DNA of 64,000 nt from Citrus sinensis (taxonomy: Eukaryota; Streptophyta; Magnoliopsida; Sapindales; Rutaceae), in assembly GCF_022201045.2 (NCBI RefSeq), contig NC_068557.1, positions 22,793,501 through 22,857,500 of the forward strand, read 5' to 3'. Shown in pieces: positions 1 through 64,000 of this stretch; the first letter of the stretch is position 1, and every line of letters begins with the position of its first letter. The position numbers were made by a program, and so were the translations under genes. The notes below the pieces were generated by a model. The model was not told the origin of the DNA, made no database searches, and was given only the letters and a program-made list of their open reading frames with translations.

Positions 1-1002
1 TAATCAATACTTGGTTAGATTAATTGTGGTTGAACTTTCGTTGAGTTAAAAGATATTAAAGAATTTGCCTTAAGTGATCAGTTAAGATGACCGGTGGTGG
101 TTGGAACTCGGAATTTTCTTGTTCGTTGGAGTCATTTACTGTATGTTACTTTAATTCCAATTTCTGATTAATAGTATGCTAGTTGGTGGTCTTTGTTACG
201 GTCTTAATAGTTTATAAAGTTCTTGATGCTCCACTCTGGACTCAGCTCTTGAAGCTATGTATCAAAGGACAGTCATGGAGAGACATGCACGTTTCAATTC
301 ATGTTCCTTCACCAAGTTGTTGGTGGATTTTGCACTTGTTAACCCAGAAAGATGCAGAACAAAACTCGAGATGATGCCACAAGTTTAGAACCTTGAACTT
401 TCTATCACTGTGACATTGAATGTCTTCTTGTTTTCACTCTTTTTAGATTTGTCCTTGATTTTCTAATAAAGGCTTGTGCTTTGAGCCTTTGACTTGATTC
501 TTCCATTGCTTCTGTATCATCATAATTGGTTTTTATAGATTTCCTATTCTTGGGATTATATGCATCTTATTTGAAAGAGTAGTACGCATTTATATTAGCT
601 TATTTAACTTAGGATAAGGGCATGCTTTGTGCTCTTTTGCTTATCTTTTGCTTGCTACTAAGCCACCTTCCAACAAATGGATCCTCATTATCCCTTTGGC
701 TTTCCACGTTAAAGACTGGATTATTGAAACTAAGCGTGCAGCAAATGCTTCCTTGCACATTTATGTAATATGTTGAGTTGTCCAGTAATTCGATCCACTG
801 GATCCTATGCCTATGCAATTGCATCGTCACTGGTTAATATACGTTGTGTGTTGTTCCTGGGAAAGCATTTTGTTCTGCTATAAAAATATGGATTTTTTTT
901 TCCCTTCTCTCTTTCTCTTAGTATTTACATATCCTAGTGATTGTATTCTTACATGTGTATTAAAGCTGAGGTTGTAATGCTTTCTTATTTTATATACTGT
1001 AG
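1..1002. other. Non-coding sequence, probably a BBX22-like intron
   Basis: This AT-rich stretch has only short open frames with no recognisable protein similarity. It ends at a splice acceptor (AG at 1001-1002) directly before the second-B-box exon, so it is probably intron 1 of the B-box gene. The exon for the first B-box would lie left of the window; I looked for a cysteine-rich first B-box here and did not find one. Confidence 0.5.
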
Positions 1003-1565
1003 GAAACTACTGGTTATTTCTTCTGTCTAGAGGATCGAGCTTTATTTTGTCGAAAATGTGATGTTGCCATCCACACCGCAAACACCTATGTCTCCGGTCA
1101 TCAGCGGTTTCTGCTGACTGGTGTCAAAGTAGTACTTGGAGCGACAGAACCTTGTGTATCCACAACCACGAACAAGTCAGATTCAATTGAAAATGCTTCT
1201 GAAACAGAATCATCCCAGCCAATTTCCAAGAGGAATGCTAGCATTCCTACTGCTTGTGAAGCCAACGGAATGTTGCATGGACAAATTGGCAGAGTAGAGA
1301 CTGTCTCAGCACCAGCAACAAGTAAGATGCCATCTGTGACTGGAGACACAACTACCGTGAATAATATCCCAGATTGGCACTTGGACGACTATCTAACTCC
1401 TACAGATTTTAGTCCAAACTACGTGCTTATGGATAATGTGTCCTTCTCTAAGGTACATATCTTGTTTTTCTGAGATGATGATGAGATCACTCATGCTTGC
1501 TTGAATAAAAATTCTCCTTACTAATGATTGTGAATTTGGGCTTGTAGTGGTTTTCCAGGAGGTAA
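1003..1565 (+). CDS. BBX22: BBX22/LZF1-like double B-box protein, 3' part, probably truncated
   Basis: B-box zinc-finger transcription co-regulators of the BBX22/LZF1 group act with HY5 in the nucleus in light signalling. The exon 1003-1452 (150 codons) opens in the middle of B-box 2 (FFCLEDRALFCRKCDVAIHT, then HQRFLLTGVKV). It ends with a region aligning to the LZF1 stretch around PDWHLDDYLTPTDF and stops at donor AAG|GT. The next acceptor in phase (AG at 1546-1547) gives only five residues (WFSRR) before TAA at 1563-1565. The conserved C-terminal block of LZF1 relatives, ending in a basic K/R-rich tail, is not found in any frame downstream. Either this copy carries a premature stop and is decaying, or it makes a shortened protein. 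The first exon is outside the window. Family assignment is firm; functional status is uncertain. Confidence 0.65.
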
Positions 1566-1879
1566 CAAGATTTGCAATTCCATAAGCCAAAAGGAAACGG
1601 CTTCTCAATAAAGACAGCAGGCTGCAGCCTGAGCTACTACTAATACTAGATCTGTTTCGATTGCAAGAGCCAACAGTTACGGTATAATATGCCTTTGGTG
1701 CTATGCTCTTTGGGGCATGGGCTGCGCTTATATGTAAGAGACAACTTGAATCTTGTTTTTCGAAGCAATTATCTTGGTATTGGAAGTAACAATCAATAGG
1801 AGTCCAAAGCTGTCGCACGAGGGAGAACAAACAAGCTAAATGAAGCTGACGTTGTCTTGTTTAATTAATGATTGTGTAG

Positions 1880-2184
1880 AGCCACTCGGCCTTTGGCGGA
1901 GTGGTCAGGGCTCTAGGAGGGCAGCAGTTCGAACCCCCACAAGTGCAATGTGAGGGTATTTCCTTCTTCAATTATAATTGAGTAAATGTAATCTTCTCCC
2001 TTACCCAAGAGTAAGGAATAGACATCCCTCGAATATTAATGATGATTAAAATCTGGACAGATCTCCATTAGCATTGATGTAAGTCGGTCCCAGTAATAGT
2101 CTGATTTGTAAATATCAGTTATAGTCTCATGTAATATGAGTTGTAGTTTTAGCAATAATCTTATGCAATAAAAAAAAAATATAT
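1880..2184 (+). mobile_element. tRNA-derived SINE with 15-bp target-site duplication
   Basis: A pol III A box (TGGCGGAGTGG, 1894-1904) is followed about 20 bp later by a B box (AGTTCGAACCC, 1926-1936), and the unit ends in an A-rich tail (about 2168-2181). It is flanked by a near-perfect 15-bp direct repeat at 1865-1879 and 2185-2199 (TTAATGATTGYGTAG, one mismatch). Box spacing, A-tail and long TSD together mark a retroposed SINE of about 305 bp, not a tRNA gene: there is no cloverleaf with matching acceptor arms. It lies about 315 bp downstream of the truncated BBX22-like frame. Confidence 0.85.
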
Positions 2185-2199
2185 TTAATGATTGCGTAG

Positions 2200-3752
2200 C
2201 ATATGAAATTGTGTACCATTTTATCGCGCTCAATTCATTCATCAAGTTTTAAGACGTATATAGATCACAGATATTGCAAAACTCATGCATAATCTATGAA
2301 TATGCTTGATCAAAGTGCTTTTTGTCCGTTGGTCAAAAGTTATGGATAGGGTGATAAGTTTTTCTGATTGATTATTGAATATGAATCAATATATCGCAAT
2401 TTTGTTTTTATTTTAATTTGAGGATTGTATATATGAGCTTGAAAACGTTCTTTTAATTACATATCAGACGCTAAAAATGTTTAATCATCAACCAAATTTC
2501 ATGCAAGTGATACTAAAATTAAATAGTTTGTAATTACTTCAGAGATTTTCTGAATTAATTAGCACATATTATGCACTTAAATATGTTTATAGTTTTATGT
2601 TCTATTAAAGATAGCACTAATATTATTTTAAAAGTTACCGAATTTCTCATATTTCCGTTGTAGATTATTAAATCCCATGTTATTGGTTGTTGTAAATTTG
2701 ATGGTAATAAAAAATATTATCAAGACACGAAATATGGTTAAAATATTGTACTAGGAAGAAAAAGTTGGTGACAGATGAGCGGCTCTCGTCCCCGTCTCTA
2801 GATTTTTCCTACGCAGACTTCCAATTTTCATTTAACGACTCCAGGCCAAAGTCCAAAGTACCCCAAAACTACTTGACATAAAAATAAAACCAAATTGATA
2901 ATAATAATAATATAGCAAAAAAATAAAAATAAAAATAAAAATATAAAAGCAACAAGAGCCTGTAACTTTAGGGTTTCTCCTGTCTCGCTCTCAGAGTCAA
3001 AAGATCGAACACTCTCCGGTACTTTCTTCTGTTCTCCCACTCAACTAATAAGCATAAACTAAGCGAACATTTCGAAGTCTTTGTAGCCAAGTTTATGCAA
3101 ATTTCTTTTGTATTGGCTATTAAAAAAGAAAACTTGATGGTGCTTCAACATCTGACTTTGCATGTAACGTTTTAATTTTTTCTTTCTTGTTAATCTTACC
3201 GTTTCTGCATTTTATTTTTTATAGTTCATTTATAATTATTGTTATTAATTTTTTGGGGGGAGGGAGTTGCGTTGTGGGTGGTCTGTTATGAATCCGATTC
3301 CTTTTTTTTTGGGGGGGGGGGGGAAACGGAAAAGACTTTTACTTTATTTAACATTGAATTATTAATTTTTGGTTTCTACTGCCGAATGTAAAGTGTTGCA
3401 ACTACTGTTGATTGTTTTGTTTTGTCTCTAATATAACCTTGGTAGCTATTAATTAGTCCGAATAAGGAATAATAGTCTGGGTTGGTACTACCAAATGATG
3501 TTCAGCTGACTGTGAGTAGCGGGTTTCAAGTAGGTTTCCCACGCAGGAATCGTCGCTGTTGTTTTTACGCTCATTTTCGGGCATTGTAAATTGGCATTGG
3601 CGTGCTTCATATTCTATGAAAAAAGGCAAGGCTATCAGCTAATTTATTTTTCTTTTGGAACAGAGGGAGAACTGGATAAGGGGATGAGATCTTAATTAGG
3701 ATATCTATTGGTTGCTAACATTGAACCTGACTTCTCAAAGACGATAAAAGTT
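2200..3752. other. Intergenic DNA, then promoter and 5' UTR of PP5
   Basis: From 2200 to about 2950 the sequence is AT-rich and holds no gene. From about 2960 it becomes the leader of the phosphatase gene. A plausible 5'-UTR intron runs from the GT after 3018 to the AG just before 3663, but this is only inferred from splice-site appearance. The candidate intron contains a G homopolymer near 3311-3323. Confidence 0.45.
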
Positions 3753-6700
3753 ATGCCCAATATGGAAACTGAAAATTCTAGTGTTTCAAGAGCTGAAGAA
3801 CTCAAAGCCCTTGCTAATGAAGCATTCAGAGGTACGAGCTTATCCTTTGTTGTTTAATTAAGCAACCCATTGCCATTTTAGTTTAGGAGTTTGTGAAATT
3901 CAATGGCTTATCATGTTAACTCATTTTTTATCAACATTATTTAGCTGCATTTTTTAGTAGTGTATTTCTCTTATCTTTCCTTTTTCTCTATAATAAATCT
4001 GACTGTTTGATATAATATGAGTACTGTCTTTTGATTAAATCTTTTGCTGCCTTTTTGTTCCTGCCGTGTGCATGTTCAGTTGTGCTAATCTTGTTTGTCT
4101 ACTTTTCAGCCAAGAAATATTCCCAAGCTATTGATTTATATTCCCAAGCAATTGAATTAAACAGTCAGAATGCTGTGTATTATGCCAACCGTGCATTTGC
4201 CCACACGAAGCTGGAGGAGTATGGTAGCGCCATACAGGATGCTTCAAAAGCTATTGAAATTGATCCAAGATATCCAAAGGCATGCTGCACATATTAAATC
4301 TTTGTAACTCCTGTGCATGTAATTTATGTACACTGTTTCTGATAGTTCTTTGAACACAGGGTTACTATAGGCGAGGTGCAGCTTATCTTGCCATGGGGAA
4401 ATTTAAAGAAGCACTAAAGGACTTCCAACAGGTAATTTTCATCAAGGGTCTTTCACTGGTTTGTGAATTATCGACCATTCTTTCTACCCATTATTTATTT
4501 TTGGGTTGTTTTGGGAATGAATACTGTTTGTGAGGTGCTGATAGACTCCGCCTCTCCTCCCCCCCCCCCCCCCAAATTATATCTAAAATTAGGTCAAGAA
4601 ACTTTCCCCAAATGATCCCGATGCTGCCCAGAAAGTTAAGGAATGTGAAAAAGCAGTAAAGAAACTAAAATTCGAAGAAGCAATTGCTGTCCCTGAGTCA
4701 GAAAGGCATTCAGTAGCAGATTCCATTGACTATCAGTCCATAGGTAATCTTTTCTTTTTCCAGTTTCCTTTTATTCTGTAACCTTCATTCGATTTTCTGA
4801 TCCCTTTTCTCTATTTCTGAATCCTGAAATGTCAATATGTCTATTTTCCAAGAACTGGCATCTCACTGTTGCTGTATAGTTCATTAGATTGGTTGTTATA
4901 TATATTCTTGATAATTATTTGTTATGGTTGTTTTAATAAGAAAAGAAAAGAGAATGTAAAATTGAATCTCTTCTTAAGGCAGTAACATGCATTGCTTCTG
5001 ATAAGAGGTTTAAGCAAAGCAAATATGATAATTGGACTTTTTGGACACCTTATGTTTTTGTTAGGAAGGTGTGCTTCCTGTGATATACTCTTTCCTTATT
5101 GGTGTTATTATTGGCACAATGTTGAATTATCGTAAATCTTCTTTCATGATCTTTTTTCCCATCACTTCTAAAATGTTCAACCTTTCTGTTGTTGTGAACT
5201 CAATTACTGACCTTTCTACCTTCAAGTTTTAATTTCTTAACTGAGTTATCTTTTCTTTTGTAATGGATTCATAAAAATATGTTATGATTGTGAATTTTTT
5301 CTGACATTTACGTAGCTTCTCATTGATGTCAATAAATGCTGATGCATCCCAAGTGTAGTATATCTGGACTAAAGTATGTTTTCAATGCAGTCAACCTTTC
5401 TATCAAGCACTTAGGATCATTTTGACATGCCATACATATCATCACAGGGAGGAAAATAATAAATTCACTTAGTTTCCAATTTGGTAAAACTTGAAGTCAT
5501 CGTTCTCTTTTATTGTCATGGCCGAAAAGTTATCCCGTAGGTCTGCTGGAAGATCAGAGAATATGGTAAAAAAATGAGAAATATCCTTAAATGTAGAAGA
5601 AATATCCATAAATGTAGAGGTTCACGAAAGACTAGAACAATTCGGGTCATAGTCCATGTAACGAATGGAAAATAAGCCTCATATGGGCAAAGAATTAAGA
5701 CTGAACATAGAGAATTAATTGTTTGAACGGAATACCCATAACAAGTGTAAGCATCTCGTGGGTGTTTTACGTGTAAGCTGGAAAAAGGTCAATCATAAGG
5801 AAATATTTAAACATCTTCATTTTCATTTCCAGTGTCTTCTTGAAGATTAATTAGTATTAATTACATTATTTTTAAAATATTGTACATAATAGGGATGAGC
5901 CCCAGTTCATCATTTGTGTCCACCCAAGCGGCCATATTGGCAGCGACAGCAACAGTTGTGGTAGCAGTGGTGGTGATGGTGTGGCCAGCAGTAGCCACAA
6001 CAGTGGCTGGAATGGTGGTGGCGGTGCTGATGATTCTAGGGGCTTATTGGTGGGGTAGCTGCAGTGGTAGTGATGTCTTTACAAAGAGTCGAAAACTTGA
6101 ACTAGGTTTGAGCCAGAGTAAATAAATTACTGAAATGTGGTCTCTGCCCATTTTTATAATTTCAGAAGTTGGAAATTCTTACTTCTAAAAAGTAGTAAAT
6201 TTATTAAGAAAAAAAAATTGACACTTTAAACTGCAGAGTTTTCAATCTGCAAATTTTTCTTTTGTTAGATGGATCACTGACATGCCTTCGATTGATCATT
6301 CTTCCACTGAATTAAATGAATTGATGTCTGGAGATTCTTTTCTTTCAGCTGATAATTTTTTTACATAAAGAATGACCTTGTTGTCATGCTTTCATGCTTG
6401 AGACCCATTCATGCAGGGATTATTTTATCTTCCTTGTCTCCTCCTTTCTTTTAATCCTAATTGTATTTCATTCATGAAACTGGGATGACTTACATTAGAT
6501 GTTTTGATCCTATATTTATTGATGAATTTGTGTTTTGTTTCATTCTAGAGGTGGAGCCACAATATTCTGGGGCAAGGATAGAGGGAGATGTTATTACTTT
6601 GGATTTTGTGAAGAAAATGATGGATGATTTCAAGAATCAGAAGTGCTTACACAAAAGGTATGTTTAGCAAACACAGTTTGTTATGAAATTATTTCATGAC

Positions 6701-9355
6701 ATGATTTTGACCTAGTCCTCACTTTGAATGGTGCTTTCATTGCTGTAGATATGCTTTCCAGATTGTCTTGCAAACAAGGGAAATGTTACGAGCTCTGCCT
6801 TCTCTTGTTGATATAGACATCCCTGATGGCAAGCATTTTACAGTCTGTGGTGATGTACATGGTCAGGTAATTTGCCCGCCTTTTTTTAGTCATTATTGAA
6901 TACTATAATGATTGCTCGCTTTTATATTGACTTTGAAAATGCTGAATAGATATGAAACCTTTTCAAGGGCCAATAAGATCATTTGTGAAGAATAGCATTC
7001 TGCATCTAACTGTTGCTTATATTGGTCACAGAACATATAGTGAACTCATTGATATACGTGATTGGTCTAATTGTCAGAAGGAATTCTGCCCAAAATTAGT
7101 TATTATGTAAAATTGAACATAAAGGGATAATTTGTTATACATGTCTAAGTAATACAGTCTTCTCTGCCTGTTTACATCTGCTCGCGTTTGTATCAGGTCT
7201 GAGACATTGTTATTATCTATCTCTGTTCCTCTTAATGTTTAGTGGATTGCCTCCATTGAACCTTACTAGAAAGTATTTTGGGAATCTTGTTTCGTCATTC
7301 CGAGGATTACCTTTATAGTCGTGTTGTCAATAATATCTTAAAACTGGGTAGAAGTAGTGCATTTGTTGTTAGTATCTTGTCCCTGCTTTAAAAAATTGAC
7401 TCTTTTCAATGTATATGTTTGTGATGCTTGCAGTTTTATGATTTGTTGAATATTTTTGAGCTTAATGGGCTTCCATCAGAAGAGAATCCATACCTTTTCA
7501 ATGGTGACTTTGTGGATAGGGGTTCATTTTCAGTGGAGGTCATTCTCACATTATTTGCTTTTAAGTGCATGTGTCCATCAGGTGAAGCCTCTCTGCTTCT
7601 TTTACTCACAATTTTCTGTAGTTGCTTTCTCTGTAAGACTTTTGCTCTTACACGTGGCAATTCTGTGTATATTAGATTTTAATTCATGATTTCCTCACCT
7701 AAAAATTACAACCTCTTCATATTTTTGTAATAGTTTAAAGCTATTGGCTACCCATATTTAACTTCCTTAAGTTGTTTTCGTGAAGTTATAGCTGTCTGTT
7801 CTAATCTTTGCCATTTGCTTCTGGATATGTAGGTCTCACTGTAAATGTGTAAAAAGAAGCTATATAGTGTTTTCTTTTTATATTTTCAGTTTCACGTTGC
7901 TTTTTATTCTCTACTCTTGTCCTGTTCAATTTGATTTTGGTGTATGATATTTTCTCTCAATTGATTTTGTTGCTGTTTTTTTAATTTGTCTTCATCCGCT
8001 AATTTCATTTCATAATGGATTTTTACCCTTTTTTGGAAAAATTTCAGCTATATATCTTTCCAGAGGAAATCACGAGAGCAAGAGCATGAACAAAATTTAT
8101 GGTTTTGAGGGGGAGGTTCGCTCCAAGTTGAGTGAAACATTTGTGGAACTCTTTGCAGAAGTGTTCTGTTGTTTACCTTTGGCACATGTACTAAATCAGA
8201 AGGTTTTCGTAGTTCATGGAGGTCTTTTTAGCGTTGATGGGGTGAAACTCTCCGACATTAAGACTATTGATCGATTTTGCGAGCCTCCGGAGGAAGGTGT
8301 GCTGTTTATTTATTTTATTATTATTATCATTATTATGATAATGATTATCTGTAGTATTGCTTCCTTGTGCTTGTATTAAACTTATGCCCAACTCAGTACA
8401 GCCTAAATTTGGCGATCCTTGTTATGTGAAATCTGTATCATACATGCATGTGGTTAGTATTGTCCGATCAGACCTCATGTTATTTTTTTTGTGTCTGATC
8501 TTCTCTAGGATTGATGTGTGAATTGCTGTGGAGTGATCCACAACCTCTGCCAGGAAGAGGGCCTAGCAAGAGAGGAGTGGGTCTTTCATTTGGTGCTGAC
8601 GTGACAAAAAGATTCCTGCAGGATAACAGTCTAGGTAGTTTCCTAACCATATAGATAATAGTAATCTAGGAAGTTTCTAGTGTTGTCAATGCTTCTGTTT
8701 GTTTCCATGTCCATGGCTTAACATACATATCTCAATTGACAGATTTAGTTGTGCGATCACACGAAGTTAAGGATGAAGGCTATGAGATTGAGCATGATGG
8801 CAAACTCATTACGGTATTTTCTGCACCAAATTACTGTGATCAGGTAACTAAATTATGAACGTCAGGACATTTCTTTCTATACGTAGGGTTTTGAATGAAC
8901 AATATTATAGTCATTTTGATGCGATTTAGGAAGTTATATATTTATTCAGGAATCAGGATCCAATTTGGTTATGTATGATATGTTCTTTTTCAATATCTAA
9001 ATTTTGTTATAAAGTGTAGCTTGTTTCGGTTGAGGGTACTGGCATTATTCTTCTAACATCAGCTTTTGAACATTGCAGATGGGTAATAAGGGTGCTTTTA
9101 TTCGTTTTGAAGCTCCTACCTTGAAGCCAAATGTTGTTACGTTTGCAGCTGTGGTCAGTAGCTTCTGTCTTGTTTTTTGCATTCAATCCTTATTCTCTTG
9201 TCTTTTGTGCACTTTCATTTTTTTACCATTTTTGGAACCAGCATAGACGATTGTTTTTGAATCTGAGGATTTTCTCATCTTTGATGAAATTGCAGCCTCA
9301 CCCTGATGTCAAGCCAATGGCATATGCAAACAATTTCCTACGAATGTTCCAATAG
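3753..9355 (+). CDS. PP5: Serine/threonine protein phosphatase 5 (TPR-PPP fusion)
   Basis: PP5 dephosphorylates phospho-Ser/Thr proteins; its N-terminal TPR domain binds Hsp90 and, in Arabidopsis (PAPP5), phytochrome. Exons read by eye: 3753-3831, 4110-4279, 4360-4431, 4593-4743, 6549-6657, 6749-6866, 7434-7581, 8048-8296, 8509-8634, 8743-8843, 9079-9153 and 9296-9355. All phases agree and give 485 residues, about the Arabidopsis short-form length. Three TPRs occupy roughly residues 14-120 ([13 protein letters not shown], then [20 protein letters not shown]). The metal-binding PPP signatures are all present: [36 protein letters not shown] and APNYCD. The protein ends [19 protein letters not shown], as in other plant PP5s. 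Intron 2 has a GC donor (AAG|GCATGC). Intron 4 is long (1.8 kb) and holds an in-frame alternative exon listed separately. Nothing suggests inactivation. Confidence 0.96.
5893..6066 (+). other. PP5: PP5 alternative cassette exon coding two membrane segments
   Basis: Inside intron 4 of PP5, acceptor AG at 5891-5892 and donor GT at 6067-6068 bound a 174-bp block (58 codons). It enters and leaves in the same phase as the flanking exons, so inclusion keeps the frame. It encodes two hydrophobic stretches ([17 protein letters not shown] and [17 protein letters not shown]). Tomato and Arabidopsis PP5 are known to make a larger isoform (about 62 rather than 55 kDa) with an extra exon at this spot that anchors the enzyme in ER/nuclear membranes. 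This is the matching exon, not a separate small gene. Confidence 0.85.
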
Positions 9356-11653
9356 TATATCTAACCTCAATGGAACGGTAATTCCCATTTCAAAACGGAG
9401 GATGGACCCTACCCTTGGAAGTGAAATTTGTTTATAGCAGCTGGAGAAAAGCATATAAAATATTGACAAATGCAGCTTTGTTTAGATTTTTCCTCCTTTG
9501 GATTTCCATGTCAAAAGAGACTTTTTTTTTTGGTACTTCTCACTAACATTCAATTCGTGAGAAATTTCAGGCACTGGCCTCATATTTTATTTTGAATTTT
9601 GCCCCTGCAACTCGTGTAAATTAAATGCCAGTTTTCCTCGCTAGATCCAGAATGGGAAGCAGTGGGAGGTCAGATTAGAATTGTCAAAATTGTATGAATA
9701 TTAGGAAAATGCTTCAATCTCTCTCTCTCTCTCTAGAGCTAATAACATCATCAACTTATTTTTTTCCTTTTTAAATTTCTTTAATTTTGTTATTCTTTGT
9801 TGGTTCATGTGGAGGGTTCTCTGCTCGTTGTGGTTGATAGTTTGAATGATTCGCTGATGAATTTGTACATAAATCGTTATATTCAAATATTGAAGATTGA
9901 TGAGAGCTTAATTGCCGTCCCCAGAAATGCAAAAGAATAAAGAAATGTAGCTGAGTAGCCGGCCGGATTTTTAGATATTTTCACAAGATTGTAAGCGAAT
10001 CATTGATAGATATTCTTAGATAAATGGTGAATTAGCCGAATCCGGTTTTATTTAGTAAGATTAGCATAGTTGTTTTTTTTTTCCTTTTTTACAACATCTA
10101 GGAAATGAGAGAGTCAAAATTAATCATATAAAATATCTAATTCTAGCTCCTCTAGGCCATATTATGGGATTTGATTAATTTTGAAACTAAATATTTATTT
10201 TATGTTTGGCAAGCTCAGTTGGATGTGGTTAAGGGAGTTTAAATTTGAATTTAATCTTAAAATCATGGGATTAATAATCTTAGTTTATACATGAGTTTAG
10301 TTGAGATAAGATCAAAGAAAAAAATTGTTCATATATGAGATTTTTTATATTATTTTTAATTTACACCCAATGTTAATTAATTACTTAATTTTTTTTATTA
10401 TGATTTACTTAAAATTTATTTTGCTTTATTATCTATGATCTAATTAAATTGGTAATTTTACTTTTACCAACTCTTGAGATTAAAGTTTCATTACCTGTAT
10501 ATTTAATAATTTGTCAATAAAATTAATCATTTAATAGTTTATTGCATTATTTGATTATATTAAATTTGATAATCACTAATATAATATTTAAAATAATCAT
10601 GAAAATTAGTAATACCATTAATTAATTGATTTTCTATAATATTTTTAAATATTTGGTAAAAATTAATTAAATATTTAATTTTTTTATTTATTTTTATTTG
10701 TTTATTATATTATAACTATCCAATAACTTATTTACAATATATTTAATTTTCTTATTAATTGATTGTATATTTAAATATCAACTTAAATATTATTTAATAT
10801 AATTTAACATAGTATAATTGGTTCTGTACCAAATATATGATTATGTTTAGTTCAATTGAATTCTAATAATTAATCCAATCTAACCTTACGTGTCAAACGT
10901 GAGATTGTTTTGCACTCCATGATAGTTCGGGGGGATGGAGGTCATTGCTGGAAATAACTTTTTCCTGTGGGTGGCCGCCACACCTGTCCCCACGTAACTC
11001 GTATAAAGTACTCAATAAGTTAACCGTTTCTAATCCTCATACGACGTTGTCGTTCGTCGTTTTGATATATCGAATTTTGTTTAATTCAAGGTTAGTAATG
11101 TGGTATGAGAGAGTACTCATGCAATTAATACGTATACATATTCCCGCCAACACACTTCTGTTTGGGAGCGTCTCTTTGTATTCTCGTGCCAGAGATGTTT
11201 TTGGTTCCTGTGGGGGAAAAAAGATTTTAATTTGGCTTTAATCTTCTGAAATCGTTTACACTCCTCTGCCATTTGAAAGGAAATGATGTGACTTTGGTTC
11301 TGTTAAGTAAAGTTCTAAATTGCTTCATTCATGCGTTGAAATATGTAGAATAAATAAATAAATATTTGGTATAAAAAATTAAAACCTGGATCATTGTTTA
11401 GCTGATTCCGTTGTTAATGTTAAGATAGCACAAATTCTTCTTAATGTTAAGGAATAGGTGATCTTCCCGCTAGCAATAGCAGGAGAGTACAATCTTTGCC
11501 ACCTCCATTTTTTGAAGTTTTTGGTTAGTTCAGGTTGTTCTTTATATTAATGCAGAAGTGAATTTTGAAGCTTGGATTAGAAGTTATGTAATTATTAGCG
11601 ATTTTGTTTTGAGTTAATGGAGATAATGTTTACTTTTGTGCTAGAAGTAGTAT
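9356..11653. other. Intergenic DNA
   Basis: The PP5 3' UTR occupies the first few hundred bases, followed by a CT microsatellite at about 9718-9734. A very AT-rich block at about 10080-10880 looks like decayed transposon DNA, but I could not find matching termini or a target-site duplication. A less AT-rich stretch at 10900-11300 holds one 98-codon open frame with no recognisable family. No gene is supported. Confidence 0.5.
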
Positions 11654-13001
11654 ATGATGGATGCTTGTGCGAACAATTTTGGACCAATTGGTGGTTCTCT
11701 AGTAGTGATTGACCCTTGTGTAGATAGTCCGGGGCCAATTCATAAATCTGTGCTTTATGACCAAGGGAAGCATGTTAAGGAGGGGCAGGTGTTGATCTGA
11801 CACTTTTGCAATTGGATGTCATGAACACACTTCAACGTTGGGTGAATGGCGACTCACAAAGATGCAAAATCGAGTCGGCGGACAATACCGGGTTCAGGTA
11901 CTCGAGACAGATACCTTCAATCAGTCTTGACAATCCGCTTATCTCTGCACTAGCTGAAAGGTGAAGAACAGAAACCAATACCTTTCACTTGATGGTTGGA
12001 GAGATGACAATAACTCTTAAAGATGTTGCATTACTGCTTGGACTGCTGGTTGAGGGTGAACCAGTTCTAGGTGTAACATATACCTCATGCAGCAAGGTCT
12101 GTGAAAGGTTTCTGAGTAAAGTATCAGAATCTGGGTACATGAGTGGTGGAATGGTGAAACTCAGCTGGTTGAAAGAGTTCTTTTGTGTGTGTCCTGAAGA
12201 TGCTTCAACGGGAGATGAAGAGTGCCATACACGTGCTCACCTTCTATACTTGATGGGCAGCACTATTTTCTCCACTACTGGAAACAATGTTGGAAGATTT
12301 TTAAAAGGTTGGGAAGTACTCTTGGGGCACGCCTGTATTTGTACAGAGCACTTGGGAGGGCCTTTCTTAAATCTCAAAATACCATAAGTTTTTATCAATT
12401 TTGGCTTTGTTTTCTTTTTCTTCCTCCTAGAGGTTTGTGCTTGGCTTCTTTATTTGAAGAAAAGGGGATAGGGGTGATGAATGGGTCAATTCATACACCT
12501 ACTGCTATCTTGCATTGTTTTATTTTAATGAGAGACCTGATTTTGGTTGGTTTCTAATGTTGTAATGTTGGAGTTACTATCACTTGAATGTTGGTTGACC
12601 CAAGCTCAAAGATGACTCAGCTCGTGACCTCTTTCTGCTTGTACTTAGGTGGAAGGGAAAACAAAACGCTTTGACAGTGTAAAGTGACAGTTTTTTTATC
12701 GTAATGCATTGAACTCCCTGAAGACGTGTGATGTAAGTTGGTGGTGTATGTGGAATTTAAATTTAGTATATTGTCTGGAGAGTAACACTTTTTCTTATAC
12801 TCTAATATGTTGTCTTGTAGTTCAACTTACATCATTGTATGTTATTGCATGTGGTGTAGGTGGATTGACTTCCTTATGAGTATGTTGATAGCATGGTAAT
12901 CCCAGAAAGTATTCGAAGTATGTTGATCCTTGGGAGATCGGATACAATGTTGATTTGCTTTGACAAGGCAAAAAGACACCTTCCAGATCGTTGCTTGAGG
13001 C

Positions 13002-13378
13002 ACTTAAATTCCTCATGAATTGCTTTCTTTAGCAAGCAGAGCAAAAAGACTAGAACTTGTATTGAAAATAATACTTGAATTAGAAATGTTTACAGACCAT
13101 CGTCTATTTATACATAAAGAAACAAAAGTGACAGCTAGCTAAAAATAACAAATTTAGATAAAACAAAATAATCCAGCAATCATTAGCCAATGATATGGTG
13201 CTTCTAGAATCTTCATCCATTCATTCATTCCATGTGCTGGTATTTCTCTGTGTAGCAGTTTTGCCATCTCATAGAATTTGCATTAGCTGGAAATAAATAG
13301 GTGTAGCTTGTGTGGCATGCCAATGTGTCACTAAGCTCAGCTGATGACTTGTCGTGGTCATGGCTGCTATCTTCAACA
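13002..13378 (-). repeat. 3' LTR of the copia element
   Basis: A 377-bp direct repeat of 17827-18203. It is the 3' LTR because the element reads on the minus strand. A polypurine tract (minus-strand TTTGAGAGAGGG, about 13379-13390) abuts its inner edge. Confidence 0.93.
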
Positions 13379-16300
13379 CCCTCTCTCAAACACAAGATTT
13401 TGTCAAACACCTTGAGTTTGCTTTTGAAGCAGCTGAATTTATAGTAAGGTAGTGGCTTGGTTAGAACATCAGCTATTTGGTCTCTGCCTGCAACAAAACT
13501 GATTTCCAACTCACCTTTAGCTACCATATCCCTGATAAAGTGTAGATCTATCTCAAAGTGTTTAGTTTTTGAGTGAAATACAGGATTGGTAGCTATTGCA
13601 GCTGCACTTGTGCTATCATTTAGGATTGTTTGTGTTCTTTGTATTTCTATTTTCAGCTCACTTAGTAAAGAACTAATCCATGTAAGTTCTGTAGTGCAAA
13701 GAACCATTGCTCTATATTCTGATTCAGCCGTAGATCTAGCAACTAAGCCTTGCTTTCTTGAACTCCAAGCAATGAGATTTCCACCCAAGAATACACAATA
13801 ACCACTAATAGATCTCCTGTCATCCAAATCATTTGCTCAATCTGCATCTGTGTAAGCTATTAGATCAAAGTAATCTGATCTTTTGAACTTCAGACACATA
13901 TTCATGGTGCTTTTGAGATACCTCAATACTCTCTTGCATGCTATCCAGTGAGGTTGCCTAGGATCATACATGTATTGGCTGAGTTTGTTCACTGAATAAG
14001 CAAGTTCAGGTCTTGTGAGTATTGTATACTGCAGGCTACCTATAACACTTCGATACAATGTGGGATCATAAAACTTTTCTCCTTCATTTTTCTTCAGTTT
14101 TTCTGTAGTGCTGAAAGGTGATTCAATTCCTTTACATTCACTTATTTATGTTCTGGCAAGTAGATCCTGTATGTACTTGGTCTGAGATAACAGAATGGCA
14201 TTTTGGTTTCTGTTCACCTGAATCCCCAGAAAGAAGTTCAGCTCCCCCAAGTCTTTTAAAGCAAATGCTCTATTTAAATTACTGATTAGCTTTTTAATAC
14301 TTCCACTGTTGTCACCTGTAATGATGATGTCGTCAACATAAATCAGCAGTATAACCATCTCAGATTTTGTTCTTCTGTAGAATAATGAGGTATCACACTT
14401 GGAATTTTCAAATCCCCAAGAGTTCAAAGCACCCTTTAGTTTGTCAAACCATGCCCTGGGAGCTTGTCTCAGACCATACAATGCTTTCTTTAATCTGCAT
14501 ATGTGATTAGGCTTACTTTTGTCCACAAAGCCTTCAGGCTGCGGCATGTAAACTATCTCTATCAGCTCAGCATTCAAGAAGGCATTATTTATGTCTACCT
14601 GCCTCAAACTCCAGTCATTGTTTACTGCCAAGGTGAGGATGATTCTGATTGTTGCAGCCTTGACAACTGGGCTAAAAGTTTCTGTGAAATCAATACCTGG
14701 AATCTGCAAAAATCCCTTCACCACTAATCTAGCCTTATATTTGTTTATGGTTCCATCTGGATTCTCTTTGACTCTGTACTCCTATTTATTTCCAATCAAC
14801 TTGCAACTTGAGTCACTTGGTACCAAGGTCCATGTTTCATTTTTCAGCAAGGCATTGTATTCATCTTCCATTGCCTTCTTCCAGTTTGGTTCTTTTAAAG
14901 CTTTTGAGGTGTTTAAAGGTAATGCAGTTTGTGGTTGAGTAGAAACTTGGTATAGCTTTGGTTTAAAAATCCATGCCTTAGATCTTGTTACCATAGGGTG
15001 TGAAGGTATAGCTTCTTTTGTGTTTGGAGCTGTGATAGGGGATGAAGGTTGGTCATTTTCTTGAAGCTGGTGAGTTGCATGAGGAGAAGACAATTGGTTA
15101 TTTAACATCATATCAGTGCTTAAGTTCTGTTGTGTTTTACCTTGGTCAAGGTTCTGAAGTTGTTCTGAAGCTTCAGGAGTTTCAAAAGAGGGGCCTTGAT
15201 CGACTGCTGTCTGAGTGTTTTGAGGAGTATCAAGGGAGAATGACACGATCTGAAATTTTTCTATGAGAGTAACAAAATCACTTTGACTTGTGGACTCTTG
15301 TCTACTGAACTTGGTATCATTAGAGAAAGGAAATGAGCTTTCATTGAATCTAACACTTGCAGAGATATATATTCTACATGAGTGATGCATGCAAACATAT
15401 CCCTTGTGAGTTGTGCTTATTCCTAGTAATGTGCATTTGACAGTGTGGAAATCAAGCTTGTGTTTGTTATATGGTCTCAAGAATGGATAACATTCACATC
15501 CAAATACTCTGATTTGTGAGTAATTTGGTTTGCAATGGTAAAGCAATTCAAAAGGAGTTTTATTTTCAATAACAGGTGAGGCTAATCTGTTGATAATGTA
15601 AGTGGCATAAGTGAAAGCTTCTTGCCAGAATTTTAATGGCATTTTAGCTTGTGCTAGCAATGTGAGTCCAGTTTCTACCACATGTCTGTGTTTTCTCTCA
15701 ACTTTGCCATTTTGTTCATGTAGATATGGACATGATTGTCTCAATGCTATGCCCTCTTTGTCAATAAATGTTTTGAATAGTTTAAACTCTCCTCCCATGT
15801 CTGTCTGTAATGCTTTAATTCTCAGATTCAATTGGTTTTCAATTTAGCTTTTAAAGGTAATGAATGTATTGAGGGCTTGAGATTTTGTTGTCAAGGGAAA
15901 CAGCCAGGTGTATCTTGTCATGTCATCCACAAACGATATGTAATATTTATGTCCATGACTTGAGGGAATTGGTGCTGGTCCCTATAAGTCAGCATGAATC
16001 AATTCTAAAGCCTTGCTGGTTTTAGTTTCTGTGCTTTTGAAGTTTTGTTTAGATTGTTTTCCATACTGACATGCACAACAGAATGAGGGAACAAAATTCT
16101 TATTTAATTTGAACTGATTACAAGACAACAAGGTGCTTTTTAGAGCAGACTCATTTGAGTGCCCTAGTCTAAGATGCCAGAGATCAATATCTTTCAAAGC
16201 AAAGCATCATTGCTTGGTCTATCAGTTTCAGAGGACTCAACACAAACATTTGCTAACTTGACACTACTCAAATTAAATGACAACATAGACACTGGATTGC

Positions 16301-17645
16301 TAATGCAATTTATTGACTCAAGCATGAAAGAAGAAGATAAGACAGCAGCATAAGGAGTTTTGTTCACACTCAGGTGAGTAGGTAAGCACAATAGCTCATA
16401 AAGCCCCTCTCTAGCCACTCCTTTCACCAGAATTTTCCCCTGTCTTTTGTCCTTGATAAAACACACAGATTTTTGAAATTCGATATTAATGTCATTATCA
16501 TGCAATAATCTGGAAATGCTAATGAGATTTTTAGTGATGCTTGGCACAAATAATATGTCATTCAAGGTAATGTGTATGTGTGGATTTGAAGTGGAAAGCA
16601 TAGAGTTACCAATGTGAGAAATCAGGAGTTTTTCACCATTTCCAACAGTTAACTTTTCATTACCTTGATACTCAGAGTTGATGTTTATGTTGTTAAGGGC
16701 ATTTGTCACATGGTTTGTGGCACCACTGTCACCTCTTGGTTCTCTCCTTTGGCTTGGTTGTGGTACATAATTCTTTTTGAATCTGTGCCAGCAATCAGCA
16801 GCCGTGTGTCCCATTTTCCAGCAAATTTGACAAGGCCTCTTTGGATTTGCACCATCATCACTTACAGCTTTTCCCTTCCCTTTGTCATGAGAGTTCTGAT
16901 TTCCTTGACCATTACCAAATCCATTGCCAGGGGTTCTGAAAACTATACCAGGTTGATATTGATTTCCAGCCCTATTCTGGTTGTTCCAATTCCTTCTCCC
17001 ATTTCTCATTTGTGTGTAGTTTGCTTCTATAGTTCCTGAGCTTCGGTTGTGTTCAGTTCTGTTTTCTTGGCTGAGAAGCATGCCATAGACTTCAGAATGT
17101 GAGGGACTTTCCTGCATTGAATTTATGCTAGCAATGACTGAATCATATTCTGATCCCAAACCAGCAAATACACACATGATAAAGTCATCATCACTCATAT
17201 TACTCCCTGCAGCCCTAAGAGCATTTAATATGGACTTCATTCTAGAGTAATACTCATAAATGGTTAATGAGCCCTTTTTGATGGTCTGGATTTGTGTTCT
17301 GAGATGTAGGATTCTAGCTCTAGTTCTTGTACCAAATTGATTGGAAAGAGTTGTCCACACCTCAAAGGAGGTGGAACAATCCACCATAGTGCCTAGCACA
17401 TCCTCACTAAGTGAAGATAACAACCAACTTAGGAGGATGTGGTCCTGCTTTTTCCAGACTTGGTAATCTGGGTTAGGTGTGGTAATTATTGTTTGATCTT
17501 GTCCAAGGTTTATGAAAACTCTAGGAGGGCAGACATGGCTGCCATCTATGAATCCCTCAAGTTCATTTGCTCTAATGCTGGAAATCACTTGTGATCTCCA
17601 GAGCATAAAATTATTTTGATTTAGTTTAATGGGAGTTGTGAACAC
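13225..17645 (-). pseudogene. Copia gag-pol polyprotein, interrupted by stops
   Basis: The polyprotein copied the element and integrated the cDNA. Gag starts at 17645 (MFTTPIKLNQNNFMLWRSQV) and carries a CCHC zinc knuckle (CQICWKMGHTAADC). Protease DSGATNH follows at about 16720, then a GAG-pre-integrase block (LWHLRLGHSN) near 16170. The integrase core is read from about 15990 to 15400 (LQTDMGGEF, then LHEQNGKVERKHRHVVE). Reverse transcriptase has LLIYVDDIIITGDN near 14330, and RNase H has SGYCVFLGG with STAESEYRAM near 13750. In-frame stops break it near 16197, 15980, 15840, 14780, 14145 and 13838. Homology is strong throughout, so loss of function is recent. Confidence 0.9.
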
Positions 17646-17814
17646 ATATGTGCTGCTGGTAATGTGCTGAGTGGGTGAGGGTGAGACGTGACTCGAGTTT
17701 TGTTCAATGTTTTAAGGGGTGTTTTGGTTTTCATTTTGATTCAAGTTTTCCATCTGATCGTTTTGGTTCACATTTGCTTGTGTGCTGCTGCTGCTTGCCA
17801 TAGCTTTGAAGATG

Positions 17815-17826
17815 GCTCTGATACCA
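17815..17826 (-). other. Primer-binding site for initiator Met-tRNA (copia)
   Basis: The minus strand reads TGGTATCAGAGC immediately after the 5' LTR. This is the standard copia primer-binding site, complementary to the 3' end of plant initiator methionine tRNA. Confidence 0.93.
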
Positions 17827-18203
17827 ACTTAAATTCCTCAGGAATTGCTTTCTTTAGCAAGCAGAGCACAAAGACCAGAACTTGTATTGAAAATAATACT
17901 TGAATTAGAAATGTTTACGGACCATCGTCTATTTATACATAAAGAAACAAAAGTGACAACTAGCTAAAAATAACAAATTCAGATAAAACAAAATAATCCA
18001 GCAATCATTAGCCAATGATATGGTGCTTCCAGAATCTTCGTCCATTCATTCATTCCATGTGCTGGTATTTCTCTGTGTAGCAGTTTTGCCACCTCATAGA
18101 ATTTGCATTAGTTGGAAATAAATAGGTGTAGCTTATGTGGCATGCCAATGTGTCACTAAGCTCAGCTGATGACTTGTCATGGTCATGGCTGCTATCTTCA
18201 ACA
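17827..18203 (-). repeat. 5' LTR of the copia element
   Basis: A 377-bp direct repeat of 13002-13378, placed upstream of gag on the minus strand. The minus-strand end AATTTAAGT runs directly into the primer-binding site without the usual terminal CA. Confidence 0.93.
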
Positions 18204-18699
18204 GAGGCAACATGGCATACTTCAAGTAATCCCACAAGATGTGCAGCCATGGGAGAGAAAGATTCGTGGAGTTGATAGTGGGGTAGACTTGTCTGGGAAA
18301 ATGGAAGCAGAGATCAATGAATTGGTCCAACCGATGGCTCAATCTTGTGGAAGGTGATGATGGTGTGGATGAAAGTGAATATATGCAATGGTATTTGAGA
18401 ATTACTCGTAAACTTGTTGGAAGGCCGACACCATACCCGGGTACTGTAAGGTTTAGAACCAAGAAAAAGAGAACGGTAAGGCTCTGAACGGCTAGCTGAT
18501 GCATTTGTGTTATTCAAGTGAATTAAATATATGAGTATTTCTTTGTTTGTTCAACAAAGTACTGGCTTGAGGGATATTGCATGTATAGCAGATTCATTCT
18601 CGGTAAAAGGTTGAATCCCCAACAAATTGAGTCAATTTCAAGGATCAGGGATATTGCCCATTATTGTTTAGGGGACTAAGATGGAGTTGTAGGAAATCT

Positions 18700-21001
18700 G
18701 TCAAGGACTTATCAGATTGAATATGAGAAGAGGTTAGAGGGAAGGGGGAGCATAATGCGAAAGGATAGCGGAAAGCGCTAGCAGAAGGATGATATGTCTC
18801 AGTTTTCTGATGCAACTTCTGAGGGTGATCGGTTGAAATCATCGTGATTATGATTGTCAGACTGAATCTGGGAAAAGGGTTACGAAGAAGGATAGGATTA
18901 GTAGAAAACCTACAGGGAAATGCAAGAAGGATGATTCCATGCAATGCTATGCAACCATCAAGGAAGACCAATCTCAGTTATGCAGTAATCCTAACAAGAA
19001 TTATCAAAACAGCTATATCATGATGATGTTAAACAATCACGGCCACAACATTTAGAAAGCTCAATCAATGCTTCAGAGTTATATCTTGAAGATGTTGAGG
19101 ATGTCGATGTACAGCAATCCCCTGGTGATAGTAAGGTTGAACCATCACTACTGTGTCAAGTATCTTGTGAAGGCAACGATGTACAGCTTGCAGCAAAGAT
19201 GGTTAATGACGTTTTAAGTGCGCAACAATGCCGTGCTGATCTGAAGACTGATGTATCTGAACAATGTCAAGCAGTTGGTGAAGGTGATGATGTAAAAGCT
19301 TTTCCAAGAGGAAGAATGGCTGACGAAGATATGAAAATGCGGCTTTATCATGCTGATAGCAAGGTTGATCAGTTATGACCATGTAAAGCAGGAGGGGATG
19401 GTGATAGTATGCAAGTTTGTCCAGCAGCAAATGAAGTTGATGCACTGTGAGCAACATTTAAAATTTTCAGATTTGCAACTTTGTCATGTCGCTAGTGAGA
19501 GTGTTCCTCAAACAGCCAAAGCTGCAGAGGAGGCCATTCCATAGTCACTTGTTGGAAGAAGATATCATACAGCACATTGACGAGTGACTGAAACACTTTG
19601 AAATTATGTGACTTATTTTTTTGTCTCCCAATTTCTGTAAGAGCCTTCCTACAAGAGATAAAGATTGCTCGTTAGCCTTGATTGACTCCTACTGCAGTTG
19701 ATTCCATTCCTTTCATTTTGTATAAGAGGGAGCTTAAAATGAAGATTGCAGGTTCTCCTAAGTACAGCTGAGAATTTCTGGTGCAATTAATCTGCTCAAG
19801 CTCTCATCTCCACAAAAGAATCCTGATCTGCATATCATATGAGCCATTTGGCACTGGGTACTAAATTGTATTTCGCATATTCTTTTACTTTGTATCATCT
19901 GTGACTTTCAAGTCATCTCAATAGCATCTCATCTGGTTTAAAAGATCAGCTTCTATTAGGAAGAGTTAAACTTACAATCCAGTGTAGACAACTGGAAGTC
20001 TGAATTACACAAATTCTATGAGAATGGACTTATATATTCACTAAATTGCCTCCATTCAAGTTTTAGTCCTTTACGTGTTCAACTTACGCATCTTGAAGTT
20101 CAAACAATAGTTTCTGGCAAGGTTCAAGGTCCTTGGTAAAAGGTAAGATTTTGTGTGATGCCGTCAATTTGCTGATGCGTGTTCATCAAAACTTTGGCGT
20201 TGGTAGAATTCAGATTCTTCACTTATGTTTGGTCATAGAGAATGTACAAGCAAAAAACTATTAGAGGGTTGACAAGTCAGGTCAATTTCATCGCTGGTTG
20301 CAATAATTGATCAACCTATAACGACTGAATAGGTCCCTAAAAAGAGACATTTTAGCCTAAGTTATGACGCTTATTTTTCATTCCTCATGTCTTGTTTTCT
20401 ATAGCCACACAACACAGAAGAATTACCTTCACGGATGAGATATGAGGTAAAATTATAGATGGAATTCGAAAAGGACCCATCAGTCTGCAGGGCCGGACCC
20501 TTTGTAAGAACCAACTGCTACATTTGTCTATGCCAGGGCATCACATGTTGAAACCCAAACAAAGACAACTCTATATTTTTCACCTGCCTGGTGAAATGTA
20601 AACACGTAAAGAATGGAGGAAATACAATCACATCTCTAATCTTATAGTGTGATTTACTCGAAGCATCGAGCAATCTCGTTTGGGCCATTCATCTCAAGTT
20701 TTCAACACTAGCATTAATTGGATGTCAACCTTTTGTTAGAGTGTTTGCCTTCCAAGACTGGACACTTTCCCTACTTGTGTTTATTGGTTTCTGTGATGAG
20801 TTGCAGCAAAGTTTAAAGCTTTTCTTGTTTACTAATAATTTAATTTTACTAGAATTTGAGGCTGAGTGAGGACAAAGTTCACAATTACTTTTGTTAAAGA
20901 GTATGGTTCCGATGTTCGCTGATGGACATGAATGCCCAAATTGTAGGAATATTTTTAACACTTACCCATGCCTCTGAAACTAACCCTTTTAAGTCTCTCC
21001 A
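18700..21001. other. Intergenic DNA and possible MAIN-LIKE tail
   Basis: From 18700 to about 19556 broken frames rich in acidic and Ser residues (for example LYLEDVEDVDVQQSPGD near 19085) could be the remains of the MAIN-LIKE C-terminus; support is weak. From 19560 to 21001 I see no coding potential, repeat or RNA gene. Confidence 0.4.
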
Positions 21002-21009
21002 CTTGTCAC

Positions 21010-22713
21010 TAAAGATGGCCAATGGGCCGGGCGGCACGTGGCACGACACGTGTCCGTACGGCACAGCACGGCACGAGTACGTTTCGGTGAGGCACGAGGC
21101 ATGGCACGGCACGCACGTGGGCCGTGCCTGACCTAGAATTTTAGGCACGCGGGCCTTAAAGCACGGCACGATTAGAGATGGGCCAAAGCACGGCACGCGA
21201 AAAAGCACGTAATAAGCACGGTTCATTAGTGGGCTAGCACGTGGCCCGTGAGCCATTAATAGCACGTGGGCCAAAATATATCTAAGTAAATTTTTTTAAC
21301 AAAAAGTAAATATAAAATGTTATGAAATTAAAGTACAATATCTTGAAATTAAATGTTTTAATATATTTTTTAGTATAGACTTTTAAAAATTAATTTAAAT
21401 CATTAAATCTTAGTTTAAATAAATATTCTAATCTTTTATGTTTATAGTTTATTAAATGAATAAGTAAATATCATGATTTTAATAAATAAAATTATAAATA
21501 TCATAATTTTATTTATGATATTTATTAAATGAATAATGTTATTTATGATATTTAATTTTATTTATGATATTTATTTATGTTTATAATTTATTAAATGAAT
21601 AAGTAAATAATTAAATATCATGATTTTAATAAATAAGGTTATAAATATCATAAATTTATAAATTATAAATAAAAAATAAATTTTTTTACAAAATTAATAA
21701 TAAAATATTTTTCATATGAAATATTTTTCATATTAATATTAAATCATAACTTAGTTAATATTTAATAGAGATACGTTTCATTTGTGAATGAAATATTTTC
21801 CATTTTATACACAAGAAAAATTATGATAAATTAAAAATTACATTTTCATTAAATGAAATTAAAGTACAATTATAATATTAGTAATTTAAATAAAATTAGG
21901 TGTAATTTGCATCACTACAGTTAACAGTACATCTCAACTAGGTTGGCACCTACTGAATCATCTATCATTTGCAAATTTACAACCTTCTCACTAATAAAAA
22001 TTGTTTCAAAAAGTTACAAGAAAAAAGAATCTCTAGTCTTTGGAAGTGGCTTCAATGTTCAGTACTCTGCATAATCTGAATCCACTTCATCTTGATCAAC
22101 ATTCAAACTCTCAATTTGTTTAATTAAAGCATTTTGCCAATCTTGTTGCACTCGGTGTTCAGCATCTTCCCAATCTTTCAAACACAACAAAGAGTCTAAT
22201 GTCTCTGATGACAATCTTGACCGATGTTCATCTAGAAATTAATTATTATAATGATTATTCGAGGATTGTATTTTTAATTTTAATTAATTATTATTATGAT
22301 CTATGGAATTAAATTTAATTAAATTTATGTATTGTTGTGTTATGAATTATGATTGATTATTGTGAAATAAAATATATAGTTGTGAAATTGTGATAAACTA
22401 ATAATAAAATGTTAATTGCTCTCTTAATAAAAATTAATATAATTATAATTGTGAATATTATTATTATTATTATTATTATTATTATGTTGGTGGGCTTAAA
22501 AAAGCACGTCAGGCACGTGGGCTTGAATAAAACACGCTAGGCACGCTAAAAAAAAAAAAATTGGTGGGCTTTTTTTAGGCACGGCCTACGGCACGGCACG
22601 AGAGGGCTCGTGCCGTGGGCCGTGACGGGCTCAACTGAAAAAAATGTAGGCACGGCACGACCCACCAAATTGGTGGGCCGACACGTGCTGGCACGGCCCA
22701 TTGGCCATAGTTA
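21010..22713. mobile_element. Decayed hAT-superfamily DNA transposon with 8-bp TSD
   Basis: The terminal inverted repeats share ATGGCCAATGGGCCG (left from 21010, right from 22713 on the opposite strand; both begin TAA). They are flanked by identical 8-bp duplications CTTGTCAC at 21002-21009 and 22714-22721, the hAT hallmark. Both subterminal regions are packed with GCACG motifs (about 17 by eye in the first 260 bp), analogous to transposase-binding repeats of Ac-type elements. The interior is AT-rich and keeps only a C-terminal transposase scrap plus an ATT microsatellite near 22455-22485. The element is internally deleted and non-autonomous. Confidence 0.92.
22059..22234 (-). pseudogene. hAT transposase C-terminal fragment
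   Basis: The minus strand reads LDEHRSRLSSETLDSLLCLK and continues with DWEDAEHRVQ to an acidic end (VDSDYAEY, then TGA at 22061-22059). The 'LDEHRSRLSSETLDSLLCLKDW' pattern matches the end of the dimerisation domain of plant Ac/hAT transposases. No other part of the transposase is recognisable, so this is the last exon remnant of the element's own gene. Confidence 0.7.
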
Positions 22714-22721
22714 CTTGTCAC

Positions 22722-23064
22722 ACGCCCGCCCCACCATAATTTTTGAAAATACTTGAATGTTAAATCAATTGTAATTACAAAGTGGAGCTTTTCTATTCAA
22801 TTCCATGAACCGAACCCATTTGTGCGTATGAAATATGTGATTTAATAACACTTTTTACAATGTCTGTTAAAATGAAGCATGCCCCCGATGGCCCAACCCA
22901 GCCTTCTTTTCCTTTCGCTGTCTCTCTAGAATCAGAGAATCAAATATGTTTCCAATCTTTTTAGACCCTACCTTGGCGTCAAATTCTCACTCAAATGTCT
23001 TGACCCACTATTAATCACTACGCCACATATCACTTCAGTCACTTCCTTCTTTTACCAACTCCCA

Positions 23065-23095
<31 letters not shown>

Positions 23096-23252
23096 TCTTA
23101 TTAACATGTTTTCCTTTTAACTTGAGTTCCATGTTCCCCTCCGGCCTCTACAGCACAAACATCAAATGAAACTCACTTCTAAAACCACAATTCATTTAGC
23201 TGCTACAGCCGATCGGCATACTCAGACCTTCATAATACAATACTTCCCCAAA
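22722..23252 (+). promoter_or_regulatory. Promoter and 5' UTR of the RLP29-like gene, with CT tract
   Basis: This stretch separates the hAT element from the LRR-protein gene. A pyrimidine tract (CT repeat, about 23065-23092) sits about 160 bp upstream of the chosen start codon, a common arrangement in plant core promoters and leaders. I could not fix a TATA box. Confidence 0.4.
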
Positions 23253-24644
23253 ATGAACAGTCCCTTGGCATTCTCTTTTCCTCTTCTTCTGCTGCTTCTC
23301 TTCTTCTTCCTTTCTTCTATTCCTTCCGTCTCTACCATATCCCCCCATGCAAAGAAACAACCCCCAAACGGCATGCTTCCATCCGAAGCTGAGACTCTTT
23401 TCAAGATCATGGACTCTATGTCCAGTGATCAATCCTGGAGAGTCTCATATTCTAACCCTTGTAAGCCTGGCTCTTCTTGGCCTGGGATTGAGTGCAAACA
23501 GGGCAATGACGGTTACCTCCATGTCACTAGACTTGACTTTGGCACCAGACCAAACCCAACTTGCAAGAAAACAGCCACATTTCCATATCAAATATTCTCT
23601 CTTTCTTATCTACAATCTGTGTTCTTTTTTAGTTGTTTCACTCACACTAAGACAACCCTCTCTGTTTCAGCTGACAGACTCTACAACTCTTCGCTTCAGC
23701 AGCTCAGCCTCAGATCAAACCCAGCTCTTGTTGGTCCAATCCCACCACAAATTTCTTCTTTGAAGTTCCTACAGATCCTCACACTGTCACAAAACCGCCT
23801 AAATGGTCAAATCCCAGTTAAAATTTTCAGTTTGAATTCTTTGGTACACCTTGACTTGAGTTATAATTTGCTTGCAGGTACCATACCAGTCCAAGTGGGC
23901 AACCTTAGAAATCTTGTAGGCCTTGATTTGAGCTATAACTCACTTACTGGGTCCATTCCCAGCACCATTGGCCAGCTGGGTATGCTTCAAAAGCTGGACT
24001 TGAGCTCAAATTCACTCACTGGTAGCATTCCTGACAGCATTGATAAGCTCAGTTTATTGGCTTTCATGGCTTTGAGTAACAACAAATTGACAGGAAATTT
24101 TCCAAAAGGATTGGCAAAATTACAAAGCTTGCAATACTTCCTTATGGATGATAATCCTATGTTTATACCTTTGCCTGTAGAGTTTGGCATCCTTGTGAAG
24201 TTACAAGAACTCAGGCTTGCCAATTCAGGATACTCAGGTTCTATACCGCCGAGCTTTTCACAGCTTAACAATTTAAGCACCCTGTCCCTTCAAAACAACA
24301 GATTAACCGGTGAAATCCCTGTAGTCTTTGGCAGTCTCTCTCACATTTATCACTTGAATCTTAGCAGGAATTTCTTGGATGGTGTGGTTCCTTTCAACTC
24401 AAGTTTCTTGAAGAGATTGGGCAGGAACTTGGACCTTAGTGGAAATCCAGGTCTTTGCTTGAATCCAGCCGAGGCATATAGTGTCAAGATTGGAATCGGA
24501 GTAAGCATATGTGGAAGCAACAAAAATGGTTCTTTAATCAAACCAGTGAAGAAATCTCAAGCTCCACGTGGACTCCAAAAATCATTCTCTCTCTTCCCTG
24601 CTTTGGGTGCTTTTGCTTTGCATTATATGTTGTTTCTAGTATGA
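23253..24644 (+). CDS. RLP29: LRR receptor-like protein, RLP29 / PII-2 type
   Basis: A secreted or surface leucine-rich-repeat protein without a kinase. The family includes Arabidopsis RLP29 and is close to TOO MANY MOUTHS and PIRIFORMOSPORA INDICA-INSENSITIVE 2; the specific ligand is unknown. Single exon. An in-frame ATG at 23166 exists, but the ATG at 23253 places a clean signal peptide at the N-terminus (hydrophobic LLLLLLFFFLSS), so it is preferred (463 residues). A cysteine-bounded N-cap follows (CKPGSSWPGIEC). About ten plant-type LRRs come next (for example LDLSYNSLTGSIPSTIGQLG), closing with CLNPAEAYSVKIGIGVSICG. A C-terminal hydrophobic tail (FPALGAFALHYMLFLV) fits a GPI anchor or tail anchor. 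The frame is intact. In Arabidopsis RLP29 lies beside PP5, as here. Confidence 0.92.
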   Translation: MNSPLAFSFPLLLLLLFFFLSSIPSVSTISPHAKKQPPNGMLPSEAETLFKIMDSMSSDQSWRVSYSNPCKPGSSWPGIECKQGNDGYLHVTRLDFGTRPNPTCKKTATFPYQIFSLSYLQSVFFFSCFTHTKTTLSVSADRLYNSSLQQLSLRSNPALVGPIPPQISSLKFLQILTLSQNRLNGQIPVKIFSLNSLVHLDLSYNLLAGTIPVQVGNLRNLVGLDLSYNSLTGSIPSTIGQLGMLQKLDLSSNSLTGSIPDSIDKLSLLAFMALSNNKLTGNFPKGLAKLQSLQYFLMDDNPMFIPLPVEFGILVKLQELRLANSGYSGSIPPSFSQLNNLSTLSLQNNRLTGEIPVVFGSLSHIYHLNLSRNFLDGVVPFNSSFLKRLGRNLDLSGNPGLCLNPAEAYSVKIGIGVSICGSNKNGSLIKPVKKSQAPRGLQKSFSLFPALGAFALHYMLFLV

Positions 24645-27600
24645 TTAAGAATTTGAGTACACTTTTTCTATATACTTCTTGTTATATGTCTGTAGCATTC
24701 TTCATGTTTAATAGTATTTATGGGATTTCCTAAAGCTTTTCAAGAACTAGATGAATTTTATAATATCTGCTAAGTTCAGACTTCAGACGATCTACTGTAC
24801 CAAGTATTTTAGTTTAACTCTATTTTTGTTCATGATCAAGTTTCACTCATTCAAAGTTATGCCGAATTTTTAGATTTTGGTCTGATGTGAACATAATTCA
24901 GGATTTGACATGACTACATGAGCCTGTTGTGGGGCCCTTTTCTGTATTGTGTCTAGTCTAATTAATCATCCAGCTGATTAAACAGATAAAATAAAAATGA
25001 ATATAAAAAAGGAAATATAATTAATTTACAAAAAATAATGATTGAAGCTAATTTTTTTTTTCCCCTCTTCTCTTTTCTCCCAAAATTTTCTGCCTCAGTC
25101 ATTCTACTTCTTATGTCAAACTTTTGCTTGGACTCATGAACGTTTGATTATGATTACTCCCTGTGAAGCATTGAGTTGATGTGAAGTTCAAGCAATAACA
25201 TGTAGAACTGAAATTCTTTACAAATTTTGAAAGGCAAAGAATGTAAACACATTTTTCCTAACATATATACCAGAAAAAAATTCATGCCTTTGGCCTCGAG
25301 GCTTTACTATTGGCACTTTTGAGGGATTTTAGTGAGCGGCATGCTGAGGGGAAGCATCTGCTGACATATTTTTTTTTTGAGGGACATGGTGTACTGTTAG
25401 TGGACCTGCAGAGAGAGTCACAGTAATAGATGAACTTGAAAGTTAGGCAATCTACTACCAAGTACCAACCTATTTCAACTTTGATTAAGTTTGAGGACAG
25501 ATCTTTGAAATAGAATCTACAAAATTTTTTTTTTGAAAGGAGAATCTACAAAATTTTGATAGTAAACAAATAGAGAGATGAAAAAGAAATAAATAGAAGT
25601 GGGGTTGGTTTTTTGAACAACGGCCACTACAGCGGTTGATGAAACAAGACCACCGGAGGCACAGGAGACTGACTCACATGAACACCTGAAAGAAATTTTG
25701 ACAGATATTGGAGAAAGAGCTGGATCCCACACCTCTTCAGCTCTCCTTTTCTTACTTTTGATATTACCTCACAATGTGGAACAGTCTCAACTGTACTACA
25801 ACCAGCTGTTTGTTCCTTTCATAGTCTTTTACTATCAACATTTTCAGTCTCACTCCTCTTAAGGCAAATATCACCGTTGCTTTAGCCATAAACCACATTT
25901 TTTTCACATATAATAATTATCCACTATCCATCCATTTTTTTCTAATTTTTTTTAAAATATATAATTTTTTTTTTCTAAAACCCACCTGAAATTACATTTT
26001 TTTTCATTTTTCTACTTCTGTTTAGAATCCGTTAAGAAAATTAACAAAATATTGGTTAAATGACTTTTTTACCCTCAAATATAAAAGATAATTTATCCAT
26101 CGATCACCTATTTTTTTTTCGTATTTTTTCAAAAATACACAATTCTTAATTTTTTTTCTAACCTCCACTCGAAGTTGTATTATTTTACACATATCCACCA
26201 CTGTATCATTGTAAAATGACGATTTTACTCTTATGATGTTAGCAAAGTTATAACGATCTCCAAATGAAAGTGGAAAAATGAAAAGAAATGTAATTTCAGG
26301 TGGATTCCAACAAAAAAAAAATTGTGTATTTTTGAAAAACGGTGAAAAAACGGGTGGATGGTAGATAATTTCCCATAATAATATGGGTAAGTGGTTTAGA
26401 TCCCTTAACATACTTACAGTGTGAGCACATTATAATTATTATTTATCTGATAATTTGTTTTGAGCCCAAGATATTTAGGTTGTGCCATAACAGAACTATC
26501 TAAACAGTGTTTCTTGATATTTTGTTGTTGTTGTAATAATTGAAATCAATTTAAGACTATATTATCAATGAATGATGATCAATTCCCACAATATGGTGGG
26601 CTACCATTTCTGAGAACAATCAAACAGGATTTCCTTTTTAGAGGAAGAGAACAAGCAAGTAACTTTGAAAAAATGCCCAGAAGCGCACTATTTTTTACCC
26701 TCACTAGCAATAAAGAGGAAAATAGTAGAAATTAATGTGTCTTTCTGGGTCAGTGACTACTCAGTGGTCACACCCAACCACCCATTTCTCATGTTGAATG
26801 AACCTCTGCAAAGTGTCATTAAAAATGTGTCTTCCCAGTTTGTCATGTAAGTTCGTTTTGGTAACAACTGCCGCGTCCGTGAAAGTGAAGCCATTTACAT
26901 CAAAAAAGGGCCTCTTCATACAAATTAGGTTAATGACTCAAAAACGTGCGATGGGCAAAGGCTTTCACATCACATTACACAGAGAGTGCAGCACAGGATT
27001 GAGAATGAGTGGGGTGAGGGGGGAGACAATGATACTCTGAATTCTGAAATGCATAAATGTAATGTTTAGAAATTTGACAGCAAAAGAAATTGGGGGGGGG
27101 ATTGAGACAGCTAAAAATATCTGTCACTTTCTCACGTGGGAAGACTGCCAAACTTGCGTAAATTTTCAGGGGACTCACGTGGGAAAGCTGTACTACTTCA
27201 AAAATATACATTACGTTTACATTTGGAAATTACATTTTCACATTTACATATTTTTTCTTCCTTCACCTTTTGGCTTTTGCTTTGCTTTTTGTAATAATTT
27301 TAAGTTCTTTGCCAATTTTGATGCCCCCAAAAGTAAGCAAGCTTCAAAATCTTGCTTATGTCATAGATGCTTGAAAAGAACAACACTATGCATACGTATA
27401 TTTTGAATTGCATAAATATATTGTCTTTTTGCCTAATTTGTGAAGTGAAACTGAATTTTTTTTTTTGTTTGGGGTTTAAAACAAAGTGGGTTTTCCCCAT
27501 TGTTTGTACGCCCATTCAGAATGGACCCAAGCTCAAACAAGTAAGGCCCACTTTGTTGTGAGCCCGCGCCCAAAGAGTGTGAAATGGACACTTAGTATTT

Positions 27601-27725
27601 AAATCTCTAAGTACACCCGCCGATCTGAAAAAACGGTGCTGTTTCTCGATCAGAGGCATCGACGCGCCGAGTCGAAAAAATACATCGAGAGAGAGAAGGA
27701 AAGAACGAAAGAAAAGAAAGAAAGA
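24645..27725. other. Intergenic DNA between RLP29-like and COQ3
   Basis: AT-rich, with no gene. It contains the inverted-repeat element listed separately (25889-26398) and several homopolymer runs. Short open frames here have no recognisable family. The last ~150 bp before 27726 form the COQ3 leader. Confidence 0.5.
25889..26398. mobile_element. MITE-like inverted-repeat element
   Basis: The first ~115 bp and the reverse complement of the last ~115 bp match imperfectly over their whole length (shared blocks AAACCAC, AATTATC, CCACCTGAAATTACATTT, CATTTTTC). A third, diverged copy of the block lies inside near 26090-26190. The arrangement fits a foldback or MITE-type DNA element of about 510 bp. 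I could not define a target-site duplication, so the superfamily is open. Confidence 0.6.
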
Positions 27726-30700
27726 ATGGGTTCAAATTCAATCTCAAAAATGGCGGCGAGGCATCTCCGTATTCTTAGCGGATGTAACGGAGCTCTTCTC
27801 AGTGTCAGATTCTTCTCAGATTCCACTCTTGCTCAAGAACCGATTGCTTCAACGGCCATCGATTCAGCTTCAGTTTCGCCTTCTATTAACACAGCTGAAA
27901 ATCACAGCCAACTCAACAACAACAAGAAACATTCAGCTCCCTCCTCTTTGAAACATGCCGAACTCGCCAAATTCTCCGCCATTGCTGATACCTGGTTCAA
28001 TTTTTCTCTCATTTTCTGGTTAATATTTGCCGCTTTTCTATTTGATACGTGTATTATATGGATAATTAATTATAAAAATATTTTCTGTTATTGTTATCAA
28101 CGTTAGGTGGGACGCTGAAGGGCCGTATAAACCATTGCATGCCTTGAATCCTACCAGATTGGCTTTCATCCGCTCCACTCTTTGTCGACATTTCAGGTTC
28201 ATTTTCATTTGCCTCTTATTTATTTACTTGTTAAAATCAAAATCTACGATTTTTTCCCCCATATTGTTCTGGCTACTGTTAGCTTTAACTGTTGATACTT
28301 TTAGTATTCAAAATAAATATGGATCACCGCCCAGAGTGTCCATATTTTAGCTTCTTTTAATGGAGTTAATCACTTAATTGCCTTGCTATTAGAAAAATTC
28401 CTTAGATTGTTCAGAAGTAGCTTTCTATGGCAAAATTACGTTTTGGCAGAGGCAAGTTTGGTGCACGGTTACTTGTTTCTTTCTGAAGGGCCTCTGTTGA
28501 TTTGGATATGCCTTCTTTCTTTGCATTTATTATATTTTTCTTGAGTTATCTTTTATTATAAGAAGTGAAATTTCTCTCTCGTCCTTATTCTTTTGATTCT
28601 GATTGGTTTTCCTTGTTTCAGGAAAGATCCTTACTCTGCTAGGCCATTTGAAGGACTAAACATTGTTGATGTTGGGTGTGGAGGTGGAATCCTTTCAGAG
28701 GTATTTATTTATTTATTTAGTTTGTCTTTCCCTCACTTCAACTGCATCCAGAAAAAAAGAATACATTGTTTATGGGGGATTTCGAGTTCTTTCGTGATGA
28801 TATATAACATTCATGCATTCCTTTGTTTTTAATTTTTTTAGCATGATGGGTTTCAGCAATCACAAAACTGAAGTCTACTTTTTAGCTTCAATCCTGTATT
28901 TTTAGCTTCAATTATAGAGTACAAAATCGCTGACTGGGTAGATATATCTTATTACTGGTTATCTAACTCGCAAAATTGGCTAGAAGTTGATGCGAGGAAA
29001 GTTGAGTGGTAATAATGTTGTCAGGGAACGTAGGTATACACATGTAAATTTTAGCCATTTTCATACTGATTCATTTATTATTATTAATTTTTCACTGTTA
29101 TCATAAAATGGTTTCCAATAAGATGTTGTCTTCGGCTAATATTTATTCTTTCCGTTGCTGCTTCAGCCTTTGGCTCGAATGGGAGCTACTGTAACTGGCA
29201 TTGATGCTGTGGAGAAAAATATCAAGATCGCACGCCTGCATGCTGTATTGTCATTTTCTTATTTAGATCATGTCAAATTGATATGAATACATTTATATTT
29301 TCTAGCTAATTCTGGATTTAACATTTATTCTTTGCTGATGAATGTATGAAACTCAAATTGCCCCTGGAGGCAGTATTCTTGAATATTAAATTTCTCTAAG
29401 CACTATCACTCTAAATTACAAATTTTAATCTTTATATATGGGTTATATTCATTTTGCTTTCACTGATAGAGTTTTCGATTTTAACATACCATCTTTTGGA
29501 CAGGATTTGGATCCAGAGACTTCAACTATTGAGTACTGCTGCACAACAGCTGGTATATGCCAATCTAGTTCATCTCCTCTGTAGCCTGTAGGTCAAGCTT
29601 TCTAGTAATCTCAATTCTACATGCATTTAAATTCTTATTGCTGTGTTTGCAAATCTATCTTTCTTAATGGGTGGTTACATCCCTTTGTGTGGTGAACATA
29701 TTTGTGAGGATTGATGCTTGATTTTGTGCATTTATGCATTATGAGATCACAGTTTGGTAAAAGTTCTGATGAGAATTGATACCATTCTACGTTTCTGCTT
29801 GAGTGCAGTACCTTTTTGGAGTTTGTTTTGGTATTGCCATGTTATAGCTTGTTATAGATTGCTTTGCTGGTGCTTTAGTTTGTTAATGCATGTATGATTG
29901 AGGTGCCAAAGTTTATTAAAATACGTTTGCTACTCTCATGTCTTTTTCCTTCAAGCATCCATGAGAAAAACTTGAGGGCATTGTAAGCGATTACTTAGCA
30001 GTGGATAAAATCATAGAACTTGTAGTGATGTCAATATATTGGAGAGGAATGTCATACATGATTTTGGTGTGCTGATTGACTATGATATGGTGATAATTTC
30101 TACATCAAAAAGTCAAATGGTATCTTTATTTCCCCAGATATCTTTAGTTAGCTATTTATTGGTTCTGATTTTTCGCTCTAGAATGATTAATAAGTTTGGG
30201 TCATTCTTTATTCCAATACCTTTTATGATTACTTGTTTATTGCATAAATATAATTGAATGGACAGAGAAGCTCGTAGAGGAACAGAGGAAGTTCGATGCT
30301 GTGATTGGTTCAGAGGTGCTCACTCCCTTACTCCTCATCCATCCATATAATTGTATAGTGTATATGTATCCATGCATGTGTACAGTTTTTCTTGTGAAGA
30401 ATGAACATATTGTTTGCTCAAGTTTATGAAAATTGCTTACAACTTTATGGCCAATTTGATCATTTTCACTTCAGGTAATTGAGCATGTAGCAGATCCTGC
30501 TGAATTCTGCAAGTCTTTGTCTGCATTAACCGTATCTGAGGGAGCTACAGTGATTTCAACAATAAATCGTTCTGTGAGAGCATATGCAACTGCCATCATT
30601 GCAGCAGAACACATCCTCCATTGGGTATTATTCTGTTGCTCATTCAGGCAGTGGTATCTGTTGATTTGCATTTAGGGGCATATCTCACATCATAGAATAT

Positions 30701-31355
30701 TCTTTGCCTTTAGATTTCTCCATCACCTGAGATGATTCATCTCTAAACATTTTGATTTGTTCATTTATGAGTTCCTGTCAAATTCACTCTCATCAACATG
30801 CAGCCTTTAGTAGTGATATGATTTTTCAGCATAGAAGTTATTCAAGCTTACTATTGGTTGTATTTAAATTTTCATCTCATAATTGATAAAATGGATTATA
30901 GCTAAAATGAAATGTTTGATGATTTATTTAATAACATTTAACCATTGTTTCTATTGCTGGTCTTGTCATTAGGCCCAGCTTTTCCTCTCAAATCTTTCTA
31001 AGTGTGGTCATCATGTTAATCTGATGTTACTGTATGCTTGATTTGTTCAGCTTCCAAAAGGTACACATCAGTGGTCAAGTTTCCTTACTCCCGAAGAGCT
31101 CGTGCTAATTCTACAACGTGCTTCCATAGATGTAAGCCAAATATACACATTTTTTTTTTTCGCTTGGGTTGCTCGCTTTATCAACTCACACTCCTTGCAT
31201 TCATGTCGCTAACATTTTTTTGACTTTGATGATTGGGTTTATTCATCCAGGTTAAAGAGATGGCTGGATTTGTGTACAATCCTTTAACAGGAAGATGGTC
31301 TCTATCCGATGACATTAGTGTGAACTTCATCGCTTTTGGTACCAAAAATAGCTAG
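27726..31355 (+). CDS. COQ3: Ubiquinone biosynthesis O-methyltransferase, mitochondrial
   Basis: COQ3 carries out both O-methylation steps of ubiquinone synthesis with S-adenosylmethionine at the inner mitochondrial membrane. Exons: 27726-27994, 28107-28196, 28622-28700, 29167-29244, 29504-29552, 30266-30315, 30475-30624, 31051-31131 and 31251-31355. All phases agree and give 316 residues, close to the Arabidopsis length. The N-terminus (MGSNSISKMAARHLRILSGC) is basic and Ser/Arg-rich like a mitochondrial transit peptide; a second ATG begins MAARHLRI. The SAM-binding motif I is VDVGCGGGILSE, followed by GATVTGIDAVEKNIKIARLH (motif II) and AVIGSEVIEHVADP. The end region LPKGTHQWSSFLTPEEL and GRWSLSDDISVNFIAFGTK is typical of COQ3. 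No defects seen. Confidence 0.95.
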
Positions 31356-31958
31356 TAACAGATAAACTCTTCTGTAGTAACACTCTCTCTAATGCAGCTA
31401 ATGCTGTGTAATAAATTTTGCTCCCAATCATTTAACATAAGTTTTTTTGGTTAAATTATATTAGTTGAGCCGCCGGCTCAAGTTGCAACCATCATAAACC
31501 ACCCACCACGCTTTTTGTGTTGTATCGTGTTAAATCGTCTAAGTGATTTTCTTGGTAATGATTAAAAAAAAGAAAAAGAAAAAACAATGTCAATGTTTAG
31601 CATCCCTAGGATTTGTCGACTTGGCAACGATCAAGTATTATCTTATCAGCCGCGTCACATTGGGCCCCGCAAATAATTACGAAAGCAGCATTGCAGAACC
31701 TTGTGAGTTGTAAATTCACGTTTCCAGAAGAAACACTATGGTATGGTGTGACCAATGAAACTACCTTCACTTCACTCTGTGGATCACGACAACTTCAGCC
31801 GTTGATTCGGAGAGCATCACGACGCAATGCTGCTGCTCGGGCAAGAAAATTGACAGGTTTTAATTAATTAATAAATAGATAAGGTTTCGAGTAAAAACTT
31901 TTATGACATTAAAATAATTTCCATATCGATAATACGAAACACATTGCCTACGGGGCAG
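31356..31958. other. COQ3 3' region and probably the displaced CSY3 promoter
   Basis: The first ~150 bp are the COQ3 3' UTR. The rest, up to the MULE target site, was the upstream flank of the citrate synthase gene before the MULE inserted. One 84-codon open frame (from 31613) has no recognisable similarity and is not called. Confidence 0.45.
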
Positions 31959-31967
31959 TATTTTTAA

Positions 31968-32046
31968 GGGAAATTTACAAAAATAATCATTAATATTTTA
32001 TTATTTTCGTAATTAATCCTCTCAATTTTTTTCTATCAACATTAGC
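31968..32046 (+). repeat. MULE left terminal inverted repeat
   Basis: About 78 bp matching imperfectly the reverse complement of 40234-40313. The ends GGGAAATTTACA and the inner CTATCAACATTAG are exact matches; the middle is more diverged. Confidence 0.9.
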
Positions 32047-32386
32047 CAAACACAAGCCTTTCTTCCCAAATTACCCTTCTTTACAGAACAAAACCAACAT
32101 TGTTTCTCCCATCTCGCCAAACCAAAAGCAGTTTTTCATTCTTGAATCATCAGCCAACGGCAACCGCAAAAGACAACTGTGAAAGTGATATCCGATCATA
32201 ATCTATCCAGATTCAACACAAATCGACATCACTTACTGGTATGAATTATTTTTTGAACTTACTGAACTCAGTCGGGTGAATCTGAATTTGGCGACAGGCT
32301 GCCTGTCGCAGCAAAACTTGGAGATTTATTAAAATTGTATTATTTTAATTAGGACTGAAATAAATTTTTTTTTAATTTAAGGCTTA

Positions 32387-35023
32387 ATGGATTCAGTTGT
32401 ACTTGAATTGTGTTACGATGGTTGGTGGGAGACATTAGAGAATGGCTGTATGGAGTACGTGAATGGTAAAAATCAAGCTTTTTTGGTTGGAAAAAATTAC
32501 CTGTTTGATCAGTTATTGGCAAGAGTATACGAGGTGTTAAAAATAAATCCTAATGACTATAGTATCACAATGAAGACAACTTTGAGGTCTAGTAACACAT
32601 TATATCGTATATGTGCAATGCCCATGGATATATGTGATGATGAAATGGTGAGGGTTGTGTTGCATATGGCATCTGACGTAGCTAATTTTGGATGCATTCC
32701 TATATTCGTGACCACATCACCTCGAGTTCCGAGCGAAGGTATTGAGCCACATGTCGATACAGAAACTTCGTTTAGAGCAAATATGTCTGGCCCCGATAAT
32801 GATGAAGAGGTGTTGCCAAGGACAATATCGCTGCAGCAATATTACTCTCCAATCCACGACAATTATGACAACATTGATGATAATGGCGTTACGTTACAGG
32901 ATGTTGGAGCAACGGTATTTCCAATAACAACGTCGTTGGAGCAACAATATTCTCCGTATCACAACAATGATTTTCGGGACAATGATGATTTTCATAATGA
33001 GACAGAGGGGGATAATATTTGTGCAGAACCTTATAATAATACAAGGCGGGGCACTCGTTTCAATAATGATGGTGATGATGGAGGAGCCGGTCCTTCGAAT
33101 GTTCCGTCGTTTCAAGATGAGGATGAGTGTGAAGACAATACTCCTGTGAATAACAGAGGCAATAGACCTATTCCTTCTATGGTTCGATCGAGAAGGAGAA
33201 TTGACCCCCTTACAAGTCTTGCTCCAACTTTACCTTCGAACATGGTTGCTCCAAGCTTTGTTAGTAGTTGTGACTCAGATGATATCAGCGTGGGTAAGCT
33301 ATTTGCTGAGAAGAATGAGCTTATATTACAACTACGCAAGGTGGCCTTTAGAGATAAGTTTGATTTCAAGATTGCACGGTCTACTACGACACGTTTCGAG
33401 GCTCACTGTTGTTCAGAATCATGTAAATGGCGTATTCGAGCAACTAGAAGTTCGAACGAGCAACATGTTCCTTGGGTGGTGAAGAGAATTGATAATGTAC
33501 ACACTTGTCATAATGAGGTATTGGTTGATGGACGTCATCAAGTAAGGAGCCGGGTTGTCGGTCATATTATTGCAGAAAAGTATATTCAAGATAAGAGGAT
33601 TTATACTCCCAATGACATAAGAGCAGGTATGCAACAGGAATACGGTGTTCAGTTAACATACCAGCAGGCATATAGGGCGAGAGAAGTTGGTCTTGAAATA
33701 GTACGCGGCAACCCTGCAGAGTCATACAACTTGCTCCCTAAATACTCTCACGTACTAACTACAGCGAATGAGGGTACAGTCACTCACCTCGAGCAGGATG
33801 GAGATGGTAATTTCTTGTACTATTTTGTAGCACTCGGATCTTCCATCAAGGGGTTTATGCAGTACATTCGGCCTGTCATTGCTGTAGATGGTACTCATCT
33901 GAAGGGATTATATCGTGGAAGCATGTTCGTGGCAACATGTCTTGATGGTAACAATCAATTGTATCCGTTAGCCATTGGGATCATGGATTCAGAAAATAAT
34001 AATGCTTGGGAATGGTTTATGATGAAGTTACATGGAGTGATTGGTGATAGACCTGAGTTGGTAATTATCTCTGATCGATGCACTGCCATAAGGAGAGTCG
34101 TTCTTAAAGTATTTCACAATGCAACTCATGGCGTTTGTTTTTACCACGTCAAAGGTAACATTAAGTCACAATTTAGAATGTCCAAAGCTCTTTGGGATGA
34201 ATTTGAACCTGCCTTTATTAATGCAGCAAAAGCATATGGCCACGAGGAATTTAAGAGACAACTTGAAGGGTTGTGGATGATCCACTCGGGTGCGGCTGAT
34301 TACCTAGAAAATAATGTCGGTACGTGTAATTGGGCAAGGTCTCAGTTTCAAGGTAGGAGGTACAGCATTCTTACCACCAACATCGCGGAGAGTGTTAATG
34401 CTTTCATGAGGGAACCTCGAAAATTTCCTGTTACTCATCTTGTTGATCACTTCAGGAAAACATTGCAGCAATGGTTTTATGATAGAAAAATTGTGGCTGA
34501 ATCAATGACTACTCGGCTAACAACATGGGCGGATGAAATAGTCACTGAGAGGAGAACTATAGCTGAAAGAATGATAGTTCGGCCGGTGTCTCCGCATCGC
34601 TTTCAAGTTATAGGCGGTGGGCTTAAGGAAGGGTTGGTTGACTTGCAAAAGAGAACTTGCTCCTGCAGAGTGTTTCAGCTTGATCAGCTTGTGTGTGCTC
34701 ATGCAATTGCGGCGTGTCTAACACACCGGGTGGATTTTATTAACCTTTGCTCGGACTTTTACACTACAGAATCGTTGGCGATGGCTTATGCACAACCAGT
34801 GGAGCCAGTTGGTGATGTGGCTGATTGGGAAGTTCCAGATGAAATTCAGGAGCTGCAGGTATACCCACCAGTTGAGGCACCGCCACCTGGACGTCGTAAA
34901 GAGCGCAGAATACCCTCGGCTGGCGAGGACGTTGACCGGCGAACTGTAAGATGCGGCCGGTGTCATGAACTTGGCCATAATCGTAAGCGATGTAAGAATC
35001 CTATTGTGTCGACTCGAAGTTAG
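32387..35023 (+). CDS. mudrA: MuDR-type (MULE) transposase
   Basis: This enzyme cuts and moves the MULE. A single uninterrupted 878-residue frame. Order of parts: an N-terminal plant MuDR domain (about 1-90); an acidic, Asn-rich linker; the MuDR DNA-binding region (about 300-370, LFAEKNELILQLRKVAFRD); and the DDE core with the first Asp in VIAVDGTHLKGLYRG (~501), the second in VIISDRCTAIRR (~562) and a Glu in the NIAESVNAFMRE region (~670). A SWIM zinc finger follows (CSCRVFQLDQLVCAHAI, ~755) and a C-terminal CCHC knuckle (CGRCHELGHNRKRC, ~854). Length and motif order match complete family members, and I see no stops or missing catalytic residues, so it may be functional. Confidence 0.95.
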   Translation: MDSVVLELCYDGWWETLENGCMEYVNGKNQAFLVGKNYLFDQLLARVYEVLKINPNDYSITMKTTLRSSNTLYRICAMPMDICDDEMVRVVLHMASDVANFGCIPIFVTTSPRVPSEGIEPHVDTETSFRANMSGPDNDEEVLPRTISLQQYYSPIHDNYDNIDDNGVTLQDVGATVFPITTSLEQQYSPYHNNDFRDNDDFHNETEGDNICAEPYNNTRRGTRFNNDGDDGGAGPSNVPSFQDEDECEDNTPVNNRGNRPIPSMVRSRRRIDPLTSLAPTLPSNMVAPSFVSSCDSDDISVGKLFAEKNELILQLRKVAFRDKFDFKIARSTTTRFEAHCCSESCKWRIRATRSSNEQHVPWVVKRIDNVHTCHNEVLVDGRHQVRSRVVGHIIAEKYIQDKRIYTPNDIRAGMQQEYGVQLTYQQAYRAREVGLEIVRGNPAESYNLLPKYSHVLTTANEGTVTHLEQDGDGNFLYYFVALGSSIKGFMQYIRPVIAVDGTHLKGLYRGSMFVATCLDGNNQLYPLAIGIMDSENNNAWEWFMMKLHGVIGDRPELVIISDRCTAIRRVVLKVFHNATHGVCFYHVKGNIKSQFRMSKALWDEFEPAFINAAKAYGHEEFKRQLEGLWMIHSGAADYLENNVGTCNWARSQFQGRRYSILTTNIAESVNAFMREPRKFPVTHLVDHFRKTLQQWFYDRKIVAESMTTRLTTWADEIVTERRTIAERMIVRPVSPHRFQVIGGGLKEGLVDLQKRTCSCRVFQLDQLVCAHAIAACLTHRVDFINLCSDFYTTESLAMAYAQPVEPVGDVADWEVPDEIQELQVYPPVEAPPPGRRKERRIPSAGEDVDRRTVRCGRCHELGHNRKRCKNPIVSTRS

Positions 35024-37939
35024 TTGTATTTTGTGTGTTATTCGTTGGTTAAAACTATTATTGTTTTTGTGTTACGTTGGTTAAAACTGTTATTGTTTTT
35101 TGTATTTCGTTGGTTAAAATTGTTATTATTCATAAAACTTTATTTTATTTTAAAGTTCAAAATGTGAGGCATTAAAATTATATAAATTTCAACATTGAAA
35201 TTACTACATAGGTCTACAATATAATATCGTCATTAAATATATCAACCGCAATCTTCTTTCTAAAGTACTCGACATGACTAGCGTTAAACTCCAACCTAAG
35301 CCCGAACATTAAATACATCGTAACCATCAATACAAAAACACCGCAATCGCCAGTGCCTCTTTCTTGTTGCGGCGCGCTCTTAACTGCGATAACTTTCCAC
35401 GGGTCTTCACTCCGCAACTCAGGTCGTATATTGTAGAAGCCAACATATTCCAACCATCGAGGGAATATAACTTCAAGTGGCTTGAATTTCAACTTGTACC
35501 TTTTGTCGTCGCGAAATGTGAGTAATGAGTCATAAATCCAGACTTTATTTTTCCGAAAGTCAACTCGTGTTAGTACCCAATGCGCGCCGTCCAAGTTAAC
35601 AGGGATGAGTAACTGCATATAAAAATTAAAAAACATGTTCGTTATATATGAAATTGAAATACAACAAAGAAAAAACAACTCCTCGAATATTTTCAGTATA
35701 GAACATGTGAAATGTAATAAAATACATACCATATCGACATCCGTCATTGATTTTGACATTGTATGCTGTCGCCCACAAAGATAACTATTCAAGCGGTCGT
35801 CGAATACCATTGAATCGACTGCACAATTCCCGTTATTCCATAACTGATTCAAGAACACCTAGTACATAGATAACCAAGAAATGCATAAATTAATAAAACT
35901 TAAAGGCAATAATTAAAGAAATTAAATAGTATTTATAAGTTTTGTCGGCACGTTACCCAAAAAAATGTGTCCGTATGTGTGACACGTTGGAGTAAGGCAT
36001 TTGGATACTGCCGTTGTTTCTCGCTAATCAAGCGGAGATACTCGTGAATATGCTGTAGAGAAACAGAAATATTACGATTTTAAAAAAAAAATTATACACA
36101 AATCCACAACAGTATACACCACGAGGAAAATATAAATACCTCATCGCCTAGCCATGCCATCGAAGCTGTCCCCAAAATTATTTGAAAGAATGACCGCGGG
36201 TGCTGGATGTTCCGGCGGACTCTGATATCACCAGTGAACCATCGATCAAACTCAGCAAACAAACTAGAGTCCTCAAATCCTCTCAGTGGATTTACATCCA
36301 CACTCGTATTCATGTCAATCGCATGCTCCATGATTTGGGGTCGAGGTAACCTCCGGACGTTCTGTCCTCGCCTGACCGGAGGAATCATGTAAGGACTGTT
36401 ATAAACATACGACGGTATGTACACGCGGCCGAACTTACTAACGCCCGGAGGCACCTCTGTGAACACCTGCACGCTCTCCCCACTAACATCCCCGTAGAAA
36501 CTAACCAATGACGTGGGCGTAGACAAATTTTCATTGCCCACGTCAGTATACACTCCATAGTCATCCGGGGCCTGTACAATCGCCAAAAAGAACATATTAA
36601 ATAATTATCAAATTAAAAGTTAAACGAACATAATTATTTAATTTAAATTAGCTTACCGCATACGAGCGTGCAGTGGGAGAATCCTTATTTGGACGTTTAG
36701 AAAATGTGTCGATGAAGCCAACAACGGTTTCTTTAAAATCTTTTAATTCTGACTTTATTTCATACACGTTACGATCAATCTTATCCAGCCGTCGTCGTAC
36801 GTAATCATTAAACTGCTTTGTCCTCGACTAATACAAAAGAAAAAAATAAAACTTTAGAATAACAATAAAAAAATAATAACAACCAAAGTGAAAAATATCG
36901 TATATTATTTATAACCTCAGAATCCCGTGCGTCATCAGAGTTGTCTGTTTGCTGCGGGTGGTCATCAACAGTCACCTCATCTTCAAAAGTGTCATGACGC
37001 TGCTCAAAAGTGTCATGACGCTGCTCTGGTATTGGGTTTGGTATGTTGTCATGATCGTCATGCTCGTCCGATTGTCTTGTAACCGACGGCATCGTGTTGA
37101 TTAAGGGTTGGTGCTATATAAAGTATCATTTAAAATTACTAAATGAAAAGTCAAAAATTTCGATAAAAAAAAATTTTGTACTTACAGTATACCGACCTTA
37201 TGAACCCAGTCTGGAATGCTTAGCAAGTAATTCTTCACAGAGAGCCAATATTTTCTGCTACTCTCTTTTGAATTTGGCTCAAGAGTTTGTAAAACGTCCG
37301 TCTGCCATAAATTTAATTGAAAAATTTAAGTAAGTATACCCAACTTAAATTTAGTAAAGTTAAAAAAATAAGTAATACATATTACTTACAAGACGAGATT
37401 CGTCGTTGAAGAACGAATAAACCTCCGCAAAGTTGATTCTCGAAGACGCCATAGGCTTCCATTGCAGAATGCGGGGAATCTTACTCTTCGTTTTGACGAC
37501 CCATGTTGATGGTAACCCTCCGATTGCTTCATAAATCCAAGCCTACAACAACCAAAGTGAAAAATCAAATAAAACAACTATCAAATATTTAATACTATAA
37601 AACTTATTAATAAACAAAAAAAAGCACCTGCACCCCAGACGTAAATCCGTAAAGATTGTATTTTTCAATATTATGATCTGGATTTTTCAACCGAATCTTC
37701 TTAAATTTCTCGTCTTTTTCGAATAGTGCATTGTCAAGACTCTCGTAAATCATTTCCCACGACAATAGACCCCATGGACGCTTTCGGAAGTACTGAATAT
37801 CATCAACTTGGTCAAGCCAATCGAAATTAATTTGACAGTGATTTTTTCTTGCATTTAGTACTCTGTCCGCAAAATAAAACAGCGCAATCTTTAATGCGTC
37901 CATATCGTCTATTTCCTCGAAATTCAACTCCTTAAATAC

Positions 37940-39188
37940 TGAAATACAAGTATGCAACCCAAGAGGGGGGGTGAATTGGGATTCTAAAAAATTATTCAAT
38001 TTATTAAATAAAAACTTAATACAATTATAAATCAGATTCAAAGCAATAACAATTAAGATGATCACAATATAAAAAGATAAGGGAAGAGGGATTCAAACAC
38101 CGAGATTTTTACGTGGTTCGGCCAACCTCGCCTACGTCCACGCCTCCAAGCTTTCCGGGCTTGAGGATTCCACTAAGCAAGCCTCCAAGGCTTCAAATGC
38201 TTACACTTGACTTCCAAGGTGTCAATGGACATTTACAACAAGAGATTATCCCCAATCTCTTAACCCAAATGTATCCCAACACTTACAATCACTCAAAGTA
38301 AAAGATTACAAACTGTTTTGCCTCTCACAATATATAAGATTACACAATGATGCTTAATATGTGAGTAGATGAAGCAAGAATGTGTTCTAAGCTCTATGAA
38401 GATTGTATTCTCAAATATTAGCTCAAAATGGTCGTGTTGTGATCAATCTTCTTTGAATTTGAATGAGCTTATTTATACTTGGATTTGAAAATCTAGCCGT
38501 TACAAACTGTCGGACAGAAAACGGTTCGCCGTTAACCATTAACGGTTAACCGTTTCGGTTGGTCAAAGTTACCGTTGGGCCAAATTTCAAATAAACGGTT
38601 TGCCGTTTAGGATTGCCCTTTCGCCGTTAACTTCCAGAGACCTGCAAGAAGAGCATTTGTTATCCATTTACACTAAACGGTTAAGGACTTGCATGAAGTA
38701 ACGTTTCTGGATATTATCGGTTGACCGTTTAAAATAAACGGTTTGCCGTTTGGCTCCAGTAACCTGCACAACAATTCAGCCTTATCAGTTTTCGTTAATC
38801 AATGCCAGATGAGGACAGCCTTCAATTCTGGACGTTATCGGTTAACCGTTTAAAATAAACGGTTCACCGTTAGGTTCCAGTAGCCTTCCCATCTTGGGTG
38901 TTTTCTGTTTTTCATAAACGGTTAGAGGTTTAGGAAATGTGTTACTCTCTGCCTTTAATCGGTTAACCGTTTAAAATAAACGGTTCACCGTTTATGACCA
39001 GAATTGCAATTTTAAACAAGTTTTTGCAGAGAATTTCTTTCTAATTTGAAAATCCATCTTTTATGAAGAAATAAGGCAATGATTAGAAGGGTTTTCGTTT
39101 ATTCAGAAATAGCTCCAATATTTTTGTCAAAATACATTTAAAATTTGTTATCATCAAAATCAATATTATTAACATATTTATGTTAACA
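37940..39188 (-). mobile_element. Solo LTR of an unrelated retrotransposon, 5-bp TSD
   Basis: The segment begins TGTTAACA and ends GTATTTCA on the minus strand (TG...CA). It is flanked by identical AATAC duplications at 37935-37939 and 39189-39193. There is no gag-pol and no second LTR, so it is a solo LTR left by recombination. Features such as TTTTGATGATAACAAAT near one end and the run CACCCCCCCTCTTGG near the other remind me of LTRs of large plant copia elements, but I cannot name the family. It lies inside the Ulp1-like gene's DUF1985 exon. Confidence 0.88.
38560..39000. repeat. 121-bp tandem repeat inside the solo LTR
   Basis: The block AAAATAAACGG recurs at 38731, 38852 and 38973, exactly 121 bp apart. 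Each copy is preceded by a CGGTTRACCG palindrome and followed by GGTTYRCCGTT. A diverged further copy lies near 38590. Tandem units like this are common in the U3 part of LTRs and may act as enhancer repeats; the AACCGTT cores resemble MYB-binding sites. Confidence 0.8.
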
Positions 39189-39723
39189 AATACGGCATCA
39201 AATTGCTTCACATTAATCTTACGATGCACACCACCAAAATACGTATTCCGTAGCCTCTGCTCCATTTCATCATTTTTTTCATTGGTATCAACACCAAATG
39301 AAAGTCCAGTAACCAAGCACCATTCGACAATTGACAAGCGAATCAAATGCTTACCAATTTGAAACCATAACTGATCCTCACGGCTATCTTCTTCATGGGC
39401 CACTTGACGCAGTAAAAGATTATACAAAATTACCCCACTAAATGGAAAACTTCGATACTCCAAGAAATGCCCAAATATATCCTTTTTGAACATACTCAAC
39501 TGCCGCTTTGTTAATTTTTCCTCGATAGCTTTTACGACCGAAGATAACATACACATGCTCGAAATTCGACCAGGAAAGTGATCAGCATAACGAAAATACA
39601 TCTTGCCTACTTCAATATCCGGTGATTCTGATTTCGCCATGTATCTGTAATATTTATAAAATTATTACATTATATTTACAGAAATAAAAAATTAACTCGT
39701 TAAAAAAAAAACTCTAATTTTCT

Positions 39724-39834
39724 GGTGCGACAGGCAAGCCTGTCGCTCCAAAAAACTGGTGCGACAGGCCCTCTCGCACCAAAAAATTGGTGCGACAGGC
39801 GCGCTGGTGCGACAGGCGCGCTGGTGCGACAGGC
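39724..39834. repeat. Subterminal GGTGCGACAGGC repeats of the MULE
   Basis: Five copies of GGTGCGACAGGC start at 39724, 39758, 39789, 39806 and 39823, the last three 17 bp apart, in a locally GC- and CpG-rich patch. The first forms a palindrome GCGACAGGC-AA-GCCTGTCGC (39727-39746). A nearly identical palindrome (one-base spacer) lies at 32291-32309 near the other end of the element. Confidence 0.85.
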
Positions 39835-40233
39835 GCCTGCCCAGCGATGGGCGCCGGCGCGCGCCCTGCCCCCCTCCCTTCCCACCCCCAAAATTAAGCG
39901 CAATCACTCCAAAATCAAAAACAGTACTCCCAAACACCACCAACCACCACCAACCACCACAAACATCATCACCACCATTATCAATCTCAAGCTATAACTA
40001 TTATTATTCTAAAATCTCATTTTAAATTAATGAAAATAAGAAAAATGACTAACCTAGGTTTTGTTGAAGGTTGTGGATCGTAGATCGGATGCCGGTGAGA
40101 GATGGAGCCGCCGCCGACGAGGGTTGATGTCGCCGCCGATGATGGGAGTTGGATCGGTTTGGGAGAGATGAGAGAAAGGGAGTGTTGGGGAAGAGATGAG
40201 GGAGGGGTATTTTGGACTCAAATGTTGTTTAAT

Positions 40234-40313
40234 GACTAATGTTGATAGAAATATTTTTGAGGGGTTAAAATGAAAAAAAGCAAAGTTTTTTTGGTTATTA
40301 GTGTAAATTTCCC
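40234..40313 (-). repeat. MULE right terminal inverted repeat
   Basis: Inverted partner of 31968-32046. Its outer end abuts the TATTTTTAA duplication, beyond which the citrate synthase leader begins. Confidence 0.9.
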
Positions 40314-40322
40314 TATTTTTAA

Positions 40323-40464
40323 AGAGAGGTAATTTGACCAGATTAGCTTAAAGCTCTCTCAATCAAACTTGAAGGCAAATTCATTTATTCAATTTGTATT
40401 GACTCATTCATCAACCGAATCAATTGGACTAGAGCTCGTTTTATCTAGTTTTGCTTCAAAAACA
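40323..40464 (+). promoter_or_regulatory. CSY3: Remaining 5' flank / leader of citrate synthase
   Basis: Only about 142 bp of native sequence remain between the MULE target duplication and the citrate synthase ATG. I see no clear TATA box in it, so it is probably leader. Transcription would have to start here or within the MULE end. Confidence 0.55.
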
Positions 40465-44414
<3,950 letters not shown>

Positions 44415-44953
44415 ATGTTTTTGGCTTCATGAATAAATATTCAGAGAAGAAAAATAAATGACATGAATATTATAAAGAAAAATAATAATTACAGGCCTCT
44501 GGTTTTCTGTTTGAATATCTTCTACAGAAGTAGCAGGTTCATATGTTTTTTGGTTCCTTGTACTGGTAACATAAACACACACGCACACTGTGTATTAGGG
44601 GAAACTGTCGTGTGATTCTATATTTGGAATTTCCAGAGCTGCTCTTACTCGATCATGCAGTAGATATTTCTTTCCCTGCGTGGTATTGTTCCACTCTCTC
44701 TCTCTTTAACTTTTAGATTTTTAGTTTTCTTTTCATTCATTTACTTTCTTGTTTTTACTTCTTAGCCATCAAATTGTACAACTTTTAATACACAACAAAA
44801 TATAACATGAAGCTTTTAGTATATCTTACTTTTGCCAAGAGCTTTTGGGAGTTTGAAAAAAGCTATGTAAATAGAAGATAACCATAAGAAAAACAGAAGG
44901 GAAAAAAAATTTAAAGTCTGTGTAGAACTTTATCACACATATTTACATCAAAA
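44415..44953. other. Intergenic, convergent 3' ends of CSY3 and CAF1-like
   Basis: This holds the 3' UTRs of two converging genes. Nothing else is recognisable apart from short CT and AC runs (about 44694-44705 and 44574-44590). Confidence 0.5.
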
Positions 44954-45889
44954 TCAAGCAGGAACATAGTAACTTAAAGCAAGAGGATGATGAAATTGTG
45001 TAGGCACAAGCAGGGGCTGAGGAATCACCAAGGGCTGCATATACTGAAACATCATAATCTCTGCAGGCTTACTCTCAATTCTCGAATCCAATCCATACAA
45101 GAACCCATCAAACGCACTTTCCTCAAGCTCATAGCGGTTCTTCATCTCTGCAAACACAGCAGCCGTGAGCAAGCTGTCGGACCCGGCATGGTGCGCGCCT
45201 CCGTGTCTCTTAACATTCAAAATCCTAGCAAGCTTTGATAACCCCAGCTTCAGGCCCTGTAATCCTTGACAATATCCCGCGACAACTTTAATATCAAAAA
45301 CACTCTGGAAAAACAGAGCAGCAACCCCAGAAAAGGCTTCGGCTGTCGGCGGCAATGCGTCGTTGGTAAAGATTTTAACCAAGTAAGCTACATCATACAA
45401 ACCATGGAAAGTGACCCACTTGAGATTCTCTCTGTGTTTGGACAGAACCTCCAAGAATCTTGGAGCAAAAACACACCTGGGAATCCCATCCTTCCGAATC
45501 TTGTCAAAATCCAAGCCGCTATCCTTCAAAAGCTGAATAGAATCACCAGCGTGAAGGTCTTTCTTGAGATCAAAGTCAGAGAAATTGAATTCAAAAGTAT
45601 AGCTGATCTTGCCCTCGTTGTCGGAGAGAGTAATGCCAAGTTGAATGAGGTGGGTGCAGTCAACGTTGAACTTGAGATCATTGTAAGACTCAACGGCCGG
45701 TGCGTTTCTGGGGGTGTTGCGGAGGAAGCCCGGGAACTCGGTGTCGATGGATAGCACGTTGAAACAATTTAAAAGCTTGTCAAGAAAGCGCATCACGATT
45801 TCGAAATTTTCACACCAAACATTAAGAATCTTGCTCACTACGGCCATGGCTAAAGAAGTGGAGTCTCTTTGTCTCTTTGGTGGAGGCAC
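44954..45889 (-). CDS. CAF1: CCR4-associated factor 1 (CAF1) deadenylase homolog
   Basis: CAF1 is the DEDD-type 3'-5' exonuclease of the CCR4-NOT complex that shortens mRNA poly(A) tails; plant CAF1s respond to stress and wounding. Single exon, 311 residues, as for many plant CAF1 genes. The catalytic residues are visible: D49 and E51 in SIDTEFPGF, D166 in FHGLYDVAYLVK, H234 and D238 in HHAGSDSLLT. The sequence is nearer the diverged CAF1-9/11 group than the conserved CAF1a/b group, from general appearance only. An alternative start at Met15 (MAVVSKILNVW) is equally plausible, because the first 14 residues are not part of the fold. The C-terminus is Pro/Tyr-rich (PLVIPQPLLVPTQF). The frame is intact. 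Confidence 0.92.
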   Translation of the reverse strand: MPPPKRQRDSTSLAMAVVSKILNVWCENFEIVMRFLDKLLNCFNVLSIDTEFPGFLRNTPRNAPAVESYNDLKFNVDCTHLIQLGITLSDNEGKISYTFEFNFSDFDLKKDLHAGDSIQLLKDSGLDFDKIRKDGIPRCVFAPRFLEVLSKHRENLKWVTFHGLYDVAYLVKIFTNDALPPTAEAFSGVAALFFQSVFDIKVVAGYCQGLQGLKLGLSKLARILNVKRHGGAHHAGSDSLLTAAVFAEMKNRYELEESAFDGFLYGLDSRIESKPAEIMMFQYMQPLVIPQPLLVPTQFHHPLALSYYVPA

Positions 45890-46716
45890 TGCTTTGTTTT
45901 TGGTTTGTTGATTTTGTGAGGAAACAGAGTCCCAACTTCACTCTAATATATAGTGTTTGTTTCCGTTTCAAATTAGTGTATGCGTGTGTGTGAGTAAGTT
46001 CATTTATTTACCGCGTGACATACGGACAATTCCGATTTCAACAAGGTGTTGTCTCTCTGTTTCCATTTTGGATTTATTTTATAATCTTTATTATTTTGGA
46101 AATAGATTCCCCTCAATCTGTGCCTTCCGATTAGTCTATAACCTTATCCCATATAATAATATATATACACACTAAAGAAATAGTAATGCTATTTAATAAT
46201 AATGAAAAAAAAATACTCGCCACATTAAACTCACCATTGATTATTATGTTACTTAATTTTAAAAATAAGGGGAAAAAGAGTCATCTAATTTTCACTTCTT
46301 GTCAATTGTCATGTAGGTTAGCTTTAAATTGAAAACATTATATTCATTAAAAAAAAAAAGAATTATGTAAATGGAAAAATCAATTGGATCTTAACTGTTA
46401 AATGTGTTGTCACTCAGTCCAGAGGTACGGCTTCTTTCGCGTTTGTTTTTTGTTTTTTTTGCCCTTCCCTGTTCATTATCATGTTATAATTTTTGTTTGC
46501 TGATCAAGTAGATTGAGAAGGAATAAATAAATTATGGATAGACTGATCAAAGACTGAACCCAACTGAAATTGCAAATTTCCATAGTTATCTAAACTGGTT
46601 GTTACTAGAAAGGAGTTAATGAGGGGAGGGAAGTCATGAAAACTTCTTCCGTTATGTTGATGCTGAAATCTAGTCGTCCTTTGCCCGACCTGATCGTTCC
46701 ACCAACGTTTGTGTTG
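45890..46716. other. Intergenic DNA left of the Athila-like element
   Basis: The CAF1-like promoter (reading leftward) occupies the first part. The last ~220 bp (about 46500-46716) may be part of the older Tat-like element into which the Athila-like element inserted, since the right-hand flank belongs to that element. I could not find its left boundary, and no gene is supported. Confidence 0.4.
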
Positions 46717-46721
46717 TCTAC

Positions 46722-48107
46722 TGTTGAGTGTTAGAAAATGCATATTTATAAAGGAGAAAACCGTCATTTTACATTTTAAGTCTTACTAACAACCCTTACT
46801 TTTATATATTTAACCTTCTTGTGATTTAATTGCATGTGTTTTATTTTAATTAAGTATTTTATGTATTTTAGGGGCATTATAGTCATTTCACAATAAAGGA
46901 GAGATCAGACGGCAAAACGGACATCACTTTTGAACTCAGGACGGTCGAAAACCTTAGGAGGAGCATAAAAGGAAAAATGGCACTATTCACATGTACGGTA
47001 CTATTCACGTATACGGTACTGTCTACGTTACTGTTCACGACACTGTTCACATAGACGGATCGATGACGTGGCATTGACCGATGATGTGGCATTGACTGAT
47101 GAGGTGTCACGATCCTGTTGGGCTAAAATTCTTATGTACTGTTGATGGTGACGTGGCAGCATATCAGTGGACGAAAAATCTCGTGTACGGTGCATGCATC
47201 ACACAGGATTATTTTCAACCAAACCGCGTTACTGTTCATCCGGGTCAAACCGCGTTACTGTTCAAAGTCGGGTCAAACCGTGTTACTGTTCATCCGCGTG
47301 GTCAAACCGTGGACTGTTGACTGATGACGTGGCGCAATCCTGAGCGTCCAAACTGTTTTTAATCCGATGGCCATGATTTACTCCATGTATCTATAAAAAG
47401 GGGGCCTCCCCCCCCTAATTTGATATCTCTGAATCCATTTTTGGGATCCATTTTCTGTAATTCTCTCTCCATCTTGTATTTTCTATGTATTTTAATAAAT
47501 TCCCATTTTGCCCCTAGTTCAATTATGAGTGGCTAATTTTCTTTCAAGCTTGGGTTGAAGGTGAAGTCTCAACATGTGTCATGGGCTTAATTTGGTAAAT
47601 TTACTTTCTCTTCCCCTCTAGTTTTTGTGGATGTTTTGACTTCTCGTCGACAAATAATACTAATATTGTCTAGTACCGCCTTGGTTACACCGGCTCTCTA
47701 GTATAAGGTTATTATTATTTGGCACGATAAGCCCTTAGCACCATATTGATTAGAGCGTGGTTCATGAGGTGTGGATTCCCCCCTCATGATTTAATTGGCA
47801 TTAATACGGATTATTTAGCCCATGATGCATGTTGATACGGATCCGGATACCCAAGTGCGTCATTTCAATAGAATTCTCTTCAATTTCTTCTCGCCATTTC
47901 AATACCAATTTTAGAATTTATTCTCGCCATTTTAATTTAAGTTGTAGCATATTTCAAATCATTTCCACCATAATTCCAACCACCCATTTACAAAATTAAT
48001 TCTATATATAATTAAAATCCACCTCCTCGTGGGATCGACACTCGTCACCATTGATCTACACTACAATAGATTCGTGCGCTTGCGAGTACATTAAAATTTG
48101 CACAACA
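46722..48107 (+). repeat. 5' LTR of the Athila-like element
   Basis: A 1386-bp direct repeat of 57893-59278. The U3 part contains multiple TACTGTTCA/CTATTCAC motifs and TGACGTGGC motifs at 47064, 47149 and 47325. A TATA box (TATAAAAAG) starts at 47392, and an AATAAA signal follows near 47493. Small open frames inside the LTR occur identically in both copies and are not genes. Confidence 0.95.
47392..47400 (+). promoter_or_regulatory. TATA box of the Athila-like LTR promoter
   Basis: TATAAAAAG lies about two thirds of a kilobase into the LTR, downstream of the TGACGTGGC motif cluster, in the place expected for the U3 core promoter. The same box recurs in the 3' LTR at 58563. Confidence 0.7.
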
Positions 48108-48112
48108 AGTTT

Positions 48113-48131
48113 TTGGCGCCGTTGCCGGGGA
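48113..48131 (+). other. Primer-binding site, tRNA-Asp type
   Basis: TGGCGCCGTTGCCGGGGA, starting five bases after the 5' LTR, is complementary to the 3' end of plant tRNA-Asp. Athila-group elements commonly use this primer. Confidence 0.88.
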
Positions 48132-48517
48132 GGTAAGTAATTTTAATTCATAGAATTAATTTTTGTGAATAATTTCTTTTATTTGTTTTCTTGTATTTTT
48201 TTTATTATTAAAAAAAAAAGAAAAAAAAAGTGAATCTACATTTAAAGGTTAGTATTTCTTTTCTTTTTCTCTTCTTTAAAATTTTGTAATTTAATTTTCC
48301 ATTTATTTTTCTTTGTAATTTTTTTTGTTTATCTTATTAATTTAATTTTTAGTTAATTTCTTTCACGTATTTATTTTTGTGTATTTTTATAGAAAGGTTG
48401 TAATAGCGCAATAAGGTTAGTATCGTAATTTCTCCCTCTTCTTTATTTTTATTTGTTTTGTTCCCATCTTTATTTTTTGTTTTGTTTGCATCTTTATTTT
48501 TATTTTATTTATTTTGC

Positions 48518-51500
48518 ATGCATGGTCGTAGGTCATTATTACCTAATCTTGAACCTATAGACCTTGAACTAGAAAAAACACTTCGCACACACAAACACGT
48601 TAAAAATAAAATGGATTTACAAGCACCACAGGAGAGGCCATTTAAGGACTATTTTAGTCCCTTAGCTAATTTGAGCACGTCATGCATAAGATACCCAAAT
48701 GTAGCTGCTAGGAGTTTTGAATTAAAACCTAGTGTGTTAAATTGTCTCCCTACATTTTATGGCCTAGAAAATGAGGATCCATATAATCATTTGAATGATT
48801 TTCATGCCATTTGTCAAACATTCAAATATGAGAATTTTTCAGATGATGATGTTAAACTTAGACTATTCCCATTTTCTTTAAAGGATAGAGCTCGTTCATG
48901 GTTAAATACGTTGCCTGCTAATAGCATTACATCATGGGAACAAATGGTTACAAAATTTTTAAATAAATATTTTCCAGTGCATAAAACCAATGCTATTCGC
49001 AGGGAAATCTCGGAGTTTACCCAGAGAGAGGACGAGCAATTTTTTGAAACATGGGAGCGATTTAATGGGCTACTCTTGAAGTGTCCACATCATGGGTACG
49101 AAAAATGGCACCAATGTCAATACTTTTTGGAGGGATTACTACCAAATGTGCAAGAATGGCTAATGGCAACAAGTGGAGGAGAGCTAATGTCAAAAAGTGC
49201 ATCAGAAATTTGGGAATTCTTCCAGCGACAAGCGGATAATTCCCAACAACGGAGTCGATCACTCAGGAATACTAGAAGAATTAAAGGAGTAAATGAGGTT
49301 CAAATTGGCGAGTCAACTTCGGGAATCAAAGAAGTCAAGGAGATGGTTGAAGGTCTTGCTCGACAAATAGCATCGTTATCGACTGCTAAATCAACAGAAC
49401 CACATGACCATGACTCATACTCAGATCAAGCCAATGCCATAGGTGTAATGAGAAAGCCATCAAATTACAACCCATACTCCAACACATATAACCCTGGATG
49501 GAGAGACCACCCCAATTTTTCATGGTCTCAAGGACTCCAACAGAATGGACCAGCAGCTCCAGCTCCAGCTCCACCAATGCAACCAATTCCTCAAATTTCT
49601 CAAGCCTCTCAACCACCATTTAGACCATACAATCAGAACCAGAACCACTCTCAACCTAGACCATGGGAGGATGCATTCCAGAATTTCAGGAATGTTACTC
49701 ACTCCACGATTGAGCAACAGAACCGCACCATTGATGGACTACGAAATGAGTTGAGAGCAGGCTTCAATTCACAAGCCCAATCAGTTTCAAGCCTCGAGAA
49801 GATGGTGGGACAACTTGCTTCTTCAGTTCAGACCTTGGCAATGACTGTTGAGAAAGGCAAGTTTCCAAGTCAACCAGTGCCTAATCCTAAAGGAGTACAT
49901 GAAGCAAGTACCAGTTCACCACAGCAGCATGGAGAGGTCAAAGCAGTAATGACCTTGCGAAAAGGAAAGGAAGTCGACAACAAAGTGGAGATGCCGGTGA
50001 CAAAAGAAAATCAAATTGTACCTGTGAATGTTGAAGACTCATCACCGGAGGAGAAAGAAGAAACCAACCCACGAGAATACGTTCCGAAAGCTCCATTTCC
50101 TCAAAGGTTAGCGAAAGGAAAAAAGGGAAAATCCACAGGTGAGATTCTCGAAATCTTCAAACAGGTAAGTGTTAATATCCCTTTGCTTGATGCTATTAAA
50201 CAAGTTCCATCTTATGCCAAGTTTCTTAAAGACCTTTGTACTAAAAAGAGAAATATGCATGTTCAAAAGAAGGCATTTTTAACAGAAAATGTTAGTTCTA
50301 TACTCCAACATAAAATTCCTTTAAAATGCAAAGACCCTGGCTCCCCCACTATCTCATGTAGTATAGGGAACCACACAATTGAGAATGCTTTGTTGGATTT
50401 AGGAGCTAGTGTAAATCTTTTGCCTTACTCTGTATTCGTGAAACTTGGACTGGGAGAATTACACCCAACTCCAGTGGTGTTACAGCTTGCAGATCGGTCC
50501 ACGAAAATACCTCGTGGTATTGTGGAGGACGTGCTTATCCAGGTAGACAAGTTTTATTTTCCTGTTGATTTCATTGTAATTGACACTCAACCAATACAGG
50601 ATTCAAGGAAGCACATCCCCATTATTCTAGGCCGACCTTTCTTGGCAACTGCGGATGCTCACATTCAATGCAGGACTGGAAATATGCAGTTGTCCTTCGG
50701 CAACATGACTATGGAACTGAACATCTTCAACATTGCCAAACAACCTCACAGTGCAGATGATGGAATTGTTGATGTGGATTTAATAGAAACAATAGTTGAT
50801 AATACTTTTCTTTCAAACCTTAGTGATGATCCTTTACAGACATGCTTAACTCACTTTGGTTTGGATTTTGATATTGACAGATCGGTTGATGAGGTCAACG
50901 CCCTGCTTGACTCAGCACCATCTATGGACACTAATAAATGGAAGTCAAGAGTTGAACAACTAGCACCATCAGAGAAGCAACTCATTCCATCATCAGAATC
51001 ACCACCGAAACTCGAGCTCAAACCATTGCCCAACACTTTGGAATATGCGTTTTTGGGAGAAGAAAGCACTCTGCCGGTAATCATCTCATCATCCCTCAAT
51101 GACGAACAAAAAGGTAAGTTGTTGGATGTTTTAAAAGAGCATAAAGGGGCATTAGGATGGACCATAGCAGACATCAAAGGTATAAACCCAGTAGACTGCA
51201 TGCATTACATTCACCTTGATGAAAATGCTAAATCTACTAGGGAAATGCAACGTCGGTTAAATCCTAATATGAAAGAAGTTGTTAGAACAGAAGTCCTTAA
51301 GCTATTAGACGCAGGTATCATTTACCCAATTTCTGATAGTTCATGGGTCAGTCCTGTACAAGTTGTCCCCAAAAAGTCAGGAGTCACAGTAGTTACGAAT
51401 GCAGATAATGAATTGATACCCACTAGAGTAACTACAGGATGGCGTGTATGCATTGATTATAGAAAATTGAATTCTGTCACACGTAAAGACCATTTTCCTT

Positions 51501-53914
51501 TACCATTTATTGATCAAATGCTTGATAGATTAGCAGGCCATGAATTTTATTGCTTTCTAGATGGTTACTCAGGATATAATCAGATTCCCATAGCACCAAA
51601 AGATCAAGAGAAAACTACTTTCACTTGCCCTTTTGGCACATTTGCATATAGGAGAATGCCATTTGGATTATGTAATGCACCTGCTACATTTCAACGATGC
51701 ATGTTGAGCATTTTTTCTGATATGGTGGAACGATTCCTTGAAGTCTTTATGGATGATTTTTCTGTCTTTGGTGACTCGTTTGATCAATGTTTACATCATC
51801 TAACACTAGTTCTGCAGAGATGTATCGAGAAGAACTTGGTCTTAAATTGGGAGAAATGTCATTTTATGGTAAAACAAGGTATTGTTCTCGGTCACATCAT
51901 TTCGAGCAAAGGTATTGAGGTTGACAAAGCCAAGGTGGATCTCATTTCTAATCTTCCTCCACCTAAAACAGTCAGAGAAGTAAGATCTTTCCTTGGGCAT
52001 GCTGGTTTCTATAGACGTTTCATTAAAGATTTTAGCAAAGTTTCTAGACCCTTATGCAATTTACTTGCTAAGGATGTACCTTTTATCTTTAATGATTCAT
52101 GTCTTATGGCTTTTGAAAAATTAAAGCAATTGTTGACATCATCACCCATCATTCAGGCCCCAAACTGGAACTTACCATTTGAGCTTATGTGTGATGCATC
52201 TGATTATGCAGTAGGAGCAGTATTAGGACAAAGAGTTGATCGAATTCCCCATGTTATTTACTATGCTAGTATGACATTAAATGATGCACAGTTGAACTAT
52301 TCAACTACTGAAAAAGAAATGCTAGCAGTAGTGTTTGCATTAGAAAAATTTCGATCTTATCTCATTGGTTGTAAAATAATTGTGTTCACAGATCATGCTG
52401 CTCTTAAATATCTTCTCACAAAGAAAGATGCAAAAGCTAGACTAATTCGTTGGGTGTTACTTTTGCAGGAATTTGACTTGGAATTCAAAGATAAGAAAGG
52501 GACAGAAAATGTTGTGGCGGACCACCTCTCTCGTCTCCATTTTGACACAATTACAGAATCATTACCATTGAATGAGTCATTTCCAGATGAACAATTAATG
52601 AATGTGGAAGTATTACCTTGGTATGCTGATATAGTTAATTATCTTGTTACAGGTAAACTTCCAGAGCATTGGACCAAGCAAGACAAGGCTAAATTCTTTG
52701 CAGAGATAAAAAATTTCTTTTGGGATGACCCGTATTTGTTCAAGTATTGTGCAGACCAAATTGTTAGACGATGTGTCCCAGAAAGTGAAATTCAGAATAT
52801 CCTTTCATTCTGCCATGAACAAGCTTGTGGAGGCCATTTCAGTGCTAAGAAAACAGCGACTAAAGTTTTACAATGTGGTTTCTATTGGCCATCTATATTT
52901 CGAGACGCTTACACTTTCTGTTCTTCATGTGATAGGTGTCAACGAATGGGAAGCATTACACGAAGGAACATGATGCCACTAAATCCAATTTTAGTGGTTG
53001 AGATTTTTGATGTATGGGGTATCGACTTCATGGGACCCTTTCCCCCGTCTTTTGGCCATCAATACATATTGGTTGCTGTTGACTACGTATCAAAATGGGT
53101 AGAAGCAATTCCATGTAGGACCAATGATCACAAGGTGGTGATAGCATTTTTGAAGAGCAACATTGTTTCACGCTTTGGATTCCCTCGAGCAATAATCAGT
53201 GATGGTGGTGCCCACTTTTGTAACAAAGCATTCAAAGCACTTTTGACAAAGTATTCAATCACACACAAAGTGGCGACCCCGTATCATCCGCAAACCAGTG
53301 GCCAAGTTGAGATCTCCAATCGAGAAATAAAGCACATATTAGAAAAGACGGTGAGGCCGGACAGAAAAGATTGGTCATTAAGACTTGATGATGCCTTATG
53401 GGCATATAGAACGGCTTTCAAGACCCCGATTAGGATGTCACCCTACAGGCTAGTGTATGGAAAAGCTTGCCACCTACCTGTGGAACTCGAGCATCGTGCG
53501 TATTGGGCCATCAAGAAATTCAATTTTGACATGCAGCAAGCCAACTCAGAAAGAAGATTACAACTGGCAGAACTTGAAGAAATTCGCAATGATGCATACG
53601 AAAATGCCAAGATTTACAAGCAACGAATGAAAGTCTTCCATGACAAGCACGTTATGAGAAAATCGTTCACTCCAGGTCAGAAAGTGCTTTTATTCAATTC
53701 TCGCTTGCACCTATTCCCAGGTAAGTTACGCTCTCGTTGGTCTGGCCCATTTATTGTTCATACTGTTTTTCCACATGGGGCAATTGAAATTAAAGACCCA
53801 AAGAATGGTGTCACGTTTAAAGTTAATGGTCAAAGATTAAAGCCATATCTAGAGTACCAACCACATGAAGAAGACACCGAAATAAATTTGAGTGACCCAC
53901 CAAATTTGAATTGA
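48518..53914 (+). CDS. Athila-like gag-pol polyprotein, intact
   Basis: This protein makes the capsid and copies and integrates the element. The frame opens upstream at 48458, but the hydrophobic run before [20 protein letters not shown] is probably leader; the ATG at 48518 is preferred (1798 residues). Rough positions: Gag (about 40-260, [20 protein letters not shown]); aspartic protease (~625, [13 protein letters not shown]); reverse transcriptase (~970-1150, [20 protein letters not shown] and catalytic FMDDFSVFG); RNase H (~1220, [16 protein letters not shown]); integrase with a His/Cys zinc region (~1430, CHEQACGGH and CSSCDRC); and its D-D-E core ([29 protein letters not shown]). A C-terminal GPF-type block ([18 protein letters not shown]) follows. 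There are no stops or frameshifts, so the element should be coding-competent for these functions. Confidence 0.96.
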
Positions 53915-54000
53915 TTTTTTTTTTCTTCTCGTTGATTTGATTTTTCTTTCTTTCTTTTTATTATTATTCTTTTGCTAATTGAAATTGTTTTTGCATAAGT

Positions 54001-54276
54001 GTGTTTATTTTACCATTAAGTTTTCTCTTATCATTTTTAATCATGAGTCTCATACTTAGACCGTTCCTCCTGAACATTCTTAAACCACTTCAACGTGTCA
54101 AAACTCATCTCAAAAGACAGATTCAATTTTGTAAAACACATCGCATTTGGGCTCTACAACCACCAGAGTTAGTAGCCTATGTTGAGGGTTTAGAACACCA
54201 ACTCAGAGACATTGAGAGAAGTGTTTACGACATCCAGTTGGAGCTTGAGGTAAATTCAATAAGAGGACGATTTTAA
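54001..54276 (+). CDS. Small hydrophobic/basic protein of unknown function in the Athila-like element
   Basis: A 91-codon frame beginning 86 bp after gag-pol ends. I do not recognise the family. The first ~27 residues form a hydrophobic stretch (LSFLLSFLIMSLILRPFLL) that could be a membrane anchor or signal. The middle is strongly basic (RVKTHLKRQIQFCKTHRIW), and the end (ELVAYVEGLEHQLRDIERSV) could form a short coiled coil. An internal ATG at 54043 is an alternative start. It sits first in the cargo block, where Athila relatives often have an env-like frame, and may be a remnant of that. It could also be non-functional. Confidence 0.45.
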   Translation: MFILPLSFLLSFLIMSLILRPFLLNILKPLQRVKTHLKRQIQFCKTHRIWALQPPELVAYVEGLEHQLRDIERSVYDIQLELEVNSIRGRF

Positions 54277-54417
54277 TTTTCTTTGTGTGTTTTAATTTGT
54301 TTTTCTATTTGTGTGCTTTAGTTTGTTACCCCGGTGAAGTGGCGGATAACGGTACTCCGTGACAATCAAGTCGGTTACTTCAGTTTCCCATAATAACTGA
54401 TATTCTGAGGCGAAGGT

Positions 54418-54975
54418 ATGGACAGAAACGAGATTCTAGCGAAGCTTCACAAGCGATTCCCTTCACTTCCTCAGAATGCCCTCCTTACGATCTATAAAGC
54501 TCGGTCCGAACGCATGCGATTACTCATGAGGAATAACATACCTGCTGACATCCGTTGGTTAATCGAGGCTAAAGTACGATCGGCAGGTGAGTTACCTCTA
54601 AAATTTATTGCATACATGCCTGGTTGTGTTAAAGGAAATTATGCAAGAAAACGACGAGCTCGAAGAATTTCTGTTGCTTGTCATAAGTGTGCCAGAATGA
54701 GTTGCAATAAAAACCCATGTTCTTTAGGAATGGTGTCTGATAATAGGGAAGATAAGATTCAATTCATTAGGGATGGCTTGAATAAGGAGTCATTGGATGA
54801 TATCCTTTTGTCTCTTGAAACGCATCCCAGTGGATATGTGCAAGGAGCGATTCTCCAGTTATGGCCATTATTCCAGAAAGAGCATGCACGATATAGTCTC
54901 GGGAATCTGACTATAAACGACCCTGTTTGCCAGTTTATAAGAAAACTGGATAGGAAGCCTATCCTCGACCCATAG
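54418..54975 (+). CDS. Cysteine-rich basic protein resembling carlavirus-type nucleic-acid-binding proteins
   Basis: A 185-residue frame in the young Athila-like element. Residues 75-83 form a basic patch (YARKRRARR), followed directly by a cysteine cluster C88-x2-C91-x4-C96-x4-C101 (CHKCARMSCNKNPC). A block SLGMVSDNREDKIQFIRDG comes next. This order (helical N-terminal part, Arg-rich nuclear-localisation-like patch, zinc-binding cysteines, then a G-x-FI-x-x-G segment) matches, as I remember it, the small cysteine-rich nucleic-acid-binding proteins at the 3' end of carlavirus and related plant RNA virus genomes. Several of those suppress RNA silencing. I infer homology or capture from motif order only; chance resemblance of a basic zinc protein is the alternative. 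The ~85 residues after the cysteine region are not recognised. It has an ordinary ATG and no stops. Confidence 0.6.
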   Translation: MDRNEILAKLHKRFPSLPQNALLTIYKARSERMRLLMRNNIPADIRWLIEAKVRSAGELPLKFIAYMPGCVKGNYARKRRARRISVACHKCARMSCNKNPCSLGMVSDNREDKIQFIRDGLNKESLDDILLSLETHPSGYVQGAILQLWPLFQKEHARYSLGNLTINDPVCQFIRKLDRKPILDP

Positions 54976-55295
54976 AGGGCGTTCAAGCCGTTTCTGGACG
55001 TAAAACCAGAGGAAGATGTGAGCCACAGTCGCAACTACCTGTAAATATCCTTTTACTTTATTGTTATTTTATTTCACTATTGTCTTATTGTTTGCATTAT
55101 TGTCTTTAATAATTTTATTACTGTTTGCTTTTTCCTTTTTACTGTTTTCTTTTTGACTTGCGAGCCACGTGCTTTACGCGTTATTTGACACTGACATATT
55201 ACCTCATACACAACCATGACCCACTATCACCAAGACTCTTAAATGTGATTTCTTTTTTGTCAAGCACTCACAAATTGTTTTTGAGAAGTATCACA

Positions 55296-55964
55296 ATGTC
55301 AGCTACTCCCAATAGACAATTCAAGAACATTTGTGTGCTTTCTGGATTTACATATGGCAAACATAAAGAGTTCGTTGAGGCAGCCATAGATCTTGGTCGA
55401 AGCATAGCAGCGAGAAAATTACACTTGGTGTATGGAGGAGGTAACCGAGGGTTATCAAAAATGGTCTCAGAAGCAGCTTTTATCAGAGGAAGTCAAGTGT
55501 TAGGCATCATCCCAAGAGTCCTAAAACCATTGGGCAGTTCGTCTGACTCATCAACTGGAGAAGAGTTAGTCGTCTCAGGTATGCAAGAAAGAATAACTGA
55601 AATGCTTAATTATGCTGATGCTTTTATTTTCCTTCCAGGAGATCTTGCAACACTAGAGGCACTTATGACACTAGCATCTTGGGCCCATCTACACATTCAC
55701 CAGAAACCCATCGGTTTGTTAAATGTCAATAACTTTTATGATGGCTTTATCGCATTTCTTAACCATGCAATAAAAAACTATTTCATTCCCTCTAATGCGA
55801 AAAAACTCTTTATTTGTGCTCACACTGCTAATGAGCTACTTGATATGTTACAAGCTTATAAACCGGAGCCAGACCCCTGGACCTTTGTGTTGGAGCGACC
55901 AAATAATGATGGTAACAGTAGCCGCAGTAAGAAGTACAAATTAGATTTAACTCTCCGCCTGTAA
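55296..55964 (+). CDS. LOG-family (lysine decarboxylase-like) protein carried by the Athila-like element
   Basis: LOG proteins release active cytokinin bases from nucleotide precursors in the cytosol. The frame is open from 55125, but the ATG at 55296 (MSATPNRQFKNICVLSGF) gives 222 residues, the normal LOG size, and aligns with LOG starts. Visible landmarks: the Rossmann start ICVLSGFTYGKHKEF, the nucleotide loop LVYGGGNRGLSKMVSEA, VLGIIPRVLKP, MQERITEML (keeping the family Arg), and QKPIGLLNVNNFYDGFIAFL. The family's PGGxGTxxE catalytic motif reads PGDLATLEA, so two Gly and the last acidic residue are changed; activity may be lost or altered. Plant LOG genes have several introns and this copy has none, pointing to capture from a spliced RNA. 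The frame is intact while the motif has changed, so selection for another role is possible. Confidence 0.85.
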   Translation: MSATPNRQFKNICVLSGFTYGKHKEFVEAAIDLGRSIAARKLHLVYGGGNRGLSKMVSEAAFIRGSQVLGIIPRVLKPLGSSSDSSTGEELVVSGMQERITEMLNYADAFIFLPGDLATLEALMTLASWAHLHIHQKPIGLLNVNNFYDGFIAFLNHAIKNYFIPSNAKKLFICAHTANELLDMLQAYKPEPDPWTFVLERPNNDGNSSRSKKYKLDLTLRL

Positions 55965-57880
55965 ATATTTTCTTCTGTGTTGCACCACCCAGGTGATGTC
56001 TTCTAAACTCTACTTCTTTCATTTCAAACATTGAGGACAATGTTTCGTTCTGGTTGGGGGGAGGGAATAGTCGACAATTGTGGAATTTTGGTTAAGTTTT
56101 TACTAATTTTTTGTTGTAGAAGCTAACTGTTGCTAACTTTTTGTGTTGAAGATGGCTGAATATGGAGTGTAGTTACTCTAGAAACGCATCTTCATTGTTT
56201 GAAAAAAAAATTTAAAAAAAAAAAAAAACAATTCAGACATTTTCTTTTTCTTTATTATGTGTTTATGTTTATTTTTCTTCTTTAATTTCTCCTCTATAAA
56301 TATACATTTTCCAACTTTTGAGTCGAAGATGGCTGAATATGGAGTGTAGTTCCTCTAGAAACGCATCTTCTTTTAAAAAAAAAAAAATCATTTTCGTTTT
56401 CTATCATTTTACGTGTAACTTTTCTAATTAGTTTTTATACATCATTTTCACATTTCTGCATGCATATTTTCCTTTCATGTTTAGAATAGGTTGGGGGGTA
56501 GAATGATGTTTAAAAAAAAAAATGTGTGATTTGTTTTAACATTGGATGACATGATTAATTTCAAATTTTAGTATTTGTATTATCTTTGGTCTTAAGTGAT
56601 GTTACGCTATGTTTGCTACTTTACATGTTGATGTCGGAGACAAATGTGAGTTGCTTGAAGGAATGAACATGTCATAATAAGTACCAAGTGAGTTTTTTAG
56701 CCTATTATTTTTCTTGGAGAATAACCCTTTTGCCCACTCTTTATACAGCTTAGCAGTTTATTATTTTATACACGATCTCTAAATTACTTTTGAGTTAACC
56801 CTTAAAAAAAAAATTGTAAAATAAAAAAAAGAGAGAAAAAAGAAAAAGAAAAAAGAGTGTGTTGCTACATTTGGAGGCCCATCTAACTAGTAGATATGGA
56901 AGATTATTTAGAGCCCTAAAAGACGATGGAGAGGCCATCTTTGATCCGTTTGAGCCTTTCAAGCCATCCCTTTTATTTAATATCCATAGTTAACCCTTTT
57001 GAGCCTATAAAAAATAAAAAAAAATAAAAAAACCTTTTCTTTGTCAACTTATCATCTTGACCCACTCCGATTTGGAGTATTACCCGATATCTTATAAGTT
57101 CCATCACCTATTTATGTTTGAGAAAATGTAAATAATTATTTTGTTCAGTGAAGTTATGCCAAATAAAAAAAAACAAAACAAAAACAAAAGTTGTTGTTTC
57201 AAAAGAATAAAAATAGGTGAAATCCACCTTGCAACTTCCAAAAAAAAAAAAAAAAAAATTCTCTGCATTTTTCTCAAACATACACTTTGTTTTCCTTATT
57301 TTCCTTCTTTGTTAGCCATGTCCCTAGCCTACGTTTCGTCCTAATAAAAGTCCTTCTTGATTTTAGGGAACTATAGTTTGAAGTAGAAGCTAGTTATATG
57401 GGCTAAAAAGATGTAGTGATGCATAATTAAAAAAAAAAAAAGATAAATAAAGTGGGTTGACTAACATTTTATTTGACTTGAGATCGTATTATTTCTAAGC
57501 TGAGGGCATATTTATTTCATCTTGGTGAGAGCATGTGATATCACTTCTTTATTATTTTCTCTCTCAATTACCATTCATTGGAGTGACTATTTTTATTGGG
57601 ATTAATTTATTTGTGAGAGTGTCACTACTTCCAGTGAGATTTTGGGGTTTGACATGTCATTCTTGAGAGTAGCTATAACAAAGTCTACTGGGCTAATTCA
57701 TGTGGATGGTTGATGTGGGTGTGATGTTGCTTTAGACTGGAGATAATGCTTATACTTTTATTTGATTGCTATCATTAATCTGATGGAATAAATACGAGTG
57801 TTTCTATTAAAACAAAAAAAAAAATTATTTTGAATTTGAATTTTGTTTTCGCTTTATTTGCTAGGGACTAGCAATAAGCT
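55965..57880. other. Non-coding 3' region of the Athila-like element
   Basis: About 1.9 kb of A/T-rich sequence with many A runs and no coding frame of note. It contains the 46-bp direct repeats at 56148 and 56325, and two internal copies of the GGTTGGGGGG purine tract (56052 and 56489) besides the terminal polypurine tract. Long non-coding stretches before the 3' LTR are usual for Athila-type elements. Confidence 0.7.
56148..56370 (+). repeat. Pair of 46-bp direct repeats with complementary ends
   Basis: Copies at 56148-56193 and 56325-56370 differ at one base. Each starts GAAGATG and ends CATCTTC, so each can fold into a hairpin with a 7-bp stem. They sit in the non-coding tail between the LOG-like frame and the 3' LTR. 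Confidence 0.85.
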
Positions 57881-57892
57881 GGTTGGGGGGTG
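57881..57892 (+). other. Polypurine tract of the Athila-like element
   Basis: GGTTGGGGGGTG directly abuts the 3' LTR, the position where plus-strand DNA synthesis is primed. Very similar tracts at 56052-56065 and 56489-56499 may be extra plus-strand start sites. Confidence 0.8.
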
Positions 57893-59278
57893 TGTTGAGT
57901 GTTAGAAAATACATATTTATAAAGGAGAAAACCGTCATTTTACATTTTAAATCTTACTAACAACCCTTACTTTTATATATTTAACCTTCTTGTGATTTAA
58001 TTGCATGTGTTTTATTTTAATTAAGTATTTTATGTATTTTAGGGGCATTATAGTCATTTCACAATAAAGGAGAGATCAGACGGCAAAACGGACATCACTT
58101 TTGAACTCAGGACGGTCGAAAACCTTAGGAGGAGCATAAAAGGAAAAATGGCACTATTCACATGTACGGTACTATTCACGTATACGGTACTGTCTACGTT
58201 ACTGTTCACGACACTGTTCACATAGACGGATCGATGACGTGGCATTGACCGATGATGTGGCATTGACTGATGAGGTGTCACGATCCTGTTGGGCTAAAAT
58301 TCTTATGTACTGTTGATGGTGACGTGGCAGCATATCAGTGGACGAAAAATCTCGTGTACGGTGCATGCATCACACAGGATTATTTTCAACCAAACCGCGT
58401 TACTGTTCATCCGGGTCAAACCGCGTTACTGTTCAAAGTCGGGTCAAACCGTGTTACTGTTCATCCGCGTGGTCAAACCGTGGACTGTTGACTGATGACG
58501 TGGCGCAATCCTGAGCGTCCAAACTGTTTTTAATCCGATGGCCATGATTTACTCCATGTATCTATAAAAAGGGGGCCTCCCCCCCCTAATTTGATATCTC
58601 TGAATCCATTTTTGGGATCCATTTTCTGTAATTCTCTCTCCATCTTGTATTTTCTATGTATTTTAATAAATTCCCATTTTGCCCCTAGTTCAATTATGAG
58701 TGGCTAATTTTCTTTCAAGCTTGGGTTGAAGGTGAAGTCTCAACATGTGTCATGGGCTTAATTTGGTAAATTTACTTTCTCTTCCCCTCTAGTTTTTGTG
58801 GATGTTTTGACTTCTCGTCGACAAATAATACTAATCTTGTCTAGTACTGCCTTGGTTACACCGGCTCTCTAGTATAAGGTTATTATTATTTGGCACGATA
58901 AGCCCTTAGCACCATATTGATTAGAGCGTGGTTCATGAGGTGTGGATTCCCCCCTCATGATTTAATTGGCATTAATACGGATTATTTAGCCCATGATGCA
59001 TGTTGATACGGATCCGGATACCCAAGTGCGTCATTTCAATAGAATTCTCTTCAATTTCTTCTCGCCATTTCAATACCAATTTTAGAATTTATTCTCGCCA
59101 TTTTAATTTAAGTTGTAGCATATTTCAAATCATTTCCACCATAATTCCAACCACCCATTTACAAAATTAATTCTATATATAATTAAAATCCACCTCCTCG
59201 TGGGATCGACACCCGTCACCATTGATCTACACTACAATAGATTCGTGCGCTTGCGAGTACATTAAAATTTGCACAACA
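57893..59278 (+). repeat. 3' LTR of the Athila-like element
   Basis: A 1386-bp copy of 46722-48107 at an offset of exactly 11,171 bp, with about five single-base differences. It is followed by the TCTAC target duplication. Confidence 0.95.
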
Positions 59279-60044
59279 TCTACGAAGGGAATGTTGCACT
59301 CTCCCTGCTCTAGCAATTGCCCGTGTTCCTGGGACCCAAATCACCTTTTCTCTCATTTCCAAGTCTGCGCTCACAGAAACAAGTCAAAGATACCAATGGT
59401 TTTGCCGGCGTAAACCTTCTGATGCTTAAGTTAGAACAAGGTGTTTACGGGTAAACTGTATAATTTAAGCGAGTAAACTAAATACAGTATTCTCGGCACA
59501 ATCTGTATCGAAGATCTCTGTAAAATGAGTTATGATTTCAATCTTGCAGAGTTTTCACTTCTCTCTAAATTTTTTCATCCCCTTCTTCATCGGTCTCTTG
59601 GCTTCTTATAGCCATCATCCCACGTTTTCTGAGTATTTTTCATGCCCCCCATTTTCGGGTGATGGCAGACCCTCATGGGTCTCCAACCACCGAATCATGG
59701 GTAAACGTGGGATGTCATGTTCTCCCCAGCGGTTCAGGACATGGCGAAACTGTCGTGATTTCGTCAGATTGTGTGCACTTTCTTTGGGTGATGAGCATCT
59801 GGTCGGTGCTCGTTTCTAGTTGACACATGCCCGTACACGATGTTTTACTAAGACTCTGCTCGTGCCATTCAGCTGGGGAGATTCGCCTCAGGGTGAGAGA
59901 TGAGGACATAACTAAGCTAGTACTTTTCATTACTCAACACCAGTCCCCCAGTTTCTGGTCTTGCGAGTGAAGCGAATTGAGATTAGAAACTAAGAATTGG
60001 ATCTGGCAAACCTCGGGCAACATTCCTCTAGTCCTTGTTTTATT

Positions 60045-60278
60045 GTGATGGACCTGAGGTGATGTCTCTTGTTTAAAGAGTTTTCGGCCCAAGTATGGGC
60101 CTTCGTGAGCGTGTCCAATACGCAGCTGGGCTGACATCTCATCATGCCGTCTTGATTACCGTGACGGACCCGAGATAATTTCTTCTGTTTAGAGGGTTTC
60201 TGGCCTGAGTATGAGCTTTCGTGAGCATATCCAATGCGCAGCTGGGCTGACATCTCATCATGCCTTTTTAATGGCCAG
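60045..60278. repeat. 116-bp tandem duplication in the Tat-like LTR region
   Basis: Unit 60045-60160 (starting GTGATGGACCTGAG) is repeated, with changes, at 60161-60278 (GTGACGGACCCGAG). Both contain GCAGCTGGGCTGACATCTCA. Tandem units of this size are usual in U3 regions. Open frames across it on the minus strand are repeat artefacts. Confidence 0.8.
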
Positions 60279-60699
60279 TGACGTATGACTTTTTGCCCCT
60301 TTGTATTTGAAATTTGAAACTTGAAACGGCGGCTTATCTGTCCTCGATACGCGGTGATTGAGCTGACATCTGCGTAACTTAAACGCCTCTGTTCCCCCTT
60401 TCGTCTTAAATCCCTAAATTGGAATTGCCATTGCGTTTCGTTATCTATCGTTCTGCCGTAAGCCAACTCCTTCTTTGGTCCTTAGTCGTACTTTTCGCAC
60501 TGGAGACTTCCTTTTGCTGGGCTCTTTCTCTGTCACGGTAACGCCACCAGTGTCGATCTATTCCAGGTATCGCCTTTAACTTCTTCTCTGGTTGTTGTTG
60601 CTTGGGTTCTGTATTGTCCCTTTTGTACCAATATACTTGGATTTATTGTGCTTTTCCTTTTAAGATTTCACCATTTCAAACCGAAGAGGAAAATTAATT

Positions 60700-62784
60700 G
60701 TAGATGAGAGTGTCGAAGAGGTAGATGATTCGTACCCCAATCTGTTAAGACCCACTGATCCTCCTTACACTTCTAGCAGTGTAGGCCCCTCCTATAATAG
60801 GGATACCTCTGAGTACCATCATCCTAAGACCATTTTGCATTCCCTTGATTTTGAGCCTATGGGAAACCGTGGGGGGCAAGTATCGGGTTCTGGTGAAAAC
60901 CACAGTTCTGAGGGGGCTAAGGTCCCTGAGGAAGAGGGTGATGGTGAGGAGAGCAGTTCCGAGCCGAGAAGACCATCTAAGAAGAGAAGCATCGGTCATA
61001 GGATGAAGGCAGATGCTTACCCCATTGACTATATTGCTTGTGCCACTACCCACACTGGCCTGCTCAAGCTAAGAAACCTTTATAATATCCATGAGGACAT
61101 CCTCCTTGCTATCCCTGGGAAATGTGATGTTCCCAGTCGGCTTCCTAAGGGATATGTGACGCTGCATCTAGAGAGCTTTAAGTTAGGGGCTCGGTTGCTC
61201 CTTCAACCTTATTTTGCCAGGATATTATGTGGCATGCATCTAGCTCTAGGTCAGCTTCACCCGAACGGGTGGAGGGTTCTTTCGGTCTTGTTTGTGCTAT
61301 GGGAAAGGTTTGGGCTCGGGGAGCCTTCCCTCGTGGAAGTAAAACATTTGTACTAGCTAAGGAGCAGCCCAAAGGAAGCAGGCTGGTAATACTTCGTGTC
61401 AAGTTCTGCGAAGAGAAAACCTATCACAGGCTTTCCCTCCATATGTAAAAACTAGAAGAACAAATTTTTCTTTGCTGGGAGAAATTGGTATCTAGCGATC
61501 CATTCGCTTGGTGGTGATATTCACGTTCCAACGCGTTTTGTCACCCCATGTCGTTTATTTTTCTGTACATTTTACGTCTCTGGTCGTCACTTATTTGGTT
61601 ATTTAACCTTGTTTATTCTTTCAGACTTGTGGGGCCTAATCAAGAGACTTGACGACGAACTGCTGCTGAAGGTGGAAATTGCTCTGGTGAACACATCTAC
61701 TTGTCATGATCTCATGTCGTCAACAAATCTTGTTGGGTCGTGCCTAGTGGACGTAGCTGCCGGAATGGATAACAAGATCCTTAGCGCTATGTTAAAGAAA
61801 GGTACTCGGGGGTCAGGTGACTCCAACAATCCCCCCCCTCCCCTGAAGAAAACCAATGTTGGTTCTTCTAAAGCTCCTGCTCCTGCTCTACCCCCTTCTC
61901 CACGTCGGAAGAATGGCGGGGAGAAGGTTTGCGACAAGAGTCCTGAGATCAGCATTCAATCTGGAGATCGATCTTCTCCTCTTCCTCTTCGGGATCAAGG
62001 TGACTACTTGACCCTGTACCAGAGGGACTATGGCAAATCAGTGGGACCTAAAATGGTTAAGGACATTGAGAGCATGAGTCTTAACGAATTGGTTGGTTCT
62101 GTTCAGATGATCTCTTTTAAGTTGGCCACTTTGGTTTCTTGCTACAAGAACATGTCTACGCGCCATGAGAGGAAGCTTCAAGCGGAGAATCAGGATCTGA
62201 AGAAAAAGGTTGAGTCCGCTGATCGCTCGAGGGAGAAGCTGCTCGATCTGCACAAGCAGATCATAGACCTGGAGGAGAAAGTGGTCATTGCTGCGTCCAA
62301 CTCTTCCAAGCTCGAGAGCGAGTTTGGTGACTTGAAGTCTGATCTTTAGGCTGCACAAAGTGAGCGAGATACTTTGAAGACGGCCTACGAGGAGCAAATC
62401 AAGTCCTTGAACGAGCAGATAGCCGAGCTGAAGGGCAAATCTGCTGAGGTGGACGACCGGCTGAATGCAGAGTATAACTATGGGCTTGCCTTTTACTACA
62501 AGTGCATCATGTTTGTGCTCAAGGAAGAATATCCATAACTTAACATGAGCAAGCTGGAGGCGGGAGTGCAGAAGTATATGGCCGAGTCAGATCAGGGGGA
62601 TAAGGACCAGGGGGACCAGGACTAGGTCAAGACTTCTTCAGGTGGAGAGCATGAGAAGGTAGCAGGGATCATGCTTTGGGGGCAGGTCAGGGGTCAACAC
62701 CTGCTCCTCCAGAAGTTGCTAGTCCTTCTTCTTTCGAGATTGCTGATCCTCTTTCTACTGAGGTTGCTGAGCCTCACAATCCAT
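60700..62784 (+). pseudogene. Antisense additional ORF of the Tat-like element (gypsy-type transposon protein), decayed
   Basis: The first part (60700-61500) contains a block like the Pfam family 'putative gypsy type transposon' (LPKGYVTLHLESFKLGARLL, then LGQLHPNGWRVLSVLFVLW). The second part (from 61624) has a Pro-rich linker and a long heptad-like coiled coil (about 62160-62480, ENQDLKKKVESADRSREKLL). It ends near 62784. In-frame stops at 61354, at about 61388 and 61447, then at 62347, 62536 and 62623 break it. Several are single changes from expected Gln, Trp or Glu codons, the C-to-T/G-to-A pattern of methylated DNA decay. An intron around 61520-61623 is possible. The function of this protein in Tat elements is unknown. 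Confidence 0.75.
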
Positions 62785-62934
62785 AACCTTGTTTTCTATG
62801 TAAATTCTGAATTTTTGTTTATTTGCAAATGTTTGAGTGTTTATAAACCTTTGATGTTTTTCAGTTTCTTTCTTGCTATAGTTATGCTTATGGGTTGTTT
62901 CTGGAAATTACCTTGAAAAATATGTCAGTTTGTC

Positions 62935-63540
62935 TTTGAGTGACCGAGGAGAAATAGGCAATTCCTTGTCTTAACGATTTCATAGAATTTTGCTTGTTAG
63001 TCCTTCAAACGACTAAGCAGGAGTTGGCACATGTTTGCCTTAGTAAAATTTTATAGAATTTGCATGCTGGTTCTTTAGGCGACCGAGCAGAAATAGGCAC
63101 ATGTTTGCCTTAGTAAAATTTTGTAGAATTTTCCTGCTGGTCCTTTAGGCGACCGAGCAGGAATAAACACACGTTTGCCTTAGTAAAATTTTATAGAATT
63201 TGCCTGCTGGTCCTTTAGGCGACCGAGCAGGAATAGACACATGTTTGCCTTAGTAAAATTTTGTAGAATTTGCTTGCTGGTCCTTTAGGCGACCGAGTAG
63301 GAATTGGCACTTGCTTGCATTAACAAATTTAGTAGACTTTACTTGCTGGTCCTTTAGACGACCGAGTAGGAATTGACACTTGCTTGCCTTAACAAATTTA
63401 ATGGACTTTGCCCGCTGGTCCTATAGACGACTGAGCAGGAATTGACACTCGTTTGTCTTAACAAATTTAGTAGACTTTGCCTACTGGTCTTTTAGACGAT
63501 CGAGCAGGAATATGCATTTACTTGCCTTAACAAATTTAGT
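62935..63540. repeat. Tandem array of 69-70-bp repeats (about eight to nine copies)
   Basis: The motif GACCGAG (or near variants) recurs at about 62942, 63010, 63081, 63151, 63221, 63291, 63360, 63429 and 63498, that is every 68-70 bp. Each unit has CTGGTCCTTTAGGCGACCGA, a central CAC-TTGCCTTA and an AAATTT-rich end. The array lies between the antisense frame and the pol end of the Tat-like element. Satellite-like arrays at this place are typical of Tat elements. Confidence 0.9.
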
Positions 63541-63635
63541 CTAACAAGAGAGTTTTATGCCGAATTCATCTTTACAATTCATCATGCATTTAACATAAAT
63601 AGCTTGGCGGAATAAAACTTGGTAAAACGCTTCAC

Positions 63636-64000
63636 TTACTGGAAATATTTCTTCAAGTGCTCGGCGTTCCACGACCTCTTTACATCTCGTCCATCTGGGT
63701 AGGCCAGCTTGTAAGCTCTTAAGCCATTTGTTCGTACTACCATGTACGGGCCCTCCCATTTCTGGCCAAGAACGCTATGGTTAGGATCTCTTGTGTTCTG
63801 GTTCACTTTTCTAAGTACCCAATCTCCTGCTTGAAATCGCCTCATGCGTACATTCTTGTTGTAGTAGCGCATGATTCTTTGTTGGCATTGGACCACTTTT
63901 TGCGAGGCCCCTTCTCTTTTTTCCTCCAACAGGTTTAGGCTCATACAGATCTGCTCGTCATTCTGTTCTTCGTCGAAATACTCTGTTCGATGCGTTCCCA
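63636..64000 (-). CDS. C-terminus of Tat-like gypsy polyprotein (integrase end), partial
   Basis: The minus-strand frame is open from the right edge through GTHRTEYFDEEQNDEQICMS and LNLLEEKREGASQKVVQCQQ to the stop at about 63636. It contains RYYNKNVRMRRFQAGDWVLRK and KWEGPYMVVRTNGLRAYKLA, the C-terminal DNA-binding (GPY/F-type) end of gypsy integrases, and ends AEHLKKYFQ. The rest of pol lies beyond the window. This fragment has no internal stop, but the element as a whole looks inactive. Confidence 0.85.
   Translation of the reverse strand, partial: GTHRTEYFDEEQNDEQICMSLNLLEEKREGASQKVVQCQQRIMRYYNKNVRMRRFQAGDWVLRKVNQNTRDPNHSVLGQKWEGPYMVVRTNGLRAYKLAYPDGRDVKRSWNAEHLKKYFQ

Follow-up and report, generated by a model that had tools for sequence, protein, structure and literature searches.

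The window analyzed here is a stretch of 64,000 nucleotides of the Citrus sinensis genome (contig NC_068557.1, positions 22,793,501 to 22,857,500 of the forward strand). It contains an LTR retrotransposon that carries, between pol and its 3' LTR, genes for a basic cysteine-rich protein (CRP) and for a LOG-family protein. The features of the element are as follows.

46722-59278, plus strand: whole element, delimited by the LTR pair and TSD
46722..48107, plus strand: 5' LTR, 1386 bp, the same as the 3' LTR at 1381 of 1386 positions
48114..48131, plus strand: PBS TGGCGCCGTTGCCGGGGA, directly after the 5' LTR
48458..53914, plus strand: gag-pol, a single intact frame of 1818 codons
54043..54276, plus strand: small ORF of 77 aa, an open frame with no family above cut-off
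54319..54401, plus strand: conserved non-coding block 1, just 5' of CRP
54418..54975, plus strand: CRP, 185 aa, basic, with a CX2CX4CX4C motif, an open frame
54886..55047, plus strand: conserved block 2, straddling the CRP stop codon
55296..55964, plus strand: LOG-family protein, intronless, 222 aa, with the catalytic Glu replaced by Ala
57881..57892, plus strand: polypurine tract-like sequence GGTTGGGGGGTG before the 3' LTR, recognized by sequence
57893..59278, plus strand: 3' LTR, 1386 bp

The LTRs, described as near-identical in the initial annotation, differ at five of 1386 bp (four transitions and one transversion, with no gaps), and the 5 bp TSD TCTAC flanks the element on either side. 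The intact Athila-like gag-pol and the two intact frames before the 3' LTR, also described there, are open at the coordinates listed. Profile matches within gag-pol are to gag, aspartic protease, RT, RNase H and integrase, with a single RNase H region; no chromodomain was found among the profile matches of this frame. The PBS is presumably of the tRNA-Asp type. With its LTR pair, TSD, PBS and PPT, and with gag, protease, RT, RNase H and integrase in one frame, the element is a young Ty3/gypsy element of the Athila type, the lineage name being given by organization and the presumed PBS type. The LOG frame is open over 55125-55964, with its first ATG at 55296, 321 nt after CRP. For the small ORF, a longer 91-aa frame gave a match to SKA1 that lies below the cut-off (E 0.04).

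A search of the 299.7 Mb genome (11 contigs) found the cargo well beyond this single copy. For CRP, the best 150 of 1882 first-look candidates were scored, and all 150 had 97-100% identity and covered at least 184 of the 185 residues; for LOG, identity was 96-100% in all of the best 150 scored out of 2102 candidates. In each case 149 of the 150 were stop-free, which gives the C. sinensis genome at least 149 stop-free CRP copies. Since only the best candidates are scored, older copies were hidden, and an older subfamily surfaced with a divergent query. Among the young loci (n = 42), CRP was full length and stop-free in all 42 and LOG in 41. Among the older loci (n = 34), CRP was covered to at least 95% in one stretch in 29, of which 10 were stop-free, and LOG in 15, of which five were stop-free. 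The order pol, small ORF, CRP, LOG is repeated in the older loci that retain these genes, and CRP of this older lineage is 60-69% identical to that of the window. The small ORF is present in both subfamilies, at about 50% identity, and the intronless LOG-family gene predates the split of the genome's two subfamilies.

Between lineages, CRP and LOG are under purifying selection. Comparison of the window with the older subfamily gave a dN/dS of 0.21 for CRP (34 comparisons), 0.18 for LOG (25 sufficiently covered comparisons) and 0.33 for the small ORF (29 comparisons), while pol was synonymously saturated with a dN of 0.23 (14 comparisons). Within the young family, 30 loci picked by CRP similarity gave 0.085 for pol, 0.037 for CRP (a value biased low by the choice of loci), 0.19 for LOG and 0.82 for the small ORF, which is thus under little constraint at this level. 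A sample of thirteen copies, made up of the window and 12 chosen for their LOG similarity, gave 0.55 for CRP and 0.14 for LOG, and with 0.55 in one sample, copies this young do not prove recent constraint on CRP. Mean synonymous divergence across the young loci L001-L030 was 0.088 for pol, 0.012 for CRP and 0.057 for LOG, an unevenness that is partly due to locus choice and fits recombination between element RNAs (template switching).

The CRP had been likened to nucleic-acid-binding proteins of plant RNA viruses. This likeness stands for the family and does not stand for the window's own sequence alone, whose match to Carla_C4 is not significant (E 0.16, score 12.4 against a curated cut-off of 20.9). 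In an alignment of 69 rows (the window and 68 of 120 listed relatives, mostly full-length), Viral_NABP was matched by 63 members at E<=0.1 (best 1.1e-8) and Carla_C4 by 64 (best 3.7e-8); twelve other Pfam families listed were matched by 1 to 6 members each (best E 0.0018). Two relatives were scored against the curated cut-offs of PF05515 and PF01623, 23 and 20.9: P0017 exceeded both (33.8 and 28.5), and P0034 exceeded the first (34.1) and fell below the second (20.4). The Viral_NABP match covers residues 39-121 in P0017 and 40-127 in P0034 (83 and 88 residues). It was gone in eight of eight cysteine-anchored shuffles, and one of the eight reached Carla_C4 (E 0.0047), so Viral_NABP carries the weight. 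Members of the family have an arginine/lysine-rich stretch followed by the four-cysteine motif, whose positions are Cys in 75, 79, 78 and 75 of 80 rows. By profile homology, the CRP family is related to flexivirus nucleic-acid-binding proteins, and its coding position, between pol and the 3' LTR, is not that of a positive-strand RNA virus genome.

Structure models of CRP were poor (pLDDT 66 and 60), and none of the fold matches reaches significance on its own. Against viral structures, the first model returned eight rows, headed by the cherry mottle leaf virus 15kDa protein (E 0.35) and, second, a fig latent virus 1 'RNA silencing suppressor' (E 3.0). With the second model, flexivirus small proteins made up 10 of the first 11 rows and 11 of 20 at E<=10, with E values of 0.21 and worse, under the names 'RNA silencing suppressor', 'nucleic acid binding protein' and, once, '15kDa protein'. 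The viruses in these rows are ones we take to be flexiviruses. The fold searches are not independent of the profile match because the sequence also enters them. Viral contigs scanned with the whole CRP alignment and with a core alignment yielded no relatives, and neither solved structures nor PHROGs matched CRP at E<=1.

Plant proteins related to CRP numbered 267 at E<=1, and the 120 listed include the named hosts Citrus, Xanthoceras, Acer and Populus. A core CRP profile returned 913 proteins at E<=10 among 1730 candidates, with kinship not certain for all; the best 120 listed all have E below 1e-36, and the hosts added were Rhamnella, Parasponia and the asterid Striga. The named hosts presumably span six plant families. 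The retroelement setting of CRP is known from the C. sinensis genome and from the related element L077, and CRP of other plants from proteins alone. In a tree of 84 CRP rows the genome's two lineages form separate groups, each at 100/100. Gene models in public annotation that fuse CRP and LOG were taken as predictor artefacts, since the two joints inspected (P0005 and P0013) differ.

L077 (DAIEQH010000041.1) is a 3330-bp contig of a plant retroelement filed under a bacterial MAG; it is plant contamination in a Candidatus Nomurabacteria MAG. The end of its pol is 74.7% identical to that of the window over 323 residues, with one stop further upstream in pol. Its CRP, the same sequence as P0034, is 66% identical to that of the window (dN 0.24, dS 1.47). 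With this CRP as query, the best 150 of 1839 candidates scored in C. sinensis reached at most 70% identity, and L077 therefore represents a lineage not seen in this genome. The small ORF has no match in L077, and LOG has none in the 983 nt sequenced after CRP. Since L077 has CRP and both conserved blocks without a nearby LOG, the common module consists of CRP and the blocks, and the two cargoes do not always travel together. Either some lineages gained LOG, or the lineage of L077 lost it.

The blocks are more conserved than the coding sequence that they flank. A 165-nt query for block 2 (54886-55050) aligned with L077 over 160 nt at 90.0% identity and matched 33 of the 34 older loci at a median of 89.7%; the corresponding values for a 443-nt CRP coding query were 67.3% (over 398 nt) and 69.9%. 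Block 1 was 87.3% identical to L077 over 79 nt and matched all 34 older loci at a median of 80.6% over 71 nt, and a 60-nt identity profile showed the same conservation peaks. In comparison with L077, synonymous difference was 0.29 in the last 30 CRP codons and 0.72 in codons 1-155, and in comparison with the older copies it was 0.14 and 0.68, respectively; 3' of the CRP stop 61 of 69 nt are the same in L077. Block 2 is predicted to fold into several hairpins (-44.1 kcal/mol, z -2.11, a stability matched by 8 of 200 shuffles), and 4 of 39 consensus pairs had two-sided change in a set of 17 varied sequences, chosen from 48 distinct ones with indels, insertions and near-duplicates left out. Block 1 gave 0 of 19 such pairs (12 of 44 distinct sequences) and a weakly supported fold (z -1.55). 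The constraint on sequence is strong and the evidence for structure modest, and block 2 is likely an RNA element. Nothing in Rfam came near a gathering score for the CRP region, and a 26-base block-2 pattern was absent from the viral contigs.

The CRP frame is open for 22 codons past its TAG stop (54976-55044), to a TAA common to L077, and one relative (P0071) has Trp at the stop position and reads on. Against L077, this stretch has eight changed codons, of which four would be synonymous, a count that neither shows nor excludes a read-through protein. An RNA-level reading is preferred over read-through because the last 30 CRP codons are synonymously constrained too. The sequence after the PBS includes AG/GTAAGT, a possible splice donor, and L077 and L062 have a pyrimidine-rich stretch with CAG upstream of block 1. 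The donor pattern MAGGTAAGT, to which the leader site is no exact fit, occurs three times in the window, all inside gag-pol, a count reached by 12 of 100 shuffles. A spliced element RNA is a possibility.

The LOG-family assignment of the intronless frame, also made in the initial annotation, is sound: it scores 130.1 against TIGR00730 (cut-off 96.35) and 99.5 against Lysine_decarbox (cut-off 27), and matches chain 2a33 (At2g37210) at E 8.2e-45. The best named matches are proteins of Citrus x changshan-huyou at 96-98%. According to the available part of a study of the Corynebacterium LOG (PMC4979012), catalysis in the C. glutamicum enzyme is attributed to the pair Arg99 and Glu122, and the phosphate is bound by Gly116, Ala117, Gly118 and Thr119. 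Its active site is located at the dimer interface, and alanine swaps of the crucial residues, with the exception of Ser19, nearly abolish activity. By alignment to this numbering, the motif PGGxGTxxE has become PGDLATLEA in both subfamilies. Glu122 is present in none of the 68 readable genomic copies (41 of 41 young and 27 of 27 older copies are without it), Ala standing in its place in 63. Asp occupies position 116 in 68 of 69 readable copies; at position 118, 63 of 68 have Ala and none has Gly. Both phosphate-site glycines are replaced in every readable genomic copy. Position 100 is Ile in place of Lys100 in all 68, and Arg99 is kept in 66 of 68. The protein thus looks like a conserved pseudoenzyme, as predicted from its residues.

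The explanation that we favor, with confidence slightly better than even, is that a high-copy element of the Athila type carries a CRP captured from a virus, the conserved blocks and a pseudoenzyme LOG, with CRP blunting silencing. The CRP gene was likely captured by the element lineage from a flexivirus. Full-length or spliced element RNA would be translated into CRP, which is predicted to bind RNA and to blunt plant silencing of the element, and the blocks may steer CRP translation or RNA packaging. Both activities of CRP are suggested by its viral relatives: in the available text of PMC12172455, flexivirus CRPs are virulence factors, several of which suppress silencing, also in a citrus virus, and the carlavirus p12 is in addition a transcription factor that causes hyperplasia. 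LOG, which keeps its catalytic arginine, its profile and its selection without the catalytic glutamate and two phosphate-site glycines, would likely be a nucleotide-binding or dimer-forming pseudoenzyme that does not make cytokinin. It might, for example, pair with host LOG subunits, given that LOG dimers have their active site at the interface.

In a close rival explanation, CRP is the missing nucleocapsid and acts, with block 2 as its binding site, as a zinc-finger RNA chaperone when the RNA is packaged or reverse transcribed, and suppression is secondary or absent. The rivalry is close because Gag has no zinc knuckle, a motif search for CX2CX4[HC]X4C having found none in gag-pol, and CRP is basic, has four cysteines at zinc-knuckle spacing and is flanked by conserved blocks. 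The Pfam matches of the aligned CRP family are nevertheless to viral accessory proteins, with no nucleocapsid model among those listed, and we consider the nucleocapsid role rather improbable, if worth serious attention.

Gene flow could also have run the other way, with flexivirus nucleic-acid-binding proteins derived from a plant retroelement gene, or both could come from a lost plant gene. The CRP family is widespread in eudicot sequence, its members are longer (182-185 aa) than the viral proteins of the fold search (77-139 aa), and the genome's two lineages, at 60-69% identity to the CRP of the window, are about as divergent as Citrus and Populus (60-64%). Against this, no characterized cellular protein was found among the named hits in the best 120 of each search, in which most hits are unnamed, and capture of RNA-virus domains by retrotransposons has precedent in the available parts of PMC5563155 and PMC4686597. 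We judge reverse or common flow unlikely, and capture from a virus remains the preferred direction.

The initial annotation proposed a host-manipulation cassette in which CRP suppresses silencing and LOG activates cytokinin, altering cell state. What survives of it is an LTR element with a conserved viral-type protein in many copies; the activating LOG does not survive, nor does a constant union of the two cargoes, as L077 illustrates. The LOG family profiles and purifying selection would suit a working enzyme. Activation of cytokinin nevertheless fails because the catalytic Glu is absent from all 68 readable genomic copies, and on its active-site residues LOG is rejected as a cytokinin activator. 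Of the best 120 of 596 LOG relatives, 118 are readable at position 122 (2 are not); 109 have Ala there and none has Glu. Exactly PGDLATLEA is found in 56 of the 120, and the LOG protein of the window scores 90.5 against the NCBI equivalog NF058542, short of its cut-off of 300. With the phosphate-site glycines replaced as well, we regard the cassette in its original form as very improbable. Equally hard to credit is the view that the cargo is passive baggage of a burst of young copies, for which the CRP dN/dS of 0.55 in one sample speaks, and intact frames alone prove little here because the copies are young and similar; between lineages, however, CRP and LOG do not evolve neutrally (dN/dS 0.18-0.25), and CRP and block 2 are kept in a lineage absent from this genome.

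The favored explanation can be extended, tentatively and with confidence well short of even, to an LTR lineage found throughout the eudicots that would have taken a viral suppressor gene together with, or later fitted with, a cis RNA element overlapping its stop codon, and kept both through rosids and asterids. Citrus would have added a disarmed LOG that sabotages host LOG dimers, and the element would be a parasite fighting silencing with a viral weapon.

Plant LTR retrotransposons often bear extra genes after pol, whose origin and use are a long-standing open question. One of these genes, CRP, can be related to a named family, that of the nucleic-acid-binding proteins of plant RNA viruses, and it therefore has concrete candidate functions, RNA binding and silencing suppression, that can be tested in leaf assays. 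If these are borne out, viruses and retrotransposons would exchange counter-defense genes in plants. Ty3/gypsy elements of Citrus and Populus with a LOG (YgdH) domain were reportedly described by Steinbauerova in 2011. The LOG of such elements is already known: the available part of PMC9289625 places a LOG (YgdH) domain in consensus Ty3/gypsy elements of Citrus sinensis, C. clementina and Populus trichocarpa. These share with the element of the window the superfamily, the extra LOG-family domain and the occurrence in Citrus, and they are probably of the same family, but a viral-type CRP, the loss of the catalytic glutamate and conserved blocks are not described in that part of the paper. The flexivirus proteins (PF05515 and PF01623, for example of carlaviruses, trichoviruses and mandariviruses) are like CRP in the 83-88-residue profile match, in the basic stretch followed by the cysteine motif and in a gene near the 3' end; CRP differs in being encoded by a retrotransposon, in its greater length (182-185 aa) and in its conserved N- and C-terminal parts. 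Insect LINEs with a plant-virus-type helicase offer a parallel, as retrotransposons that keep an RNA-virus domain proposed to suppress silencing (PMC5563155, PMC4686597 and PMC6338049, in their available parts), but they are non-LTR elements with the helicase fused in ORF2, whereas here a separate gene lies in a plant LTR element. The ORFs in the env-like position of plant LTR elements are likewise in sense orientation; according to the available part of PMC6317226 they diverge strongly, and no single domain is shared by most members of a lineage, whereas CRP belongs to a named viral family across plant families. Searches of an open-licence library brought up no report of a flexivirus-type nucleic-acid-binding protein in plant LTR retrotransposons, of its distribution or of the conserved blocks, including the one across the CRP stop codon.

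For annotation, the altered active site has a direct consequence. UniRef names LOG proteins of citrus retrotransposons (for example P0123, with PGDLATLEA) as cytokinin riboside 5'-monophosphate phosphoribohydrolase, and citrus 'phosphoribohydrolase' entries such as this are retrotransposon proteins without the catalytic glutamate.

Two further features of the window lie outside the element. An intact 311-aa frame beside it on the minus strand (44954-45889) appears by eye to be CAF1-type deadenylase-like, and an imperfect tandem repeat array with a period of 69-70 bp occupies 62907-63531.
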